From Parvularcula mediterranea (GTDB lineage: Bacteria > Pseudomonadota > Alphaproteobacteria > Caulobacterales > Parvularculaceae), in the NCBI RefSeq assembly GCF_013085255.1, contig NZ_JABFCX010000003.1, positions 567,288 to 631,287 of the forward strand: 64,000 bases of DNA, given 5' to 3'. Below the pieces are notes generated by a model. It ran no database searches. It worked only from the letters and a program-made list of their open reading frames with translations, and was not told where the DNA came from. This document shows positions 1 to 64,000 of the stretch, one piece after another; the first letter of the stretch is position 1, and the number at the start of each line of letters is the position of its first letter. Position numbers and translations under genes: made by a program.

Positions 1-111
1 ATCCTATAATGCCGCCTATTCACTCCTGCGGTTCCGCCGGAAGGCGCCCGACCGGGCGTCCGGGCCGGTCAGGCCCGCCCCATCGGAGGCGCCACGCGCC
101 GTGAGATAAAA

Positions 112-1836
112 CTAGTCATCGCCGCGCTGGAAGTGCGGAGGGTTCTCGCTCGTCACAGTACGGATGACTTTCTTGTCGATCTTGCCCGTAGTGCCGCGGG
201 GCAACATGGTGGGCGAGCGCCAGATGCGGGTCGGCACCTTAAACGGCGCAAGACGCGACTTGGCGTGGTCCTGCAGCTTCTCGAGATCGACGGTGTCCTT
301 GCCGTAGATCGCGGCGCCCACGACCTCGCCGAGGCTTTCATGGGGTACGCCGAAGACCGCGACTTCATCGACGCCTTCGACCTCGTGGAGGACGTTCTCG
401 ACCTCGAGGCAGGAGACGTTCTCGCCGCCGCGGATGATCATGTCCTTCAGGCGGTCGGTGATGGTGATGAAGCCCTCGGCATTGATGTTGCCGACATCCC
501 CTGTGCGGAACCAGCCGTCGGGATGGAAGGCCTCGCGGGTCGCCTCTTCGTTCTCGTGGTAGCCGCGCATGGTCGCGGGGCTCTTGATGCAGACCTCACC
601 AGTCTCGCCGTCGGGAAGCCTTTTTCCGTCCTCGGAAAATGCAGCGACTTCCGTTACCGGGGGCACTGCGCGCCCTGTCGAGGATGGATACTTCTTGTAA
701 TCGCCAAGGGCGATGTGGCTGCCCAGCGCATTGGTTTCCGTCAGTCCGTAGCCTGACGAAGCGGAGATCTCGGGGTACATCTCACGCTGCAGATCGACCT
801 GCGCCTCGGGACGTTTCGCGCCGCCCGTGCCGATATCGACCAGCGTGTCGAGCTGCCCGGGCTTGGCCGCCTTGATGAGATCATAGGCCTGGGTTGGGAC
901 GCCGAGGAAGTGCGTGAGCTTCTCTTTCTCGGTGAGGGCCGCAGCCTCTTCGGGGTCCCAACGGTATGTAAAGACTAGCTTTCTGCCGGAGAGATAGCCG
1001 AGGAGGAAGATCGAGTGGAGGCCAGTCACATGGAACAGCGGCAGCGCCACCAACGCGCCGGGGTTCTCTGGCGAGAGCTCAATCTCTGGCCGCACGACAC
1101 CGAAGACCGCGAGGGTGAAGGACCACGACAGAACCGCATTCACGACGCCGCGGTGGGTCAGGAGAGCGCCCTTCGGCTTGCCCGTCGAGCCGGAGGTGAA
1201 GAGCAGGCAGTAGTCGCTATCCGGATCAATCGGATCCTGCGGCATGTCCATCGGGATCGAGTCGTCAGCGAGGATGTCGTGCATGCGGAAGTCCTGCCCC
1301 GCCGTCTCCTCACGCCCTGCCACGAAGGTCAGGCCGAACTCTTCCTTGCAAGGAAGGATCATGTCCGCGCGCTTGGCATCGACCACGACGATCTTGGCGT
1401 CAGACTTCTCCATGCCGTAGCGCAGCTCATCAGCCTGCCACCATGCATTGAGCGGTACCACGGTCGCGCCCGAGGCGATGATGCCGAGATAGGCGACGCA
1501 CCATTCGGGATAGTTCCGCATGGCGATGGCAACGCGCTTGCCCTGCCCTGCGCCCTGCCCCTTGAGCCAGTTGGCAAAACGCATGGCCCGCGCCCAGACC
1601 TCACCGGTGGTGTAGCGCTCGTCGCCATAGACGATCAGCGGCTTGTCCTTGTTCTCCATCGTCTTCATCGCGAGCACTTCGCGGAGGGACATCTGGGACA
1701 GGGAGAAGACCGCGGGGTAGTCGACCCCCCTGATCGTCATGGGCTGAACCGCGAACGGCGCCCCGGCGGCGAGGACCTTTTCGACCCCCGCGGCGAGCTC
1801 TTCGCTGGTGATTGGCGGGGCGGAAGCGGCGTCCAT
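112..1836 (-). CDS. Acyl-CoA synthetase / class I adenylate-forming ligase
   Basis: 574-residue AMP-forming ligase that would activate a carboxylate as the acyl-adenylate and then form the CoA thioester in the cytoplasm. The sequence shows the phosphate-binding loop TSGSTGKPKG (about 214-223), the adenine motif YGLTET (363-368), the hinge region GWFRTGD (441-447) and the C-terminal adenylation lysine in GKIDKK (near 552). Length is normal for a fatty-acid or aromatic-acid CoA ligase. An SD-like GAGGAG lies before the ATG at 1836. The gene is transcribed away from the secreted-protein cluster. The natural acid cannot be read from the sequence; medium/long-chain fatty acid is a guess. Family call firm, substrate unknown. 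Confidence 0.9.
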   Translation of the reverse strand: MDAASAPPITSEELAAGVEKVLAAGAPFAVQPMTIRGVDYPAVFSLSQMSLREVLAMKTMENKDKPLIVYGDERYTTGEVWARAMRFANWLKGQGAGQGKRVAIAMRNYPEWCVAYLGIIASGATVVPLNAWWQADELRYGMEKSDAKIVVVDAKRADMILPCKEEFGLTFVAGREETAGQDFRMHDILADDSIPMDMPQDPIDPDSDYCLLFTSGSTGKPKGALLTHRGVVNAVLSWSFTLAVFGVVRPEIELSPENPGALVALPLFHVTGLHSIFLLGYLSGRKLVFTYRWDPEEAAALTEKEKLTHFLGVPTQAYDLIKAAKPGQLDTLVDIGTGGAKRPEAQVDLQREMYPEISASSGYGLTETNALGSHIALGDYKKYPSSTGRAVPPVTEVAAFSEDGKRLPDGETGEVCIKSPATMRGYHENEEATREAFHPDGWFRTGDVGNINAEGFITITDRLKDMIIRGGENVSCLEVENVLHEVEGVDEVAVFGVPHESLGEVVGAAIYGKDTVDLEKLQDHAKSRLAPFKVPTRIWRSPTMLPRGTTGKIDKKVIRTVTSENPPHFQRGDD

Positions 1837-2019
1837 GGAGGTCTCCTCGAATTGTCACGTGTTTTTTGGCTGAACTAGCTCTAAGACCCTTCACAAACCA
1901 CAAGCGAACCGTTTCGCTCTGTTACGTTGGGGCTCACAAACTTTTTTCCGAAAATCGATAAAAAGGCTCTTGAAGAATGCGGGGGCCCTGCCGAGCTATT
2001 CGGAAGGAGGACGACGATT
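1837..2019. promoter_or_regulatory. Divergent intergenic region with a short palindrome
   Basis: This 183-base region separates the divergent acyl-CoA synthetase and the first secreted protein, so promoters for both should lie here. It is AT-richer than its surroundings. A perfect 6-bp inverted repeat, AGCGAA-CCGT-TTCGCT, sits at 1903-1918 and could be a small operator. I could not assign convincing -35/-10 boxes. Site function is inference. Confidence 0.3.
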
Positions 2020-2493
2020 ATGAAACTTGCTCAATCACTCACGCTGGCCGCCTGCGCCGCGATCACCATGGCTTCTGCTGCGCACGCGACCGGCTGGTCG
2101 GCGCTTTCGGACGACAGCGACCGCAGCATCTATGCGGCTTCCAGCGACGGAGGCGTCGTGCTCGGCTGCACCGCCAGCCGTAAGCCTGCTGTCGCCTTTG
2201 CCTATGAAGGGTCGAGCCTTCCCGAGGCGCTCGACGATCCTTCCGACCGGATGAAGTTCCGTCGCGGCTCAGTCTATGTGAACGGCGAGGAAGTCTACAA
2301 CGGCAAGTTCCTCTATCGCCCGTCCTCGAAGGTCGCGGAAACCAATCACCCGTCGGTGGCGATTGCTATCTACAACGCCGCGATCCGGGGCGATTCCGTT
2401 GAGCTTGAGCTCAACAATTACGGCTCGGTCGAGGTCGAGCTGCCGGAAGTCGACGATGCCTTCCGCGCCTATGCCGGTGCCTGCATCAAGTAA
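2020..2493 (+). CDS. Small secreted protein, tandem family copy A
   Basis: 157-residue protein with a clear Sec signal peptide (MKLAQS start, hydrophobic core, ATG-A-HA cleavage area). The mature part has two cysteines, one near the N-terminus (LGC) and one near the end (AGAC), which could form one disulfide in the periplasm. I chose the ATG at 2020 because GGAAGGAGG lies 10 bases upstream; the open frame extends to 1927 without an SD. It is paralogous to the next two genes: all share an N-terminal Trp, VNGEE/K-type turn, a YNA-x-I/V-x-G motif and a VDDAFR-x-(F/Y)A-x2-C ending. Family not recognised; function unknown. Confidence 0.8.
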   Translation: MKLAQSLTLAACAAITMASAAHATGWSALSDDSDRSIYAASSDGGVVLGCTASRKPAVAFAYEGSSLPEALDDPSDRMKFRRGSVYVNGEEVYNGKFLYRPSSKVAETNHPSVAIAIYNAAIRGDSVELELNNYGSVEVELPEVDDAFRAYAGACIK

Positions 2494-2504
2494 GGCATGA
2501 ACGG

Positions 2505-2533
2505 ACGCTGCGGAACCAACTGCTCCGCAGCGT
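2505..2533 (+). terminator. Hairpin after secreted protein A
   Basis: Perfect 10-bp stem (ACGCTGCGGA at 2505-2514 with TCCGCAGCGT at 2524-2533) and a 9-base loop, 11 bases after the stop codon. The downstream tract TTAACTTCT is only weakly T-rich, so this may be an attenuating or mRNA-stabilising hairpin rather than a full terminator. Confidence 0.5.
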
Positions 2534-2589
2534 TAACTTCTGGGTTCCCCTGAGCGATACTGTCTCCCCAAGGGAGAGGGAGAACCCGG

Positions 2590-3081
2590 ATGAAACGCCT
2601 AGCGCTCACGGCTGCGGCCGTTCTTGTCGCCACTGGAACCGCATCTGCCGAATGGAAGATGGTCGAGGACGGCGACACCACCATGATCTACACTGCAGGG
2701 ATGAAGGACGGCGCAGCCATCCTCTCCTGCGACGCCAGCGGAAAGCTCAGCCTGTCGATCGCCATGGGCGATCTGCCCGTCGAGGAAGCGATGGGCCGCG
2801 AGAGCAACCGCCTGCGCAAACGCACAGGCCGCCTGATGGTCGACGGCAAGGAAGCGTTCGAGGGCTGGTTCGATTACAACCCCTTCTCCCAGCTCGCCGA
2901 GACCGGCCAGCGCGGCGCGGCCTCCAAGGTCTACAACGCCACGATCAAAGGCCAGCGGGTCAGCTTCGACCTGACGTCCAAGGGCGAGGTCGGCATGACC
3001 CTGCCGCCAGTGGACGATGCGTTCCGCAAGTTCGCCACGGACTGCCGCGATCCCTACCGGGCCTATCGCAAGGACGACTGA
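2590..3081 (+). CDS. Small secreted protein, tandem family copy B
   Basis: 163-residue exported protein: signal peptide ending near TASA-EW, then a mature domain with two cysteines (LSC and ATDC). A purine-rich SD, GGGAGAGGGAG, precedes the ATG at 2590. It shares the family marks of its neighbours: Trp right after the cleavage site, DGKEAFEG turn, YNATIKG, and PVDDAFRKFATDC near the end. It carries an extra basic/acidic tail (YRAYRKDD) absent from the other copies. No enzyme motif is visible. The similarity to copies A and C indicates local duplication; function unknown. Confidence 0.8.
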   Translation: MKRLALTAAAVLVATGTASAEWKMVEDGDTTMIYTAGMKDGAAILSCDASGKLSLSIAMGDLPVEEAMGRESNRLRKRTGRLMVDGKEAFEGWFDYNPFSQLAETGQRGAASKVYNATIKGQRVSFDLTSKGEVGMTLPPVDDAFRKFATDCRDPYRAYRKDD

Positions 3082-3103
3082 GCAGGAACCTTTTGACCCT
3101 GGG

Positions 3104-3129
3104 CCTGAGGCTGCTATGCCAACCTCAGG
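3104..3129 (+). terminator. Short hairpin between copies B and C
   Basis: CCTGAGG (3104-3110) pairs with CCTCAGG (3123-3129) across a 12-base loop, between the stop of copy B and the start of copy C. There is no T-run, so it is at best a weak terminator or processing element. Confidence 0.25.
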
Positions 3130-3147
3130 TACTAGGGCAGGTTTATC

Positions 3148-3618
3148 ATGCGTTGCGTTGTTATCATTGGCGCCATTCTGGCGTCGCTCATCTCCTTTGC
3201 GAAGGCGGAATGGGTCGCTGGCTTCGTGGATGGCGGCAGCGTCATCTATCCCCGTGACATTGGTGAGCCCGGGCCGATGTTTGGCTGCAACGATGCGGGA
3301 CGGCGTGCCCTCTTCATTGGTCAGAACGACACGGACTTCATCAGGAACCTGTCCAACACCAACCTGACGCGGGATATTGATGGCCGCAGGATCAGGCTGA
3401 TCGTCAATGGCGAGACCGTCTACAAGGGCCGCGCGCTCTACCTTCCGACGTGGAAGATGTACCAGACCACGGACCTCGCCGCGTTCCGCATCACCTATAA
3501 TGCCGCCGTTCAGGGCAAGTCGGTCATCTGGAAGTCGGGCAAGGGTGGAGAGCTGAACCTCTATATGCCGCCGGCGGACGACACCTTCAGGCGTTTCGCT
3601 GCATGCCTTTCCCGTTAG
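3148..3618 (+). CDS. Small secreted protein, tandem family copy C
   Basis: 156-residue exported protein with a signal peptide ending near AKA-EW. The mature domain is the most divergent of the three copies but keeps the Trp after the cleavage site, the first Cys (FGC), the VNGETVYKG turn, TYNAAVQG, and PADDTFRRFAAC at the end, so the two-cysteine frame is conserved. The weak SD (GGCAGG, about 10 bases upstream) suggests modest expression. It follows copy B by 66 bases on the same strand. Function unknown; the family is probably periplasmic. Confidence 0.78.
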   Translation: MRCVVIIGAILASLISFAKAEWVAGFVDGGSVIYPRDIGEPGPMFGCNDAGRRALFIGQNDTDFIRNLSNTNLTRDIDGRRIRLIVNGETVYKGRALYLPTWKMYQTTDLAAFRITYNAAVQGKSVIWKSGKGGELNLYMPPADDTFRRFAACLSR

Positions 3619-3694
3619 GGAGCTGACGCAGCGCTTGGCAAACAGGCTGAGAGGCGCTTAACGGGCGGACCCCATTCCAACGGAGCCTGCACCC

Positions 3695-4495
3695 GTGCCG
3701 CACCTGTCCCCTGTCCTCAACATCATGATCGGCGCCGCCAAGGACGCCGCGAAGATCCTGCGCCGCGACTTCTACGAGGTCGAAGCGCTGCAGGTCCGCA
3801 AGAAAGGTGCCTCGGACTTCGTCACCAAGGCTGACCTCGCCGCTGAAGAAGCGATCCGCGAAGCTCTCAAGAAGGGCCGGCCGAAGTACGGCATGGTCCT
3901 CGAAGAAGGCGGCGAGATCGAGGGTACGGACAACTCCAACCGCTGGATCGTCGACCCCCTCGACGGCACCACGAACTTCCTTCACTCGATGCCGCAGTTC
4001 TGCATCTCGATCGGCCTCGAGCGCGACCGTGAGCCCTATGCAGGCGTCGTCTTCGCGCCGATCCTCGATGAGCTCTACTACGCCGAGAAGGGCCTGGGCG
4101 CCTACATGAACGACCGTCGCCTCCGGGTGTCGGGCCGCAATGACCTCTCCGAGGCGCTGGTCGGGACGGGCCTTCCCTTCAAGGGTATGCCGGGTCGTGA
4201 GCAGGCTCTCTTGGAGACCGAACGTGTGCTGAAGGAAACGGCAGGCGTCAGGCGCTTCGGCTCCGCAGCCTACGATCTCTGCATGACCGCCTCGGGCCGC
4301 CTCGACGGCTATTGGGAGCGTGGCCTCAACGCCTGGGACGTGACCGCAGGCATCGTCATTGCCCGTGAGGCAGGCGGCCAGGTCTCGACCATCGAGGACG
4401 ACAAGGGCCGCGCCCACCTCGAAAAGAGCATCCTCGCGTCGAACCACGACCTCCACGCGGATCTGAGGAAGACCATCCTCGGCGCCAAGGCCTAA
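3695..4495 (+). CDS. suhB: Inositol monophosphatase family protein (SuhB-like)
   Basis: 266-residue Mg2+-dependent sugar-phosphate phosphatase. The metal-site motifs are complete: DFVTKAD near the N-terminus, EEGG, the DPLDGTTNFLH signature, and WDVTAG-x5-REAGG near the C-terminus. The start is GTG at 3695, which gives an N-terminus (PHLSPVLNIMIGAA) resembling the HPMLNIAVRAA start of E. coli SuhB; the ATG at 3725 would cut into that helix. In E. coli SuhB also acts in ribosomal RNA antitermination, but that role cannot be read here. Short 5-base gap to the next gene suggests co-transcription. Confidence 0.9.
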   Translation: MPHLSPVLNIMIGAAKDAAKILRRDFYEVEALQVRKKGASDFVTKADLAAEEAIREALKKGRPKYGMVLEEGGEIEGTDNSNRWIVDPLDGTTNFLHSMPQFCISIGLERDREPYAGVVFAPILDELYYAEKGLGAYMNDRRLRVSGRNDLSEALVGTGLPFKGMPGREQALLETERVLKETAGVRRFGSAAYDLCMTASGRLDGYWERGLNAWDVTAGIVIAREAGGQVSTIEDDKGRAHLEKSILASNHDLHADLRKTILGAKA

Positions 4496-4499
4496 GCTT

Positions 4500-5222
4500 A
4501 TGCGTCTGCGCCGGGTTGCTCAGCATGCGGCGCAGAAGGACTGGGTATCGCTGGGGCTTGAGTTCCTGATCGTGGTCACAGGGGTCTTCCTCGGTGTCCA
4601 GCTCGGCAACCTCAACGCCGCCCGCAGCGACCGGGTCGCCTACGAAGCAGCCCTCGATCAGCTGGCGGAGGAAATCGACGCTAACCGCGAGATCGTTGCC
4701 GGCTACCGCGCAACCTATGCGCCGCGAATCGAGGATATTGAAGTGGCTCTCGGCGTTCTCGAAAGTTGCTCAGCCCAACCAGGCGACCCCGCCAAGGTGA
4801 ACACGGCGCTTCAGGCGCTCCGCTCGACCCCCGGCTACTACCCCCGCCTCTCGGCGCTCGTTGACCTGACCGAAAACGATATCTTCAAGCGCCTCCAGTC
4901 TCCTGAGGAACGTCAGGCCATCCAGGAGCTAAGACGGATCCTCGAACGCGTCGACGAAGGGTCATCGTTCCTCGAGGAAATTCCCTTCCGTACACCAATC
5001 GAAGAACATCCCATGGTCGTCTATGGCTCGATTGAACCGGCTGAAACCGATCCCGGCCTCCGCCGACTGATCGAGCTGGATGTTCCGCTTGAGCAGGCCT
5101 GCAAAGACACTACCCTCCTCAAGAAGCTCTACCAGTACGAACGGCTCGCAGCCTTCACGCAAGTCCTGGCCGACCTCGCCGACGACGCCCTCGACACGGC
5201 TGAGGCAACCCTAGACCTCTAG
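4500..5222 (+). CDS. Membrane-anchored protein of unknown function (DUF6090-like)
   Basis: 240-residue protein with a single N-terminal transmembrane helix (about residues 18-38, ending [14 protein letters not shown]) followed by a helical soluble domain that probably faces the periplasm. A membrane helix followed by a basic/acidic N-x-N-x-A-R stretch and a long EIDANREI-type helix resembles the DUF6090 architecture as I recall it; this is a loose match. Two cysteines (SCSAQP and QACKD) might pair. It starts 5 bases after suhB and overlaps the convergent mutS stop by a few bases. No catalytic motif seen. Confidence 0.7.
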
Positions 5223-7843
5223 GCCAGAAGGTCCTTCAGCTTACAAAGGGCTTCGTGGGCCTCACGAGGCGACATGTCGTCTGGGTCGAGAGCGGTGAGC
5301 GCCTCACGCAATTGATCCGCCTCCGGCTTTTGCTCCGGAACCGCTTGCGGTGCCGCGAAGAGCGGAAGGTCGGCCACAAGACCGCCGACCGGTGCTTGTG
5401 CCTCAAGGAGTGAGAGCACCTGCTGCGCCCGCGCAACGACGCCTTCGGGAAGACCCGCGAGCCTCGCCACCGCGACGCCGTAGCTTCGGTCCGCACCGCC
5501 CGGCCGGACCTCGTGGAGAAAGACCACCTTGCCCCGCCACTCACGCACGGCCATTGACACGGACGACAGTCGCGGAAGCTCTTCGGCCAGCCGCGTCAGC
5601 TCATGATAGTGGGTCGCGAAGAGACCACGGCATCGGCACTCTGTATGCAGATGTTCAAGTGCCGCCCACGCAATCGAAAGGCCATCATAAGTCGCCGTTC
5701 CGCGCCCGACTTCGTCGAGAATGACAAGGCTACGCTCCGTGGCTTGATGGAGGATGGCAGCGGTTTCGACCATTTCCACCATGAAGGTCGACCGGCCACG
5801 CGCCAGATCATCCGATGCACCGACGCGGCTGAAGAGCCTGTCCACGACACCGATATGCGCCCGCTCCGCAGGGACAAAACTGCCCGCCTGCGCGAGGATC
5901 GCAACCAGCGCGTTCTGCCTGAGATAGGTGGACTTACCAGCCATGTTGGGGCCGGTCACAAGCTGAAGCTGGGTTTCTCCGCCCTCGGACAGTTGGCAGC
6001 CATTGGGTACGAAGGGCTGGCGATCACGCTTGAGCGCTGCCTCCACCACAGAGTGCCTCGCACCGCTGATGTCGAACGCGGTGCTGTCATCGATCTCTGG
6101 GCGGACGAAGTTCTCCGCCTCAGCCAGCTCCGCCAGCGCAGCCAGCACATCGGTCTTCGCCAGCCAATCCGCGCAGTCCAGAAGCGGCTCGCGCTCAGCC
6201 AGCACCGAAGCGGTCAGCTCCTCGAAGAGCTCGCCTTCACGCGCCTCGACCGCTGCTTCGGCAGCGATGATCTCGCGGTTGAGCTCATCAAGCTCTACGG
6301 TTGCGAAGCGCGCCGCGCTCGTCAGTGTACGGCGTTGGGTGAACCCGTCATGGCCTGCCAGCTTCTCCGCCTGCGCCTTGCCGACTTCGGCGCAATAGCC
6401 GATCGCCTTGTCGAGTTTGAGGCGCAGGCCCTTGATCCCCGTTTCCTCGCGGTACCGCATTTCGAGAGCGGCAATCGTCTGCTTCGCGCCGGACGCCAGC
6501 TCCCGAGCACGGTCAAGGCTCTCGTCGAACCCCAGCGCTATGAAACCACCATCGCCTCGCCGGGCCGAGAGGCTTTCGGAGAGTGCGCGCGTCAGAAGCG
6601 CCGACAGCGCGGCTAGCTCCACCGGCAGGGCAGCCGTTCCGAATGCATGGGGCAGAGGTCCTGCGGCGGCCAGTGTTCCCGCCAGCAGCTGGGCCGCAGC
6701 CAGGGATCCAGCAACGAGACCAAGGTCGCTAGGCGCGCCCCGACCAAGGCCAATCCGCCCCAAAGCCCTTGCAAGATCTGGTGCCGATTTCATCTCCCTA
6801 CGGAGCGCCTCACGGAGGAGCGGATCCGTATGAAGGAACTGGACTCCATCATGGCGCATGCGAATCGCTTCGGGATCAAGAAGGGGTGCCGTGAGCCAAG
6901 CCCTCAGGAGCCGCCCTCCCCCCGCGCTGACCGTCCGGTCAACAGCGTGGAGGAGCGAGCCCTTGCGGGCACCGCCTTGCGTCTCCGTCAACTCAAGCGA
7001 CTTGCGCGTCGCTTCATCGATAGCCATCGCAGCGGAAGACGCGCCGACCTGGGGCACACGGAGGGACGGGCGCGCCTCGATCTGCGTGAGCTCGAGATAG
7101 GCGATCAGTGCGCCGAGCGCGCGGGTCTGGAGACCCTTGGAAAGGCCGAGCCCTTCTGGCTCCGACACTCCGTAAGCCTCAGCGATTCGCTCGGCCGCCG
7201 CGGCCTGGGTGAATGTCCGCGGGTCAGCCTCCGTGATCTTGGCGCTGACATAAGGCGGCGCCGAGGCTTCGTCCGCGACCAACAGCTCGCTGATCGACAG
7301 GCGCGCCGTGAGGTGGCCAAGGGTTTCGGCATCGCCTTCATCGACGCTCACTTCCCCGGTGGAGAGATCGGTGGCGGCGAGCGCGGCACGCCCGCCCTCA
7401 ATGATGAGCGCCGCGAGGTGATTCGGGGCCGAGGGTTCGAGCAGCGCTTCTTCTGTCAGGGTCCCGGGCGTGACGAGGCGGACGATCTGACGTTCGACGA
7501 CGGACTTCGCGCCGCGCTTCTTTGCCTCGGCGGGGTCCTCGGTCTGCTCACAGATCGCAACGGTGAACCCTGACCGAACCAGCTTCGCGAGGTACTGCTC
7601 CCGTGCATGGACGGGCACGCCGCACATGGGGATGTCCTCGCCTTGGTGCTGGCCGCGCTTCGTCAGGGTGATCCCGAGCGCAGCAGCTGCGACCTCGGCG
7701 TCGGAAAAAAACAGCTCGTAGAAGTCGCCCATCCGGTAGAAAAGAAGCGCGTCACCGGCATCGGCCTTGATGCGGGTGTATTGCGCCATCATCGGCGTCA
7801 GCTTCGCTGCGATCTTGGGAGGGTGCTCCGCTGTCACGTTCAT
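5219..7843 (-). CDS. mutS: DNA mismatch repair protein MutS
   Basis: About 874 residues. MutS recognises base mismatches and small loops and recruits MutL. The N-terminal mismatch-binding motif GDFYELF, with the intercalating Phe, is present, and the C-terminal ABC-type ATPase has the Walker [10 protein letters not shown], the [14 protein letters not shown] signature and the Walker [10 protein letters not shown]. The ATG at 7843 is preferred because GGAGGAG lies just upstream; the upstream ATG at 7864 lacks one. The very C-terminus resembles the usual dimer/tetramer helix ([19 protein letters not shown]). Convergent with the DUF6090-like gene and divergent from the metallopeptidase gene. Confidence 0.98.
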
Positions 7844-7899
7844 CGCCGCTCTCCTCCGGCGCACGCGTTGCGCCGCTCAGGCTCTCATCGGGGCGCGAG

Positions 7900-8562
7900 G
7901 TGCCGATCGAAGTGCGACGGCACCCCCGCGCCAAGAGGTTTGTCCTACGAGTCTCCGGCGGGGTCATCCAGCTGACGATTCCCACAAGAGCGCGGATCGG
8001 CGAAGCCGCGAGCTGGGCGCGGTCCCAGGCCGCGTTCGTCGAGAAGCGGCTGGCGGGGGAACCCGAGGCGCGGCCCTTCGTCATGGGCGAGACCGTGCCC
8101 GTGCTCGGTGAGGAACTTGAGATCGTGCAGGGCCTGAAGGTCCATGGCGAGCGGGAGGCTGGCCGCTGGGCGATCGCCCCCGCGGCGCCGGATGCGCTGG
8201 CGAAGCGGATGGAACAGGGCTTGAGGAAGGTCGCCCTTCTCGAAGGAGAACGGGCACTGAAATCCTTCTGGCAGAAACTGGGTGTCCCAGATGGGGACGT
8301 TTCCGTCAGAGCCTACAAACGACGCTGGGGTGCTTGCGGATCGGATGGCTCGACGGCGCTCAACTGGCGTCTCGTCTTCGCTCCGCGATTCGTTTTCGAC
8401 TACGTCGCAGCCCACGAAGCGGCCCACCGTCTCGAAATGAACCACTCCCGGCGGTTCTGGTCGATCGTTGAAGAGCTCGACCCGAAGTACCCGAAGGCTG
8501 AGCGCTGGCTGAAGGATCACGGGGCATCTCTCTACGCCTACGGCGCCAGCCTCGACGCCTGA
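7900..8562 (+). CDS. YgjP-type (SprT-like/DUF45) metallopeptidase
   Basis: 220-residue cytoplasmic protein with the zincin motif HEAAHRLEMNHS near residues 168-179: two histidines plus a downstream H/W context (SRRFW), as in the YgjP-like metallopeptidase domain. Upstream it has the family's VRRHPRAKRFVLRV opening and YKRRWGACGSDG, which matches the conserved RWGSC motif with an Ala in place of Ser. The chosen start is GTG at 7900, which places the RRHPRA motif near the N-terminus; other starts a few codons upstream cannot be excluded. The promoter would share the 56 bases with mutS. Substrates of this family are unknown. Confidence 0.85.
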   Translation: MPIEVRRHPRAKRFVLRVSGGVIQLTIPTRARIGEAASWARSQAAFVEKRLAGEPEARPFVMGETVPVLGEELEIVQGLKVHGEREAGRWAIAPAAPDALAKRMEQGLRKVALLEGERALKSFWQKLGVPDGDVSVRAYKRRWGACGSDGSTALNWRLVFAPRFVFDYVAAHEAAHRLEMNHSRRFWSIVEELDPKYPKAERWLKDHGASLYAYGASLDA

Positions 8563-8578
8563 CAGACCCCACAAAAGA

Positions 8579-8606
8579 AAAGGGCCGACCCGAAGGCCGG
8601 CCCTTT
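8579..8606 (-). terminator. Intrinsic terminator of the OmpA-family gene
   Basis: Nine-bp perfect stem (AAAGGGCCG at 8579-8587 with CGGCCCTTT at 8598-8606). Read on the minus strand it is followed by TTTTCTTTT, a good T-tract, placed 22 bases after the ompA-like stop codon. It may work weakly in the other direction for the convergent metallopeptidase gene. Confidence 0.8.
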
Positions 8607-8628
8607 CCGAATTGGTCTCAGACCGTTC

Positions 8629-9873
8629 TTAGAAGTCGAATTCGACTTCCGTACGACGGTTGAGCGGCTCGCGAACACCGTCCTGGGTCGGCTTGGCGAG
8701 GTTGCTCTCACCGAGAGCGACGATCCGGATCTTGGAAGCGTCGATGCCGTACTGGACGAGAGCGTTGCGAACGACGTTCGCGCGGCGTGCCGAGAGGCGT
8801 TGGTTGTAGCTCGAGGAACCCGAGGTGTCGGTGTTACCCGAAACGACGACCGAGATGATGTCGAGGTCGTTGGCTTCACCAGCGCGGCGCTGCAGGAGCG
8901 AGCGTGCGGCGGTCGAAAGCTCAGCGCTGTCGAACTCGAAGTACACGACGGTGCGGAGTTCCGCAGGCGTCAGAGCATCTTCTTCATCGGTCGGGCAGGC
9001 TTGGTTCATCGGAACCACGGTGCCGTCGAAGCAGGTCTTGGTCTGCGGCTTCGGAGCAGCTTTGACCGGCTTGGCAGCAACGGCGCCAGCGCCGAAGTCC
9101 CAGCGGAGGCCAACAGTCGTCTCGTGGACCGAGTACTCACCGGTGACCTGAGCAACTTCGTTGTTCACGTAGGCTTCGAAGTCGTACTCGCCGGTCTGCA
9201 GGAAGCGGTAGCCGACATCGAGCGACAGGGCGTCGGTGATGGCAAAGCTGGCGCCTGCGAGACCCTGAACGGCGGTCACGTAGTCGTCGTTCTGGACATA
9301 GATACGGTAGCCAACCGGCGGCGTCGCGGATGCGAGGCCAGCATCGGTGATGCCGGTTTCGTCGTCGACGTTGTCGAACTCACCACGGACTTTTGCGAAG
9401 CCGATGCCAACGCCGAGGTAAGGCGTGAAGCGGCCAGCTGCGTCGAAGGCAAAGTCCTTGTACAGGTTCACCATGCCTGCGGTGACACCGAGGTCGCCGA
9501 GGTCATTGTTGTCGCCGAGAGCGAGGTTCTCGCTGTTGCCGCCCGTCGGGAAGCCAGCAAAGCCAGCGCCGTCGCCCGGCATGTCGGTGACAGGCTGCTC
9601 GCGGTAGGAGACTTCGAACTCACCGCGGAGGCCGCGGTCGAAGTACTTACCGATAGCGGCGTAGAGGCCAAGGCCGTCGCCGGTTTCGAGACGGCTGTCG
9701 AACTCTTGTGCGTCAGGGACACCGGAATTGGCTTCGGACTGGAAGTCGTTCTCGGCGAATTCCCAGGCGTATGCGACGCCAGCGGCACCGTAGTAGCCTT
9801 CTTTGTCCTGCGCCGAAGCGGTGCCAAGGGCTGCGGTGCCGGCGGCAACCAGCAGTGCAAGGCGGTAACTCAT
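8629..9873 (-). CDS. OmpA-family outer membrane protein
   Basis: 414 residues: signal peptide (cleavage after TASA), an N-terminal eight-strand-type beta-barrel of about 270 residues with alternating aromatic strands (GVAYAWEFAEND, RFTPYLGVGIGFAKV, DVGYRFLQTGEYD), a Pro/Lys/Ala linker, a small CFDGTVVPMNQACP disulfide loop, and a C-terminal OmpA peptidoglycan-binding domain (VVYFEFDSAEL, NTDTSG, LSARRANVVRNALV, NRRTEVEFDF). It should anchor the outer membrane to peptidoglycan. Start ATG at 9873 is fixed by GGAGGGGAAG and a clean signal peptide. An EcfG-like promoter lies upstream, suggesting stress control. Confidence 0.93.
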   Translation of the reverse strand: MSYRLALLVAAGTAALGTASAQDKEGYYGAAGVAYAWEFAENDFQSEANSGVPDAQEFDSRLETGDGLGLYAAIGKYFDRGLRGEFEVSYREQPVTDMPGDGAGFAGFPTGGNSENLALGDNNDLGDLGVTAGMVNLYKDFAFDAAGRFTPYLGVGIGFAKVRGEFDNVDDETGITDAGLASATPPVGYRIYVQNDDYVTAVQGLAGASFAITDALSLDVGYRFLQTGEYDFEAYVNNEVAQVTGEYSVHETTVGLRWDFGAGAVAAKPVKAAPKPQTKTCFDGTVVPMNQACPTDEEDALTPAELRTVVYFEFDSAELSTAARSLLQRRAGEANDLDIISVVVSGNTDTSGSSSYNQRLSARRANVVRNALVQYGIDASKIRIVALGESNLAKPTQDGVREPLNRRTEVEFDF

Positions 9874-9932
9874 ACTCTTCCCCTCCAAGGATTCAAAAAT
9901 GCGTTGAGGTACGCTGGCAAAGGTAATGCGCA

Positions 9933-9958
9933 AACCATGCCATGACGGGATGGGTTCC
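9933..9958 (-). promoter_or_regulatory. EcfG-like promoter upstream of the OmpA-family gene
   Basis: On the minus strand GGAAC (9958-9954) is followed after 18 bases by GTT (9935-9933), i.e. GGAAC-N17-GGTT. The alphaproteobacterial general stress sigma factor EcfG recognises approximately GGAAC-N16/17-CGTT. Transcription would start near 9926, about 50 bases before the ATG. The match is imperfect at the first -10 base. Inference only. Confidence 0.35.
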
Positions 9959-10027
9959 ATTATCCAAGGCTTAACGTCAGCAACCTGTAATTTCCCGCCC
10001 TACGTGTTGCCTTATTGCACCACAGCA

Positions 10028-10897
10028 TTAGCAAAGCTTCATGGAATCAAGGGTCGGCTGGGACTTGCCAAGCGAAGCGCGGAGCTTGCCGATGGCCTGT
10101 TTTTCAATCTGACGGACACGTTCTTTAGAGAGCCCTAGGTCTACGCCCAGCTGGCTCAGCGTCACGCGGTCCTCGCCGAAGAAGCGCTGGTCGATGATGA
10201 TTCGCTCGCGGTCCGTGAGCGAGCCCATGGCTTCTCCCAACCAGCTGCGCCGTTTTTCGAGGTCGATCTCTTCTTCCGCGGTCTGGTCAGGAAGATCGCG
10301 CTCATCGGGGATCATTTCCTGACGCTCGGTCTCGCCTTCTTCGTTGAATGTCGCATTCAGGGACATGTCGCGGCGGCCGAGGCGTGCGGTCATGAACTCG
10401 ATATCGTCGCCTGTGACGTTGAACTTCTTGGCGACGGTCTCACGGGCGATGGGGCCCGAGCTGTCCACTTCCTCGATCATCGCGCGGATGCGGGAGAGAT
10501 TGAAGAAGATGGTCTTGTGCGCGGATTTCGATCCGATGCGGACGATCGACCAGTTCCTGAGCACATAATCCTGCATCGAGGCCCGGATCCACCAGCCTGC
10601 GTAGGTGCAGAAGCGAACCTCGCGCTCGCAGTCGAAGCGCTTCGCCGCCTCGAGGAGCCCGATGGCGCCTTCTTGTATGAGATCCGCGAGGGGAAGGCCG
10701 TAGCCCCTAAACTTGATGGCCGTCGAAACCGCCATGCGCATGTGGCTCTCAGTGAGTTCCGCCAGCGCTTTCTCGTCACCGTCTTCACACCATGCCCGGG
10801 TCAGGGTGCGCTCACGCTCGATCGTCAGAATGGGCGCTGACATCGCCCGGCGTATGGTATCCCGGACGAAGTCGCGGCTTTTCTGGTCTGCGTGCAT
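10028..10897 (-). CDS. rpoH: RNA polymerase sigma factor RpoH (sigma-32 family)
   Basis: 289-residue sigma-70-family factor of the heat-shock type. Region 2 is intact (LPLADLIQEGAIGLLEAAKRFD; then FCTYAGWWIRASMQDYVLRNW), followed by an RpoH-box variant, HKTIFFNLSR, where E. coli has KLFFNLR. Region 4 ends with a helix-turn-helix (LSQLGVDLGLSKERVRQIEKQAIGKLR). No region 1.1 is present, as expected for sigma-32. I chose ATG at 10897, with a GGAG upstream; the open frame continues far upstream without support. An EcfG-like promoter lies about 40-65 bases ahead, hinting that the general stress response feeds into this sigma factor. Many alphaproteobacteria have two RpoH paralogs; which one this is cannot be told. 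Confidence 0.92.
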   Translation of the reverse strand: MHADQKSRDFVRDTIRRAMSAPILTIERERTLTRAWCEDGDEKALAELTESHMRMAVSTAIKFRGYGLPLADLIQEGAIGLLEAAKRFDCEREVRFCTYAGWWIRASMQDYVLRNWSIVRIGSKSAHKTIFFNLSRIRAMIEEVDSSGPIARETVAKKFNVTGDDIEFMTARLGRRDMSLNATFNEEGETERQEMIPDERDLPDQTAEEEIDLEKRRSWLGEAMGSLTDRERIIIDQRFFGEDRVTLSQLGVDLGLSKERVRQIEKQAIGKLRASLGKSQPTLDSMKLC

Positions 10898-10938
10898 CGG
10901 ATTCTCCGCGCCGGCAGCTAACGCCCGCGTGATGCACG

Positions 10939-10963
10939 AACCCGTGACGGAACTTATGGTTCC
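10939..10963 (-). promoter_or_regulatory. EcfG-like promoter upstream of rpoH
   Basis: Minus-strand GGAAC (10963-10959) is separated by 17 bases from GTT (10941-10939), i.e. GGAAC-N16-GGTT, close to the EcfG consensus GGAAC-N16/17-CGTT. The predicted start near 10931 leaves a leader of about 35 bases containing the rpoH SD. The -35 is also part of a perfect 5-bp palindrome, GGAACTTATGGTTCC (10949-10963), so a bound repressor is an alternative reading. Confidence 0.45.
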
Positions 10964-10978
10964 CGTTCGGACCTGACT

Positions 10979-11021
10979 TTTTTCAGTTGTGACCGCGTGG
11001 CGGGGTGACGCAGCTGAAAAA
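10979..11021. promoter_or_regulatory. Inverted repeat between rpoH and ald
   Basis: TTTTTCAGTTG (10979-10989) and CAGCTGAAAAA (11011-11021) are 11-bp arms with one G-T mismatch, 21 bases apart, in the divergent rpoH/ald region. Alanine dehydrogenase genes are often controlled by Lrp/AsnC-type regulators that bind AT-rich dyads, so an operator is plausible. A stem in the ald leader RNA is the other option. Confidence 0.35.
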
Positions 11022-11066
11022 GAGACTAAGGGGCGCCTCAAAAAACACCCAGCGGGAGACAGTGGC

Positions 11067-12176
11067 ATGAAGATCGGCGTTCCTAAGGAAATCAAGAAAC
11101 GCGAGTTCCGGGTCGGCATGACCCCCTCGAGCGTCCGTGAGGCCGTGCGCCTGGGCCACGAAGTTGTCGTGGAGACCAACGCAGGCGCTGGCGTCGACCT
11201 GACCAATGACGATTACATCGAGGCCGGCGCAACCATCGTCGAGCGCGCCGAAGAGGCCTTCGAGGCTGACCTGATCGTCAAGGTGAAGGAGCCCCAGCTC
11301 CCAGAATGCGCGCGCCTGACCAAAGGCCAGACGCTCTTCACCTATCTCCACCTCGCAGCAGACAAGCCCCAGGCCGAAGCGTTGATGGCTTCCGGCTGCA
11401 CCGCGATCGCCTACGAGACCGTCACCGGGAACCATGGCGGGCTCCCCCTCCTCCGCCCGATGTCGGAAGTCGCTGGACGGATGTCCGTGCAGGTCGGCGC
11501 CTGGGCCCTCGAAGCAAGCCAGGGGGGCCGCGGCGTTCTCCTCGGCGGTGTGCCGGGCGTGTCGGCAGCCAATGTCGTGATCCTCGGCGGCGGTGTTTCG
11601 GGCTTCAACGCAGCGCAGATGGCCGTAGGCGCCCACGCCGATGTCGAGCTGTTCGACGTGAACCTGATGCGGCTTGAGGAACTCGACGCTCTCTTCAAGA
11701 ATCAGGTCCAGACGGTCTTTTCAAACCCAACGGCTGTCTACGAAGCGATCACGCGCGCAGACCTCGTCATCGGCGCGGTCCTCGTCCCGGGCGGTAAAGC
11801 GCCGAAGCTGGTCACCCGCGACATGCTCAAGGACATGAAGAAGGGCGCTGTCCTCGTCGACATCGCCATCGACCAGGGCGGCTGCTTCGAGACCTCGAAG
11901 CCGACCACCCACGACGAACCCATCTATGAAGTCGACGGCGTGGTGCATTACTGCGTCGCGAACATGCCAGGCGCCGTGCCGCGGACCTCGACCTTCGCGC
12001 TCAACAACGTGACCCTGCCGCACACGCTTTCCATTGCGAACAATGGCGCGGTCGAAGCGATGCGGCGCGATCCGCACCTCCTCAACGGTCTCAACGTCAT
12101 GGACGGGAAGATCACCTATGAGGCCGTCGCCCGCGATCTGGACCTCGAATACGCGCCCGCTGAGAGCTTCCTCTAA
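11067..12176 (+). CDS. ald: Alanine dehydrogenase
   Basis: 369 residues, the usual length for NAD-dependent L-alanine dehydrogenase, which interconverts alanine and pyruvate plus ammonium. The N-terminus [23 protein letters not shown] is the family signature, followed by K-x-KEPQ, a catalytic His region ([10 protein letters not shown]), the Rossmann motif [14 protein letters not shown] and the late [16 protein letters not shown] motif. The ATG at 11067 has GGGAGA about 10 bases upstream. It lies ahead of the AST operon on the same strand, with a 101-base gap, so nitrogen release from amino acids is a common theme; co-transcription is uncertain. Confidence 0.97.
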
Positions 12177-12277
12177 GGAAGGCCGCACCCCGGCCCTCCC
12201 GCAGGTTTGAGCGAGAGGGAGCCGGGCAAGCCGCCCACGCGCTTTGACGCAGGGGCGGCGCGGCGTTAGAGGCTCCC

Positions 12278-13513
12278 ATGACCTCCAGTAATTTTGCCGA
12301 AGTCCTGTCGAAGCTCGACGGGCTGACGGAAACCATGACGAACCGGACCATGGCGTGGTCCGCGATCAATTCAGGCACGGCCAATCTCGAAGGCCTCGCG
12401 ACGATGGCTGACGAGACCGAAGCCGCGTTCACCGACGCAGGCTTCAAGGCCGAGCGCATTCCCCCTGCCCCGATGACCGAGATCTCCGACAAGGGCGAGG
12501 TGATCGAGATTGTGCGCGGCGAGGCGATGCTGTTCCGCGCCAATCCGGGCGCGAACCGACGCATACTGATGACCGGGCATCTCGACACGGTGTTCCCCAA
12601 GGGCTCGCACTTCCAGACCCCGGTGATCCGTCCTGACGGCACCATGCACGGGCCGGGCGTTGCGGACATGAAGGGCGGCATCTGCGTGATGCTCGAAGCG
12701 GCGCGCGCGTTCCTTTCCTCTTCCTACGGAGAGACGGTCGGCATCGACGTTATTCTCAACGCTGACGAAGAGACAGGGAGCCATGCCTCCGCTGGGCTTC
12801 TCGCGAAGATGGCCAAGGAAGCGGATATTGGCCTCGTGTACGAGCCTGCCCTACCTGACGGCACGCTGGCTGGCGCACGGGCGGGATCAGGCCACTACAC
12901 ATTCACCGTACGCGGACTGGCCGCCCATGCGGGACGCGAGTTCCACATCGGCAAGAACGCGATCCTCGGCGCGGCGCGCCTGATGCTCGCGGTCGATGAG
13001 CTGAACGGGGTTCGTGATGGCGCGACCATCAATATGGGCGTCATCGACGGCGGCGTGGCCACGAACGTCGTACCTGATACGTGTGTCGTCAGGATCAATG
13101 TCCGTGCACGGCGCACTGAGGACCTCAATTGGGTGGATAGCGAAATCCGCCGCGTCCACGAGGAAGCGGACCTTGGCGAAGGTATCACGGCGGAGCTGCA
13201 TGGCGGCGTCCATCGCCCCGTGAAAGAGATGAAGGGCGGCACGGAAGAGCTCTTCAACCTCGTCAAGAAGGCTGGCGGCGACCTCGGCATCGGTATCGAC
13301 TGGGCACCGACCGGCGGCTGCTGCGATGGCAACAATCTCGCGGAGGCTGGCCTGCCGAACGTCGATACGCTCGGCGTCGTCGGCGGCAAGATCCACTCCG
13401 ATCAGGAATATGCCCACCCGGAGAGCTTCGTTCCGCGTGCGAAGCTTTCGCTTCTCATCATGCTGCTACTAGCCTCGGGTCAGGCCCCGTGGCCCAAACG
13501 TCTGGATGCGTAA
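12278..13513 (+). CDS. M20-family metallohydrolase of the AST operon
   Basis: 411-residue zinc amidohydrolase of the carboxypeptidase G2/ArgE/DapE group. Visible metal and catalytic motifs: TGHLDTVFP (metal His and catalytic-side Asp), GPGVADMKGG (bridging Asp), ADEETGS (catalytic Glu and metal Glu), then a dimerisation lid domain (GSGHYTFTVRGLAAHAGREFHIGKNA) and a late GGKIHSDQEYAHPES metal His. GAGG precedes the ATG at 12278. It overlaps or abuts astA and sits first in an operon with astA-astD-astB. Because M20 includes a desuccinylase (DapE) and the operon has no AstE, it may remove succinate from N-succinylglutamate; that is inference. Confidence 0.85.
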   Translation: MTSSNFAEVLSKLDGLTETMTNRTMAWSAINSGTANLEGLATMADETEAAFTDAGFKAERIPPAPMTEISDKGEVIEIVRGEAMLFRANPGANRRILMTGHLDTVFPKGSHFQTPVIRPDGTMHGPGVADMKGGICVMLEAARAFLSSSYGETVGIDVILNADEETGSHASAGLLAKMAKEADIGLVYEPALPDGTLAGARAGSGHYTFTVRGLAAHAGREFHIGKNAILGAARLMLAVDELNGVRDGATINMGVIDGGVATNVVPDTCVVRINVRARRTEDLNWVDSEIRRVHEEADLGEGITAELHGGVHRPVKEMKGGTEELFNLVKKAGGDLGIGIDWAPTGGCCDGNNLAEAGLPNVDTLGVVGGKIHSDQEYAHPESFVPRAKLSLLIMLLLASGQAPWPKRLDA

Positions 13514-13514
13514 C

Positions 13515-14543
13515 ATGAACATGATCGTCAGACTCTCGGACGAGAAAGACGTCGACGGACTTTATGAGCTTGCGATGAACGCGGGCACGGGCATGACCAC
13601 CGTGCCGAACTCGCGCGAGGCGATCGAGGAGCGCGTCGCTGCGTCCAAAGCCGCAGTGCTTGGCACCGGACCCGCTGGTCCCAAGGACATCTTCTTCTTC
13701 GTACTGGAGCTCGATGGCGAGGTCGCAGGCATGGCCTCGATCTTCCCGTCGCTTGGCGCGGACCGTCCCTTCTACAGCTACCGGATCAGCCAGGTCGCAG
13801 CGGCAGCGCCGGAGCTTGGCATCCAGGCCAGCTCCGAGCTTCTTTATCTGTGCAATGACTTTCACGGCTATGACGAGATCGGTACGCTGCTCGTCTCCGA
13901 GAAGGCGCGAGGCACAGGCGCAGGACGCCTCCTCTCCCTCTGCCGCTTCCTCTTCATGAAGGCGATCGAAGCCCGCCTCTCTGGCAAGGTCATGGCCGAG
14001 ATTCGAGGCCAGTTCGATGATGATGGCGAGAGCCATTTCTGGGACGCTGTCGCCTCGAAGTTCTTCCATATGAGCTTTCAGGAAGCCGATGTCCGCTCGG
14101 CCCACGACTTCCGCTTCATTGCAGACCTGATGCCGAAGTTCCCTATCTATACGGAGCTTCTCGCAGACGAGGCTCGCGAAGTGATCGGCAAGCCGCACCC
14201 GCACTCGGCGCCCGCCATGAACATGCTGCAGAACGAGGGCTTCCGCTATACGAACTGCGTCGATATCTTCGACGCGGGCCCGAGCGTCGAGGCGCCGCTG
14301 AACGACATCTCCACGGTCAAGAACCGCGTGGCGGCAACCGTCCGTGTGCAGTCCAACATCCCTACGGAAGGCCGGAACCGGCACATCGTCGCCGTGCCCG
14401 ACCAGCTCCGTTTCCGCGCGACGCTCCTGCACCGAGGCCCGCGCGATGGCAGCCTCTTCCTCACCCCTGAGGAAGCGGAAACGCTCGGTGTCCAATCAGG
14501 CGACAAGGTGGTCACCTCGGCCATCCGCTCACGGAAAGGTTAG
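13515..14543 (+). CDS. astA: Arginine N-succinyltransferase AstA
   Basis: About 342 residues, GNAT-like fold specific to AstA/AruF/AruG. It transfers succinate from succinyl-CoA to arginine, the first AST step. Family marks: IVRLSDEKDVDGLYELA at the start, GMTTVPN, the SELLYLCNDFHGYDEIGTLL core, GRLLSLCRF, MAEIRGQ, FWDAVASKFF and FPIYTELL. Possible ATGs at 13506, 13515 and 13521; I use 13515, with GGA eight bases upstream; 13521 fits homolog N-termini equally well. It follows the M20 gene immediately and precedes astD by 2 bases. Confidence 0.92.
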   Translation: MNMIVRLSDEKDVDGLYELAMNAGTGMTTVPNSREAIEERVAASKAAVLGTGPAGPKDIFFFVLELDGEVAGMASIFPSLGADRPFYSYRISQVAAAAPELGIQASSELLYLCNDFHGYDEIGTLLVSEKARGTGAGRLLSLCRFLFMKAIEARLSGKVMAEIRGQFDDDGESHFWDAVASKFFHMSFQEADVRSAHDFRFIADLMPKFPIYTELLADEAREVIGKPHPHSAPAMNMLQNEGFRYTNCVDIFDAGPSVEAPLNDISTVKNRVAATVRVQSNIPTEGRNRHIVAVPDQLRFRATLLHRGPRDGSLFLTPEEAETLGVQSGDKVVTSAIRSRKG

Positions 14544-14545
14544 AA

Positions 14546-16015
14546 ATGAACGCGCTGAAGAATCTTATCGGCAAGGACTGGCTGGACGGCGAAGGCGCTC
14601 CCCTTTCTACGACATCTCCCGCGAACGGCGAGACCATCGCCAGTGGCAACATGGCGAGCACGGAGCAAGCGATTGCTGCGATGGCCGTCGCGCACAAGGC
14701 TTTCGAGCCCTGGGCTGCCACATCCTACGAGGACCGCAAGGCCATCATCGAGCGCTACGCGGAGATCGCGAAAGAGCGCAAAGACGAGATGGCTGAGCTG
14801 ATCGCTCGCGAGACGGGCAAGGCCCTGTGGGACGCTGCGACCGAGGCCGGCGGCATTGCGGGCAAGGCTGGCCTCGCCATCGCTTCTTACGAAGACCGCA
14901 CACCGACCAAAGAGAAAGACAATGGCGCGCTGACGCTCCGCATTGCCCATAAGCCCCACGGCGTGATGGTCGTCATCGGTCCCTTCAACTTCCCGGGCCA
15001 CCTGCCGAACGGCCAGATCATTCCCTCGCTCCTCGCGGGCAACACGGTGGTCTTCAAACCTTCCGAGCAGACCCCCGCCGTTGGCCAGAAGATGGCCGAG
15101 TGGTGGCAGGAAGCGGGCCTGCCCGAAGGCTGTATCAATGTCGTGCACGGAGCACGCGAAGTGGCTGGCGCTCTCATCGGTGATCCGCGCACCGCAGGCG
15201 TCCTCTTCACCGGCGGCGTGCAAGCAGGCACCGCGATCCACAAGCAGCTTGCAGGGCGGCCTGACGTCATCCTCGCGCTCGAGCTTGGCGGCAACAATCC
15301 GCTCATCGCCTGGGACGTTCAGAACGCTGAGGATGCGGCGCAGATCATCGTGCGCTCCGCCTACATCACGACGGGCCAGCGCTGCACCTGCGCGCGCCGC
15401 CTCATCGTCAAGAAAGGCGAGGAAGGCGACCGGATCGTGAAGGCCGTCGCCGACCTCATCCCGCGCCTCACCATCGGCGACCCTCTTGGTGACCCCGCGC
15501 CCTTCATGGGGCCGCTGGTGAGCGCTGACAGCGCCCGCCGCGCCTTGGCCGCACAGGACGAGCTGATCGCCGCTGGCGCTGAGCCGGTCGTGAAGATGGC
15601 TCAGCACGAGGCCGGCGACGCCTTCGTCACCCCTGGCCTTCTCGATGTTTCGGGTATGGCGAAGGACCCGGACGAAGAGATATTCGGCCCACTCCTGAAA
15701 GTCATCCGTGTGGACAGCTTCGAGGAAGCCATCGTCCGCGCAAACAACACGAAGTTCGGCCTTGCCGCTGCGCTACTCTCCGATGACGCGGCGCTCTGGG
15801 ATCGGTTCGCAAGGGACATCCGTGCAGGGATTGTCAACTGGAACCGCCAGACAACGGGCGCTTCAGGCGCTATGCCCTTCGGTGGCCCGGGCCTCTCGGG
15901 CAACCACCGTCCGGCGGGCAGCTATGCCGCCGACTTCGTTGCCTGGCCGATGGCCAGCATGATGGCCGAAGGTCCGCTTAAGGATGATCAGGCCGTGCCG
16001 GGGCTCAAATCATGA
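14546..16015 (+). CDS. astD: N-succinylglutamate 5-semialdehyde dehydrogenase AstD
   Basis: 489-residue aldehyde dehydrogenase, NAD(P)-dependent, oxidising succinylglutamate semialdehyde to N-succinylglutamate. The ALDH frame is complete: GPFNFPGHLPNG, the NAD-binding FTGG, catalytic Glu in LALELGGNNP and catalytic Cys in GQRCTCARR, then EIFGPLLKV. The GPFNFPGHLPNGHI-like loop and GNNP are typical of AstD among ALDHs. An SD, GAAAGG, is inside the end of astA; the stop overlaps astB by 4 bases (ATGA), indicating translational coupling. Confidence 0.94.
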   Translation: MNALKNLIGKDWLDGEGAPLSTTSPANGETIASGNMASTEQAIAAMAVAHKAFEPWAATSYEDRKAIIERYAEIAKERKDEMAELIARETGKALWDAATEAGGIAGKAGLAIASYEDRTPTKEKDNGALTLRIAHKPHGVMVVIGPFNFPGHLPNGQIIPSLLAGNTVVFKPSEQTPAVGQKMAEWWQEAGLPEGCINVVHGAREVAGALIGDPRTAGVLFTGGVQAGTAIHKQLAGRPDVILALELGGNNPLIAWDVQNAEDAAQIIVRSAYITTGQRCTCARRLIVKKGEEGDRIVKAVADLIPRLTIGDPLGDPAPFMGPLVSADSARRALAAQDELIAAGAEPVVKMAQHEAGDAFVTPGLLDVSGMAKDPDEEIFGPLLKVIRVDSFEEAIVRANNTKFGLAAALLSDDAALWDRFARDIRAGIVNWNRQTTGASGAMPFGGPGLSGNHRPAGSYAADFVAWPMASMMAEGPLKDDQAVPGLKS

Positions 16016-17346
16016 GCGTGACGGAAGTCAATTTCGATGGCCTCGTCGGCCCGACGCACAATTATGGCGGTCTGTCGGTCGGCAACGTCGCCTCCATGTC
16101 GAGCCAGGAGACGCCCTCCAACCCGCGCGAAGCAGCGCTGCAGGGCCTCGCCAAGATGCGGCGCATGCTGAAGATGGGCTTCACGCAGGGCTTCCTGCCG
16201 CCCCACGACCGTCCCCATGTCGAGACCCTTCGCGGGTTCGGCTTCACGGGCCCTGACAAGGAGGTGGTCGAGGCCGCAGGCAAGAAGGCGCCCCTCCTCT
16301 TGAGGAACGTCAGCTCCGCTTCCTCGATGTGGACGGCGAACGCCGCGACCGTGACCCCCTCGCGGGACGCAAGCGACGGCAAGCTCCACCTGACCCCTGC
16401 CAACCTCAAGGCGATGTTCCACCGCTCGATCGAGCATGAGCAGACCCAGCGGATGCTAGAGACCGCTTTCCCGGGCGATCGCTTCGTCGTGCACGGAGCG
16501 GTTCAGGGCGGCGGCGAAATGGGCGACGAGGGTGCAGCCAACCATGGCCGCCTCTGCGCGAGCCATGATGCGCAGGGCCTCCACCTCTACACCTATGGCC
16601 GCCATGCCTTTGAAAAGCGCGAGGGCAAGTACCCTGCCCGTCAGGCCCTTGAGGCCAGCGAAGGTATTGCCCGCAGCCATCAGGTGGCGGACCAACACAT
16701 CGTTTACATGAAGCAGGCGGACGAAGCGATCGACGCTGGCGCCTTCCACAATGACGTGGTCGCCGTCGCCGATGGTCCGGTGCTTCTCTACCACCAGAAG
16801 GCCTACGAAGACACGCCCGCCCTCCTCGATGCGATCAAGCGCAAGGCTGAGCCACTAGGCTTCGAGCCGCAGTTCATCGAGGTCGCTGCGAGAGATGTCA
16901 GCCTTCGCGATGCGATCGTTTCCTACCTCTTCAATTCGCAACTCCTGACGCGTGCTGATGGTTCGATGATGCTCCTCCTCCCCGTTGAGGCGGAGGAGAA
17001 CGAGGCGACGAGGCGCTGGTGCGAAGAAGCTGTTGCAGGGAATGGCCCGATTGCAGAAACCCTGTTCATGGATCTTCGCCAGTCGATGCGGAACGGCGGC
17101 GGCCCAGCCTGCCTCCGTCTGCGGGTTGCTCTGACCGCTGAGGAACTGGCTGCAACGAATCAGGGATTCCTTCTGGACGAGGCGCGAAGCGATCAGCTCG
17201 AAGCTTGGGTGAAGGATCACTACCGTGATCGTCTCACGCCTGACGATCTCGGCGATCCGGCGTTTCTCGAAGAAAACCGCCGTGCTCTCGACGCCCTGAC
17301 CCAGATCATGGGCTGCTCGGGGCTCTACGCCTTCCAACGGGGATAA
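16012..17346 (+). CDS. astB: N-succinylarginine dihydrolase AstB
   Basis: 444-residue amidinotransferase-fold enzyme that hydrolyses N-succinylarginine to succinylornithine, CO2 and two ammonia. The N-terminal VNFDGLVGPTHNYGGLS-GN is the AstB signature; the catalytic region HGAVQGGGEMGDEGAANHGR, H-N-D-V (FHNDVVAV) and the late NGGGPACLRLRV with its Cys are all present. ATG overlaps the astD stop. AstC (aminotransferase) and AstE are not next to it, so the pathway depends on genes elsewhere or on the M20 protein. Confidence 0.95.
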   Translation: MSVTEVNFDGLVGPTHNYGGLSVGNVASMSSQETPSNPREAALQGLAKMRRMLKMGFTQGFLPPHDRPHVETLRGFGFTGPDKEVVEAAGKKAPLLLRNVSSASSMWTANAATVTPSRDASDGKLHLTPANLKAMFHRSIEHEQTQRMLETAFPGDRFVVHGAVQGGGEMGDEGAANHGRLCASHDAQGLHLYTYGRHAFEKREGKYPARQALEASEGIARSHQVADQHIVYMKQADEAIDAGAFHNDVVAVADGPVLLYHQKAYEDTPALLDAIKRKAEPLGFEPQFIEVAARDVSLRDAIVSYLFNSQLLTRADGSMMLLLPVEAEENEATRRWCEEAVAGNGPIAETLFMDLRQSMRNGGGPACLRLRVALTAEELAATNQGFLLDEARSDQLEAWVKDHYRDRLTPDDLGDPAFLEENRRALDALTQIMGCSGLYAFQRG

Positions 17347-17425
17347 TCCTCTCGTTTTCGGGTGGTGACGAGGCGGGCGAATAGCCCTAACACTTCGTTA
17401 CCACCAGAGAATCCGAGGAATCCGC

Positions 17426-19609
17426 GTGCAGGCAGCAGCCAAGACCAAGAGCGAGAAGCCCGGCGCCCGTGGCGGCTCCGGTCTCGTCCTCTGGGTGATC
17501 CTTGCGCTGATTACCGCAGTCGTCGTCTTCCTCCTGGGGACAGCTCGCGAGATCGGCTCGGTTCGTGAGCGTGCTGACAATGACTCACGCAACGCGGCGA
17601 TCCTGCTCAGCGAACGGCTGGCCAGCAGCGCCTATCTTGAGGCACAGCCCGGCGACAGCCTGGCCGTCGAGGTGCAGCGCCTCCTCGACAGCTATGCCCC
17701 GCGCGGCGGTGCCGCCTGGTTCGTCCGCGACCCGACCCTCCCCATCCTCGAAGGTGGCAATACGGACCGCCTCGATTTCGATCGACGTTGGATGGACGGT
17801 GAACCTGTCCCCGGCCAAAGCATCGTGATCCGCGCGCTTCCGGGAGGAGCCGTTGTCGCGGTGGCTGCGCCGACGACCTTACCAGTGGCCACTCTCACGC
17901 CGTCGCTTCTCGCTTCGCTTCTGATCCTTGGCGGCGCCTATATCTTCATCCGCCGCGAGCAGCGGGTCACGAATGAAGCGGCTGCCCTCCGTGTACAGCG
18001 CGACGGCTTTGCCGAAAAGCTGCGCGCCGTTGACCAGGCGGGGCTCGGCCATTGGGCCGTGGAGGAGCAGACCCTCACCCTGCCCGCAGGCCTCCGCGCC
18101 GTGCTTGGGTTTGCTGCGCAGGATGTTCGTGTCCCGCTGACCGACTTGCGCGACGTGATCGACACGATGGACCTCACCCGCGCGATGCAGTTCTTCACCG
18201 GCAAGGGGAAGCGCCGTGACGCGCGGTTCCTCTTCATCGATGCGGCGAACACCCGGCAGTCCGTGTACCTGACCACCATCGGACAGGGCCGCCCCCGCTG
18301 GGGCCTCGCCATGTCGATCAGCGACGCTGCCCTCGATGAAAGCCGCTCGCTGCAGCTGGTCCAGCGCCTCCACGAGACCCTCGAAGCGATCCCCCAGGCC
18401 TTCCTCCACTGGGATCCGTTCGGGAAGCTCGTCGCATGGAATGATCAGTTCCGGGTCATTTTCAACGTGACCTCTGACCAGCTGCGTCAAGGGATGAGCG
18501 TCGACGACCTCGCCTCGATCTGCGGCATCGACCAGCGCTTCCTCCGGCAGTTCTTCATCCCCCCGCAAAGCGCGCGGGAGGAGGAAGAAGCACTCTTCCC
18601 CGACGACCGCACGCTCAGGATCATCCGCCGCCGGACGATTGGCGATGGCTGGGTGTGCATCGGCCACGACATCACCGACGCCAAGGCAGAAGCCGAAGCC
18701 CGCGCGCGGAAGGAGCGTGAGCTCCAGATGACTGTCGACATCCTCGAACAGTCACGCCGCGATCTCTCCGACCTCAACGAGCAATATAGCCTCGCCAAGC
18801 AGCGGGCCGAGGATGCGAACAAGGCGAAGACCGAGTTCCTTGCCAATATGAGCCACGAACTCCGCACGCCGCTGAACGCCATCAATGGCTTCTCCGATGT
18901 CCTGAAATCCGAACTCTTCGGCCCCCTCGGCCATGAACGGTATCAGGAATACGCTGCCGATATCCATGACAGCGGCATCCACCTCCTTGCACTGATCAAT
19001 GATATTCTCGACCTCTCCAAAGTCGAGGCAGGCAAGATGGACCTGCGCCTGACGAGCTTCGAGCTGGAGAAGACCCTCGAAGAATCCGTCCGCTTCATCG
19101 AACCCCAGTGCCGGAGCGCCGACATTCATCTGCATGCTGGGTTCAGCCATGTGCCGAACGTCTATGGCGACCAACGTGCGGTGAAGCAGATCCTGATCAA
19201 CCTTCTTTCTAACGCTGCGAAGTTCACCGAACCCGGCGGCAGGATCACCGTCACAGCGGTTGCCGACCTCGAATGTGTCACCGTCTACGTCGCGGACTCC
19301 GGCGAAGGCATGGAGCCTCAGAAGCTGCGTCGTCTCGGTACACCCTTTGTCAGCTTCTCGAACTCTCAGGAGCGTGACAAGCGCGGCACCGGCCTTGGCC
19401 TTGCGCTTTCGAAGTCGCTTCTCGAAGCGCAGGACGGCATCCTTGCCCTCGCCAGCGAGAAGCATCGCGGCACGGTCGCGGCCTTTACCCTCCCCCGCTG
19501 GCGCGGCGGCAAGGCCAAGCTGCCTGAGCTTCTTGAGGGGCGGGCCATTGTCCTGACCGGGCGTAGCGAAGAAGACGACCAGCAGACGAAGCTTCTCGCA
19601 GCGGAGTAG
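17426..19609 (+). CDS. PleC/DivJ-type membrane sensor histidine kinase
   Basis: 727 residues: TM helices at about 19-38 and 152-174 bracket a periplasmic sensor domain of roughly 110 residues; a PAS domain spans about 318-418, a coiled coil 420-468, then HisKA with the phospho-His in MSHELRTPLNA (His477) and a HATPase domain (NLLSNAAKF, DSGEGM, GTGLGLAL). The stretch SELFGPLGHERYQEYA-DI-SG-HLL is a mark of the PleC/DivJ kinase family, whose partners in Caulobacter are DivK and PleD. Start is GTG at 17426 with GAGGA 6 bases upstream. No response regulator is adjacent, so it is an orphan kinase. Its exact cell-cycle role cannot be inferred. Confidence 0.88.
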   Translation: MQAAAKTKSEKPGARGGSGLVLWVILALITAVVVFLLGTAREIGSVRERADNDSRNAAILLSERLASSAYLEAQPGDSLAVEVQRLLDSYAPRGGAAWFVRDPTLPILEGGNTDRLDFDRRWMDGEPVPGQSIVIRALPGGAVVAVAAPTTLPVATLTPSLLASLLILGGAYIFIRREQRVTNEAAALRVQRDGFAEKLRAVDQAGLGHWAVEEQTLTLPAGLRAVLGFAAQDVRVPLTDLRDVIDTMDLTRAMQFFTGKGKRRDARFLFIDAANTRQSVYLTTIGQGRPRWGLAMSISDAALDESRSLQLVQRLHETLEAIPQAFLHWDPFGKLVAWNDQFRVIFNVTSDQLRQGMSVDDLASICGIDQRFLRQFFIPPQSAREEEEALFPDDRTLRIIRRRTIGDGWVCIGHDITDAKAEAEARARKERELQMTVDILEQSRRDLSDLNEQYSLAKQRAEDANKAKTEFLANMSHELRTPLNAINGFSDVLKSELFGPLGHERYQEYAADIHDSGIHLLALINDILDLSKVEAGKMDLRLTSFELEKTLEESVRFIEPQCRSADIHLHAGFSHVPNVYGDQRAVKQILINLLSNAAKFTEPGGRITVTAVADLECVTVYVADSGEGMEPQKLRRLGTPFVSFSNSQERDKRGTGLGLALSKSLLEAQDGILALASEKHRGTVAAFTLPRWRGGKAKLPELLEGRAIVLTGRSEEDDQQTKLLAAE

Positions 19610-19618
19610 CCCCTCCGG

Positions 19619-21253
19619 CTAGTTGCCCAGCGGGCTTTTCTTCGCTGGCTGCGCTTTGATCCCCGGGAATGCGATCCTGATCCCCAAGCCATAGGCATTC
19701 GAAGGAGTCAGGCTGCGTCCTGCTTCCTGATGAGGAAGCCCGCGGCCAACAGTCATTCTCCCGCCATGACGCCTGACGATGGCGGAGACCAGACTGAGGC
19801 CCAGGCCATTGCCTTGCGTTGAGCGGCTGCGCTCGAGGCGGACAAAGCGCTGGGTAATCCGCTCACGGTCCATTTCCGAGACGCCCGGCCCATTGTCGAG
19901 GATGGTCATGATGACACCGCCCGTCGGCCGTGGCGCCACGAAGAGGATGATCTTCGTCTTGATCCCAGCTTCCTCAGGGTGCCGCGCATATTTGAGGGCA
20001 TTGTCGAGAAGGTTGGCGATGGCCTGGCTGATCAGCTCACGGCTTCCGTGGATCTCGGGAACATCCTGCAGCTCACCGACAATCTCGACGCCTTCATCAT
20101 CACCAGCCGGGATGTAGAGCTCCAGCATCTCCTCGGCGACGGCACGGATATCCACCGTGCCAGCGAGGGCGCCAGAGCCTGCTTCGATGCGAGTGATCGA
20201 AAGAAGTGCGTTGAACGTCTTGAGGAGGCGCTCGACCTCGCCCCGGGTCGTGAGAAGGACTTCCGCACGCTCCTCGGCATCGACTGTTTCGATGTCGTTC
20301 AGTGTGCTGTCGAGCCGTGCCTTGATCCTGGTCAGCGGTGAGCGAAGGTCGTGGGCGATATTGTCCGAGACCTGCTTCATGCCGGTCATCAGCTGCTCGA
20401 TCCGGTCGAGCATGAGATTGATGTTCCGCGCAAGGTTGTCGTACTCGTCGCCTGACGTACCTGAAGGCAGACGACGCGTGAGATCGCCTTCCGTGATCGC
20501 TTCAACCGAACGGTTGATCGCATCGAGCCTTGTGATCAGTGAACGACCGAGCACGATCCCCAGGACCACAGCTATGAACAGCGTCACACCGATGACGCGG
20601 GTCGCGATGTCGGTGCGCGTCTGGCTCAGCTGGTAAAGAGCATCGATGTCTCGTGCGAGGACGATGGTTGCCTCGACGCTCGGCCCACCTGCGATACGTT
20701 CGAAGGTCAGTGTGCGGCTGAGGCCGAGATATCGCCTACGTCTTGGTTCATAGTCGGAGAAGACCGGGCGGTCCCTGGCCCAACTGAACTCGAACGCTCC
20801 ATCGGCGCGCAGCATCGGCACCGGGACGCCTTCGAGGTTGCCCTGGTACCGGCTCGCATAGGTGCCGTAGTCGAGCCAGATCATGTAGGTCGTGTTGACC
20901 GGGAGCTTGTTGCTCTCCGCCTCCACCACCAGTGCGGTGAAGCCTGACCAATTGGGCGCGCCCTCGCTTTCGGCGATGCGCTCGAGCCGGTCGAGCTCGT
21001 CGGAAAGCTCCTGCTCCACCCGGTCGAAGGCTTCGCCGATGGTTGAGTCGTAGACGACGTAGCCGATGATGACGACGCCGACGACGAAGAGTGCGGCGGC
21101 GAAGATGATGTAGCGGAAGGCGCTGGTCTGCAGTGCACGGAAGAGGCTCTTGCGCTTCAGACGCTCGAACCGCTGACCCTCTTCCTCATCTTCGAGGATA
21201 GGATCAGGCTCCGCCCACTGCCGCGGGGCGACGTTGCCTCCCGCCCCGAGCAT
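19619..21253 (-). CDS. HAMP sensor histidine kinase, partner of the OmpR-type regulator
   Basis: 544-residue kinase: TM1 about 47-68, a periplasmic region of about 150 residues, TM2 about 219-236, a HAMP domain, HisKA with phospho-His in NIAHDLRSPLTR (His301), and HATPase (NLLDNALKYA, ILDNGPGV, GNGLGLSLV). It begins 4 bases after the regulator stop; the SD (GAGGAG) is inside the regulator's last codons, so both are made from one transcript. The upstream htrA-like gene suggests an envelope-stress or periplasmic-protein-quality signal. The ligand is unknown. Convergent with the PleC-like kinase, 9 bases apart. Confidence 0.92.
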   Translation of the reverse strand: MLGAGGNVAPRQWAEPDPILEDEEEGQRFERLKRKSLFRALQTSAFRYIIFAAALFVVGVVIIGYVVYDSTIGEAFDRVEQELSDELDRLERIAESEGAPNWSGFTALVVEAESNKLPVNTTYMIWLDYGTYASRYQGNLEGVPVPMLRADGAFEFSWARDRPVFSDYEPRRRRYLGLSRTLTFERIAGGPSVEATIVLARDIDALYQLSQTRTDIATRVIGVTLFIAVVLGIVLGRSLITRLDAINRSVEAITEGDLTRRLPSGTSGDEYDNLARNINLMLDRIEQLMTGMKQVSDNIAHDLRSPLTRIKARLDSTLNDIETVDAEERAEVLLTTRGEVERLLKTFNALLSITRIEAGSGALAGTVDIRAVAEEMLELYIPAGDDEGVEIVGELQDVPEIHGSRELISQAIANLLDNALKYARHPEEAGIKTKIILFVAPRPTGGVIMTILDNGPGVSEMDRERITQRFVRLERSRSTQGNGLGLSLVSAIVRRHGGRMTVGRGLPHQEAGRSLTPSNAYGLGIRIAFPGIKAQPAKKSPLGN

Positions 21254-21257
21254 GAGG

Positions 21258-21938
21258 CTACTCCTCTTTGTCGGTCAGGGTGTAGCCGGCGCCGCGCACG
21301 GTGCGGAGCAGCTGGGTATCGAAGCCCTTGTCGATCTTCGCGCGAAGGCGGCTGATATGGACATCGATGACGTTCGTCTGCGGATCGAAGTGATACTCCC
21401 AGACATTCTCAAGGAGCATCGTCCGGGTCACGACCTGGTGGGCGTGGCGCAGGAGATATTCGAGCAGCCTGAACTCGCGCGGCTGCAGGTCGATCTTCTT
21501 GCCGCCCCGGCGGACCGTCCGTGCAAGGATGTCCATTTCGAGATCAGCGACCGAGAAGGTCGTCTGGATATTGGTCGGGCCCCGGCGACGGCCGAGGGCC
21601 TCGACCCGGGCGATCAGCTCGGAAAGCTCGTAGGGTTTGACGAGATAATCGTCGCCGCCGGACTGGAGGCCAGCCACACGGTCATCGACTTCGCCAAGAG
21701 CCGAGAGGAACAGCGCCGGGGTTTCGTCACCTTCGGCGCGGCGCTCCTCAAGGAGGGCGAGGCCATCCTTGTGAGGCAGCATGCGGTCGATGACGTAGGC
21801 GTCGTATCCGCCGCTGGCGGCCATGTCCTTGCCGACCTTGCCGTCGAGCGCGTGCTCAACCGCGTGACCGGCGGAGCGCAGGCCCTTGACCATGAACGTC
21901 GCTGCGTCGGCGTCGTCTTCAATCACCAAAATCCGCAT
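21258..21938 (-). CDS. OmpR/PhoB-family response regulator
   Basis: 226 residues: receiver domain with acidic pocket Glu7-Asp8-Asp9, phospho-acceptor Asp51 (VIDRMLPHKDG) and a Lys in LVKPYEL, then a winged-helix DNA-binding domain with the LQPREFRLLEYLLRHAHQVVTR and NVIDVHISRLRAKID motifs. SD GAGGAG precedes the ATG. It is co-transcribed with the kinase downstream and follows the HtrA-type protease gene by 17 bases, so it probably regulates that operon. Direct targets are inference. Confidence 0.95.
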   Translation of the reverse strand: MRILVIEDDADAATFMVKGLRSAGHAVEHALDGKVGKDMAASGGYDAYVIDRMLPHKDGLALLEERRAEGDETPALFLSALGEVDDRVAGLQSGGDDYLVKPYELSELIARVEALGRRRGPTNIQTTFSVADLEMDILARTVRRGGKKIDLQPREFRLLEYLLRHAHQVVTRTMLLENVWEYHFDPQTNVIDVHISRLRAKIDKGFDTQLLRTVRGAGYTLTDKEE

Positions 21939-21955
21939 ACTGTACTCCTCGTTCC

Positions 21956-23458
21956 TTACGAGCTGATAGGCAGGGCCCTGAAGTCGAGCCCCTGACGGGT
22001 TTGCACGCGCAGAAGCAGTGCGCCCCGGTTCTTTTTCTTGGCGGCCTCGATGGCTTCCTCGATGTCACGGGGCGTCGAGACCTTCTTGTTGCCAGCTTCC
22101 ATGACGATCATGCCGGGGGTGATGCCCGCAGCTTCGGCCTCGCTGTCGCGTTCGACGTCAGCAACGAGGACACCTTCGATCTCTTCGTCAATGCCAAGAC
22201 GGCGGCGGGCGCTATCGTCCAGTGTGCGGAAGGATACGCCAAGGCGTTCTGCCATTTCTTCGGCTTCGGCGCTCGGTGCCGCTTCGGGCTCACCGTTCAC
22301 ACGCGCCAGATTGCGCTTCTCAAGGGTCACGTTGAACGTGCGCTCACGGCCCTCACGGAACGCTTTGACCTTCACGCGCTTGCCCGGAGCGATGTTGCCG
22401 ATGCGGCGGGTCAGCTCATCGGCGCCAGAGATGGCCTGACCTTCAAGCTCCGTGATGATGTCGCCTGCCTCGATGCCCGCTTTGTCCGCAGGCGAATCTT
22501 CAGTGACGTTGGCGACCAGAGCGCCCGCTGCATCTTCGAGGCCGACGGCTTCGAGGATCTCAGGCTCTGCATCGCGGATCGACACGCCGAGGAAGCCGCG
22601 CGAGACGCCGCCTTCTTCGATGATCTGTGTCACGACGGAATTGGCAACGTCAGCCGGGATCGCAAGGCCGATGCCTGCGTTGACGCCAGTGGGCGAGATG
22701 ATGGCAGTGTTCACGCCGATCACGTTGCCTTTCACGTCGAAGGTCGGGCCGCCTGAGTTACCGCGGTTGATCGAGGCGTCAATCTGAATGAAGTCCGAAT
22801 ACTGAAGGCCGGAATCACGATCGAGGGCCGAGACGATGCCTGAGGTCACCGTGCCGCCGAGGCCAAACGGGTTGCCGACGGCGAGGACATAGTCCCCGAC
22901 ACGCAGCTCAGCGTCGGTCTCGAAATTGACGTAGCGCTGCTCGCGCGAGGGCTCGACCTTGAGAACCGCGAGGTCCGTCTCGGGGTCGGTGCCCACAAGC
23001 TCGGCTTCGAGTTCATCGCCAGAGTTCAGGACGACAGTGATGGCCGTCGCGCCCTCGATGACGTGGTTGTTGGTGACGATGTTGCCCTTGTCGTTGATGA
23101 AGAAGCCTGAGCCCTCACCAAACGCCCGGCGGGTCTCACCCTCGCTGCGGCCGCCGAAACGGTCGCGCAGGCCGGGGAGCAGACGCTCGAGCTCTGGCGG
23201 GATCTGGCCGTTCATGGCGCCGCCGATGGGCACTTCGCGCTCGGTGCGGATCGAGACGACGGCGGGGCTCACGCGTTCGACAAGGTCGGCGAAGCTGAGC
23301 TTCTGGTAGAGCTCGGCGTTCTTCGCCGCGAAGGAGCCCATGTCGACGCTTTCCTGCGCCAGGGCAGGCGCGCTCATGGCGCCCAGCGCCAAAATCGATG
23401 CCGCAAGCATGGACGAGGAGAAGGTGGATCGCTTCATTTTGGTCGTAGTCTCCAGCAT
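21956..23458 (-). CDS. degP: Periplasmic Do/HtrA-type serine protease
   Basis: Up to 500 residues. Signal peptide ending APALA-QE; trypsin-like domain with the catalytic triad His132 (TNNHVIEG), Asp162 (TDLAVLKV) and Ser235 (NRGNSGGPTF); then two PDZ domains (the first with GFLGVSIRD, the second with IEGVLVADVE). It degrades or refolds misfolded envelope proteins. Start may be 23458 or the internal ATG at 23437, which gives a tidier signal peptide; neither has a well-spaced SD. It heads an operon with the two-component pair, a common arrangement in alphaproteobacteria. DegQ/DegS-type nomenclature cannot be separated by eye. Confidence 0.92.
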   Translation of the reverse strand: MLETTTKMKRSTFSSSMLAASILALGAMSAPALAQESVDMGSFAAKNAELYQKLSFADLVERVSPAVVSIRTEREVPIGGAMNGQIPPELERLLPGLRDRFGGRSEGETRRAFGEGSGFFINDKGNIVTNNHVIEGATAITVVLNSGDELEAELVGTDPETDLAVLKVEPSREQRYVNFETDAELRVGDYVLAVGNPFGLGGTVTSGIVSALDRDSGLQYSDFIQIDASINRGNSGGPTFDVKGNVIGVNTAIISPTGVNAGIGLAIPADVANSVVTQIIEEGGVSRGFLGVSIRDAEPEILEAVGLEDAAGALVANVTEDSPADKAGIEAGDIITELEGQAISGADELTRRIGNIAPGKRVKVKAFREGRERTFNVTLEKRNLARVNGEPEAAPSAEAEEMAERLGVSFRTLDDSARRRLGIDEEIEGVLVADVERDSEAEAAGITPGMIVMEAGNKKVSTPRDIEEAIEAAKKKNRGALLLRVQTRQGLDFRALPISS

Positions 23459-23530
23459 AATCTGTCGTTCGTCCTGACGTAGGAACGGGTCACACCCGAT
23501 GGAACTTACGGCTTGGTCAGCCCTAACGGG

Positions 23531-24487
23531 TCAGCCAGCCTTCGCGTAGTCGCCGGACTGCGATTCCTCATCGTCAGGTGTCCAACGCTTCATAAACGCT
23601 TCCAGTTCGGCATCGCCGCCCTTGGGGAGCACGATCCGGACTTTTGCAAAAAGGTCGCCGTAATTGCCCGTCTTGCCGTTCTTGAGGCCCTTCTCCTTGA
23701 GGCGGAAAGCCTTGCCGGAGCTGGTGTTGGCGGGGATCTTGATGGTCGCGCGGCCAGTCAGGGTCGGCACTTCGAGCTTACCGCCAAGGACCGCTTCCTT
23801 CAGCGGCAGGTCGACCTCGGTTGTCACGTCATCGCCCGAAACCTCGAACTGCGGATCGGCGGCAACGGTCATCTCCACGAAGAGATCGCCATCGGGGCCG
23901 CCATGGACGCCGGAGTGCCCTTTGCCGCGCAAACGCAGGGTTTGTCCGTCACGCAGGCCCTCGGGGATCGTGACATTGGCCGTCGTACCGCCGGGCAGCG
24001 TCACCTTCTTCGTGGTGCCGCGCGCCGCTTCAAGGAAGGGGACGGTGAGACGAGTCCTTATGTCGCGGCCCTTGCTGGCGCGCGGAGCCTGTCTGCCCCC
24101 CGGATCGCCGCGCCCGAAAAAGTCCGAGAAAATGTCGCCGAAATCCTCGAAGCCGCCGCCTTGGCCGCCTCGGCCCGGACGGGCACGGCGGCGGAAGCGT
24201 TCTGCGGCCTCTGCAGGATCGACACCGCCGAATGGGCCGCCCTGGCCGAAGACTGAGCGCTCATTGCCGTCAGCATCGATCTCGCCGCGGTCGAAGCGCT
24301 TGCGCTTATCTTCGTCGCCAATGATTTCGAAGGCTGCCGTGACGGCCTTGAACTTCTCTTCCGAGGCGGCATCGCCCTGGTTGCGGTCAGGGTGATACTG
24401 CTTGGCAAGCTTGCGGTATGCGCTGCGGATCTCGTCCTGCGACGCCTGTCGGCCTACGCCGAGCACCGTGTATGGATCTTTGGCCAA
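23531..24487 (-). CDS. DnaJ C-terminal-domain co-chaperone (CbpA/type II J-protein)
   Basis: 318 residues: N-terminal J domain with HPD at about 32-34 (YHPDRNQG), a Gly/Phe-rich linker (about 75-130) and two beta C-terminal substrate-binding domains (VTLPGGTTANVTIPEGLRDG; DLFVEMTVAADPQFEVSGDD). There is no CxxCxGxG zinc region, so it is a CbpA/DjlA-like or type II J-protein that stimulates DnaK rather than DnaJ itself. It sits upstream of the htrA operon on the same strand with a 72-base gap and directly downstream of the GTA cluster end. Confidence 0.93.
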   Translation of the reverse strand: MAKDPYTVLGVGRQASQDEIRSAYRKLAKQYHPDRNQGDAASEEKFKAVTAAFEIIGDEDKRKRFDRGEIDADGNERSVFGQGGPFGGVDPAEAAERFRRRARPGRGGQGGGFEDFGDIFSDFFGRGDPGGRQAPRASKGRDIRTRLTVPFLEAARGTTKKVTLPGGTTANVTIPEGLRDGQTLRLRGKGHSGVHGGPDGDLFVEMTVAADPQFEVSGDDVTTEVDLPLKEAVLGGKLEVPTLTGRATIKIPANTSSGKAFRLKEKGLKNGKTGNYGDLFAKVRIVLPKGGDAELEAFMKRWTPDDEESQSGDYAKAG

Positions 24488-24561
24488 GCGGTTCTCCCGA
24501 ATTGTGGTCCCGGTGACTAGTTGAGCGGACCGCCTTCGATTTCAACCGCTTTGACCCTTAG

Positions 24562-27500
24562 TTAAAGCACGAGTGAAGCGGCCCTGCCCGCACCATAGAC
24601 TGAGGAGCGTTGCGCGACCGTGACCGAATGGGCGTTTGCTTGCGCGAAGCTGGCTGTCGGTGCGGTAGTCTCGATGGTTTCGAGAAGCGCTCCGTTCTGG
24701 TCGAAGACGTTGATTTCGTAGTGTTCTTCGGTCTCGCCGAGGGGAATGTCCCCTGAGGAGAAGCGATCTCCACCGATGCGGGTGCGCCTGATCCAGTGGA
24801 GCGTGGTGGTTCCGGCGGCATTTTCGGCGCGCAGATGCACGGGGCTGAGAGGTCTTGCGCCTCGCCCTTCGAGCGCGATCGATCCCTCCCGATAGGGATA
24901 GGCGCCGGGCTCTGCGCCTTCGGGGCCATAGGTGATGGCTTCGGTGATGCCCCAGCGGTCAGGCGGGAGCGGGAGGCTCGATGCTTCATCGAGGAGGACG
25001 ATGCGTGAGCCTGTGTCTGCGCCGGCGGCAGCCTCTTCCTCGGTGCCGTTGCGGCCCCTGAGGAAACCTGAGAGCTGCCATGTGCCGTCGGGCTGGAGCG
25101 CGGCGCTCTGGAACTGCAGAAGCTCCCAGCCTCGTGGCGTCTCGACGGCTGCGAGCTGCGCGCCTGCGAGGATGTCAGCTTCGGGGCGACTTTCTAGGCT
25201 GCCCGCCGGGAGAGAGAGGGAGAGGGTGCTGCCCCTGTCCCAGCGCCCCGCGGTCCCAGGAGCGAGGGGCGCGGTGAGCCTGCCCATCGGCGATTGGCGA
25301 GAGAGCCGTGCGAGGAGCGCCGCCTCGCCTTGCCGATAGACGGCCACGCCGCCGGGCCAGGGCTCGGCGAACGCCGCGAGCCAGAGCTGCGCTTCGGTGC
25401 TCCCTTCCGTGAGGAGCGGGATGTCGAGGGCCCCCAGCAGCACCGCGCCGTAGGTGACGGGCAGAAGGTCGGGGCTTGCCGCGATACCTTCATAGGTCAC
25501 CGCGAACAGGCCCGGGTCAGTTCTGACCGTGTCGATGGCGCGGATGTCGGTCTCGGTCATGGCCGTGACGCGAAGGGTCAGAGCTCCCTCCTCCCCTGTC
25601 AGGCGCAGGACGGTGCCGGGCTCAATGCCGTCGGCCAGCTCCGGCAGCGCGAAGCTAGCGGTGAGATCCATGCCGCGGGCCTCGGCAAGGATGGCCCTCG
25701 CGCGCGCCCTCGCCTCACCTTCCTCCATGATGACAGACGTGCCGATCCGAGCTGTGCGCCCGCCGGGGTCGGTCTCGTCCCGCGCTTCAACGATCTTGAG
25801 GCCGAAGCCTGAAAGCTCGTCGGCATAGGTGAGGCTGAGTGCGGCGGGGAGTTCCTCCGCCTGCCGATGATCAAGTGCAAGGGGCTGACGGTCACCGCGC
25901 AGGACGAGGTCGCCTTCGTCGACGCTCAGTTCCTCGGTGCCGTGCCGAGGCGCGACATAGACCACACCTTCCCGCGCCCACGTGTCGAGTTGGTAGAGGT
26001 CGAGCAGTGGCTCGATCGCCTGACGGGCGGTCATCGGCTCACTGACGACATAGCCCGAAAGGAGCTGGTCGCAGGCTGAGGCGTTGATCGCGAAGAGGCC
26101 CGCCTCGCGGCCGAGGGCTTCGATCAGGCGGGAGAGGCGGACCTTCCCTGCCCTGCCGTTGAGCCAATGGCCCGTGGTCCAGTTGCCCGCGTCTGCCCAG
26201 AGGCTCTGCCGTGCGGGAAACTCAGGGAACGGACGAGCATCCCAGCAATAGACGGCCATGCGCGAGGCATCGAGCATCGAACCGCCGTAGACGGAAGAGG
26301 CGGGGTTGTTCTGAGGCTTCGACCAATAGCGGTGCTGCGCCTCGAGCGCTGCCCGCTGGGCCCGGTCATCTCGCGCGCCGGTGGAGAAATGCGGCGCGAA
26401 GCTCTCCGATGATTTGGGGTCGAGGAAGACGTTGGGCTGGTTGGCGCCCTTGTCGATGGCGGCGCATCCGATCTCGGTGAAGAGGATGGGCTTGGATTGG
26501 GGCACCCAAGGGGTCGCGCCGGTCTTTGATCCGGCGCTCCGCTCTTCGTGGGGAAGCGACCACCAAGAGATGAGGTCCTTGGGCCGGAAGACGTGAGGCT
26601 CGCCAAAAGCGCCATCTGTGATTGGTGTACGGACCTGTTCCTGCCTGTCAGCTTCGGAGGCGTAGTACCAGTCGAAGCCCTCGCCGCCTGCGACTCGGGA
26701 AGCGATGTAATCGAGGTCGTAGGGACCCTCAGCTTCGGCGGCGTCGAGATGGCCCTCGCCTTCACGCCAGTCAGTCAGGGGGAAGTAGTTGTCGATGCCG
26801 ATGGCACCGATGGAGCTATCGGCCCACAGAGGATCGAGGGGGTAGTAGAGGTCGCTGAGCGCATCGGAAGGGACGTAGGAACCGTACTCTGACCAGTCGG
26901 CTCCGTAGGTGATCGTCGCCGCAGGGAGGATCGCCTTCACTGCTTGGGCAAGCTGGATCAGCCGTTGGACCGCAGGGAACGCGCCGCTTTCATCGCGCAA
27001 GCGCGTGAGGCCGCGGAGCTCCGAGCCGATCAGGAACGTCTCGACGCCTCCTGCTTCCGCGCAAAGCTCCGCATAGTGAAGAGCCATGACTTCGTAGCTG
27101 TCGAAGAACTGGTCAACCTGTGCCCTGACAGCGGCCGAGCTGTCGTCGACCTCGCTGTCTGCCCTGATCCTGCCGCGCCACGGGTAAGGCGGCTGCGAAG
27201 GAGCACCCGAGGGGTCGTTGAGCGCGTTGTCTGCGGGGATGTCCATGAGAACGAATGGGTGGAAGGTCACGGCGAGGCCGCGCGCCTTGATGTCTTGGAT
27301 GATCGCCTTGACGCTCTCGTCAGAAGGCGTGCCGCCATAGGAAGGCGTCTCGCCGTTCTGTGTCAGCGGGCGGACCTCAGCGCGGGTTTCTCCGTTGACC
27401 GACCATAAGTCAGGTTCCGAGACACGCTCAGGGCGCTCCGTACCGGGACGGACCTGGCAGTGACCTGCGCGGAGGTCATCGCCGAACCAGCTGACGACAA

Positions 27501-28329
27501 GGCTGACGGATTCGAGGTTCGGCAGGACGGCCTGAAGCTCGTCGAGGCTTGCCTCAGCATCAGGCAGGCCCAAGCCGTTGTGGCGGTTGAGGGCCGTAGT
27601 CACGCCCTCCCCGGTGGTCTCGAAGACAGGCTCCATCGCGTAGACAGCCTCGCCGGATCCCGGGATGAGCGTCACGGCACGGATGGCTTGCTCCATATCG
27701 TCCGGGTCGCTCTCTCCCACAGGGCAGACGATCTCGAAATTGAATTGCGGGATCCGGTTGCCGAAGGGGGCCAGATCGAGCTCCTCGATGACGATGTAGG
27801 CTGTGCCCTTATAGGCGGGGGCTGTGCCGTCCAGCGCTTCGATCAGCGGGTCAGGCGACTGGTCCTCCGTACCGTGATAGATACGATAGTCGAAGTCTGC
27901 GAGCGTGATCAGGTTGCCGTCAGCCCACACCCTACCGATACGGATCAGCTCGCCGTCACACAAGGCTATCGCGACGCTGACCTTATAGCGGTACTCGGTG
28001 GCGGAAGTTTCGCTGGCACGCTTGACGCCCTTCGCACCGGTTGTCGAGGTTTGGGTGAAGGTGGTTTCGGAGACGTCCGACGCCCAGATGATCTGCCCGC
28101 CCACACGTGCCCGGCCGTAGACTCGGGGGATGCCGCCGCCTTCGCCTGCCGTCAGGATGCGGATTTCTTCGAGGGGCCTGCCAGCACGGGTGCGCTTGAC
28201 CGGGCCGAAGAGGATGTTGGTCGCGGCGAGCGTTGCCTGATCCGCCGCGTAGGCAGCGGCGATCCGCGGCGCTTCTCTGAGGGCTGTCTGCCCGGCCTGC
28301 GCTGCGAAGGTCTGGATGGACTGGGTCAT
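24562..28329 (-). CDS. GTA g15: host-specificity / megatron tail-fibre protein with TIM barrel
   Basis: 1255-residue tail-tip protein. The central part matches the GTA TIM-barrel-like domain: TYGADWSEYGSY, IGIDNYFPLTDWR, a late TEIGCAAIDKGANQPNVFLD and the FSTGARDDRAQRAALEA segment. It is followed by a phage-tail-3 baseplate domain with repeated beta segments and a C-terminal beta region ending VYGAGRAASLVL. In RcGTA this protein forms the cone below the hub and contacts the cell surface. ATG at 28329 overlaps the g14 stop by 4 bases and has GGAG upstream. It is the last GTA gene; 74 bases separate it from the J-protein start. Confidence 0.95.
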   Translation of the reverse strand: MTQSIQTFAAQAGQTALREAPRIAAAYAADQATLAATNILFGPVKRTRAGRPLEEIRILTAGEGGGIPRVYGRARVGGQIIWASDVSETTFTQTSTTGAKGVKRASETSATEYRYKVSVAIALCDGELIRIGRVWADGNLITLADFDYRIYHGTEDQSPDPLIEALDGTAPAYKGTAYIVIEELDLAPFGNRIPQFNFEIVCPVGESDPDDMEQAIRAVTLIPGSGEAVYAMEPVFETTGEGVTTALNRHNGLGLPDAEASLDELQAVLPNLESVSLVVSWFGDDLRAGHCQVRPGTERPERVSEPDLWSVNGETRAEVRPLTQNGETPSYGGTPSDESVKAIIQDIKARGLAVTFHPFVLMDIPADNALNDPSGAPSQPPYPWRGRIRADSEVDDSSAAVRAQVDQFFDSYEVMALHYAELCAEAGGVETFLIGSELRGLTRLRDESGAFPAVQRLIQLAQAVKAILPAATITYGADWSEYGSYVPSDALSDLYYPLDPLWADSSIGAIGIDNYFPLTDWREGEGHLDAAEAEGPYDLDYIASRVAGGEGFDWYYASEADRQEQVRTPITDGAFGEPHVFRPKDLISWWSLPHEERSAGSKTGATPWVPQSKPILFTEIGCAAIDKGANQPNVFLDPKSSESFAPHFSTGARDDRAQRAALEAQHRYWSKPQNNPASSVYGGSMLDASRMAVYCWDARPFPEFPARQSLWADAGNWTTGHWLNGRAGKVRLSRLIEALGREAGLFAINASACDQLLSGYVVSEPMTARQAIEPLLDLYQLDTWAREGVVYVAPRHGTEELSVDEGDLVLRGDRQPLALDHRQAEELPAALSLTYADELSGFGLKIVEARDETDPGGRTARIGTSVIMEEGEARARARAILAEARGMDLTASFALPELADGIEPGTVLRLTGEEGALTLRVTAMTETDIRAIDTVRTDPGLFAVTYEGIAASPDLLPVTYGAVLLGALDIPLLTEGSTEAQLWLAAFAEPWPGGVAVYRQGEAALLARLSRQSPMGRLTAPLAPGTAGRWDRGSTLSLSLPAGSLESRPEADILAGAQLAAVETPRGWELLQFQSAALQPDGTWQLSGFLRGRNGTEEEAAAGADTGSRIVLLDEASSLPLPPDRWGITEAITYGPEGAEPGAYPYREGSIALEGRGARPLSPVHLRAENAAGTTTLHWIRRTRIGGDRFSSGDIPLGETEEHYEINVFDQNGALLETIETTAPTASFAQANAHSVTVAQRSSVYGAGRAASLVL

Positions 28330-28766
28330 TGCGGCTCCGGGAAGGCGAAGCTGGCGGCGAGGCGATCGCGCCAGAATGGCGAAAGGGACGCACCAAGAAC
28401 GCTCTGTCCCTGATGGGCGTGGACGAAACGGTCGGGCGCGATGAGGACACCGCAATGCCTGACCGGCTGGGTACGGCGCATGCGGAAGAGGAGGACGTCG
28501 CCAGGCAGGGGGTGGTCCGTAAGGATCAGGTTGCGCTGGGCCGCCTCGAGCATCGTCTCCTCGCGGCCTCGCTCAAACCGGGCATAGGGAGGCGGGCTCT
28601 CCGGCTCGCCTCCTGTGATGTCCCGGTAGATCCCCCTGATCAGGCCGAGGCAGTCCGTGCCCTGCCCTTTCTGGGAGCACTGATGGCGGTAGGGCGTCCC
28701 CAGCCATGCGAGCGCTGCGAGGACGATCTTGGCCCGGTGGGCGACGGCGCGGTCAGCCGCGCTCAT
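28326..28766 (-). CDS. GTA g14: NlpC/P60 cell-wall peptidase
   Basis: 146 residues. NlpC/P60 cysteine peptidase with catalytic Cys in TDCLGLIRG and catalytic His in VRHCGVLI; a further His follows in VHAHQG. The TPYRHQCSQKGQGTDC context is typical of the GTA tail-tip peptidase, which opens the peptidoglycan of the recipient. The ATG at 28766 overlaps the g13 stop (ATGA); the longer open frame upstream reads through g13 and is rejected. ATGA overlap with g15. Confidence 0.93.
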   Translation of the reverse strand: MSAADRAVAHRAKIVLAALAWLGTPYRHQCSQKGQGTDCLGLIRGIYRDITGGEPESPPPYARFERGREETMLEAAQRNLILTDHPLPGDVLLFRMRRTQPVRHCGVLIAPDRFVHAHQGQSVLGASLSPFWRDRLAASFAFPEPQ

Positions 28767-29608
28767 CGGCTGGCGGCCTTCTGCACTGCGAGGACGTCTG
28801 TACCGGGAATAGTTGGGAAGCCGAGGAAGTTCTCGTGGTTGGCGAACACGTCGCGGCAGGTCTCGAAACGCTTGTCGCACCCCGCCCTGAGGGTGACTGA
28901 GCTGCCTGAGGCGGGATCAAGCGATGGCGCGCGCCAGAGGGTCACGACGCAGCCCTCGCCGTCCTGTCTTGCTGTCCGGATGGGGTACTTGGTGCCATCA
29001 GGAAACTCAGCGCTCCCGTGGGCGAAGGTTGCGGCGTTTGCCGGCAGAGCGTCTATCGCAAGCGTCACGCCCGAGGCGCTGGTGATCTGCCCACTGATCT
29101 CAAAAGACGTACTACTGAGAGAAGCCTTGCAGCGCCCGTCCCCGAGGCTGGCGTCACAGCTTTTCTGATAGAGGCGGCCCGTCGGCGCGGCGAGCTGCTC
29201 TGCGAGACCGCGAAACTCGAGAAGCAGTGCTTCGCCTCGGCGCTCGACCTCTCCGATCGTACCGACGGCGATGAGTTCGTGATGATCAGGGTTCTCCCAG
29301 CTTACGCGAATGATCTCTGCACGGCTGTTGAGGAGCGCAGCACGGTTGAGGTCACCCGATGCGAGGCCATTGGTGGACAGAGCTGTTTCAAGAACGGCTG
29401 AGTCCGGTGCGAGGTCGGCTGTCCTCTCGAACTCCGCGAGGCTCAGGCCAGGCTGGGCCAGGTAGACTGCACCGCCGAAAGTGAGATTGGTATCGTGCTC
29501 GGTGAGGCCGACGATCCTTCCGTCAGCCAGCATGATCTTCAGGCAGAGCACCGTTCCTGCGCCCTGTTGGGAGAGCGCTGTCGCCAGCGGGGTTGGAAGT
29601 TCTTTCAC
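28763..29608 (-). CDS. GTA g13: DUF2163 tail hub protein
   Basis: 281 residues. Corresponds to the GTA hub (DUF2163; related to phage lambda gpL). It carries four cysteines placed as in gpL-type hubs: KSCDASLGDGRCK and, about 90 residues later, RAGCDKRFETCRD. In lambda gpL such cysteines bind a 4Fe-4S cluster, so an Fe-S cluster is likely here. The N-terminal half is the beta-rich tail-facing domain. Starts at 29608 with an ATGA overlap to g12 and ends in an ATGA overlap with g14. Confidence 0.9.
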   Translation of the reverse strand: MKELPTPLATALSQQGAGTVLCLKIMLADGRIVGLTEHDTNLTFGGAVYLAQPGLSLAEFERTADLAPDSAVLETALSTNGLASGDLNRAALLNSRAEIIRVSWENPDHHELIAVGTIGEVERRGEALLLEFRGLAEQLAAPTGRLYQKSCDASLGDGRCKASLSSTSFEISGQITSASGVTLAIDALPANAATFAHGSAEFPDGTKYPIRTARQDGEGCVVTLWRAPSLDPASGSSVTLRAGCDKRFETCRDVFANHENFLGFPTIPGTDVLAVQKAASR

Positions 29609-30228
29609 AGGCGCACCTCGACGAGTTCGATCGACGGCACCGCTGCGCCTCGCGCGCCAAGAGAGAGCTCGAGGCTATCGCTCGCAAAGCGAACCGGGGT
29701 ATCGAAGAGGAAGCCTGCGGTTACCTCCTCTCCCTCCGCCGGAGGGTCTACGAGGGTGATGCTCCGACGATCCGTATCGAGAGAGAATGCTCCCGGATCG
29801 AGCGCTACGCCATCGACCGCGACTTGCAGGCTTGCCGGATCAACGAGATCGATCACACGCGAAGTGCTGCCATAGGACTTGGCGAAGACAAATTCCGTCT
29901 GCGTTCCGTCTTCGGTCCCGAGGGTTGCATCAAGCGGTGTCGGCGCTCCCCCCGAGGGGTTGCTGGAATGGTCGAAGGGGTCGCGGAAGGCGAAGGCGTA
30001 GCGCTGTCCCTCGCGCGCTTCGAAGAAGGTGAGAAGCTCGGCGCTCTCAGGCTGCGAGAGGCCACCGAGGGCGATTCGCCAGCTGCGCCGGGAGCCTGCC
30101 CAGCGCGCACGCCTGACCTCACCGCCAGAAGCTGTCGCAGCGATATCCGTCCTTCGCGTCGGGCCGCCAGCCGCCCCAAGGGCGACGGCGTGCGGGAAGA
30201 GGACGTCGTGGAAGCCGTCTCTAGCCAT
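29605..30228 (-). CDS. GTA g12: DUF2460 distal tail protein
   Basis: 207 residues, DUF2460 family. The segments FHDVLFPHAVALGAAGGP and ARWAGSRRSWRIALGGLSQPE, then FFEAREGQRYAFAFRDP, match GTA g12, the distal tail ring that links the tail tube to the hub. ATG at 30228 overlaps the tape-measure stop by 8 bases, so I used that rather than the longer frame from 30291. Overlaps g13 by ATGA. Confidence 0.92.
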   Translation of the reverse strand: MARDGFHDVLFPHAVALGAAGGPTRRTDIAATASGGEVRRARWAGSRRSWRIALGGLSQPESAELLTFFEAREGQRYAFAFRDPFDHSSNPSGGAPTPLDATLGTEDGTQTEFVFAKSYGSTSRVIDLVDPASLQVAVDGVALDPGAFSLDTDRRSITLVDPPAEGEEVTAGFLFDTPVRFASDSLELSLGARGAAVPSIELVEVRL

Positions 30229-30529
30229 TGCGCATGCTCCTTTTGATGAGGGCACTGACGATATCCGATCCCTTGCCGTCCTGACCGCCAAAGGCGCGGC
30301 TCAGCGGATCGCCGATCAGGCGCTGGGAGGCCATGCGTGCGAGGTCCTCAATGACGCCGTCAGCCAGCTCGCGCATCGACTGGCGGCCTTCGGCTGACGC
30401 GCGCTCGAGTTCATCCGTGAGGGAACGGGCGAGTTCGGAGAATGCCGTCTCGATAGCGGCGGCAACGGGGCGGAGCTGGGCCTCGGTCTCGCCGTCCACA
30501 ACGCTGTGAGCCTGTCTGTCTTGGGGCAT
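30221..30529 (-). CDS. GTA g11: very short tape-measure-like protein
   Basis: 102 residues with an internal helical, acidic/basic core (IETAFSELARSLTDELERA; SMRELADGVIEDLARMASQRL) resembling the middle of GTA tape-measure proteins such as g11. The position, between the major tail protein and g12, supports this. The glycine-rich C-terminal region found in longer g11 proteins is missing. RcGTA g11 is about 219 residues, so this protein is about half size. It begins 9 bases after the tail-protein stop. The assignment rests on position and weak similarity. Confidence 0.65.
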   Translation of the reverse strand: MPQDRQAHSVVDGETEAQLRPVAAAIETAFSELARSLTDELERASAEGRQSMRELADGVIEDLARMASQRLIGDPLSRAFGGQDGKGSDIVSALIKRSMRNG

Positions 30530-30538
30530 GAAGCCTCC

Positions 30539-30943
30539 TTAGTTGCTGGGGCTGAAGGCCACGGGGCCGGTGGAGGTGAGGCGAATGGAGAAGCGCATCT
30601 CGTCCTCCGCCTTGCCGTCGAAGCTCAGCTGGCGGACGAGAAAGCGGCCGCGCCACTCCCCTCCTCCCGAGGCGAGCGCGAAGACCTCACTCTCGCCTTC
30701 GAGGAATACCGTCCGTATGAAGTCCATCGCGGTCCCGGAGAGGAACACGCCTTCTCCTCGCAGCTCAGCAGACGCAGGGCCTGTCAGGGCTTCGGCTTCC
30801 TGCCAGCCTGCGCCATCGCGCGTGGTGCGGTCGCCGGGACGGCGATCCAGACGCAGGCTGCGGCGCGTGAGGCCTGCGACAGGGACCTGCTCCGTACCCT
30901 CACCGACCGAGAGGAGCGCGAGGTCAGCAGCCTGAGCGCTCAC
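30539..30943 (-). CDS. GTA g9: major tail tube protein
   Basis: 134 residues, GTA major tail protein (TP901-1-like). Family marks: an N-terminal LALLSVGEGTEQVPVAGL strand pair, a loop with WQEALT-like sequence, then SAELRGEGVFL and FLEGESEVFAL, and an ending beta strand (DEMRFSIRLTSTGPVAF). It should polymerise into the short tail tube. ATGA overlap with g8. It is followed directly by the tape-measure gene, with no room for tail-assembly chaperone genes. Confidence 0.9.
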   Translation of the reverse strand: MSAQAADLALLSVGEGTEQVPVAGLTRRSLRLDRRPGDRTTRDGAGWQEAEALTGPASAELRGEGVFLSGTAMDFIRTVFLEGESEVFALASGGGEWRGRFLVRQLSFDGKAEDEMRFSIRLTSTGPVAFSPSN

Positions 30944-31365
30944 GCTGCCACCGCCGTTTCGGTGATGGTCACGAAGCGGAAGCGCAAGCTACCCTGCATG
31001 ATGTCGGGCTCACGGATCTTCAGGTGATCTTCGAAGACCATCCGTGCCTGGACCATCTCGTGACCTTCAAGGGTCAGCCGGGCGTCTTGGAGGATCGCGC
31101 GAAGGCGCTCCGTGACCGCCTTGGGCTCCTTGCGGCCACCCCAGCGGGAGAAGACGGTCAAGCGGATGATATGCTCATACCCGCCTTCGATCCCCTCATA
31201 GGGCCGCATACGGACGGAGCCGAGTTGAACTAGCGGAAAAGCGGCATTCTTTGGCACGGTATCATAAACCCGCGCGGGACTTCCGAGAAGGGCCTGAAGC
31301 TCTGCGTCTCCGGTCAGGGCGTCGTAGAGCGCGGTCTGGAGCGCCCATGCTGCATCCATGGTCAT
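30940..31365 (-). CDS. GTA g8: DUF3168 tail terminator-like protein
   Basis: 141 residues, DUF3168. The opening ALQTALYDALTGDAELQALLG, then VYDTVPKNAAFPLVQLG and a late IREPDIMQGSLRFRFVT, are typical of GTA g8, which caps the tail tube at the head side. ATGA overlaps on both sides. A nearby second ATG at 31359 could also serve as start. Confidence 0.92.
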   Translation of the reverse strand: MTMDAAWALQTALYDALTGDAELQALLGSPARVYDTVPKNAAFPLVQLGSVRMRPYEGIEGGYEHIIRLTVFSRWGGRKEPKAVTERLRAILQDARLTLEGHEMVQARMVFEDHLKIREPDIMQGSLRFRFVTITETAVAA

Positions 31366-31679
31366 TGCATGATCTCCTCTCCCTCGATGAGGGCGAAGCG
31401 GCCGGTTTGATCCTGGTCCTGAATATCGGTGATACGGTAGGTCTGGCCGCGCTCGACAATCCGCATTTCGAAGATCAGGTCATCGCGGCTTCGGATAAGG
31501 AAGCTCTTGCGGGAGCGCAGCTGCTCCGCTCCAAAGGTCCGGTCGCGGGCTGCGCGCTTTCGCTCGGCCCGTGCTGCAACCGTGCCGAGGCTCTGGTAGC
31601 CGAAGGAGTATCCGCCGCCTTCGTCGACAATACGATGAGGGCGGAGGATCTCGATCTCGTCGCGCAGCTCGCCGATCAC
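31362..31679 (-). CDS. GTA g7: head-tail adaptor / head closure protein
   Basis: 105 residues of the SPP1 gp16-type head-closure family; the segments LRDEIEILRP, DEGGGYSFGYQSLGTVAARAE and the late YRITDIQDQDQTGRFALI match the GTA adaptor. It starts at GTG 31679, overlapping the g6 stop as GTGA, and ends in an ATGA overlap with g8. Confidence 0.9.
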   Translation of the reverse strand: MIGELRDEIEILRPHRIVDEGGGYSFGYQSLGTVAARAERKRAARDRTFGAEQLRSRKSFLIRSRDDLIFEMRIVERGQTYRITDIQDQDQTGRFALIEGEEIMQ

Positions 31680-32227
31680 AGCGACACCTCGCGGAGGCCG
31701 GAGAGCAGGCTTTCCACCTTCAGCGGCATGGCGACATAGCGGCCTTCGCCCACAGCCTCGCGGTTCTCGTAATAGTGCGCGGCGAGGGACAGGATGGCCT
31801 CGATGAGCTCCGGCGGGGTGGTGGAGACGTCGCTGCGGCCAGCGGTGAAGGTGACCTGAACGCCTGTCATCGCGCCGTCTTCTGCGGCGCTCGGTGCGGT
31901 GATCGTCACCGTGGCCGGGCGGCTTTCGCAGAAGGTGTAGTCAAAGGTGGAGGCATAGGCGCCTTCGCCATAGCGGAGGGATACATCCGTCACCGCACTG
32001 ACCTTCCCGGGGCGGAGGGTCAGGGGCCCCGACGGCTGACCTGGGTGGGTCAGCCGCCAGGTTTGGGCGGCGATGGCGTGGCCGAGCCTGCGCTCGATAA
32101 ACGCCCTCGCCGTGATGCCGAGCCGCATCAGGAGATCATCCTCATTCGAATGGTCGACCCTGAGGGCCGACTTGAGGTCCGTGAGGGAAAAGGGCTCGAC
32201 GGCCGGAGGGGTGATGAGCTCGTACAT
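31676..32227 (-). CDS. GTA g6: head-tail connector protein
   Basis: 183 residues. The opening MYELITPPAVEPFSLTDLK, then LRVDHSNEDDLLMRLGITARAFIERRLGHAI, is the signature of the gp6-like head-tail connector of HK97-type phages and GTAs; it docks under the portal ring. ATG at 32227 lies 13 bases after the capsid stop; GTGA overlap with g7. Confidence 0.93.
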   Translation of the reverse strand: MYELITPPAVEPFSLTDLKSALRVDHSNEDDLLMRLGITARAFIERRLGHAIAAQTWRLTHPGQPSGPLTLRPGKVSAVTDVSLRYGEGAYASTFDYTFCESRPATVTITAPSAAEDGAMTGVQVTFTAGRSDVSTTPPELIEAILSLAAHYYENREAVGEGRYVAMPLKVESLLSGLREVSL

Positions 32228-32240
32228 CGCCTGTGTCCTC

Positions 32241-33416
32241 TTACGACGTGGACAGAAGTTTGATGGCTGCGTGATCCTGAACGCCGCCGCCGACGCGCTT
32301 CGTGGTGTAGAAGAGCACGTAGGGCTTGGCGCTGAACGGATCGCGGAGGACCTGGACGCCCTTGCGGTCGACGATCAGGTAGCCTGCCGAGAAGTCACCG
32401 AAGGCGACGGCATTGGCGCCGGCGCCTGCGTTCGGCATAGCCTCGACTTCTGCGACCGGATAGCCGAGCAGCGTGGCCGGTTGGCCTGCGGCGATGCCCG
32501 GGGTCCAGAGGTAGGTGCCGTCCGAGCCCTTCAGCTTACGGATGGCTTCTGCCGTGTGGCGGTTGAAGACGAAGCGGCCATTCTCGCGGTAACGGCTGTC
32601 GAGCGCATAGACGAGCTCGATCAGGCTGTCGCCGTCGATGCCGCCTGCGAGGGTGCCGATCTCAGTCGCGGTGCGGGTGGCGTCCGTGGCATTCGGGGCC
32701 TGGAGGAAGCCGAGCGGCTTGTTGACGCCGTCTCCATTGACGAAGGCGTCGGTCTCTGCAGAGGCGAACGTTCCGCGCACCTCCGAAGCGATCCACGCCT
32801 CGATATCGACGGCCGAGTCCTCGAGGAGCTGCGGCGTCGCCGCGGGCATGGCGTAGATCTCGCCGGTCTTGAACTCGATGGCGGCGATCGACGGTGTCGT
32901 GGTTTCAGGCCGCGCATCGGTCTCGCCAACCCAGCCCGAAGCGTAGGCTGCTTCGTTGACCGCGACGCGGTAGGTTGAGGACGAAATCTGGCGCACGCTG
33001 CAGAAGCTGCGAAACGGCGAGACTTCCGTCAGGGCACGGTCGATCGCAGTTTCGATGGTAGTCGGCACGGTGTAGCCGCCATCGGCATCGGACGAGCCCG
33101 AGAGCGACTTTTCTTCCGGCGCGGTCAGGATACCGGCGCGGATATACTGCTCAAAGGCACGCTTCTGCTCAGGCGCTTCGTCCGCCTGCACACTGCGCTG
33201 GGCCGAGATGGCGAGGCGGTCGATAGCCGCTTTCTGCTCATTGAGCGAGGCTTCGATCTTGCGCAGCTTTGTGTCCTGCAGCGGGTCTGCGTGGCCGCGC
33301 TTTTCGATGGCGTCGAGGCGCTGATCGTTCTCGGACTTGAAGGCTTCGAACGTGTGCAGAAGATCGGCGGCGAGCGCCTTCTCTTCGACAGAAGCGTGTT
33401 TGGTCTCTAGAGTCAT
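32241..33416 (-). CDS. GTA g5: HK97-fold major capsid protein
   Basis: 391 residues. An N-terminal coiled-coil scaffold-like region (about 1-100, rich in Lys/Glu) precedes the HK97 fold: GGYTVPTTIETAIDRAL, SPFRSFCSV, GWVGETDARPETTTPSI and FNRHTAEAIRKLK. The scaffold part would be removed by the protease g4. ATG at 33416 has AAGGA 8 bases upstream; the open frame extends to 33719 through the protease gene and is rejected. Follows g4 by 14 bases. Confidence 0.95.
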   Translation of the reverse strand: MTLETKHASVEEKALAADLLHTFEAFKSENDQRLDAIEKRGHADPLQDTKLRKIEASLNEQKAAIDRLAISAQRSVQADEAPEQKRAFEQYIRAGILTAPEEKSLSGSSDADGGYTVPTTIETAIDRALTEVSPFRSFCSVRQISSSTYRVAVNEAAYASGWVGETDARPETTTPSIAAIEFKTGEIYAMPAATPQLLEDSAVDIEAWIASEVRGTFASAETDAFVNGDGVNKPLGFLQAPNATDATRTATEIGTLAGGIDGDSLIELVYALDSRYRENGRFVFNRHTAEAIRKLKGSDGTYLWTPGIAAGQPATLLGYPVAEVEAMPNAGAGANAVAFGDFSAGYLIVDRKGVQVLRDPFSAKPYVLFYTTKRVGGGVQDHAAIKLLSTS

Positions 33417-33430
33417 GCCGTATCCTTTTT

Positions 33431-33889
33431 CTAAGCGGCGAGAAGGTTGCGGGGAAGGCGCTGGCCGGGACCGCCGACGCGGGTGATCCTGGCCTGGGGC
33501 GACATCGGGAACGTCACGATACTGATTTCCCAGAGGTCGACATCGGTGAGGAGCCTGCCGCCTGGCCTCTTGCGGGCCTTGCGGGTCTTGAAACCGATGG
33601 AGAGACCGTCGAGTGCGCCGCCTTCGACAAGCGCGTGGGCTTCGCGCCCTCCATCGGTGTCGAGGAAGAGCTCTCCGCGCACGAACAGTCCGCGTTGCGT
33701 CTCTTTGATGGTCGTCCAACGGCCAATCGGGGCCTCCGCCTGATGCTGATAAAGCATCCTAACTGGCGCCCTTCCTGCGGGGATAAGTTGGTGTCCGAAC
33801 GCTCCGGGCATGACTTTGTCGCCTGTCAGATCGGCAACGCCGAAGAGGGATGCGTAGCCTTCGATCTCCGCGCGGTTCTCGGCGATCAT
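33431..33889 (-). CDS. GTA g4: HK97-family prohead protease
   Basis: 152 residues, Caudovirus prohead protease (peptidase U35 family). N-terminal EIEGYASLFGVADLTGDKV, the catalytic His in MLYQH, and the catalytic Ser in LDGLSIGF are visible. It cleaves the capsid scaffold domain. ATGA overlap with g3.5. Confidence 0.94.
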   Translation of the reverse strand: MIAENRAEIEGYASLFGVADLTGDKVMPGAFGHQLIPAGRAPVRMLYQHQAEAPIGRWTTIKETQRGLFVRGELFLDTDGGREAHALVEGGALDGLSIGFKTRKARKRPGGRLLTDVDLWEISIVTFPMSPQARITRVGGPGQRLPRNLLAA

Positions 33890-34131
33890 CGCTGGCTCTC
33901 CTCATGGAGGGCGCGGTCGAGCTTCATCTCGATCCGGGTCATCTGGGCGGAGAGGTGCACGGTCTGCTCCTCAAGGCGCGCAGCGCGGACATCGAGGGCC
34001 GGGAGCGCTGTGAGCTTAGCCTCAAGCGCGGTCAGCCGGTGGGCGGCTGCCCCCGCCCAGAGGAGCGCGGCGATGAGCTGTACACACAGCGCCATGATCA
34101 CTGCGAGTGGGACTCGCCGACGCCCGGTCAT
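33886..34131 (-). CDS. GTA g3.5-like small membrane/coiled-coil protein
   Basis: 81 residues: a single transmembrane helix (about 9-30) followed by a heptad-like coiled coil (AHRLTALEAKLTALPAL, then RLEEQTVHLSAQMTRIEMKL). It lies at the g3.5 position of RcGTA-type clusters, between portal and protease. Overlaps both neighbours by ATGA. Function in GTA biology is unknown. Confidence 0.8.
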   Translation of the reverse strand: MTGRRRVPLAVIMALCVQLIAALLWAGAAAHRLTALEAKLTALPALDVRAARLEEQTVHLSAQMTRIEMKLDRALHEESQR

Positions 34132-35258
34132 CGCGCGCCACCTTCCTGCGGGGGATAGCCGAACGCTGCACGCTTCTCTGCGTCGGAGAGGAAGTCGGCG
34201 GCTGCGATCCTGTCGAGGCGTGAGGAACGCTCTGGCGCGAGCGCTTCGAGGGCCGCGAGGTTAGGCTCGACCCTCTGCATACGTCCGGGCTCGAGCCATC
34301 CCGAAAGCGCGCCCGACACCTTCTTGACCAAGGGCAGGACCGTCTGACGCCAGAAGGCGAGGTTCGCCTCGCGATAGTTCGCGTAGGTATTGTCACCAGG
34401 GATACCGAGCAGCATGGGCGGCACACCGAACGCCAGCGCGATGTCGCGGGCGGCTGAGTGCTTGAGGTTCTGGAAGTCCATCTCCGCCGGGGTCATGCCC
34501 ATTGGCCGCCAGTCAAGGCCGCCATCGAGGAGGAGTGGGCGCCCCGCCCCGCGGGGTCCAGCGAAGGACTGGTCGAGCTCTGCGCGCAGGCGGTCGAACT
34601 GTTCAGGGGTCAGATGACCACCCGCTTCCTTGGCCCGGTGGATGAGCGCTCCCGACGGCCTCGCGGCGTTGTCGAGGAGCTGACGGTTCCACGCTCCGGC
34701 TGCGTTATGTAGGTGGATGGCCTCCCGCGCTGTCGAGAGCGGCGCGTGGCCCCTGCGGCCGCCTTGGGGCTGCCAGAGCGCAAGGTGCAGGAGCGGCGAG
34801 CGGCCCGTCACGTCGGGGCGGATCATCCGCTCACCGCGCTTCAGGCGCTGGCGGTAGCCGTCTTCGGTGACCTCCACCGTCTCAGGGTGCACGGAGAAGA
34901 GCGCGCGCGGGTCTCCGTCATTGTCGAGGCGCTCGATATAGGCGTTGCCGTGGGTCTGGAGATGTCCGTAGATCTCCTCCAGAAGCTCCGTCCCTGACTG
35001 GTCCGGGTTCGGACAGTCAAGGAGGTAGCAGAGCGTGCCGTCGGCCAGCACCTCCCCACCTTCCCTGACCTGCAGGGGCACGGAGGCCGCGGCCTCGGCG
35101 ATCATGCGGATCGAGCGGTAGGCGACGACGTTGCCGGTGAAGCTCGGTGCAGGGACAGCTCCCCCCGGCTCCCCTGCCCCGTGGAGCGCGATGAGGGTGG
35201 CGAGGGAGGTGCCCTTGGCTTCCGCCGGGCCCTCCTTGCGGATCAATCGTTTCAACAT
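34128..35258 (-). CDS. GTA g3: HK97-type portal protein
   Basis: 376 residues. SPP1/HK97-like portal: NVVAYRSIRMIAEAAASVPLQV, GNAYIERL, DIALAFGVPPMLLGIPGDNTYANYREA and the LPLVKKVSGALSGWL helix are the family marks. Forms the DNA-gating ring of the head. ATG at 35258 has GGAGGAG upstream; an earlier in-frame ATG at 35306 overlaps the terminase end and is less likely. Ends with an ATGA overlap to g3.5. Confidence 0.95.
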   Translation of the reverse strand: MLKRLIRKEGPAEAKGTSLATLIALHGAGEPGGAVPAPSFTGNVVAYRSIRMIAEAAASVPLQVREGGEVLADGTLCYLLDCPNPDQSGTELLEEIYGHLQTHGNAYIERLDNDGDPRALFSVHPETVEVTEDGYRQRLKRGERMIRPDVTGRSPLLHLALWQPQGGRRGHAPLSTAREAIHLHNAAGAWNRQLLDNAARPSGALIHRAKEAGGHLTPEQFDRLRAELDQSFAGPRGAGRPLLLDGGLDWRPMGMTPAEMDFQNLKHSAARDIALAFGVPPMLLGIPGDNTYANYREANLAFWRQTVLPLVKKVSGALSGWLEPGRMQRVEPNLAALEALAPERSSRLDRIAAADFLSDAEKRAAFGYPPQEGGAR

Positions 35259-35268
35259 GGCTCCTCCT

Positions 35269-36537
35269 TCAGAGCGATCGGATTTGCGGGACGGCCTCGT
35301 GGCCAATCATCAGGTCCGTCAGTGCCCAGACGAGGGCGTCGAGGCGATCGGGGCTGCCAGAGCCCACGCCGGTGAAGCTCGTCATCTGGTCTTCGAGCTC
35401 GGGCAGCGGACAGGCGTGGTGGATGCGGTTCTGCTCATAAAGTGCGGCGATAGGCTCAGCCCGGACGATCTTGCCGCGGGTCGCCCTGACGGCCTTGACG
35501 GGGATGGATGGGCTCGCCGTGCCCAGGACATCGGTGACGAGGTCGCCGCCCTGGTTGACCTCCACGACGACGCGGTCGGCTTCGAAGCGGTGATAGGCCT
35601 CCGCAACACGCTCCGCCCACTGATGGGGCCGCAGGCCCTTCACCGTGAGGTCGGCGAGGACGAAGGCGCGCTTGTCCTCCGCATGGCAGAGGCCAGCAAC
35701 GACGATGCCGCAGGCGTCCGAGCCCTCATGGCTCGTCACGGGTGGGTCCACTGCGACAACGATCCGGCGGAAACTTTGGGGCGGCTCCGCCCGCGCAGCC
35801 TCGATCATGTCCCACGTCCAGAGCGCGCCTGCGAGGTCTTCGATCAGCTCACCGAGCAATTCCTGACGGCCAAGCGCGGTCCCTTCGTAGACGGCAGCGA
35901 TCTCGGAGAAGAAGCTGGCGGCGAGGTTCGTGCGGTTGGCGTAGCTGGAGGCGCGGGTCAGCTCGGTCGTCTCGCGAGCCATGATCTCCTTCAGGAGCGG
36001 CACGGTGCGGGGCGTCGTGGTGACGATCTGGCGCGGATCATCGCCAAGCCTGAGGCCCATCTGAAGGTTCGACCAGGTGTCTTCGCCAGACGGCCACTTG
36101 GCTAATTCGTCCGACCACGCCGTATCGAACTGATAGCCGCGCAAGCCTTCTGGGTCCTCGGCTGAGAAGATGTGCCCCTCGGCTCCCGACGGCCAGGAAA
36201 GCCGCCTGCGCGAGGGTTCGTAGCGCGGTCGTTCGCTGGGATAGCCGGTGTGGAGGAGACCTGAGGGGCCTTCCAGCATCACTTCGCGCCCGTCGCCATA
36301 GGTCTCGGCCACGAGGGCGATACGCTCCGCCCCCTGACGGACACGCTCATGGATCCATTCGGCGCCGGTGCGGGTCTTGCCTGCGCCACGGCCGCCAAGG
36401 ACGAGCCAAGTGCGCCAGTCACGCTCCGGTGCTTTCTGATCCGTCCGCGCCCAGAAGTCCCATCCCCAGTTTATCGGGATCAAGTCCTCGCGCTCGTATC
36501 CTTCGAGCGAGCTCTTCTTTCCCAAGAGCATCTGCAT
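35269..36537 (-). CDS. GTA g2: terminase large subunit
   Basis: About 423 residues. DNA-packaging ATPase: Walker A LGGRGAGKTRTGAEW, a Walker B/CIP region later (FDTAWSDELAKW), motif III (TTTPRT) and a nuclease part with VVAVDPPVTSHEGSDACGIV. In RcGTA it packages random genomic DNA. The start is uncertain: ATG at 36537 or 36531 fits homolog length but neither has an SD, and both lie inside the g1 frame, so translation may be coupled to g1. Ends 10 bases before the portal start. Confidence 0.93.
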   Translation of the reverse strand: MQMLLGKKSSLEGYEREDLIPINWGWDFWARTDQKAPERDWRTWLVLGGRGAGKTRTGAEWIHERVRQGAERIALVAETYGDGREVMLEGPSGLLHTGYPSERPRYEPSRRRLSWPSGAEGHIFSAEDPEGLRGYQFDTAWSDELAKWPSGEDTWSNLQMGLRLGDDPRQIVTTTPRTVPLLKEIMARETTELTRASSYANRTNLAASFFSEIAAVYEGTALGRQELLGELIEDLAGALWTWDMIEAARAEPPQSFRRIVVAVDPPVTSHEGSDACGIVVAGLCHAEDKRAFVLADLTVKGLRPHQWAERVAEAYHRFEADRVVVEVNQGGDLVTDVLGTASPSIPVKAVRATRGKIVRAEPIAALYEQNRIHHACPLPELEDQMTSFTGVGSGSPDRLDALVWALTDLMIGHEAVPQIRSL

Positions 36538-36811
36538 GGCGACGAAGTCGCAGTTCCAAGTCTCGTCTGAGGGCTTCGGTGTCGCCGTGGAAGGGGTCGT
36601 CGATGTCGCTGATCTGTCGCTTGTCATTCATTCCGAGTGTCTTCTCGACATTGCCTCTGTGGACCTGGATGATCCGTCCACGTTTCTCGGCGAGCGCGAC
36701 CTGCTCCCCATCGTGCCAGTCGATGCCGTTTAAGGCCTCCGCCTGGTCGATGAGGAGAAGCTCGAGACCTTTCAGGAGGTCGGAAGCGAGGGTGTCACTG
36801 CTCTGCCGCAT
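36419..36811 (-). CDS. GTA g1-position protein (possible small terminase)
   Basis: 130 residues, first gene of the GTA operon. No strong domain seen; a helical C-terminal half (EALRRDLELRLRRHADALGKEEL) and a terminal GADGSESTG tail. In RcGTA, g1 encodes the small terminase, so the position suggests this role. Its last 119 bases overlap the proposed terminase start in another frame. The ATG at 36811 has no good SD. The 80-base gap upstream probably holds the operon promoter, but I see no clear boxes. Confidence 0.55.
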   Translation of the reverse strand: MRQSSDTLASDLLKGLELLLIDQAEALNGIDWHDGEQVALAEKRGRIIQVHRGNVEKTLGMNDKRQISDIDDPFHGDTEALRRDLELRLRRHADALGKEELARRIRARGLDPDKLGMGLLGADGSESTGA

Positions 36812-36891
36812 GCTGAGAAGTTACGGCATGGGGAGGACGCGGGGATAAGTCTGCCCGCACCCTGAGCATTTCTGGAATGAGAGAGAAGCGC

Positions 36892-37344
36892 TTAGCGGCG
36901 TCGGCGTCCGTTCACGTAGCGCCAGTAGTCCTCTTCCTTCACCCCGCGCTCGTTCACGAGATCACGGGAGACGGCGATGCCGAACTCTTCGACCGTCTTC
37001 GCGCTGCCGCTGACCAGCGGATGCCAGTCGGCAAGGCCCTTGCCTTCGGAGAGGCGGCGGTAGGCGCAGGTCGGCGGCATGAAGGTGAGCGCGGCGATAT
37101 TGTCAGGCCGGAGCGGCACGCATTCGGGCACGATCTCGGAGCGGCGTTCGTAACAGGTACAGGCCCGCTTCTCGGGGTCAAACAGGCGGCAGTGCATGGA
37201 GGTCTCGTCCAAAACGTCCGGCTCGTCTTCGTCCTCGAGGGTGACGAGGCAGCAGCGGCCGCAGCCATCGCACAGGGACTCCCACTCCTCGCGGGTCATT
37301 TCCGCGAGGGCTTTCCTCTCCCAGAACGGACGTTCCGTGGACAT
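36892..37344 (-). CDS. UPF0260 / YcgN-type cysteine cluster protein
   Basis: 150 residues with the zinc/iron-cluster pattern of the UPF0260 family: WESLCDGCGRCC near the N-terminus, then CRLFDPEKRACTCYERRSEI and PECVPL, with a late PTCAYRRLSEGKGLADWHPL. Start ATG at 37344 gives a normal length; the longer frame to 37533 runs into the divergent esterase promoter. The protein is cytoplasmic and of unknown function. It lies just upstream of the GTA operon on the same strand, so low-level read-through into the GTA is possible. Confidence 0.9.
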   Translation of the reverse strand: MSTERPFWERKALAEMTREEWESLCDGCGRCCLVTLEDEDEPDVLDETSMHCRLFDPEKRACTCYERRSEIVPECVPLRPDNIAALTFMPPTCAYRRLSEGKGLADWHPLVSGSAKTVEEFGIAVSRDLVNERGVKEEDYWRYVNGRRRR

Positions 37345-37444
37345 TCGGCAAGATCCAAACAGCCTCAACAAGAGCTTAACGTCTGGCAGCGAGAAGGGAC
37401 GGAGGGAAGGCCCAGAAGGGCCCGCGAAGCCTTGAGGTTCGTCC

Positions 37445-39616
37445 ATGATCCGCCTGCTGGTCCTAGCCATTGCTGCCATCACCACCGCTGCGCATGCGCA
37501 GCCTTTGCCTGCCGAGATCATCGAGCGGGACAAGCCCTATGGCGGCCATCCGCGCCAGCTGATGGATGTCGCGGCGCGGCCGCTGGATCAGCTCAAGCCT
37601 GCGATCCTGATCGTTCATGGCGGCAGCTGGCAGTCCGGCGACAAGCGCACGGCGGTCTCCAAGACCAAATTCTTCCTGCAGGAAGGCTTCGCCGTCGCGG
37701 CGTTGAACTACCGCCTCCACCCCGAAGTGACCCCGCGAGAGCAGGCCGAAGACGTGGCAGGCGCAGCCGTCTGGCTGGCGAAGAACGCTGACCGCTACGG
37801 CATCGACCCGCGCCAGATCTATGTCGCTGGCCATGCTTCAGGCGCGCATATCGCGGCGCTGGTGGGCACCGACCCCTATTATCTCGCCAAGCACGGGGCG
37901 AAGCCTTCGGACCTTGGCGGCGTGATTGCCATCGACGCCGAGGCCTATGACATCCCTGCAGAGCTTGGCGCGACGACGCTCGAGACGTCAATTGGCAGGA
38001 CCCTGCGCAACGTCTTCACCGACAATGCCGCCTTCTGGCCTGTGGTCTCCCCCGCCTACCAGACCGCCAAGGCCGATGCCCTACCGCCCTTTTTCATCGT
38101 GCATTCAGCAGGCACCCAGAACGACTTCCGTCAGGCGAAGCCCTTCGCTGCGCAGCTGAGAAGGAACGGCGCGGTCGCCGTGGTCTATGAAGCGATCGGC
38201 CGGGACCGCGAGAGCGTCTACCGCTATTTCGGCTCGGAGGGCGACGCGATGACCGAGGCAGCGATCACCTTCATCCGCCGCGAAGCCAACATCATCATCT
38301 CCCAGGACGAGAAGAAGGCCGACATCCCGGATGTCCCATGGCTCTTCGCGTTCGAAGCGGGAGAGGAAGACCTCAACGGCCGCAACATGACGGGCACGGA
38401 GATCACCCGGATCGTCACCCATGAAGGCCGCCTCTTCGCAGGCAATGCCCATAAGAACGACACCGAGAACAGCCGCCGGGGCCAGGTCCTGCGCCTTGAT
38501 AGCCGCGAGGATCATTGGGAGCTCGACTACCAGATGCCCCGCGGCTTCTCTCGCGCGTCCTCTCTGGAGCCAGTGAGCTTCGAGACCGATTTCGAGGGGA
38601 TGCCTATTGAGCGGCTCGACTACCTCCTCGTCGGCGGTGCCTTCGACAAGAAGCGCGGTCAGGCTGCGCCTGCCGGGCTCTTCATCCGTACGCCGAGCGG
38701 CAACTGGACCAAGCAGGAGATCGGTAGCTCCGATGCGCAGGTCGAGATGGTCAGCGTGGACGCCATCCACGGTTGGCGCGATCCCAAGCTGAAGCGTGAC
38801 ACGGTGCTGATAGGCGCGGGTCCTGCGCCGCTGGGCATCACGCGCGGTCTTTATGATCCGGCAGCGATCGGCGGCATCCGCTTCGATCCGGTTCCGGAGT
38901 TCACGCCGCGAGGTCAGGAAAAGGTGCGCGGCTTCGCGGTCTGCAATGGCCGGATGTACGCAGCGACCGATCGCCAGATCCTGCAGCGTCAGGACGGGGC
39001 GCGCGCGACATGGGAAGTGCTTCTCGACCTCGAAGACCTTGTGGCCACCCGGCCCTATCTCGAGAACCTCGATATCTACTGGCAGAAGGCGTACCACATC
39101 TCGTCGTTCCGATGTGACCGGTCGCGGTCCAAGACGACGCTGGCCTTCACGTCTCTCAACCGGGCTTTCCGCTATTCTCCGGGTGATGAGCGTCCGATCC
39201 TCGAGCGGGACCTGGCCAATCTCCTCCGCACCGATCTTGGGCGCGAGCCGCATTACATTCAGGCGCACGAGGCGACGACCATCAAACGCCGGGGCCGCGA
39301 CCTCGAAGAGTGGATTGGCATCGAAGTCTATTACGACCCTGACTACCTGATCGCCCGGCCCACTTTCCCCTACTGGCGGACGGGGTTTGGCAAGGACGCT
39401 TGGTATCTCGTGAGGACCGTTGTCGGTGGGCAGACCTCCTACCGCCTCGAAGAGGTCTTCGTGCCGGGGAATGATCCGAACCAGCGCCCGCTGGCGAAGA
39501 TCGCCGATTTCGAGCGCTCCCCCTTCGAGAAGGACAACGCCATCTATGTCGGAGGGTTCTCCCCCTGGTTCGAGGAAGTCTCGGACACGGCGTGGATCGC
39601 GCGGGGCGAACTCTGA
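37445..39616 (+). CDS. Exported two-domain protein: degenerate alpha/beta-hydrolase plus unknown C-terminal domain
   Basis: 723 residues with a Sec signal peptide (AHA-QP). Residues about 45-280 are an esterase-type alpha/beta-hydrolase of the BD-FAE group: oxyanion motif VHGGSW (57-62), DVAGAAVWLAKNADRYGID and AFWPVVSPAYQ. The nucleophile elbow reads GHASGAH, with Ala131 where the family has Ser, and the catalytic His position reads GRDRES (Arg255), so the triad looks lost. Residues about 290-723 are a beta-rich domain not recognised. GAGG lies 7 bases before the ATG. The N-terminal domain may be a binding pseudo-enzyme. Function unknown. Confidence 0.82.
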   Translation: MIRLLVLAIAAITTAAHAQPLPAEIIERDKPYGGHPRQLMDVAARPLDQLKPAILIVHGGSWQSGDKRTAVSKTKFFLQEGFAVAALNYRLHPEVTPREQAEDVAGAAVWLAKNADRYGIDPRQIYVAGHASGAHIAALVGTDPYYLAKHGAKPSDLGGVIAIDAEAYDIPAELGATTLETSIGRTLRNVFTDNAAFWPVVSPAYQTAKADALPPFFIVHSAGTQNDFRQAKPFAAQLRRNGAVAVVYEAIGRDRESVYRYFGSEGDAMTEAAITFIRREANIIISQDEKKADIPDVPWLFAFEAGEEDLNGRNMTGTEITRIVTHEGRLFAGNAHKNDTENSRRGQVLRLDSREDHWELDYQMPRGFSRASSLEPVSFETDFEGMPIERLDYLLVGGAFDKKRGQAAPAGLFIRTPSGNWTKQEIGSSDAQVEMVSVDAIHGWRDPKLKRDTVLIGAGPAPLGITRGLYDPAAIGGIRFDPVPEFTPRGQEKVRGFAVCNGRMYAATDRQILQRQDGARATWEVLLDLEDLVATRPYLENLDIYWQKAYHISSFRCDRSRSKTTLAFTSLNRAFRYSPGDERPILERDLANLLRTDLGREPHYIQAHEATTIKRRGRDLEEWIGIEVYYDPDYLIARPTFPYWRTGFGKDAWYLVRTVVGGQTSYRLEEVFVPGNDPNQRPLAKIADFERSPFEKDNAIYVGGFSPWFEEVSDTAWIARGEL

Positions 39617-39780
39617 TCGCTCGCGGTGAACTCGCGGCAAGGAACCTGCTTTTTGCTGCGCTGCGAACTGATGCGGGACGATCGTTCCGCTAGACTGTTG
39701 GATGAGTCGCTGACCGGCGACGATGCGAGAAGAGGAACGGGGCGACGGCCAAGGTTTTCAAAGAGCTGACCACCGATTTC

Positions 39781-41922
39781 ATGGTGGGCACCAAGACCTT
39801 CCTGAAGGTTGTGGGACGCGGAGCCGTGTCGACGGCCAAAGCTCTCAGGCTTCGCCACCTCATCAGGCCCGCTCTCTTCGGCACCTCGACGGCGCTGACC
39901 CTCGCGATCCCCCTCCTTGCGGTGAATGCGCAGGTCGCGCGGACCTACTTCCCTACGGCTGACGTCGATCTCGATTCGGCGGGCCGGCAGCCCAACATCG
40001 TGGTGAGGGCCGCTGACGGCACCGAGCTCGGTACCCGGGGCAGCGACCTTGGCGAGCCCATCGATCTCAGAGAGCTGCCGCCCTACCTGATCGACAGCTT
40101 CCTCGCGACCGAGGACCGGAACTTCTTCCACCATCCCGGCTTCGACCCGACCGCGATGGTCCGTGCAGCCGTCAGGAACTACGAGGCTGGCGACGTGGTT
40201 CAGGGCGGCTCTACGATCACCCAGCAGCTGGTGAAGAACCTCTTCCTCTCCGGCGAACAGACCTTTTCCCGGAAGTTCGAGGAGCTGCACCTCGCTCTCT
40301 GGCTCGAAGCGCGGCTGACGAAGCAGGAGATCCTCGAGCTCTACCTGAACCGCATCTATCTCGGCGCAAACACCTACGGGATCGACGCAGCGGCGCAGGC
40401 CTATTTTTCGAAGGCTCCCGCGGATCTGACCCTGGCGGAGTCGGCCATCCTTGCTGGTCTACCCAAGGCACCATCGGCGCTGGCGCCCCATGCGAACTAT
40501 GACGGCGCGCTGGAGCGTAGCCATGAGGTCATCGGCAACCTCCTTGAAGCGAAGCGCATTGACGAGCTGACCGCCCGCATGGCGATGATGTTCCCGCCGG
40601 AGCTTCATCTGAAAGACCGCTCGGCGGGCGGCGGCTATTTCCTCGACCACGCAGCGGCGGAGCTGAAGCGGCTGCTGCCGGACGCGACGGAAGACCTGAT
40701 CGTCATCACAACGCTCGATGCCGGCGCGCAGAAGGCGGCCGAAGAAGCCGTGGCGGCGCAGCTCGATGATGTCGCACTCGCCAGAGGCGTCGAGCAGGCA
40801 GCCTTGATTGCGTACGACCGCGATGGCGGCATCGTCGCCATGATCGGCGGGAAGAACTACGCCGACAGCCAGTTCAACCGCGCGACCCAGGCGAAGCGCC
40901 AGCCAGGCAGCGCCTTCAAGCCTTTCATCTTCCTCGCAGCGCTCGAAGCCGGGTTCGACCAGGACTCGCTGTTCATCGACCGCGCCGTGCAAGTCGAAGG
41001 CTGGGAGCCTTCCAACTATAAAGAGCGCTATCTCGGCGCCGTCCGCCTCCGCGAAGCACTGGCACGCTCCTCCAACACAACGACCGTCCAGCTCACCGAA
41101 GCGGTTGGCCGGGAAACGGTGATCGAGACAGGGCGCAGGCTCGGCTTCGAAGGCGACATGGCCCCTCACCCCTCGATCGCGCTCGGCGTCTTCGAAACGC
41201 CCCTCGACGAGATGACGGCCGCCTACCTGCCATTTGCGAATGGCGGCATCGCGCTAGAGCCCTATGCCATCAAGGAAGTCAGGACCCGCCGCGGCGAGCT
41301 TCTCTATACCCGCAGCGCACCACCTGCGAACCGCGTGATGAGCCCTTCCTCGGCGGAGCGGATGACGGACCTCCTCCAGTCCGTGACGGTGACGGGCACC
41401 GGCAGCGCAGCGAGGGTCGAGGGTCATGCGGTGGCGGGCAAGACGGGCACGACCAATGGCTGGCGGGACGCATGGTTCGTTGGCTACTCCGCGCACCTGA
41501 CCGCAGGGGTCTGGGTCGGCAATGACGACAATCGTGAGATGAACGAGGTCTCCGGGGCCACCTACCCCGCCCGCATCTTCTCCGCCTTCATGACCGGTGC
41601 CCATTCCGCGATGGCGCTGGAGCCCCAGCCCCTCGATGACGACATCTATGCCCATGACCGGGATCTCGCTGAGCTCGCGACCAGCTATGCGGGCCTGCAG
41701 CTGGACCTGCAGGACAGGATCTACGGCTCCGGCGTCTATTCGGACCTCTATGGCGATGACCCGATCAGGGGCATCCTGGGACGCGAGGAGCGCCGCGAGC
41801 GCCTGACGGGCCGGGTGGCGGGGAACGACGAGTACGTCCCCTCTTCCTCCGTCCCCGGCGCCAAGATCTACACAGGGCCTCAGGTCACCGGAAAAGTCGC
41901 GGGCAGCCCCGACGAGGACTAG
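39781..41922 (+). CDS. Class A penicillin-binding protein (bifunctional PBP1)
   Basis: 713 residues with a TM anchor at about 31-50. Glycosyltransferase domain: ATEDRNFFHHPGFD (catalytic Glu) and QGGSTITQQLVKN. Transpeptidase domain: SxxK in QPGSAFKPF, SxN in RSSNTT, and KTGTT in VAGKTGTTNGWRDAW. It polymerises and cross-links peptidoglycan on the periplasmic face. Start ATG at 39781; no in-frame ATG/GTG/TTG lies upstream before a stop. The tail after the KTG box is long (about 150 residues) and disordered-looking. A PBP1A/1C-type designation is not attempted. Confidence 0.94.
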   Translation: MVGTKTFLKVVGRGAVSTAKALRLRHLIRPALFGTSTALTLAIPLLAVNAQVARTYFPTADVDLDSAGRQPNIVVRAADGTELGTRGSDLGEPIDLRELPPYLIDSFLATEDRNFFHHPGFDPTAMVRAAVRNYEAGDVVQGGSTITQQLVKNLFLSGEQTFSRKFEELHLALWLEARLTKQEILELYLNRIYLGANTYGIDAAAQAYFSKAPADLTLAESAILAGLPKAPSALAPHANYDGALERSHEVIGNLLEAKRIDELTARMAMMFPPELHLKDRSAGGGYFLDHAAAELKRLLPDATEDLIVITTLDAGAQKAAEEAVAAQLDDVALARGVEQAALIAYDRDGGIVAMIGGKNYADSQFNRATQAKRQPGSAFKPFIFLAALEAGFDQDSLFIDRAVQVEGWEPSNYKERYLGAVRLREALARSSNTTTVQLTEAVGRETVIETGRRLGFEGDMAPHPSIALGVFETPLDEMTAAYLPFANGGIALEPYAIKEVRTRRGELLYTRSAPPANRVMSPSSAERMTDLLQSVTVTGTGSAARVEGHAVAGKTGTTNGWRDAWFVGYSAHLTAGVWVGNDDNREMNEVSGATYPARIFSAFMTGAHSAMALEPQPLDDDIYAHDRDLAELATSYAGLQLDLQDRIYGSGVYSDLYGDDPIRGILGREERRERLTGRVAGNDEYVPSSSVPGAKIYTGPQVTGKVAGSPDED

Positions 41923-42248
41923 CCGATAGGCGTCAGCAGCCGCGCGATCCGTGAGAAGCTGCCCATCACTTCGATCACCCACAGATCAGGGTCGAAGCTC
42001 TCTTCGCTCCTGATCATCTCGTTCGCTTCGAACTCGGGGACAGGCTCCTCGCCTCGGGCAATCCAGCCGCGATCGTCACCGACAGCGCCTTCCGCAAAGA
42101 GGCGTGCTTCGCGGCCTTCCACCCATTTGAGGAGGATCATCCCCCCCTCTTCATGGCCCTTCTTGAGCACCGTGAAGATCAGCCCTTCGCCTTCCGCCGT
42201 CCGTTGAAGGGCGGAGACCTGAAGGTCGCTGCGCAGCCTTGCGGCCAT
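41919..42248 (-). CDS. DUF1491 family protein
   Basis: 109 residues, matching the small alphaproteobacterial DUF1491: LRSDLQVSALQR at the start, LKKGHEEGGMILLKW, and the ending RSEESFDPDLWVIEV. Cytoplasmic, unknown function. It follows the soluble kinase by 6 bases on the same strand and overlaps the PBP stop convergently by a few bases. Confidence 0.85.
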   Translation of the reverse strand: MAARLRSDLQVSALQRTAEGEGLIFTVLKKGHEEGGMILLKWVEGREARLFAEGAVGDDRGWIARGEEPVPEFEANEMIRSEESFDPDLWVIEVMGSFSRIARLLTPIG

Positions 42249-42254
42249 GATCTG

Positions 42255-43433
42255 TCAGGAAACCCGCTGGCGGGCCGAGCGGTAGAGAGAGACGATCTCC
42301 GCGCCGACATTGTTCTCAAGCGGACGGTAGCGCTTGGGCTGGGCCTGCTTGATCGGGAGCGAGAGGGTCGCGACCGTGCCGCGGCCTTCTTCGGAGGTCA
42401 GGTCGAGGCGGCCGCCATGGGCCTTCGCGAGCGCAGCCGAAAGGGAGAGGCCGAGGCCTGAGCCCTTGCCGCCGCGAACACCTTCGGACCGGGCCTGATA
42501 GAACCGCTCGCCAATGCGGCCGAGGTCAGCGCGGCTCATGCCGACGCCTGTGTCTTCCACGGCGAAGACAAGCTGGTCGCCCAAGACCTTGGTCCTAAGC
42601 GTGATCGAACCCGACTGGGTGAATTTGAGGGCATTGCCGAGGAGGTTGAGGAGCACCTGGCGCACGACCTTCTTATCGATCGTGTGGATGCCGACGGCTT
42701 TCGCGGTCTGGCAGGTCAGCTCGAGCCCTGCCCGCTCGGCCTCAAGGCCGAAGGTTTGGGCGACGCTGATCACGAAGGCGCGGACGTCGACGGGCTCGAG
42801 ATGCAGCTCGAGCTTCTCCGCTTCGACCTTGGAGAGGTCGAGAAGGTCGTTGATGAGGCTGAGGACGTGCTGGCCGCTCTCCTGAATAAGGCGGGCATAG
42901 TCCCGGTAGCGCCGATCACCCAGAGGGCCGAAGCTCTCTTGGCGCAGGGCGTCAGCGAAGCCGATCACCGCGTTGAGCGGTGTCCTGATCTCGTGGCTGA
43001 CATCGGCCAGCTTTTCCGAGGGGAGCTTCGAGAGCCCGCGAGGCTGTTGCTTGGGAGCAGCCGACGCGATCTTCGGACGGATGCGTGTGATGAAGCCGCC
43101 CGCCGGGATCGACTGGATCTCAAGGATGGCCGACGCCACCCGCGCGCCCTCGCGCAGGTCGACGGCGAGTTCAGACTTACCGGCCGCCAGCGCTTCGTTC
43201 ATCGCAGAGAGAAGTGCCGGGTGCTGCCGGGCGCGAACAAGGTCCGTCAGGCGCAGGCCGCGGATCGGCTCTCCACGCACGCCAAAAAGTGTCACCGCAG
43301 TTTCACTGGCGCCAACAATCGTGCCCTGCTCATCTTGGCGGAGAATCATTGCGGGGCTCCCTCCGAGGGAAGGTGCCCGCAGGCTCTCAGTTTCCGGGAT
43401 GATGCCAGCATTTTGGCCGTGAATCGCATGCAT
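42255..43433 (-). CDS. Soluble PleC/DivJ-type histidine kinase
   Basis: 392 residues, no transmembrane segment. An N-terminal PAS-like domain (about 30-115) is followed by HisKA with the phospho-His in DVSHEIRTPLNAVIGF and a HATPase domain (LLNLLGNALKF, VEDTGVGM, GKGSGLGLSLSAAL). The ESFGPLG-x-RYRDYA-x-LIQESG-x-H stretch is shared with the kinase at 17.4 kb and marks the PleC/DivJ family. Two start codons are possible (43433 and 43429 are out of frame with each other; 43433 is in frame). No partner regulator is adjacent. Confidence 0.88.
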   Translation of the reverse strand: MHAIHGQNAGIIPETESLRAPSLGGSPAMILRQDEQGTIVGASETAVTLFGVRGEPIRGLRLTDLVRARQHPALLSAMNEALAAGKSELAVDLREGARVASAILEIQSIPAGGFITRIRPKIASAAPKQQPRGLSKLPSEKLADVSHEIRTPLNAVIGFADALRQESFGPLGDRRYRDYARLIQESGQHVLSLINDLLDLSKVEAEKLELHLEPVDVRAFVISVAQTFGLEAERAGLELTCQTAKAVGIHTIDKKVVRQVLLNLLGNALKFTQSGSITLRTKVLGDQLVFAVEDTGVGMSRADLGRIGERFYQARSEGVRGGKGSGLGLSLSAALAKAHGGRLDLTSEEGRGTVATLSLPIKQAQPKRYRPLENNVGAEIVSLYRSARQRVS

Positions 43434-43640
43434 GTGTTAACGCTAGGCCCTTGGCTCTTAAATGTTCCTGAACGCGGAACACCCATCCTCTCCCACGGTG
43501 CAAAGGGTCACTATGGTGGGAGCATTAAGATGGTTCGGAACATCGTCAACGCATTCAGAATTCGTAAACCAAGCTTGCTGGAAGGTGCAGACTGCGGTCA
43601 AACGGCATCAGCCAGCCGCTTCGAAATTGGGGAGAACGGT
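43434..43640 (+). promoter_or_regulatory. Upstream region of the four-cysteine secreted protein
   Basis: 207 bases between divergent genes, the longest non-coding stretch in the window. AT-richer than average. GGAAC occurs twice (43476-43480 and 43537-43541) but without GTT at EcfG spacing. No TTAA-N7-TTAA CtrA site was seen. Promoters for both flanking genes should be here, but I cannot place them. Confidence 0.3.
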
Positions 43641-44600
43641 ATGCTCAAGTCTCTAGTCGCTGCTGGCTTCGCAGTTTCCGCACTTTCGCTCGGCGCGGCT
43701 CATGCCGGCGCTGCAGCCAAAGTCGAAGACATGAAAGGCGCGCAGCTGATCGAATACGCAGCGCAGCCCTACATTCAATTCCGTGAGGACATCGACCATG
43801 TCTCCACGAAGATGCCTGCGAGCGAAGCCGAAATGCGCGATGCGTATTTCCGCCTTGCCAGCCACGACAACCGTACGATGGCCGCTTCGTGGATCGCCTA
43901 CGCAGCGATGATCGCCGCTGACTCGCCTGAGTTCGCATCGGCCATCGAAGCGAAGATGAAGAAGCGCCGTGACGCAGAAGCCTTCGCAGCCGAGATCGAG
44001 GCCAACCCGGTCATCGTTCGCAACATGGCTGGCTCGGAAGCTGCCGTCGCAGCCATCATGGCCTTCGCGACCAACGACGCTGCCAAGATCCGCAAGGCTG
44101 GCGATCAGTTCATCGCTGAAGCCTATGCCATGCAGAACGTCGCCTGGGCCAAGCGCGAGATCGCTCTCGCCGGTATGGACCGTGTCGACGCCGCGATGCA
44201 GTTCGCTGCCAAGCGCAAGTGGGCCGACTATGACCGTGAAGTCGTCGTCAGCCGCAAGGGCACCGCTCGCCCGAACCTCGTGAACCTCGCCAGCTGGTCG
44301 AAAGACTGGGGTGATGAGACCGCGGTCAACCCGGCCGCTCGTCCTTCGACGATCGTCACCAAGGCCCTGGTCCTCGGCGCACGCTACGTCATGAACGATG
44401 CCGAGCAGCGTCATCTCGCTTCCTTCGGCACCTCGAAGAAGTCCGAGCGTTGCTTCACCAACGCCCAGATGAACCTCGACCAGTGCATCGCGGCAACGCG
44501 CACGCCTTACGAGGAAGCCTTCTGCCTCGGCCAACACGCTCTCAACGACATGTCGAGCTGCGTCGGCTGGCCGGCAGCTGCGGGTGCCTCGGGCGCCTAA
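43641..44600 (+). CDS. Secreted protein of unknown function with four C-terminal cysteines
   Basis: 319 residues with a clean Sec signal peptide (ATG at 43641, GGGGAGAA upstream; cleavage near AHA-GA). The mature part is alpha-helical and Ala-rich (many EAEM, AAIMAFA segments). Near the C-terminus four cysteines follow the spacing C-x10-C-x12-C-x11-C, suggesting two disulfides. Single-cistron context: 207-base leader and a strong terminator. A very long open frame from 42684 runs antisense to the kinase and is not real. No family recognised. Confidence 0.8.
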   Translation: MLKSLVAAGFAVSALSLGAAHAGAAAKVEDMKGAQLIEYAAQPYIQFREDIDHVSTKMPASEAEMRDAYFRLASHDNRTMAASWIAYAAMIAADSPEFASAIEAKMKKRRDAEAFAAEIEANPVIVRNMAGSEAAVAAIMAFATNDAAKIRKAGDQFIAEAYAMQNVAWAKREIALAGMDRVDAAMQFAAKRKWADYDREVVVSRKGTARPNLVNLASWSKDWGDETAVNPAARPSTIVTKALVLGARYVMNDAEQRHLASFGTSKKSERCFTNAQMNLDQCIAATRTPYEEAFCLGQHALNDMSSCVGWPAAAGASGA

Positions 44601-44625
44601 GGCGAGAGCCTCGGAAGAAACATCG

Positions 44626-44657
44626 AAGGGCGCCGCGGCCATGGGTCCGGCGCCCTT
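44626..44657 (+). terminator. Strong intrinsic terminator after the four-cysteine protein
   Basis: Ten-bp stem AAGGGCGCCG (44626-44635) with CGGCGCCCTT (44648-44657), 12-base loop, followed by TTCTTTT. It lies 25 bases after the stop and just before sufE. Confidence 0.88.
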
Positions 44658-44691
44658 TTCTTTTGCCGCGGCGCATCCTAGCTCGCGAAGC

Positions 44692-45102
44692 ATGACCGCA
44701 AAGCTCCCAGCCTTTGACGATATCGTCGCCGACTTCGAATTCATCGACGAGTGGGACGAGAAGTACCGCTACATCATCGACCTCGGGAAGAACCTCGAGC
44801 CCCTCACCGACGAGGAGCGCAACGAGGCCAACAAGGTCCGCGGGTGCGCCAGCCAGGTCTGGCTCGTCTTCGAGGGCGAAGGCGATGATGTCCGGTTCCG
44901 TGGCGACAGCGACGCCTCCATCGTGAAGGGCCTCGTGGCGCTGATGGTCAGCCTCTTCTCCGGCAAGGCCAAAGGTGAAGTGACCGCCACCGACGCCGAA
45001 GCCCGGCTGGCCGAGATCGACCTTGCCGAGCACATCACCCCGCAACGCTCGAACGGCGTCGCCAGCATGATCAAGCGTATCAAGGCGGAGGCCGCAGCAT
45101 GA
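44692..45102 (+). CDS. sufE: SufE family sulfur-acceptor protein
   Basis: 136 residues. SufE accepts persulfide sulfur from the cysteine desulfurase SufS for Fe-S cluster assembly; the acceptor Cys is in RGCASQVWL (about residue 52). Other marks: IDEWDEKYRYIIDLGK, ASIVKGLVALMVSLFSGK. ATG at 44692; the open frame upstream overlaps the terminator. ATGA overlap with the next gene, so they are co-translated. The rest of the suf system is not in the window. Confidence 0.93.
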   Translation: MTAKLPAFDDIVADFEFIDEWDEKYRYIIDLGKNLEPLTDEERNEANKVRGCASQVWLVFEGEGDDVRFRGDSDASIVKGLVALMVSLFSGKAKGEVTATDAEARLAEIDLAEHITPQRSNGVASMIKRIKAEAAA

Positions 45103-45608
45103 GCGAGATCGACTGGGAACTCCGGCCCTACGAAGCCTCCGATGAAGCAGCTGTTGATGCCCTCCTCCGGGCTTCGTTCGACAGCCCCGCAGAGGCTGAG
45201 CTTGTGGTGCAACTGCGCAAGGACAGCGATGCGGAGATCGAGCTGGTCGCGGACAGCGAAGGCGAGATCCTCGGCTATGTCATCCTTTCACGGATGATCG
45301 CGCCGGAGCGTGCCCTAGGCCTCGGCCCCGTCGCAACGACGGAGCCGCATCGCGGTACGGGTATCGCTTCGACTTTGATCGAGAGCGGCCTTGCGCTGGC
45401 GACGGCCAATGACTGGCTCAGCGTCTTCCTGCTCGGTGATCCGGCCTTCTATGAGCGCTTCGGGTTCAGCGTGGATGATGCCGATGCCTTCCAAGGGGCT
45501 TTTGCAGGCCCCTATCTGCAGGTGGCTTTCCTCGATGAGGAAGAAGGGCCGCGCAAAGGCGAGGTCACCTACGCCAAAGCCTTCGCTCGCTTTGAATCCG
45601 CAGACTGA
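45099..45608 (+). CDS. GNAT family N-acetyltransferase
   Basis: 169 residues. Acetyl-CoA-binding motif in LGPVATTEPHRGTGIASTLIESGL and a late FLLGDPAFYERFGF, typical of the YhbS-like GNATs. ATG overlaps the sufE stop (ATGA). Substrate unknown. Confidence 0.9.
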   Translation: MSEIDWELRPYEASDEAAVDALLRASFDSPAEAELVVQLRKDSDAEIELVADSEGEILGYVILSRMIAPERALGLGPVATTEPHRGTGIASTLIESGLALATANDWLSVFLLGDPAFYERFGFSVDDADAFQGAFAGPYLQVAFLDEEEGPRKGEVTYAKAFARFESAD

Positions 45609-45646
45609 CGAACATCACGCCGTCCCGCATTCTCGAACCGCTATTT

Positions 45647-45669
45647 GGAACGACCAGACGTTCCGTCTG
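45647..45669. repeat. Overlapping short palindromes between convergent genes
   Basis: GGAACG (45647-45652) pairs with CGTTCC (45659-45664), and CAGACG (45655-45660) with CGTCTG (45664-45669), giving two mutually exclusive hairpins between the convergent GNAT and ctaG genes. Possibly a bidirectional terminator without a T-tract; low weight. Confidence 0.25.
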
Positions 45670-45696
45670 CACCCTTTGCGCCGGGAGCAGGCTTGA

Positions 45697-46263
45697 TCAG
45701 CGCGAAGCGTAGCGCTCGGGGTTCAGACCTTCACGCTTCTCAGCATCTTCGTTGCGGTAGAAGGTGTAGCTGAGTGTGATCTCACGAACATCGTCGAGGC
45801 GGCGCTCGTCATCAAGCTCCGGGTCGATGAAGTAGGTCACCGGCATTGAGATGCTCTCGCCGGGCATCAAGAGCTGCTCGGAGAAACAGAAGCACTCGAC
45901 CTTCATGAAGTAGCCGCCAGCCTTGGCGGGCTGGACGTTGAAGCTTGCCGTACCGATGACCGGCTTGTCCGACAGGTTGGTGGCTTCGTAGTAGGCAAGG
46001 CCCGTCTCGCCAATGCGGAGGGTCTGCTTCACCTGCTCGGGCTTGAACTCCCAAGGCAGGCCGTCAGCACGCGAAGCATCGAAGCGCACCGTGATTTTCC
46101 TGTTCAGTACGCGGTCGGACTCGGCGTCAGCAACTTGGGTTGTTCCGCCCCATCCCGTGACCTGGCAGAACGCGCGGTAGAGAGGGACGGCCGCAAAGCT
46201 CAGGCCCACCATGCCGGCCACGACGCCAGCGACGATCAGGGCAACGCGCGCGTTCTTATCCAT
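45697..46263 (-). CDS. ctaG: Cytochrome c oxidase assembly protein CtaG/Cox11
   Basis: 188 residues: one N-terminal TM helix (about 8-27, ending VPLYRAFCQVTGWGG) anchors a periplasmic Cox11 domain. The copper-binding CFCFSEQ motif and the EEMRMPV-like GESISMPVTYFIDPE are present. CtaG delivers Cu to the CuB site of subunit I. It overlaps the coxF stop by one base (TGATG), last gene of the ctaB-coxF-ctaG unit. Confidence 0.95.
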   Translation of the reverse strand: MDKNARVALIVAGVVAGMVGLSFAAVPLYRAFCQVTGWGGTTQVADAESDRVLNRKITVRFDASRADGLPWEFKPEQVKQTLRIGETGLAYYEATNLSDKPVIGTASFNVQPAKAGGYFMKVECFCFSEQLLMPGESISMPVTYFIDPELDDERRLDDVREITLSYTFYRNEDAEKREGLNPERYASR

Positions 46264-46487
46264 CAGCCTGCTGCCCCTTTCAGGTTCTCCGCAAGGCGGA
46301 AGAACGTGGTGAGGTAGATGAGGACCACGAAGCCCACGACCGAGAGTGCGATCGCGATGTTGCGCTTGTTGCGCGCCTTCTCTTCAGCCTCCGTAGGCTG
46401 ATGATGCTCGCCTGTCGGCAAGCCTTCGCGGCCGTAATCGTCAGGTGTGTCAGCAACCATCGTGGTGTTGGTGTCGGTGTCAGCCAT
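46263..46487 (-). CDS. coxF: CoxF-like small membrane protein
   Basis: 74 residues with an acidic N-terminus and one C-terminal TM helix (about 44-64). It occupies the coxF position between ctaB and ctaG, as in other alphaproteobacterial cox clusters. ATG at 46487; the 138-residue open frame upstream is the antisense of ctaB. Overlaps ctaB by 8 bases. Function in oxidase assembly presumed. Confidence 0.8.
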   Translation of the reverse strand: MADTDTNTTMVADTPDDYGREGLPTGEHHQPTEAEEKARNKRNIAIALSVVGFVVLIYLTTFFRLAENLKGAAG

Positions 46488-47406
46488 GGAAACCTGCCCA
46501 GTGCTCAACCAGCAGAACGAGGAAGAGCGCGAAGAGATAGAGGATCGAGAAACCAAAGAGGCCTGCGGCACCCTTATTGTCCTCAGAGCCGCGGAGCATC
46601 CATGCGCGGCGCAGGAACTCTGCACCCAGAACGATGGAGCTCGCTGCATAGAGCCAGCCTGCCAGCGGGAAGAACGCAATCAGCGGCGCCGTCAGGACGA
46701 GGAGGATGGAGTAGCGCCAAATCTCCCGGCGGGTGACCGCATCGCCTTTGACGTTGGGGAGCATCGGAACGCCCGCCGCTTCATAGTCGCCCTTCTTCAG
46801 GAGGCTGAGCGCCCAGAAGTGGGGCGGCGTCCAGATGAAGATCAGTGCGAAGAGCGCCCATGCCTCAAGCGGCACGGTGCCTGTGACGGCGGCATAACCC
46901 ACGACAGGCGGCAGCGCGCCAGCAGCACCGCCGATCACGATGTTCTGCGGCGTCCTGCGCTTCAGGAACATCGAGTAGACGACGACGTAGAACCCGATGG
47001 TGATGGCGAGGAGGCCTGCCGCGAGATAACCGCCTGACAGCGCCAACAGCCAAACCGACAGCGCGGAGAGGACGATGCCGAGGCCGAAGGCTTCGGCAGC
47101 GGGAACCTTACCCTGCGGGATCGGGCGCTTGGCCGTACGCGCCATCAGGCCGTCAATGTCGCTGTCCCACCACATGTTAAGCGCCGCCGAGGCCCCTGCC
47201 CCGAGCGCAATCGCGATCGTGGAAAGGATGGCGAGGCCCCAGCTCGGTACCGGACCGGGCGCCACGACCATGCCGACGAGCGCGGTGAAGATCGACAGGC
47301 TCATCACCCGCGGCTTCAGAAGCGCGGCGTAGTCAGAAGGCTCGGCCGTCAGGTGGGCCGGGATTTCTTGGTCTGTGGCTGTCTCGCTCATCGTCGTGCG
47401 GGTCAT
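46480..47406 (-). CDS. ctaB: Protoheme IX farnesyltransferase CtaB/Cox10
   Basis: Up to 308 residues, polytopic membrane prenyltransferase making heme O. UbiA-family Asp motif NMWWDSDIDGLMARTAKRPIP and the second loop FIWTPPHFWALSLLKKGDYEAAGVPMLP are present. ATG at 47406 or 47391 (five codons later) are both possible. Transcribed after the coxA terminator. Confidence 0.95.
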   Translation of the reverse strand: MTRTTMSETATDQEIPAHLTAEPSDYAALLKPRVMSLSIFTALVGMVVAPGPVPSWGLAILSTIAIALGAGASAALNMWWDSDIDGLMARTAKRPIPQGKVPAAEAFGLGIVLSALSVWLLALSGGYLAAGLLAITIGFYVVVYSMFLKRRTPQNIVIGGAAGALPPVVGYAAVTGTVPLEAWALFALIFIWTPPHFWALSLLKKGDYEAAGVPMLPNVKGDAVTRREIWRYSILLVLTAPLIAFFPLAGWLYAASSIVLGAEFLRRAWMLRGSEDNKGAAGLFGFSILYLFALFLVLLVEHWAGFHG

Positions 47407-47433
47407 CCCTTGGATATAGTCTCGTAAATCAAA

Positions 47434-47463
47434 GCGCCGCGCCCTTTTGCAAGAGCGCGGCGC
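47434..47463 (-). terminator. Terminator between coxA and ctaB
   Basis: Perfect 9-bp GC stem, GCGCCGCGC (47434-47442) with GCGCGGCGC (47455-47463), 12-base loop; on the minus strand it is followed by TTTGATTT. It lies about 30 bases after the coxA stop and would reduce read-through into the assembly genes ctaB-coxF-ctaG. Confidence 0.75.
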
Positions 47464-47491
47464 CTCATTCGGTCAAAGAGCCGCGGGAAGA

Positions 47492-49147
47492 CTACTTAAT
47501 CTTCGGAAGCTCATTGAACTGGTGATACGGCGGCGGGCTCGGAAGCGTCCACTCGAGGGTGGTTGCGCCTTCGCCCCACGGGTTGGCTTCCGCCTGGCCG
47601 CGCTTGCCGAAGAAGAACGCCTGAATAAGGGCGACGAACCAGACCAGCATGCCAGCGGACATGACGTAGTAGCCGTAGGTCGAGATCTCGTTCCAGTAAG
47701 CATAGTCCACCGGGTAGTCGATGTAGCGGCGGGGCATGCCCTGCAGGCCGAGGAAGTGCTGCGGGAAGAAGATCAGGTTCACGCCGACGAACATCACCCA
47801 GAAGTGGATCTGTCCGAGGAGCTCGTTGTACTTCACGCCGAACATTTTCTCGTGCCAGTAGTACCAGCCCGCGAAGATCGCGAAGACTGCACCCAGGCTG
47901 AGCACGTAGTGGAAGTGCGCCACCACGTAGTAGGTGTCGTGGAAGTAGTGGTCGATACCTGCGTTCGCGAGGACCACACCCGTCACACCGCCGACGGTGA
48001 ACAGGAAGATGAAGCCCACGGCCCAGAGCATCGGGACCTTAAAGTCGATGGAGCCACCCCACATCGTTGCGATCCATGAGAAGATCTTGATGCCGGTCGG
48101 AACCGCGATGACCATCGTGGCGGCCACGAAGTAAGCCTTCATGTCGACCGAGAGGCCCACGGTGTACATGTGGTGCGCCCACACGATGAAGCCGATGAAG
48201 CCGATCGCGACCATGGCGTAGGCCATGCCGAGATAGCCAAAGATAGGCTTCTTCGAGAACGTCGAGACGATGTGGCTGATCATGCCGAAGCCCGGAAGGA
48301 TCAGGATGTAGACCTCAGGGTGACCGAAGAACCAGAAGAGGTGCTGGTAGAGAACCGGGTCACCGCCTGCGGCTGCATCGAAGAACGCCGTGTCGAAGAG
48401 ACGGTCGGTCAGCAGCATGGTGATCGCGCCGGCGAGGACCGGAAGCGAGAGGACCAGCAGGAACGCCGTCACGAGGACTGCCCAGGCGAAGAGCGGCATC
48501 TTGTGCAGCGTCATGCCTGGAGCGCGCATGTTGAAGATCGTGGTGATGAAGTTGATGGCACCAAGGATCGAGCTGACACCTGCAAGGTGAAGCGAGACGA
48601 TTAGGAGGTCCATCGCCGGGCCAGGCGAGCTGGTCGACAGGGGCGGATAAAGGACCCAACCACCGCCATAGCCGAGCTCACCGGAGAAGCCCGGAGCGAA
48701 CATCGACAGGAACAGCAGCGTCGCCGACGCACCGTAGAGCCAGAACGAGATGTTGTTCATGCGCGGGAACGCCATGTCCGGCGCACCAATCATGATCGGC
48801 ACGAAGAAGTTGCCAAAGCCGCCGATCATCGCGGGCATGACCATGAAGAAGATCATGATCAGGCCGTGATAGGTGATCAGCACGTTGTAGAAGTTCTTCG
48901 CTGACTCGATCTGCTCCTGGGGCGTGCCCGAGGTGAAGTTGGTCAGGAAGGTGATACCCGGCTCAGCCAGCTCGATCCGCATCAGGCCTGACATCACGCC
49001 GCCGACGACACCCGCGAGGATGGCAAAGATCAGGTAGAGGATGCCGATGTCCTTGTGGTTCGTGGAGTAGAACCAGCGGACGAAGAAGCCCGGCTTGTGG
49101 TCGTGGTCGGCGTGGTCGCCAGTGTGTACTTGGTCAGTCGCACTCAT
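47492..49147 (-). CDS. ctaD: Cytochrome c oxidase subunit I (aa3-type)
   Basis: 551 residues, 12-TM heme-copper oxidase core. It binds heme a, heme a3 and CuB; the ligand motifs [10 protein letters not shown] (with the His-Tyr cross-link pair), WAHHMYTVG and a late [20 protein letters not shown] are intact, as is the K/D-channel region near NMWW/NFIT. Follows coxB by 17 bases; its 3' end is closed by an intrinsic terminator. Cytoplasmic N-terminus is charged and His-rich. Confidence 0.98.
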
Positions 49148-49164
49148 TGCTCTGTCCTCTGAAA

Positions 49165-50376
49165 TTACTGGAGCGCTGCCTGGCGCTCTTCACCGCTGTC
49201 GGCAGCGGCAAGTTCTTGACCCGCGAACACCGGCTCCATGCCATTCAGTTCGCGCTGCTCATCGACCCATGCTTCGAACTCATCGCGCGGAACGACGCGA
49301 AGGCTGATCGGCATGAACGCGTGGTCCTTGCCGCAGATTTCCGAGCATTGGCCGTAGAAGGTGTTGACCTGATCCGTGGCGAACCACGTCTCGTTCAGGC
49401 GGCCCGGGATCGCGTCGATCTTCACGCCAAAGGCGGGGATCGTCCACGAGTGGATCACGTCGGTCGCCGTGGTGATGATGCGGACGGTCTCGCCTTCCGG
49501 CACGACGATGTCGTTGGTTGCCGCGAGGCGATAGAGCTCACGACCGACATCAGCCTCAGCGGCGATCAGGGCGTCGAATTCGAAGTCGCCGAACTCAGGG
49601 TAGCTGTAGCGCCAGCCCCACTGGAAGCCCGTCGCCTTGATGGTCAGGGTCGGCGCGGGAACGATCTTGGAGCGATCAGCGCCGAAGAGACCGAGGACCG
49701 GCTTCGCACCGACGCGGCTGCGGCCAGCGGTGATGACCAGACGCTCCGAAGCGGGAAGTGCTTCGGCGAGCTGCACGACGACGGTCTCGTCGCCGAGATT
49801 CGCGACGTCATAGTCTTCATCGAACTGCAGGAGGCGGCGGTCGCCATTATCGGCAACGGCAGCCACTTCGATGTGGCGGGCCTTCGTGACCATGCGCGAC
49901 TTCGCGAAGTCGTTCGGGAACGCATACTGGGTCTGACCCGGGGTCGCGTCATACTCGTGCACCTGACCGTCAGGCATGATGTCTTCGACGCTCAGGAGCT
50001 CGAACGATGGCACAGCGATGATCAGGAGGATGAAGACCGGGATGGCCGTCCAGAGGACCTCGACCAGCGTGTTGTGGCTGAACTTCTTCGGGTTGGGATT
50101 AGCGCGCTTGCTGTAGCGGATGCAGACCCAGACAAGGAGACCAAGCACGAAGACGCTGATGCCGATTTTCATCGGGACAAGGATCGCGTCGTAGAAGACG
50201 TGGATCTCTTCAGCGACGGGCGTGGCCGCTGGGCGAAGGCCGATACCCTTGGGATCAGGACGGTCGACAGTGGTTTCCTGCACTGCAGCGGCAGCGTCCT
50301 GAGCAAAGCTCGGCTCAGCGGCGGAAATCGCGAAAAGGATGGCCGCGGTGAAAGCGGCTACGAGAAGGCGTGTCAT
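49165..50376 (-). CDS. ctaC: Cytochrome c oxidase subunit II with an insertion
   Basis: 403 residues, about 100 longer than usual. Signal peptide (SFA-QD), two TM helices (about 68-86 and 106-126) and a CuA cupredoxin domain with ligands in VIHSWTIP (His309), [17 protein letters not shown] (Cys344, Cys348, His352, Met355). Between TM2 and the WGWRYSYP strand lies an extra segment of about 100 residues (roughly 133-240) that most subunit II proteins lack. GGAG is not clear upstream. Operon coxB-coxA; subunit III is not in the window. Confidence 0.95.
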
Positions 50377-50496
50377 GGCGCGTCTACTACGTTTGATAGG
50401 TTACGTTTGTCGCCCCCCTAGCGGACGATTTTTCGTCGCAGAACCCCTCTTTTTCGCAGTTGCAGTGCAAGTGAATTCCGATCACCCGGGAACTCC

Positions 50497-50516
50497 CCGC
50501 TGCAAAGCGGCTTTTT
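50497..50516 (+). promoter_or_regulatory. Small hairpin with T-run in the tldD leader
   Basis: CCGCT-GCAA-AGCGG (50497-50510) has a 5-bp stem, a GNRA-type loop, and is followed by CTTTTT, about 70 bases before the tldD start and with no upstream plus-strand gene to terminate. It could act as a leader attenuator. Short stem, low confidence. Confidence 0.3.
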
Positions 50517-50582
50517 CGCTCCCCGCCTTGCCAAGAAGGCTCGGCGTGACCCACATGGGAAGCCTTGCTTGAGGCGATTTCC

Positions 50583-51995
50583 ATGAGTTCTTTCTTCTTC
50601 ACCCAGACCGATCTCGACGAAGCGCGGACCCGCGCGATCATCGACAAGGCCCTCGGCCATGCTGACGACGGGGAGCTGTTCCTCGAATACGCGCAGTCGG
50701 AGAGCTTCGTCTGGGACGACGGCCGGCTGAAGAACGCAGCCTATGACATGACGCAGGGCTTTGGCCTGCGGTCTGTTCTGGGCGAAACCGTTGCCTTTGC
50801 TCATGCTTCTGAGCTTTCCGAGGCGGCGCTGAAGCGGTCGGCGGCGGCGGTTGAGGCGGTGAAGGCGGGCCATGGCGGCACGCTCGCTGCGCCCCCTGCC
50901 CGAACGAATCGCCACCTCTACGCAGCGGACGATCCTCTCTCTGCGGTGCCGTTCGAAGTGAAAACCAAGCTCCTTCAGGACATCGACGCCTACGCGAGGA
51001 ACAAGGACAAGCGCGTCTGCCAGGTATCCGCTTCGCTCTCTGGCGAATGGGTGAATGTCGAGATCGTCCGCCCCGGCGGCGAATCAGTGCGCGATATTCG
51101 TCCGTTGGTCAGGCTCAACGTCTCGGTGACGGCGCAGGATGGAGACCGGCGCGAGACCGGCTCCACCGGCGCTGGCGGCCGCGAGACCTACACCCGCCTC
51201 CTCCAGCCTGACTTCTGGCAGGCGCAGGTCGACGAAGCGCTGCGGATGGCGCTCGTGAACCTCGAAGCCGTCGCGGCTCCCGCTGGCGAGATGGAAGTCG
51301 TGCTAGGATCAGGCTGGACCGGCGTTCTCCTCCACGAAGCTGTGGGTCACGGCCTCGAGGGCGACTTCAACAGGAAGAAGACGTCGGCGTTCGCGGGGCT
51401 CCTCGGGGAGCAAGTCGCTGCCAAGGGCGTCACTGTGATCGATGACGGCACGATTGAAGGCCGCAGAGGCTCCCTCACCGTCGATGACGAAGGCACCCCG
51501 ACCTCGCGCACGACCCTGATCGAGGACGGCATTCTCAAAGGCTTCATGCAGGACCGGATGAATGCGCGGCTCATGGGCGTGGCGCCGACTGGCAATGGAC
51601 GGCGCGAGAGCCATCAGCACGCCCCGATGCCGCGCATGACCAACACCTTCATGCTGGGTGGTGACAAACCGCGCGCTGAGCTGATCGAGAGTGTGAAAGA
51701 CGGCATTTATGCTGTGAACTTCGCAGGCGGCCAGGTGGACATCACGTCGGGCAAATTCGTCTTCAACTGCACCGAGGCCTACCGCGTCCAGAACGGCAAA
51801 ATTGGCGCACCGCTGAAAAACGTCGCCCTGATTGGGGACGGTCCTTCGGTGATGCGGAAAATTTCGATGATCGGGAACGACTTCGCCCTCGACCCTGGTA
51901 TTGGTGTCTGCGGCAAGGCCGGTCAGGGCGTTCCCGTGGGCGTCGGCCAGCCCTCCCTCAAGATCGACGCCATTACCGTCGGCGGCGCAGGCTAA
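50583..51995 (+). CDS. tldD: Metalloprotease TldD
   Basis: 470 residues, TldD/PmbA family. The zinc motif HEAVGHGLEGDF is present, with the companion late NFAGGQVDITSGKFVFNCTEAYRV segment. TldD pairs with TldE (PmbA) to degrade unfolded peptides and process microcins. ATG at 50583 has GAGG 8 bases upstream; the TTG at 50565 lacks one. PmbA is not in the window. Convergent with the J-domain gene, overlapping by 4 bases. Confidence 0.95.
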   Translation: MSSFFFTQTDLDEARTRAIIDKALGHADDGELFLEYAQSESFVWDDGRLKNAAYDMTQGFGLRSVLGETVAFAHASELSEAALKRSAAAVEAVKAGHGGTLAAPPARTNRHLYAADDPLSAVPFEVKTKLLQDIDAYARNKDKRVCQVSASLSGEWVNVEIVRPGGESVRDIRPLVRLNVSVTAQDGDRRETGSTGAGGRETYTRLLQPDFWQAQVDEALRMALVNLEAVAAPAGEMEVVLGSGWTGVLLHEAVGHGLEGDFNRKKTSAFAGLLGEQVAAKGVTVIDDGTIEGRRGSLTVDDEGTPTSRTTLIEDGILKGFMQDRMNARLMGVAPTGNGRRESHQHAPMPRMTNTFMLGGDKPRAELIESVKDGIYAVNFAGGQVDITSGKFVFNCTEAYRVQNGKIGAPLKNVALIGDGPSVMRKISMIGNDFALDPGIGVCGKAGQGVPVGVGQPSLKIDAITVGGAG

Positions 51996-52483
51996 GCCGC
52001 CGAAGCCCTTGCCATCAGCGTCGCGTAGGCAGCATTGACCTTCGCGGCGTGCTCTTCGGCAGCACGGACGGTGCTCGGCGAGCCGCCGTTCGAGCGGACG
52101 CGGTCGGGATGGCACTCAAAAATGCGCTTCTTGTAGGCGGCCTTGATTTCAGCCGGCGTGGCGTCGGCGTGGATCGAGAGGAGCCTGTGATGCTCGTCCC
52201 TGCGGATCCGCGAGGCGATCCGGGGCACGTCGTTCCTTGGGCGCGGTGCTTCTGATGACAGCGCGTCATCGCCCAAAAGGAGCGCAGCGATGTTATCCCG
52301 GGCGATGGCGAGATCGCCTTTCGGCGTCCTGATCGTCAGGTACGCGCTGTTCCCGCGGAGGAGCTTCCCAGCCGTTGCGCTCTTGGGCAGCTGCAGCACG
52401 CCCTTCAGGCGGCGGCCGTCGCGCAGCTCAATGGTAATGGCGCGCGGGGTGAGCTTTTGGCCCTGGGTCTTGGCGTCGAACAT
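51992..52483 (-). CDS. C-terminal J-domain protein
   Basis: 163 residues. N-terminal small beta domain (ITIELRDGRRLKGVLQLP; SAYLTIRTPKGDLAIARDNIAAL), then a J domain at about 95-160 with the HPD motif in ECHPDRVRS. ATG at 52483 has AAGGAGC upstream. Divergent from gluQ with a 36-base gap. Likely a DnaK co-chaperone of specialised target; the N-terminal domain is not recognised. Confidence 0.85.
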   Translation of the reverse strand: MFDAKTQGQKLTPRAITIELRDGRRLKGVLQLPKSATAGKLLRGNSAYLTIRTPKGDLAIARDNIAALLLGDDALSSEAPRPRNDVPRIASRIRRDEHHRLLSIHADATPAEIKAAYKKRIFECHPDRVRSNGGSPSTVRAAEEHAAKVNAAYATLMARASAA

Positions 52484-52519
52484 GGTTGCTCCTTCCTTAA
52501 CCCGGGCTATGCAGGTCAC

Positions 52520-53374
52520 GTGCCGCAACCGATCACGACCCGTTTCGCGCCCTCACCGACAGGGCTCCTGCACCTCGGCCACGCTTTTTCAGCGATTCTT
52601 AACCATGACGAGGCGCGGAAATCGGGCGGGCGATTCGTTCTGCGGATCGAAGACATCGACCAAGGCCGCTGCCGGCCCGAATTCGAACAGGCGATCCTCC
52701 GTGATCTCGAATGGCTTGGCCTTGAATGGGACGGCGAGGTGCGTCGGCAGTCTGAACGGGTCAGCGTCTACGAAGAGGCTTTGCAGGGGCTCGCGGATCG
52801 CGGGCTTCTCTATCGCTGTTTCAAGACGAGGGCGGAGCTTCGCGAGCTGGCGGGTGCTCCGCATGGGGATGAAGCGCGGCCTCCGGTCACCGCACCCCTG
52901 CCCCGCGCGGAAGAAGAGGCGCTTCTGGCTGAGGGGAAGTCCTTCGCATGGCGGCTGAACACGGCCCGCGCCATCGATGCGGTCGGTAGCGATCATCTTG
53001 AGGCTGACGTCGAGAGCGGTGAGGGAGCGCCTGAGCGCCGGTCACTTTCGCTCTCGGGGCTTGATGATCCCGTCCTTGCACGGAAAGATTTTCCGACCAG
53101 CTATCACATGGCTTCGGTGCTCGACGATGCGGACCAGAGTGTCGACCTTGTCTGGCGCGGGATCGATCTTGAGGATGCCCTACCCCTCCACAGGCTTCTG
53201 CAGGAGTTGATGAGCCTCCCCGCGCCCCGCTACCGCCATCACCGCCTTATTCTAGACGCAGACGGCAAGCGGCTTGCGAAGCGGGATAAGAGCGTGACCC
53301 TCGAAGCGATGCGCGAAGCGGGTGTGACACCCGAGGACGTCAGGCGGCAGCTCGAGCTTCCTGCTTCAACTTGA
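52520..53374 (+). CDS. gluQ: Glutamyl-Q tRNA(Asp) synthetase
   Basis: 284 residues, a shortened glutamyl-tRNA synthetase without an anticodon-binding domain, which attaches glutamate to queuosine 34 of tRNA(Asp). HIGH-type motif in PSPTGLLHLGHA, KMSKS-type KRLAKRDKS, and VLRIEDIDQGR are visible. Start GTG at 52520 puts TRFAPSPTG at residues 6-14, as in homologs; an upstream ATG at 52457 overlaps the divergent gene. Convergent overlap with the DnaA-like gene (35 bases). Confidence 0.92.
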   Translation: MPQPITTRFAPSPTGLLHLGHAFSAILNHDEARKSGGRFVLRIEDIDQGRCRPEFEQAILRDLEWLGLEWDGEVRRQSERVSVYEEALQGLADRGLLYRCFKTRAELRELAGAPHGDEARPPVTAPLPRAEEEALLAEGKSFAWRLNTARAIDAVGSDHLEADVESGEGAPERRSLSLSGLDDPVLARKDFPTSYHMASVLDDADQSVDLVWRGIDLEDALPLHRLLQELMSLPAPRYRHHRLILDADGKRLAKRDKSVTLEAMREAGVTPEDVRRQLELPAST

Positions 53375-53735
53375 CCCTGCGCAGCATACGGAGTTGTTCG
53401 ACAGACCACAGCCGCTCGATCCATTCCTCGAGATGGCTCATCTTGTGGTCGAATTTTGCCTCGTCCCGATCGTCTTCGATCAGGCTGCACGCATAGGCGA
53501 CGGTCGTGCGTTCACGCCCTAATGCCGATCCTGCTTCCTGGTAGGTGCCGCCAAACACCACATGGAGAAGATAAAGAGCAGCCTGGCGCGCATAGGCAAC
53601 GGGCTGCCTCGACCTGCTGGGTGCTCTCAGCTCAACGGTGGGAACCATGAACGCACGCGCCACGACACCAGCGACGAGGTCGCCAGCACGGCGCCACTCT
53701 GCAGGCGAACTCGGCCTGTTCTCCGCTCGGATCAC
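53340..53735 (-). CDS. DnaA domain-IV-like DNA-binding protein
   Basis: 131 residues. The core ARQAALYLLHVVFGGTYQEAGSALGRERTTVAYACSLIEDDRD resembles the C-terminal DnaA-box-binding domain of DnaA, split here: ARQAALYLLHVVF then the helix-turn-helix GSALGRERTTVAYA. There is no AAA+ domain, so it cannot initiate replication itself; it may compete for DnaA boxes or act as a transcription factor. GTG at 53735 has GGGAG upstream; longer frames start at TTG 53816. Overlaps gluQ end. Confidence 0.78.
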   Translation of the reverse strand: MIRAENRPSSPAEWRRAGDLVAGVVARAFMVPTVELRAPSRSRQPVAYARQAALYLLHVVFGGTYQEAGSALGRERTTVAYACSLIEDDRDEAKFDHKMSHLEEWIERLWSVEQLRMLRRVKLKQEARAAA

Positions 53736-53827
53736 TACTACTCTCTCCCTCGAAAAATCGTCTCTGCCCAAGACAGTAAGGGACGAAATAGGAGAGTGGA
53801 TAACAATGTCGGACAAAGGAGGCGGGC

Positions 53828-53857
53828 TTTTACCTCAATTTTAGTAAGATCCGTCAA
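53828..53857 (-). promoter_or_regulatory. Possible sigma-70 promoter of the DnaA-like gene
   Basis: Minus-strand TTGACG (53857-53852) is followed after 18 bases by GTAAAA (53833-53828). The -35 is good, the -10 is weak. The leader to the GTG at 53735 would be about 85 bases. Inference. Confidence 0.3.
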
Positions 53858-53895
53858 CGGAAGGTAAACCTTGCCCGCAACCTCAATGAATTAGG

Positions 53896-55245
53896 CTAAG
53901 CCGAGAGCGTAGCCAGCTTATTTTGCACCTCGGCAATTATTTTTTCTGCAGCGCCTTCGATGGGCAGGCCGCTCTTTTCACCGCTTCCGCGGTTCTTCCA
54001 TTCGACCTCCCCAGCCTTGATTCCCCGCGGACCAACCGTGACAACGTGAGGCAAGCCGCAAAGGTCCATGCGGGCAAATTTCTCGCCCGCGCGGTCTGAG
54101 GTATCATCATAGAGGACCTCGACACCCGCCTTCTCAAAGGCCGCCTCCAGCTTCTCGCAAAGCTGGTCAGCCGCTTCGTCACCGGGCTTGAGATTGATGA
54201 GGCCGACATGGAATGGCGCGACGGAGACAGGCCATTTCGGGCCGTCATCATCATGGTGGGCTTCGATCAGTGCACCGAGGAGGCGTGACACGCCAATCCC
54301 GTAAGAGCCCATCTCCATATCCACTTCCTTGCCGTCAGCGGTCTGGACCCTGGCGCGCATCGGCTCGGAGTATTTCGTACCGAAATAGAAGATGTGGCCG
54401 ACCTCGATCCCGCGGAGAGAGAGCTTGCGGTCTTCAGGGACCTCTGCCCAGGCCGCTTCGTCGTGGACTTCGTCCGTACCCGCATAGAGAGACGTCCACT
54501 CCTTGAAGACAGGCTCGAGATCGCCAGAGAAGTCGGTCGACGCGTCAGGAACAGTGCGGCCGAGCAGGTCCTTGTCGAGGAAGACGTCGCTCTCGCCATT
54601 CTCCGCGAGCACCACGAATTCGTGGGTGAGATCGCCGCCGATGGGCCCGGGGTCAGCCTTCACCGGCACGGTCTCGAGGCCCATGCGCTTGAACGTGCGA
54701 AGGTAGGCAGCGAACATCTTGAGGTAGCTTTTGCGCGCGTCCTCAGGAGATGCGTCAAAGCTGTAGGTGTCCTTCATCAGGAACTCGCGCCCGCGCATCA
54801 CACCAAAGCGGGGGCGGAGCTCGTCCCGGAACTTCCACTGGATGTGGTAGAGCATCTTGGGGAGCTGCTTGTAGGATTTGGTCGATGCACGGACGATTTC
54901 CGTGATCATTTCCTCATTGGTCGGACCATAGAGCATGTCCCGGCCGTGTCGGTCCTTTATGCGCAGCATTTCGGGGCCATAGGCGTCGAAGCGTCCCGAT
55001 TCTTCCCACAGGCTGCCCGGCTGGATCGTTGGCATGAGGAGCTCGACGGCGCCCGCGCGGTTCTGTTCCTCGCGGACGATGTTCTCGATCTTCGTCAGCA
55101 CACGCATCCCGAGGGGCAGCCATGCGTAGATGCCTGCGGCCTGCTGCCGGATCATGCCCGAGCGGAGCATGAAGCGGTGCGAGGCGATCTGGGCCTCGCC
55201 GGGGGTTTCTTTCAGGGTCGGAAGATAGAAGTTCGAAAGACGCAT
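53896..55245 (-). CDS. proS: Prolyl-tRNA synthetase (short alphaproteobacterial type)
   Basis: 449 residues. Class II aaRS motifs: [20 protein letters not shown] (motif 1 region), [21 protein letters not shown] (motif 2) and a motif 3 [11 protein letters not shown]. The large editing insertion of bacterial ProRS is absent, as in alphaproteobacteria. ATG at 55245 has AAGG upstream; GTG at 55254 is an alternative. Divergent from the esterase gene. Confidence 0.95.
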
Positions 55246-55432
55246 GGCGGCCACCTTGTTTGGGCAGCGCGCCGCTTAGGCGTTGCGGCTGCGCCTTGCA
55301 ATTGCTGGAGAGCGCGGTCGCCGCAACCTGGGGACAGCTGTCGCCGAACAGGTCAAGCGGGAGAGCGGTGCTTGCCAGTTCCATTGCGCGGCGCATCTCC
55401 CCTACAAAGAAGAGAAGCATCACCGAGTGTCC

Positions 55433-56683
55433 ATGCGTATCAAGACTGACAGCTTCCCGTGGCTGCCCCTGACAGCCCTCCTCCTGACCCTCAGCCTGTC
55501 CGGCTGCGTGCGGATGACCCTCGCCTGGGCGCCCGACAAGCCTCGTGGCCTCGAGGCGGAGCCGGCCATCGCGGCCGAGAGTGTTGCTGCTTGGGAGGCG
55601 AAGAAACCTGAGATCCGCGCGACGCTCGAAACCGAGATCTACGGCCGGATGCCGGATGACGCCCGGGTGGAGCTGATCAGCCACAAGGTCATCGATGAGG
55701 CGGCGTTTGACGGCATCGGCGTGTATGAAGAGTTCGATGTCCGCGTGACACCGGTCTTCGACGGAGGTCCTGCCTCCCCGCCCTCACCGCTGATGATCGC
55801 TGTGTTGAGCCCGCAGGGCGAAGGCCCGTTTCCTGTCATTATGACGGAGACGTTCTGCCCGAGTTGGGCGGCGCTTCCCCACCCTCAAGCCTCCGCGCCT
55901 GAGGACAGGGAGAGCGGCGAAGCGCCGGGGATCATCACCTACGTTTTCGGGCGATACATCTGCACGCCTCCGCTCGAGATGATCATGGAGGCAGGCTTCG
56001 CCCTCGCGGTCGTCAATTCCACGCAGGTCGTGCCGGACAGCGGCGACGCTGGCCTCGCGGCGCTCGACAGGCTGGCACCGGGAATGGTCGGCGAAGATGA
56101 CCGCTGGGGTGCGATTGGCGCTTGGGGCTGGGTCTTCTCCCGGATGGTCGACGTGCTTGGCGCTGAAGAACGGTTCGATGAGGATCGCCTGATCGCCTAT
56201 GGCCACTCCCGCTACGGTAAGGCTGCGTTGGTCGCCGGAGCCTTTGACGAGCGGATCGCCGGAGTGATCGCTCACCAGTCGGGCACAGGCGGTGCGTCGC
56301 TCAACCGCCAGAAGGTCGGTGAGAGCGTCGGGTCCATCACGAAGAACTACCCCCACTGGTTCGCTCCCCGTTATGCTGCCTTCGCGGGTGAGGAAGAGCG
56401 CCTCACCTACGACCAGCACCATTTGATCGCTCTTGTGGCGCCCAGGCCTGTGCTGCTCGGCAATGCGCGGCGGGATGTCTGGTCGGACCCTAATGGCGGG
56501 TTCAAGGCGGCGCAGGGCGCAGAGCCTGTCTACCGGCTCTACGGCGAAGGGCCGATTACGTTGGAGCGCCTAGATGCGTACCAGCCTCAGCACCCGCTGA
56601 GCTTCTGGATGCGCCCGGGCACCCACGGGGTGGTCGAAGAAGACTGGCCAGCCTTCCTCGAATTCCTCGAAGCGCACTTCTAG
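55433..56683 (+). CDS. Lipoprotein alpha/beta-hydrolase, CE15 (glucuronoyl esterase)-like
   Basis: 416 residues with a lipoprotein signal peptide (lipobox LSGC near residue 24). Alpha/beta-hydrolase related to CE15/acetyl-xylan-type esterases: catalytic Ser in YGHSRYGKAALVAGAFD, DQHHLIALVAPRPVL, NPDVWSDPNGGF-type segment, and a late catalytic His in GTHGVVEEDWPAF. It could cleave ester bonds of plant or algal polysaccharides at the outer membrane; the substrate is not certain. ATG at 55433. Convergent with the DedA gene, overlapping by a few bases. Confidence 0.82.
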   Translation: MRIKTDSFPWLPLTALLLTLSLSGCVRMTLAWAPDKPRGLEAEPAIAAESVAAWEAKKPEIRATLETEIYGRMPDDARVELISHKVIDEAAFDGIGVYEEFDVRVTPVFDGGPASPPSPLMIAVLSPQGEGPFPVIMTETFCPSWAALPHPQASAPEDRESGEAPGIITYVFGRYICTPPLEMIMEAGFALAVVNSTQVVPDSGDAGLAALDRLAPGMVGEDDRWGAIGAWGWVFSRMVDVLGAEERFDEDRLIAYGHSRYGKAALVAGAFDERIAGVIAHQSGTGGASLNRQKVGESVGSITKNYPHWFAPRYAAFAGEEERLTYDQHHLIALVAPRPVLLGNARRDVWSDPNGGFKAAQGAEPVYRLYGEGPITLERLDAYQPQHPLSFWMRPGTHGVVEEDWPAFLEFLEAHF

Positions 56684-57267
56684 GCGGCGGTCTTCCGGCG
56701 CGAGAGCCGCGAGGCGATGACTTTGGCGAGGATGAAGACGGCGAGGACCGACAGCATCCCGAGCGAGACAATGAAGATCGCCCTGTCGCCAATCAGCTCC
56801 CCCAAGAGCTTCAGAAGCAGATAAACCGCGCCGATCAGCAGAATGGCGCTCGCCACGATGAACACGGCAAAGCGCGGAAACGGCGCCTTGAAGTAGCCGG
56901 CGGCAATATAGAGCGCGATCCTCGTACCCGGCACAAAACGCGCCACGAAGACTGCCTGGCCAAGGCGGTTGCGGCAGAGCTCGCCAGCCTTCCTGACCCT
57001 CGGCCCTTCGGCCTGCTTCCTCGCCCAGGGGTGGGTGCGGGCCGCGGCGCCGATCCAGTACTTCCAGAGATCGCTGACGCTCAGCCCGGCAAGAAGGACG
57101 ATGAGGACAGCTAAAGGCTGGCCGACCATCCCTGCCGCTGCCAGCGAGGCACCGCCGATCACGGCGGCGTCCTCCTGCACGAAGGGCCCGAAGAAAATGC
57201 CGAGATAGACCGCCCAGAGATGCCCCTGCATCGCCTGGCTCGCCTCGGTCAGCGCCCCTGCATCCAT
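56680..57267 (-). CDS. DedA family membrane protein
   Basis: 195 residues with about five hydrophobic segments. The DedA/SNARE-associated core is visible: GPFVQEDAAVIGGA, GLSVSDLWKYWIGAAAR, and the conserved FVARFVPGTRIALYIAAGY. DedA proteins are thought to move lipid carriers such as undecaprenyl phosphate or phosphatidylserine. Start ATG at 57267; the longer 278-residue frame is in another frame and is rejected. Confidence 0.9.
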   Translation of the reverse strand: MDAGALTEASQAMQGHLWAVYLGIFFGPFVQEDAAVIGGASLAAAGMVGQPLAVLIVLLAGLSVSDLWKYWIGAAARTHPWARKQAEGPRVRKAGELCRNRLGQAVFVARFVPGTRIALYIAAGYFKAPFPRFAVFIVASAILLIGAVYLLLKLLGELIGDRAIFIVSLGMLSVLAVFILAKVIASRLSRRKTAA

Positions 57268-57405
57268 CGAATCTCAGCCTCTCTGCTGCCGTTTTTCTGA
57301 AAGAACACACCGATCTGGGGTGTCCCCGGTAGGAATACGCATCATTCGGTGTAACACTGACGGTGGGGAAGGACGAACATCGTTTCGGCAACAGGGTTTG
57401 AGACA

Positions 57406-58419
57406 ATGACGCTGAGCAGAATCGAAAGCATGACCGGCTGGCTGGCCGACGTACGGCTCACGAGCCGTGGACTTCAGCACAGGGAAACAGGGCACCGCGT
57501 GCCGCTCGATCCTAGTGGCCTGAAGGACATCTACCGTTGGATCGAGTTCGACCGCACCCTGCGCCGGGCACCGACCCTGCGTCGGGAGAAGCTGAAGATC
57601 TGTTTCACGCCCAAGCGTGCACGCCCCTGGTACTTCGCCCGCTCGATCGTCGACCATCTCGGCGCGGAGCTTGTGGAGAATCCGGCCGAAGCTGAGATCG
57701 TCTGGTCCTTCGAAGACGCGACCTTCACCAAACCGACCGTGGTGCCTGCCAACAAGATCGCCATCAATGCGCAGTGCACGGACGTCTCCAAGACGACCGT
57801 GGGTCGCATCAGCGAGATCGCGTTTGGCGAAAGCCTGACGGTCGACCCGCGGACCTATCACGGCAAGATGGTCATGAAGTCCGAGATCAACGGCGCCCAT
57901 GACGGCCGCATGGTCGAAGGCCCCGTCGCGCCGACCAAGGGCTTCGTCTACCAGCGCCTGATCGACAACCGCACCGGCGAAGGCATGGTCGAAGACCTGC
58001 GCACCACCATCGTTGGCGGTGAGCCTGTGCTCGTCTTCAAGAAGCGCCGATCCGAGGACGGACGATTCCTGAACTCCAATGACGAGGTGGAGCTTACGAG
58101 CCTCGACGCTGTCTTCTCTCAAGAGGAGCAGGAGGCGATCGGCGTTTTTGCAAAGACCATCAAGCTCGACGCAGGAGGACTCGATGTCCTCCGTGACCGG
58201 ACGAGCGGCAAGCTGTTCATCGTCGATGCCAACAAGACCGACATGGGCCCTCCCCTCGCCCTGCCGATGGCTGACAAGATGCTCGCCACGCGGCTCATGG
58301 CCGAGGCGCTCGAAGACTTCATCATGGGCGAGCGCGCCCTGCGCCCGGACGCCGATACCGGGTCCTTGCGCCCCGCTCCGTCCCAACGACCAACCGACCT
58401 TGTCGAGGCCGCCATCTGA
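57406..58419 (+). CDS. Uncharacterised ATP-grasp-like protein
   Basis: 337 residues, no signal peptide. The ATP-grasp outline is recognisable: MVMKSEINGAHDGRMVEGP, GFVYQRLIDN, a VEDLRTTIVGG strand, VLVFKKRR, and a late metal-site pattern FIVDANKTDMGPP (D/N residues). An ATG at 57430 is an alternative start. It is followed after 2 bases by an MBL-fold gene, then an NRDE gene, all on the plus strand. No characterised homolog is recognised; it may ligate an amino acid or sugar, but this is a guess. Confidence 0.7.
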   Translation: MTLSRIESMTGWLADVRLTSRGLQHRETGHRVPLDPSGLKDIYRWIEFDRTLRRAPTLRREKLKICFTPKRARPWYFARSIVDHLGAELVENPAEAEIVWSFEDATFTKPTVVPANKIAINAQCTDVSKTTVGRISEIAFGESLTVDPRTYHGKMVMKSEINGAHDGRMVEGPVAPTKGFVYQRLIDNRTGEGMVEDLRTTIVGGEPVLVFKKRRSEDGRFLNSNDEVELTSLDAVFSQEEQEAIGVFAKTIKLDAGGLDVLRDRTSGKLFIVDANKTDMGPPLALPMADKMLATRLMAEALEDFIMGERALRPDADTGSLRPAPSQRPTDLVEAAI

Positions 58420-58421
58420 CC

Positions 58422-59333
58422 ATGAGTATCCCCTACGTTAAGGACATTGCGTTCGAATATGGTCGCGTCGACCAGATCTCCCCGCTCATCAGGCGGGTGA
58501 TCGCCCGGAACCCTGGCTCCTTCACCTACACAGGGACCGGGGTCTATATCATTGGCCGGGGCGAAGTCGCCGTCATTGATCCGGGCCCGGAGCTTGAAGA
58601 GCATTTCGATGCGATCAAGGCAATCCTTGACGGGGAGACGATCACCCACGTTCTGGTGACGCACTCGCATATGGACCACTCGCCCCTTGCTGCTCCGCTT
58701 GCGGAATACGCAGGCTGCAAGACCCACGCGAAGGGCCCCGCCGTGCCGACGGACAGCGGCGTGCGGCTCGAAGCTGGCGATGACCTGCGGTTCAGGCCTG
58801 ACGTGACGATTGGCGACGGCTGGACCTGTTCAGGGCCCGGATGGACGATCGAGGCGATTGAGACGCCAGGGCATACGTCGAACCATGTCTGCTATGCCCT
58901 TCGCGAGGAGAACGCGATCTTCTCAGGCGACCATATCATGGGCTGGTCGACCTCCGTCGTCTCACCGCCTGACGGGAACATGACCGCCTATATCGACAGC
59001 TTGCGGAAGGTCCAGAAGCGTGGCTTCGCCACGATCTACCCCACCCACGGCGCGCCGATTTCAGAGGACACGGACGGCTTTATCGAGGCCTATATCCAGC
59101 ATCGCCTCCGGCGTGAGCGCGCCATCCTCTCAGCCATCGAAGCTGGCGACGAGAAGATCGTCGACATCGTCCGCACGGTCTACACCGATGTGGATCCCAG
59201 CCTTTACCCGGCGGCCTGTCACTCCGTCCTCGGACATATGATTGACCTGCACCAGCGGGGCCTGGTCCTGACCGATACGAAGGAAGCCGAGATTGGCTCT
59301 GCGTATCGCATGGCTGAGACTGTGAACGCCTGA
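58422..59333 (+). CDS. MBL-fold metallohydrolase (LACTB2/glyoxalase II-like)
   Basis: 303 residues. Metallo-beta-lactamase fold with the HxHxDH metal motif THSHMDHSPLA, then GHTSNHVCY and FSGDHIMGW, and a C-terminal winged-helix-like tail (residues about 215-290) typical of LACTB2. Such enzymes hydrolyse thioesters or act as RNases. Starts 2 bases after the ATP-grasp-like gene. Confidence 0.92.
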   Translation: MSIPYVKDIAFEYGRVDQISPLIRRVIARNPGSFTYTGTGVYIIGRGEVAVIDPGPELEEHFDAIKAILDGETITHVLVTHSHMDHSPLAAPLAEYAGCKTHAKGPAVPTDSGVRLEAGDDLRFRPDVTIGDGWTCSGPGWTIEAIETPGHTSNHVCYALREENAIFSGDHIMGWSTSVVSPPDGNMTAYIDSLRKVQKRGFATIYPTHGAPISEDTDGFIEAYIQHRLRRERAILSAIEAGDEKIVDIVRTVYTDVDPSLYPAACHSVLGHMIDLHQRGLVLTDTKEAEIGSAYRMAETVNA

Positions 59334-59340
59334 TTTTCTG

Positions 59341-60045
59341 ATGTGTACCCTCGTTGCCAAGCACACGGCCGAAGGCTGGCGCGTTGCCATGAACCGCGAC
59401 GAGGCGAAAACCCGCGCGGAAGGCGAGCCCCCTCGCCTCTGGCCTGACGTGCCGATGCTCGCCCCGTTCGATCCCGATGCCGGGGGCACGTGGATCGGCG
59501 CGCGGGCCGATGGAACGTGGGCCGCCATTCTCAACGGCTATCTCGACGATGGCTCCGAGGGCCACGTGACCAAGCCGAAGACCCGTGGGCGACTGATCCC
59601 TGAGATCCTGGCCGAGCGCTCGCCGGTGAAGGCCCTGCGCGAGATGGACCTCTCGCATACCCGCTCCTTCCGCCTTTGGATCGGCTGGGGCGGCGAGGTG
59701 ACGGAGTTTTTCTGGGACGGGCAGACGCTGACCGAGAACCATCTGCTTGCTGATGAGTGGCTGATGACGACGTCCTCATCACTCCGTCAGGACGATGTGA
59801 AAGCAGCCCGGCGTGCGGTGTTCAGCCAATGGCTGCACGATGGCGCTGCTCTGACGCCCGAAGGCCTTCCCCTACTCCTTACTGAACGCGGTCCTCTCGA
59901 CGCGGAGGAAGCGGTGCTGATGGAGCGGTCTTACTCCCACACGAAGAGCTGCACCCTGATCACCGCGGGGACACACGGGGTCAGGATGCAGCACTGGGAG
60001 GCTGACCGGCTCTCAGGCGAGCCGGTCGGGGATGTCAGGCTCTAG
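59341..60045 (+). CDS. NRDE family protein (TANGO2-like)
   Basis: 234 residues. Begins MCTLVAKH, with NRDE at about residues 18-21 and DAGGTWIGARADGTWAAILNGYL; these are the marks of the NRDE/TANGO2 family. N-terminal Cys2 may be the exposed nucleophile of an Ntn-like fold. Function unknown; TANGO2 proteins are linked to heme and lipid metabolism. Convergent with the DoxX-like gene, overlapping by 4 bases. Confidence 0.88.
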   Translation: MCTLVAKHTAEGWRVAMNRDEAKTRAEGEPPRLWPDVPMLAPFDPDAGGTWIGARADGTWAAILNGYLDDGSEGHVTKPKTRGRLIPEILAERSPVKALREMDLSHTRSFRLWIGWGGEVTEFFWDGQTLTENHLLADEWLMTTSSSLRQDDVKAARRAVFSQWLHDGAALTPEGLPLLLTERGPLDAEEAVLMERSYSHTKSCTLITAGTHGVRMQHWEADRLSGEPVGDVRL

Positions 60046-60575
60046 CGAGCCGGGACAAGGACCTTTGCAACGCCTTGGGCGATGGCTGCGACTTCTTTCC
60101 GGCGCAGTATCAGCATGGTCACCGAGAGCGTCCAGACGATCACCGCAGCGACGAACAGGCCGCCACCGTCATTGTTCGGATCAATACCGAGCGGCGTGAA
60201 CAGGTGGAAGCTGATGGCGCCTGTCATCACGGCGACAGCAACGGCGGAACCGAGAGCCTGAAGCCTGCGGGACTGCGGCAGCAAGCCGATCAGCAGGAGG
60301 CTCGAAGCGATGAGCTCGGCGGTGCCGATCGTGTACTGGCTGAAGAGGCCGGTCTGGGCGAAGAGGCCCTCGGCACCGAAACTCGCAGCCCAGCCGTCGA
60401 GGCGGCCGAAGATTTCCTGCGTATTCGGATGGTTGGTGAACTTGTAGCGCAGCGAGTCCAGAAAAATGGCGGAGGTGAAAAGCGCAATCCCGACAGGGAC
60501 GAAGCTCTTCACGCGGCTCAGAATGCTCTTGGACGTAGTAGCAACGGTTGCATCGGCAGTGATCTCAGCTTGCAT
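60042..60575 (-). CDS. DoxX-like membrane protein
   Basis: 177 residues, four predicted TM helices, with the early loop LDSLRYKFTNHPNTQEIFGRL and mid TGLFSQYTIGTAELIASSLLLI typical of DoxX/DoxD-like proteins. ATG at 60575 has GAGGA upstream; the frame to 60650 is rejected. Role unknown; DoxX proteins are sometimes tied to redox stress. Confidence 0.7.
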   Translation of the reverse strand: MQAEITADATVATTSKSILSRVKSFVPVGIALFTSAIFLDSLRYKFTNHPNTQEIFGRLDGWAASFGAEGLFAQTGLFSQYTIGTAELIASSLLLIGLLPQSRRLQALGSAVAVAVMTGAISFHLFTPLGIDPNNDGGGLFVAAVIVWTLSVTMLILRRKEVAAIAQGVAKVLVPAR

Positions 60576-60687
60576 GATCTTCCTCGTAGAATGTCTCATC
60601 CACCTGTTCGCCAGATCACCGGGGAAGTTACGAAAAGACGCTGCCTCCATTCACAAGGATAGATTTTCTGAACGCTGCGGGCTGCGT

Positions 60688-60716
60688 TTGACTTGGAGCT
60701 TGGGGCAGGCACACTC
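60688..60716 (+). promoter_or_regulatory. Possible promoter of the Rieske redox operon
   Basis: TTGACT (60688-60693), 17 bases, then ACACTC (60711-60716). A good -35 with a poor -10. TSS would be about 25 bases before the GTG at 60749. Low confidence. Confidence 0.25.
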
Positions 60717-60748
60717 TTCCAAAGACGAGACAGAAGGGCAGACCTGTC

Positions 60749-62371
60749 GTGAGAAAAGTATCCGTTGCGCGTTTCAAGCAGCTCGAAGACAGGAAGCCTG
60801 TCCACGCCCTCGTGGAGAATGTCGACCTGGTCGTGACCCGCTATGACAAGGAGGTCTCGGTCCTCTACGGCCGGTGCCTGCATCGCGGCGCTCTGATGGC
60901 TGACGGTTTCGTGGATGAGAACGACAACCTGATCTGCGGGGTGCACAATTGGGACTACCGCGTCGATACCGGTGTGTCCGAGTACGACAATTCCGAAGTG
61001 CTGCATAAGTTCACCTCCTGGGTGAAGAGCGGCCATGTCTATGTCGATGCCGACGAGATCGCCGCCTGGCACAAGGACAATCCCCAGCCCTTTGACCGGG
61101 AACAGTATCTTGGTCAGTACCAGGACACTTCTCACGGCACGGATGAAGAGCCCGAGAACGCTTTCATCCAGTCCCTCGCGCGCGATGGCCTCAAGAAGGT
61201 TGGCCATCACGGCCCTATCGATGCGATGGGCGTTCCGAGGGCAGAGCTTCCGAAGTGGGAAGACATACAAATCCTGACGGCCCAGCTTCACCGCATGCCG
61301 CTGCTTGATGGTGAGCCTGTCTCGACCGAAACGGTGATCGGGCCGAGGGCGAAGAAGCCGCTGACGCTCAGCATACCGCTCTTTGTTTCCGACATGAGCT
61401 TTGGTGCCCTGTCCGAACCTGCGAAGCTCGCACTGGCCCGCGGAGCAGAGCTTGCCGGGACGGGCATCTGCTCTGGCGAAGGGGGGATGCTTGGAGAGGA
61501 GCAGTCTTCCAACAGCCGCTACTTCTACGAGCTGGCATCGGCACGCTTCGGTTTCTCCTGGGACAAGGTCGAGCGCTGCCAGGCCTTCCACTTCAAGGGT
61601 GGGCAAGGGGCGAAGACCGGCACGGGCGGGCACCTCACCGGCAACAAGGTCGTCGGCAAGATCGCCGAGACCCGCGGCTTGCCAGAGGGCACGCCAGCCA
61701 TCTCGCCCGCGCGCTTCCCGGAATGGACCGAGGTCAGTCAGATCCGCGATTTCGCCGAGGAAGTCCGCACGCGGACAGGCGGCATCCCCATTGGCTACAA
61801 GCTCTCGGCGCAACACATCGAAAAGGATATCGACGCCGCGCTCGAGGTCGGGGTCGACTACATCATCCTCGACGGCCGGGGCGGCGGCACCGGCGCAGCG
61901 CCCCTCCTCTTCAGGGACAACATCTCCATCCCGACGATCCCTGCGCTTGCAGTCGCGAGGGCGCATCTTGATCGTCAGGGTGCGTCAGACGTTTCGCTCG
62001 TGATCACAGGCGGGCTCCGCAAGCCTGAGGACTTCGTCAAGGCACTGGCACTAGGTGCGGACGCGGTGGCGCTATCGAACTCGGCTATGCAGGCCATCGG
62101 TTGCATCGCCATGCGCGCCTGCCACACGGACAATTGCCCGGTCGGGATCGCCAGCCAGAAGCCGGAGCTCACCAACCGCCTCGTGGTCGAGAAATCAGCG
62201 CGGAGACTGGCGAACTTCTTCGAAGCCTCCACCGAGCTGATGAAAGTCCTCGCCCGCGCCTGCGGCCACCGGAGCCTGAGCGGTTTCGGCAAGGATGATC
62301 TGGCCACGTTCAAGGAAGATATTGCGGACCTGACGGGCATCTACATGCCCTCGGTCGGGAGGATGCGATGA
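60749..62371 (+). CDS. Rieske [2Fe-2S] - glutamate synthase-like (GltB central domain) fusion
   Basis: 540 residues. N-terminal Rieske domain: Cys43-Leu-His45 (GRCLHRGAL) and Cys63-x2-His66 (ICGVHNW). Then a linker and an FMN-binding glutamate synthase domain (about 170-540): VSDMSFGALSEPAKLALARGA, GGQGAKTGTGGHL, KLSAQHIEKDI, DGRGGGTGAAPLLF. The 3Fe-4S cysteines of GltB are present: Cys-x5-Cys-x4-Cys in GCIAMRACHTDNCPVGIASQ. The glutaminase and alpha-domain ends of GltB are missing, so it is not a complete GOGAT; it may accept electrons at FMN and pass them to the Rieske cluster. Start GTG at 60749, AGAAGGG upstream. Next gene overlaps as ATGA. Confidence 0.92.
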   Translation: MRKVSVARFKQLEDRKPVHALVENVDLVVTRYDKEVSVLYGRCLHRGALMADGFVDENDNLICGVHNWDYRVDTGVSEYDNSEVLHKFTSWVKSGHVYVDADEIAAWHKDNPQPFDREQYLGQYQDTSHGTDEEPENAFIQSLARDGLKKVGHHGPIDAMGVPRAELPKWEDIQILTAQLHRMPLLDGEPVSTETVIGPRAKKPLTLSIPLFVSDMSFGALSEPAKLALARGAELAGTGICSGEGGMLGEEQSSNSRYFYELASARFGFSWDKVERCQAFHFKGGQGAKTGTGGHLTGNKVVGKIAETRGLPEGTPAISPARFPEWTEVSQIRDFAEEVRTRTGGIPIGYKLSAQHIEKDIDAALEVGVDYIILDGRGGGTGAAPLLFRDNISIPTIPALAVARAHLDRQGASDVSLVITGGLRKPEDFVKALALGADAVALSNSAMQAIGCIAMRACHTDNCPVGIASQKPELTNRLVVEKSARRLANFFEASTELMKVLARACGHRSLSGFGKDDLATFKEDIADLTGIYMPSVGRMR

Positions 62372-62592
62372 GCACGGACCTTGCTGCGCAGATTTGGGGC
62401 GTGATCGGGATCTACCTCGGAGTGGGGCTTCTCTTTGCCCTTCTCTACGTCTCGCTGATCGTTGGGCGCATAGATCCTGACGCTGCCAAGGCGAAGGTCT
62501 GGGTGAAGATCATTCTCATCCCGGGTGTGATGCTTCTCTGGCCGATGATGCTTTACCGCACGATTTTCTGGAAAGGGCCACCCGTCCGATGA
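62368..62592 (+). CDS. Small two-TM membrane protein of the Rieske operon
   Basis: 74 residues with two hydrophobic helices (about 8-32 and 44-64) joined by a short basic loop (GRIDPDAAKAKVWVK). It overlaps the Rieske-GltB stop and the next small gene as ATGA, so its synthesis is coupled. No family recognised. It may be a subunit or membrane anchor for the redox complex. Confidence 0.75.
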   Translation: MSTDLAAQIWGVIGIYLGVGLLFALLYVSLIVGRIDPDAAKAKVWVKIILIPGVMLLWPMMLYRTIFWKGPPVR

Positions 62593-62741
62593 AACGTGGA
62601 CAGATGAACCGCCACCGCTTCGTTTGGGTCATCCTCGCGCCCGTCATGGCTGTCACGATTGCTGGCGCACTGATGGTGAAGCCCGGTGAGGGATCCGGAA
62701 GCAGCGAAAACCTCCCAGCCTTTCTGACGGAGGGCCGCTGA
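62589..62741 (+). CDS. 50-residue membrane microprotein of the Rieske operon
   Basis: 50 codons from ATG 62589 to TGA 62739-62741. Basic N-terminus (MKRGQMNRHRF), one TM helix (about 12-30, VWVILAPVMAVTIAGAL), then a Gly/Ser-rich polar tail. It shares an ATGA overlap with the gene upstream and stops 2 bases before the next ATG. The dense packing supports that it is expressed. Function unknown; likely a small subunit. Confidence 0.65.
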   Translation: MKRGQMNRHRFVWVILAPVMAVTIAGALMVKPGEGSGSSENLPAFLTEGR

Positions 62742-62743
62742 CC

Positions 62744-63793
62744 ATGGCGCATGATTATAAGGCCATCCAGTGGACGCCGTTCAAGAAACGGTACGACCTG
62801 TTCCTTCTGTTAGGTGTCGCCACTTACCTCGTCCTGTTCTTCGTTTTCACCGCAGGCGGACAACCGGACGGCGAGAGCCTGCACCCGGTGCAGATCGCGA
62901 TTGCAGCGACGGGCAGCCTCTCCTTCCTTATGCTGACCTTCATTCTGTCGATCGGCCCGCTCGCGCGGTTCACCGACCGGATGAAGCCGTTCCTCTACAA
63001 CCGCAGGCATGTCGGTGTGGCGACATTTATCATCGCTCTTCTCCACGCAGCGCTGGTGGTGATATGGTATCACGGCTTCAGCGAGACGAACGTCTTCGTT
63101 TCGCTGCTGGCCTCGAACCCGCGGTACAGCTCGCTCCAAGGCTTCCCGTTCGAGAGCCTAGGCGTCGCCGCGTTTTTCATCCTTTTCCTCATGGCCGCGA
63201 CGAGCCATGACTTCTGGAACGCCCACCTCGGGCCAGGGCTATGGAAAGCACTGCACATGCTGGTGTACGTCGCTTTCGCTTTGCTGGTCGGCCACGTGAT
63301 GTTTGGCTTCGTTCAGGACCAGACGAGCATCGTCTATCCGGTTCTTGTCGGCAGCTCGGCCCTGTGGGTCAGTGGCCTGCATATCGCCGCCGGGTTCAAG
63401 AGCGCGACACCGTCGGACGTGCACCTTGGCCGGTTTATCGAGGTGGCCGAGGTCTCCGCCTTCGAGGAGGGGCGTGCACGGATCGTGACGCCGTCCAAAG
63501 GCGAGCGCATCGCCGTCTTCCTCCACAAGGGGAAGCTGTCCGCGATCTCGAATGTCTGTCGCCACCAGGGGGGGCCGCTTGGGGAAGGACGGGTGATCGA
63601 CGACTGCGTCACCTGCCCCTGGCATGGGTTTCAGTACCGCCTCGAGGATGGCCGCTCGCCTGAGCCTTTCTCGGAGAAAGTCGCGACCTACAGTGTGAAG
63701 GTCGAAGACGGCATGGTCTTTGTGGACTCAGAGCCGAAGGAACCCGGCACCCGAACCGAACCCGTCAGCCTGCATGGTGAGGACGCGCTATGA
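62744..63793 (+). CDS. Ferric-reductase-like cytochrome with C-terminal Rieske domain
   Basis: 349 residues. Residues about 18-217 hold six TM helices with several conserved His (101, 110, 171, 184), as in ferric reductase/YedZ-type transmembrane domains that bind two b-hemes. Residues about 225-330 are a Rieske [2Fe-2S] domain: Cys272-x-His274 (VCRHQGGPL) and Cys291-x2-His294 (TCPWHGF), with an additional Cys288. This is a rare arrangement: heme membrane domain followed by a cytoplasmic or periplasmic Rieske. Starts 2 bases after the microprotein and ends in an ATGA overlap with the next gene. Confidence 0.88.
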   Translation: MAHDYKAIQWTPFKKRYDLFLLLGVATYLVLFFVFTAGGQPDGESLHPVQIAIAATGSLSFLMLTFILSIGPLARFTDRMKPFLYNRRHVGVATFIIALLHAALVVIWYHGFSETNVFVSLLASNPRYSSLQGFPFESLGVAAFFILFLMAATSHDFWNAHLGPGLWKALHMLVYVAFALLVGHVMFGFVQDQTSIVYPVLVGSSALWVSGLHIAAGFKSATPSDVHLGRFIEVAEVSAFEEGRARIVTPSKGERIAVFLHKGKLSAISNVCRHQGGPLGEGRVIDDCVTCPWHGFQYRLEDGRSPEPFSEKVATYSVKVEDGMVFVDSEPKEPGTRTEPVSLHGEDAL

Positions 63794-64000
63794 GTGACAA
63801 GGACGACTTCTTCATCGGCTGGTCTGCCGAGACGCCGAAGGCTGACCGGCGCTTTTTCATGCTGGCTGGCCTCGGGCTTCTCGCAGGAACGGGCGGCGCA
63901 GCGGCGCTTATCGGCGGGGCACAGGACGGCGGTGGTCCGGGTACGTGGGATCAGGGCGACATTCAGGAGTGGCGCGGGATCGCCAGCGCCCTTCCCTATC
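63790..64000 (+). CDS. Partial membrane-anchored protein of the Rieske operon
   Basis: The first 70 codons are present; the gene runs off the window. It opens MSDKDDFFIGWSAETPKADR, followed by a hydrophobic segment (FFMLAGLGLLAGTGGAAALIGG), i.e. a signal anchor, and a Gly-rich stretch. It overlaps the ferric-reductase-like gene by ATGA, so it belongs to the same operon. No domain visible yet. Confidence 0.7.
   Translation, partial: MSDKDDFFIGWSAETPKADRRFFMLAGLGLLAGTGGAAALIGGAQDGGGPGTWDQGDIQEWRGIASALPY

Follow-up and report, generated by a model that had tools for sequence, protein, structure and literature searches.

Layout of the locus

Five genes, here called A to E, follow one another on the plus strand from position 60749 of the window, i.e., the whole stretch of 64,000 nucleotides analysed. 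Their coordinates are compiled in Table 1. The junctions A/B, B/C, and D/E are ATGA overlaps, and C and D are separated by a 2-base gap. An earlier note on this DNA had described the same layout (one strand, ATGA or 2-base junctions) and the same parts, namely, the A fusion, a 74-aa B with two transmembrane (TM) segments, a 50-aa TM protein C, a six-TM D with a Rieske domain, and an anchored E. Coordinates, all junctions, and all parts agreed with our analysis. The extension past position 64000, which the earlier note had proposed, showed that complete E comprises 252 aa, with its stop 548 bases beyond this position in the host genome. The following gene lies on the opposite strand and is convergent, overlapping the end of E by 4 bases. 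Thus, the run stops at E.

Table 1. Positions of the five genes and their conserved ligand residues in the window
Feature	Position	Strand	Description
A	60749..62371	+	540 aa, GTG start; Rieske [2Fe-2S] domain and FMN/[3Fe-4S] GltB synthase core
A, Rieske ligands C43-x-H45 ... C63-x2-H66	60875..60946	+	38/42 A sequences
A, [3Fe-4S] motif C452-x5-C458-x4-C463	62102..62137	+	42/42 A sequences
B	62368..62592	+	74 aa, two TM; conserved partner of D and E
C	62589..62741	+	50 aa, one TM; conserved partner
D	62744..63793	+	349 aa, six-TM MsrQ/FRD-like; C-terminal Rieske domain, predicted cytosolic
D, putative heme-ligand region R87, H89, H101 (TM3) to H171, H184 (TM5)	63002..63295	+	
D, Rieske ligands C272-x-H274 ... 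C291-x2-H294	63557..63625	+	48/48 D sequences
E, N-terminal part including TM anchor	63790..64000	+	Remaining E lies past the window edge

Domains and conserved residues of A, D, and E

Pfam recognised a Rieske domain (E 8.3e-12) and a Glu_synthase domain (E 1.3e-86) in A, besides which only weaker FMN-enzyme-type matches were obtained; a glutaminase (class II amidotransferase) domain was absent. Both Rieske ligand pairs and the [3Fe-4S] cysteines are present, as the earlier note had claimed, and the four of 42 A sequences without residues at the Rieske ligand positions are Rieske-less homologs. A shares the FMN and [3Fe-4S] synthase core (PF01645; PDB 7mfm, 1ea0, 1llw) with GltB and ferredoxin-GOGAT. 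The core keeps GltB motifs, and K283, K289, and R309 are found in 42/42 A sequences. GltB, however, has about 1500 aa and a glutaminase domain, whereas A has 540 aa and an N-terminal Rieske domain instead. In the QGAKxGxGGxLPG loop, a Gln of GltB is replaced by an invariant His295 and a Glu by an invariant Thr292. We ruled out that A is an ordinary GOGAT because it lacks the glutaminase domain, is followed by B rather than gltD, and coexists with a separate 1497-aa GltB-type frame elsewhere in the host genome. The suspicion of the earlier note that A is not a normal glutamate synthase was therefore justified. Relatives of A are annotated merely as 'glutamate synthase-related'.

The Rieske motifs read CLHRGA/CGVHNW in A and CRHQGG/CPWHGF in D. 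High-potential Rieske proteins of the bc1/b6f type carry a second Cys beside each ligand motif, and these cysteines form a disulfide; this second Cys is missing at the ligand motifs of both A and D.

D matched the Pfam families Ferric_reduct (E 7.2e-14) and Rieske (E 5.8e-14). It scored 52.3 bits against PF01794 (gathering score 28) and 48.5 bits against the MsrQ equivalog NF003831, which is below the curated cut-off of 130. Hydropathy analysis of 22 aligned D sequences predicted six TM segments in 21 and five in the remaining one, and the charge distribution places both termini in the cytosol. R87, H101, H171, and H184, which are invariant in 48/48 D sequences, align with R77, H91, H151, and H164 of E. 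coli MsrQ, which we take to be heme ligands. H89 and H155 are likewise invariant, and H213 is nearly so. The His spacing had suggested a two-heme NOX pattern. Of the four canonical His positions of NOX in TM3 and TM5, the first is occupied by Arg (R87), the other three are His, and H89 lies two residues further on. Since R87, not H89, occupies the canonical first-His position, the NOX pattern was dropped; the alignment with E. coli MsrQ and the available text of PMC3591440 ruled it out, and by the criterion given there the Arg assigns D to the YedZ/STEAP type.

Among the 50 Foldseek matches listed for D, the TM region aligned with human NOX5 and STEAP4 at a TM-score of 0.40-0.45, whereas its Rieske domain matched the ferredoxin of carbazole dioxygenase, so that a ferredoxin-type Rieske protein is nearest. 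D has the FRD transmembrane domain in common with the NOX/FRE/STEAP superfamily but lacks the NOX-type cytosolic FAD/NADPH dehydrogenase domain, the Rieske domain being in its place. PMC3591440 already lists a bacterial FRD protein bearing a Rieske domain as architecture model M4; its available text gives this form neither function nor partners.

Neither Pfam nor NCBIfam gave a match to E at E up to 1, and no PDB sequence matched it up to E 10. Its predicted structure consists of one TM helix and two beta-barrels. A structure search gave weak OB-fold matches, none of the PDB structures matching with E < 0.001. The motif D161-x-K-C164-x4-M169-x7-H177-K-x-C180-A-x2-C184, encoded outside the window, is invariant in 27/27 sequences, namely, host E plus 26 relatives; the other two of the 28 fetched, L021 (two frames) and L024 (contig-cut), were omitted from this alignment. 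This Cys3-His-Met motif may act as a redox site or bind a metal, perhaps copper; a structural role is also conceivable. A short protein consisting of the second domain of E alone (141-162 aa) was found in 11 places. Several Henriciella-type loci contain a five-gene block adjoining E.

Conservation of the membrane module and its soluble partners

The genes B-C-D-E are conserved in Alphaproteobacteria and Planctomycetota, and D-E also occurs in one acidobacterial MAG. With E as the sole query, D, whole or partial, adjoined E in 27 of 28 loci; the contig of the 28th begins inside E. Of 39 fetched loci in which D and E are both complete, 38 have a recognisable B and 35 a recognisable C. For the 24 of these that came from the E query (B 23/24, C 23/24), the matches arise partly by construction because the same loci supplied the B and C models. 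The 15 independent loci gave 15/15 for B and 12/15 for C. Both models hit one single ORF in L018 and L057, and B and C have weak, below-cut-off family matches alone. Full-length D was found in 16/16 E-positive genomes versus 0/50 E-negative genomes tested. The module of Rhizobium leguminosarum bv. trifolii WSM1689 comprises RLEG3_RS31985 (B), RS35040 (C), RS31990 (D), and RS31995 (E). The neighbourhood search suggested in the earlier note revealed five genes conserved together, and B-C-D-E behaves as one stable membrane module in two phyla. The scan, which reached close relatives alone, named no Bacteroidetes among the 28 relatives of E. We found no description of the five-gene system in the literature searched, a scope that included few subscription journals or preprints. 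Within that scope, this is a conserved and previously undescribed five-gene redox system with related versions in very distant bacteria.

A is linked to the module less tightly. It adjoins B in 14 of the 28 relatives, and for nine module loci without adjacent A (L018, L023, L025-L031) it lies elsewhere in the genome in five. Across 385 alphaproteobacterial genomes, full-length E occurred in 8/10 genomes with Rieske-bearing A versus 16/385 overall (Fisher p 5e-11, relatedness ignored); among these eight, A is about 20 kb off in two and on another contig in two. Another soluble protein, termed Rieske-TPP, combines an N-terminal Rieske domain with the N, M, and C domains of thiamine pyrophosphate (TPP) enzymes. 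It shares the TPP domains with the pyruvate oxidase/acetolactate synthase family, from which the Rieske domain distinguishes it. Pyruvate oxidase was the best NCBIfam model for 3/3 proteins scanned, with scores below the curated cut-offs among the 25 NCBIfam matches listed per protein. Relatives are annotated merely as 'thiamine pyrophosphate-binding'. In the Alphaproteobacteria, E was present in 6/13 Rieske-TPP genomes (Fisher p 2.7e-6, relatedness ignored). Among 246 Planctomycetota, E occurred in 8/19 A genomes and 8/10 Rieske-TPP genomes versus 18/246 overall (Fisher p 7e-6 and 6e-9, respectively, relatedness ignored). Three planctomycetal loci (L121, L122, L123) carry A-TPP-B-D-E as one run on one strand, with C recognised in two. 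Rieske-TPP was not detected in the host genome at E 1e-90; of the two candidate donors, A alone was found there.

The partners also occur apart. A was found without the membrane module in 2/10 A-positive Alphaproteobacteria and 11/19 A-positive Planctomycetota, the module without A in 8/16 and 10/18 E-positive genomes, respectively, and Rieske-TPP without E in 7/13 and 2/10 Rieske-TPP genomes. Two haloarchaeal plasmids carry both A and Rieske-TPP, with D and E not nearby. The earlier note had proposed a membrane complex that includes A, and had held that homologs without the membrane genes would speak against it. Such A homologs exist in both phyla and on the haloarchaeal plasmids, and A as an obligate subunit is not supported; the proposed electron transfer between FMN, two Fe-S types, and b-hemes remains sensible from the domains. 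As A occurs without the module and the module without A, its association is looser; the membrane module itself is stable, and A is better regarded as one of two or more Rieske-tagged enzymes that partner it. At the thresholds used, neither A nor Rieske-TPP was found in 8/16 E-positive Alphaproteobacteria and 9/18 E-positive Planctomycetota. Consequently, the module has to draw on further electron partners or serve a different role.

For these counts, contig-cut or split A genes were scored as positive in G346 (Alphaproteobacteria) and in G514, G621, and G433 (Planctomycetota), and homologs of A that lack the Rieske domain (G022, G202, G211, G287, and weaker ones) did not count as A. The A-positive, E-negative genome G074 has a completeness of 67 %; the E match of G414, counted as E-positive, spans just model positions 145-248. 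G346 was excluded from the TPP-E test and included in the TPP-A test. The alignments of A (n = 14), D (n = 22 and 23; L014 left out of the latter), and TPP (n = 10) are all subsets of the fetched sequences.

Neighbouring genes were considered as a guide to the substrate, but those of the DUF5996-like, AMP-binding, Na/H-exchanger, M20, and DHFR types each recur too rarely to point to a pathway. In three alphaproteobacterial loci, an exchanger gene adjoins A; these exchangers share 47-62 % mutual identity, whereas the haloarchaeal exchanger is just 29-35 % identical to them over 88-99 residues. On two Vibrio plasmids and one Monoglobus plasmid, the genes around Rieske-less homologs of A provided no lead.

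A putative transmembrane electron conduit

Among the closest known systems is MsrQ-MsrP (YedZ-YedY), in which, as proposed for D, a PF01794 membrane b-heme protein transfers electrons through the membrane to a partner in the periplasm. Unlike MsrQ, D carries a Rieske domain at its C terminus and the additional H89, H155, and H213; B and C are extra, and soluble Rieske enzymes are co-encoded. The MsrP molybdoenzyme is not beside D, where E instead matches no Pfam or NCBIfam family. PMC8238504 describes MsrQ-like flavinylated systems as a modular conduit whose cytosolic donors and extracytosolic acceptors vary, as proposed here. Its clusters carry ApbE and FMN-binding proteins, unlike the present module, and the word Rieske is absent from its main text.

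The explanation we favour, at about even odds, is a Rieske-fed transmembrane conduit of the MsrQ/NOX kind, with soluble Rieske enzymes as donors and E as recipient. B-C-D-E would form the conduit, its cytosolic input being a Rieske [2Fe-2S] centre and not a flavin/NAD(P)H domain, and B and C would be small membrane subunits of D/E. Soluble Rieske-bearing enzymes, A here and in relatives also Rieske-TPP, would hand electrons to D. Electrons may pass outward from a substrate via FMN and [3Fe-4S] to the Rieske centre of A, then by contact between the two Rieske domains to the cytosolic Rieske centre of D, its b-heme(s), and E. Held on the outer face by its N-terminal helix, E would pass them on to an acceptor. 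A more far-reaching version, which we offer tentatively, is a 'Rieske bus': interchangeable Rieske-plug enzymes would dock onto one b-heme conduit, the recipient would represent a new class of OB-like metalloproteins anchored in the periplasm, and the plug enzymes would have been transferred between bacteria and haloarchaea.

Alternatively, D might exchange electrons with the quinone pool, as reported for MsrQ, and reduce E, with A and Rieske-TPP being optional and the Rieske domain of D serving a general reductase. We regard this as rather unlikely. The four MsrQ ligand positions aligned in D, the roughly half of E-positive genomes without A and Rieske-TPP, and another Rieske protein in the host genome, by eye a Rieske and FAD/NAD(P)H reductase fusion, are in its favour, but the overlap of A with B and the A-TPP-B-D-E runs speak for direct coupling to Rieske-tagged enzymes. 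Electrons might also flow in the reverse direction, D supplying A, which would act reductively like a glutaminase-less glutamate synthase or another amino-acid synthase. The GltB motifs retained in the core of A are consistent with this, yet the loop Gln and Glu are exchanged and the potential of Rieske centres is usually too high for such a reduction. Rieske-TPP as a second partner would also better fit an oxidative donor, and we consider reverse flow quite improbable.

E could instead be a copper or heme chaperone with D as its reductase, the operon maturing or repairing a periplasmic cofactor outside any respiratory chain. Periplasmic OB-fold proteins include CusF and CcmE, and genes for SCO1/SenC copper chaperones adjoin the short protein with the second domain of E in 3/5 inspected loci. 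SCO1 was not found, however, among the Pfam-scanned neighbours of full-length E, a scan that covered a minority of them and left aside the Henriciella-type five-gene block; we hold this role to be unlikely. That A is an accidental neighbour, B-C-D-E alone being the system, appears highly improbable: A is frequently absent or unlinked, but it co-occurs with E in two phyla, adjoins B in half of the relatives, and is often encoded elsewhere when not adjacent.

MsrQ-like heme proteins are common, and the electron source or target is known for few of them. Linkage and co-occurrence suggest both ends for the conduit favoured here: Rieske-tagged enzymes inside and the conserved, unclassified E outside. 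If this is true, an FMN/[3Fe-4S] GltB-core oxidoreductase and an Fe-S-linked enzyme of the pyruvate oxidase type would be added routes for feeding electrons outward, and the proteins now bearing the two generic annotations mentioned above would gain a role. E would then stand for a new protein family on the outer face, characterised by a Cys/His/Met site.

Conservation of the membrane module and its tie to gene A

The earlier note had described five open reading frames in a row (A, Rieske-GltB core; B, two transmembrane (TM) segments, 74 aa; C, one TM segment, 50 aa; D, heme-like six-TM protein with a Rieske domain; E, signal-anchored protein) and read them as a coupled redox operon. Their positions proved exact, and the junctions comprise three ATGA overlaps and one 2-base gap. 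When the window was lengthened with a 19-kb stretch from the same genome, E was complete at 252 aa and followed by a convergent gene; thus, the run stops at E. A scan for promoters and terminators was little informative (no sigma-70-like promoter, 0.6 expected; three terminator-like sites, 2.9 expected). The divergent DoxX/MauE-like gene (see the table) did not cluster with any neighbouring gene of the related loci.

Searching the collection once with E as the query yielded 28 loci from Parvularcula, Henriciella, other Hyphomonadaceae, Oceanicaulis, Asticcacaulis, Kordiimonas, Phycisphaerae and other Planctomycetota, one acidobacterial MAG, and one MAG called gammaproteobacterial. The 26 aligned relatives were 28-60 % identical to E of the window. 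The neighbourhood proposed in the earlier note recurred at these loci: D, whole or partial, lay next to E in 27/28, and A directly upstream of B in 14/28 as well as in the window (A in two frames in L008 and contig-cut in L011 and L012). The models of B and C, which drew on sequences from the 24 loci with complete D and E, recognised each protein in 23 of these, all but the acidobacterial MAG (L027). B was also recognised at all of 15 further loci, and C at 12 of them; a single ORF matched both models in L018 and L057. At the level of whole alphaproteobacterial genomes, full-length D was found in 16/16 E-positive versus 0/50 E-negative ones.

Nine loci (L018, L023, L025-L031) carry the module B-C-D-E with no A alongside, and in five of these A is encoded elsewhere in the genome (acidobacterial L027; planctomycetal L025, L028 and L031; L029). 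This search covered 14 genomes and detected A in seven, namely those five, L005 and the contig-cut L019. Among 385 alphaproteobacterial genomes, 16 had full-length E, 10 a Rieske-bearing A and eight both (Fisher p 5e-11, uncorrected for relatedness); among 246 Planctomycetota, the numbers were 18 (17 full-length), 19 and eight (p 7e-6, likewise uncorrected). We conclude that the tie between A and the module is strong and obligate in neither direction. A as an obligate subunit of the suggested membrane complex is not supported, since A also occurs without E and E without A.

Predicted properties of D and E

Pfam assigned Ferric_reduct and Rieske domains to D, and the NCBIfam MsrQ model matched below its cut-off. 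Hydropathy analysis gave six TM segments in 21/22 aligned sequences. Because most positive charge falls on the N terminus and loop 2-3, both ends of D, including the Rieske domain, are predicted to be cytosolic. In Foldseek searches with the AlphaFold2 model (pLDDT 84), the Rieske part matched a carbazole-dioxygenase ferredoxin (E 2.8e-7), whereas NOX5 and STEAP4 were the matches of the TM part (TM-score 0.40-0.45, E 4e-5 to 5e-5). R77, H91, H151 and H164 of E. coli MsrQ align with R87, H101, H171 and H184 of D. These four residues of D are invariant in 48/48 sequences, as are H89, H155 and all four ligands of its Rieske domain; H213 is conserved in 47/48. Zhang et al. 2013 (PMC3591440) take Arg in place of the first His as the mark of the YedZ/STEAP type and already list, as model M4, a bacterial FRD protein with a Rieske module, giving no function for it in the passages concerned.

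E had no Pfam or NCBIfam match at E up to 1, nor did its sequence match any PDB entry at E up to 10. Its invariant residues cluster in D161-x-K163-C164-x2-G-x-M169-x-P-x2-G-x2-H177-K-x-C180-A-x2-C184 (27 aligned sequences). The AlphaFold2 model (pLDDT 83) has a single N-terminal helix plus two sheets resembling beta-barrels, and a short helical insert within the second sheet holds the motif; Foldseek returned weak OB-fold matches only (best E 0.013). A shorter relative, consisting of the second domain only, had matches at 11 sites elsewhere in the Alphaproteobacteria; in the five loci inspected it is 141-162 aa long, and in three of these SCO1/SenC lies two genes off. This neighbourhood and the Cys/His/Met composition lead us to lean towards copper as a putative metal of E. 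The clusters of L063-L065 are possibly a periplasmic copper system.

Soluble enzymes carrying a Rieske domain

A (540 aa) combines an N-terminal Rieske domain (Pfam E 8.3e-12) with a GltB synthase region (E 1.3e-86) and has no glutaminase domain in Pfam; its profile matched solved glutamate synthases in the synthase region only (E up to 1e-10). The [3Fe-4S] cysteines are present in 42/42 sequences and the Rieske ligands in 38, the other four having no Rieske domain. In the QGAKxGxGGxLPG loop, invariant Thr292 and His295 take the place of Glu and Gln of GltB, and Lys283, Lys289 and Arg309 are retained; some of these positions presumably bind 2-oxoglutarate in GltB. The genome also contains, at another place, a GltB-type frame (1497 aa). 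Domain make-up, changed loop residues and this second frame together set A apart, as the earlier note had surmised, and by its sequence we regard it as a GltB-core oxidoreductase distinct from the cell's glutamate synthase.

The haloarchaeal plasmids of Halorarius halobius and Salinirubellus sp. SYNS196 encode Rieske-GltB proteins 61 % identical to A, a level that suggests movement of A between domains of life. A Rieske-TPP gene lies 4.0 and 1.4 kb away, respectively. In the stretches read, B, C and E had no match, and the only match to D was the Rieske part of Rieske-TPP. A third plasmid, of Halorubrum salinarum, carries Rieske-GltB by itself.

Rieske-TPP was examined at the 12 loci where A adjoins the module and the upstream sequence is long enough. 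A divergent gene for it was present in eight (L007-L010, L013, L015-L017; two frames in L008) and none at L005, L020 and L022; in Kordiimonas (L032), it immediately follows E. In family scans (Pfam on L007 and L032; NCBIfam on L007, L032 and L013), pyruvate oxidase was the top NCBIfam model for all three. L121-L123 show the order A, TPP, B, (C), D, E on one strand, where the C model had a match in L121 and L123; in L121, a DUF1622 protein is encoded between TPP and B. Six alphaproteobacterial loci (cluster c0; Pfam run on L007) likewise have a DUF1622-type gene next to Rieske-TPP. Full-length Rieske-TPP occurs in 13/385 Alphaproteobacteria, six of them positive for both E and A, and in 10/246 Planctomycetota, eight of them E-positive (the match in G553 covers part of the model only). 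The TPP gene scanned in two E-negative Alphaproteobacteria encodes a longer enzyme with CDGSH, Fer4_19 and Rieske domains. Neither Rieske-TPP (E 1e-90) nor DUF1622 was found in the genome of the window.

Coordinates of the operon, its flanks and related loci
Location	Strand	Feature
Window, from 60749	+	A-E
Window 60042-60650	-	DoxX/MauE-like membrane protein, divergent from operon; Pfam matches below cut-off
Window 57406-60045	same strand, upstream	Gene with sub-threshold match to RimK-like ATP-grasp; winged-helix metallo-beta-lactamase-fold hydrolase; TANGO2 protein
L063:4991-6526, L064:5839-7402, L065:5742-7350		Secreted short relative of E second domain, second Cys-rich protein and SCO1/SenC (split over two frames in L064)
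L109:975-8692, L110:2627-7686		Haloarchaeal Rieske-TPP and Rieske-GltB, few kb apart
L058:9882-11264, L082:9533-10786, L084:9663-10946		Related genes immediately upstream of A, three alphaproteobacterial genomes; sodium/proton exchanger in L082 (Pfam)
L082:7047-7895, L075:9365-10108, L135:4220-5074		Related proteins next to A or Rieske-TPP; DUF5996 match below cut-off in L082
L079:6558-9188, L078:7093-9705		~870-aa chain: CDGSH (two stretches), Fer4_19, Rieske, full TPP; Alphaproteobacteria without E
L114:5689-7239, L115:5689-7239		Proteins encoded on Vibrio plasmids, matching A across residues 131-531 (66-67 % identity) and not in its Rieske domain; LysR-type regulator genes close by

Proposed electron path

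In the simplest account, D would be an MsrQ-type conduit with a Rieske ferredoxin domain as its cytosolic docking module, fed by enzymes that carry the same kind of Rieske domain. Since the additional cysteines found in bc1-type proteins are absent from the Rieske motifs, we take the potential of these domains to be probably lower and ferredoxin-like, which would suit a path from FMN or a TPP intermediate via Rieske to the hemes and an outer acceptor. Two findings speak against a fixed pathway from A to D: A and Rieske-TPP are both missing from 8/16 E-positive Alphaproteobacteria and 9/18 E-positive Planctomycetota, and each of the two enzymes also occurs without the module. The outward direction is proposed by analogy: NOX and FRE take electrons from NADPH in the cytosol and pass them to acceptors on the outside (PMC3591440), and MsrQ hands them to periplasmic MsrP (PMC5676040).

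We found no description of the A-E system in the literature searched. MsrQ-like systems whose donors and acceptors vary have already been described as a class (PMC8238504); Rieske is not mentioned in the main text of that source. Within this known class, the present system stands out by new, Rieske-tagged input modules, by two new small proteins of the membrane, and by an outer protein that fits no classified family.
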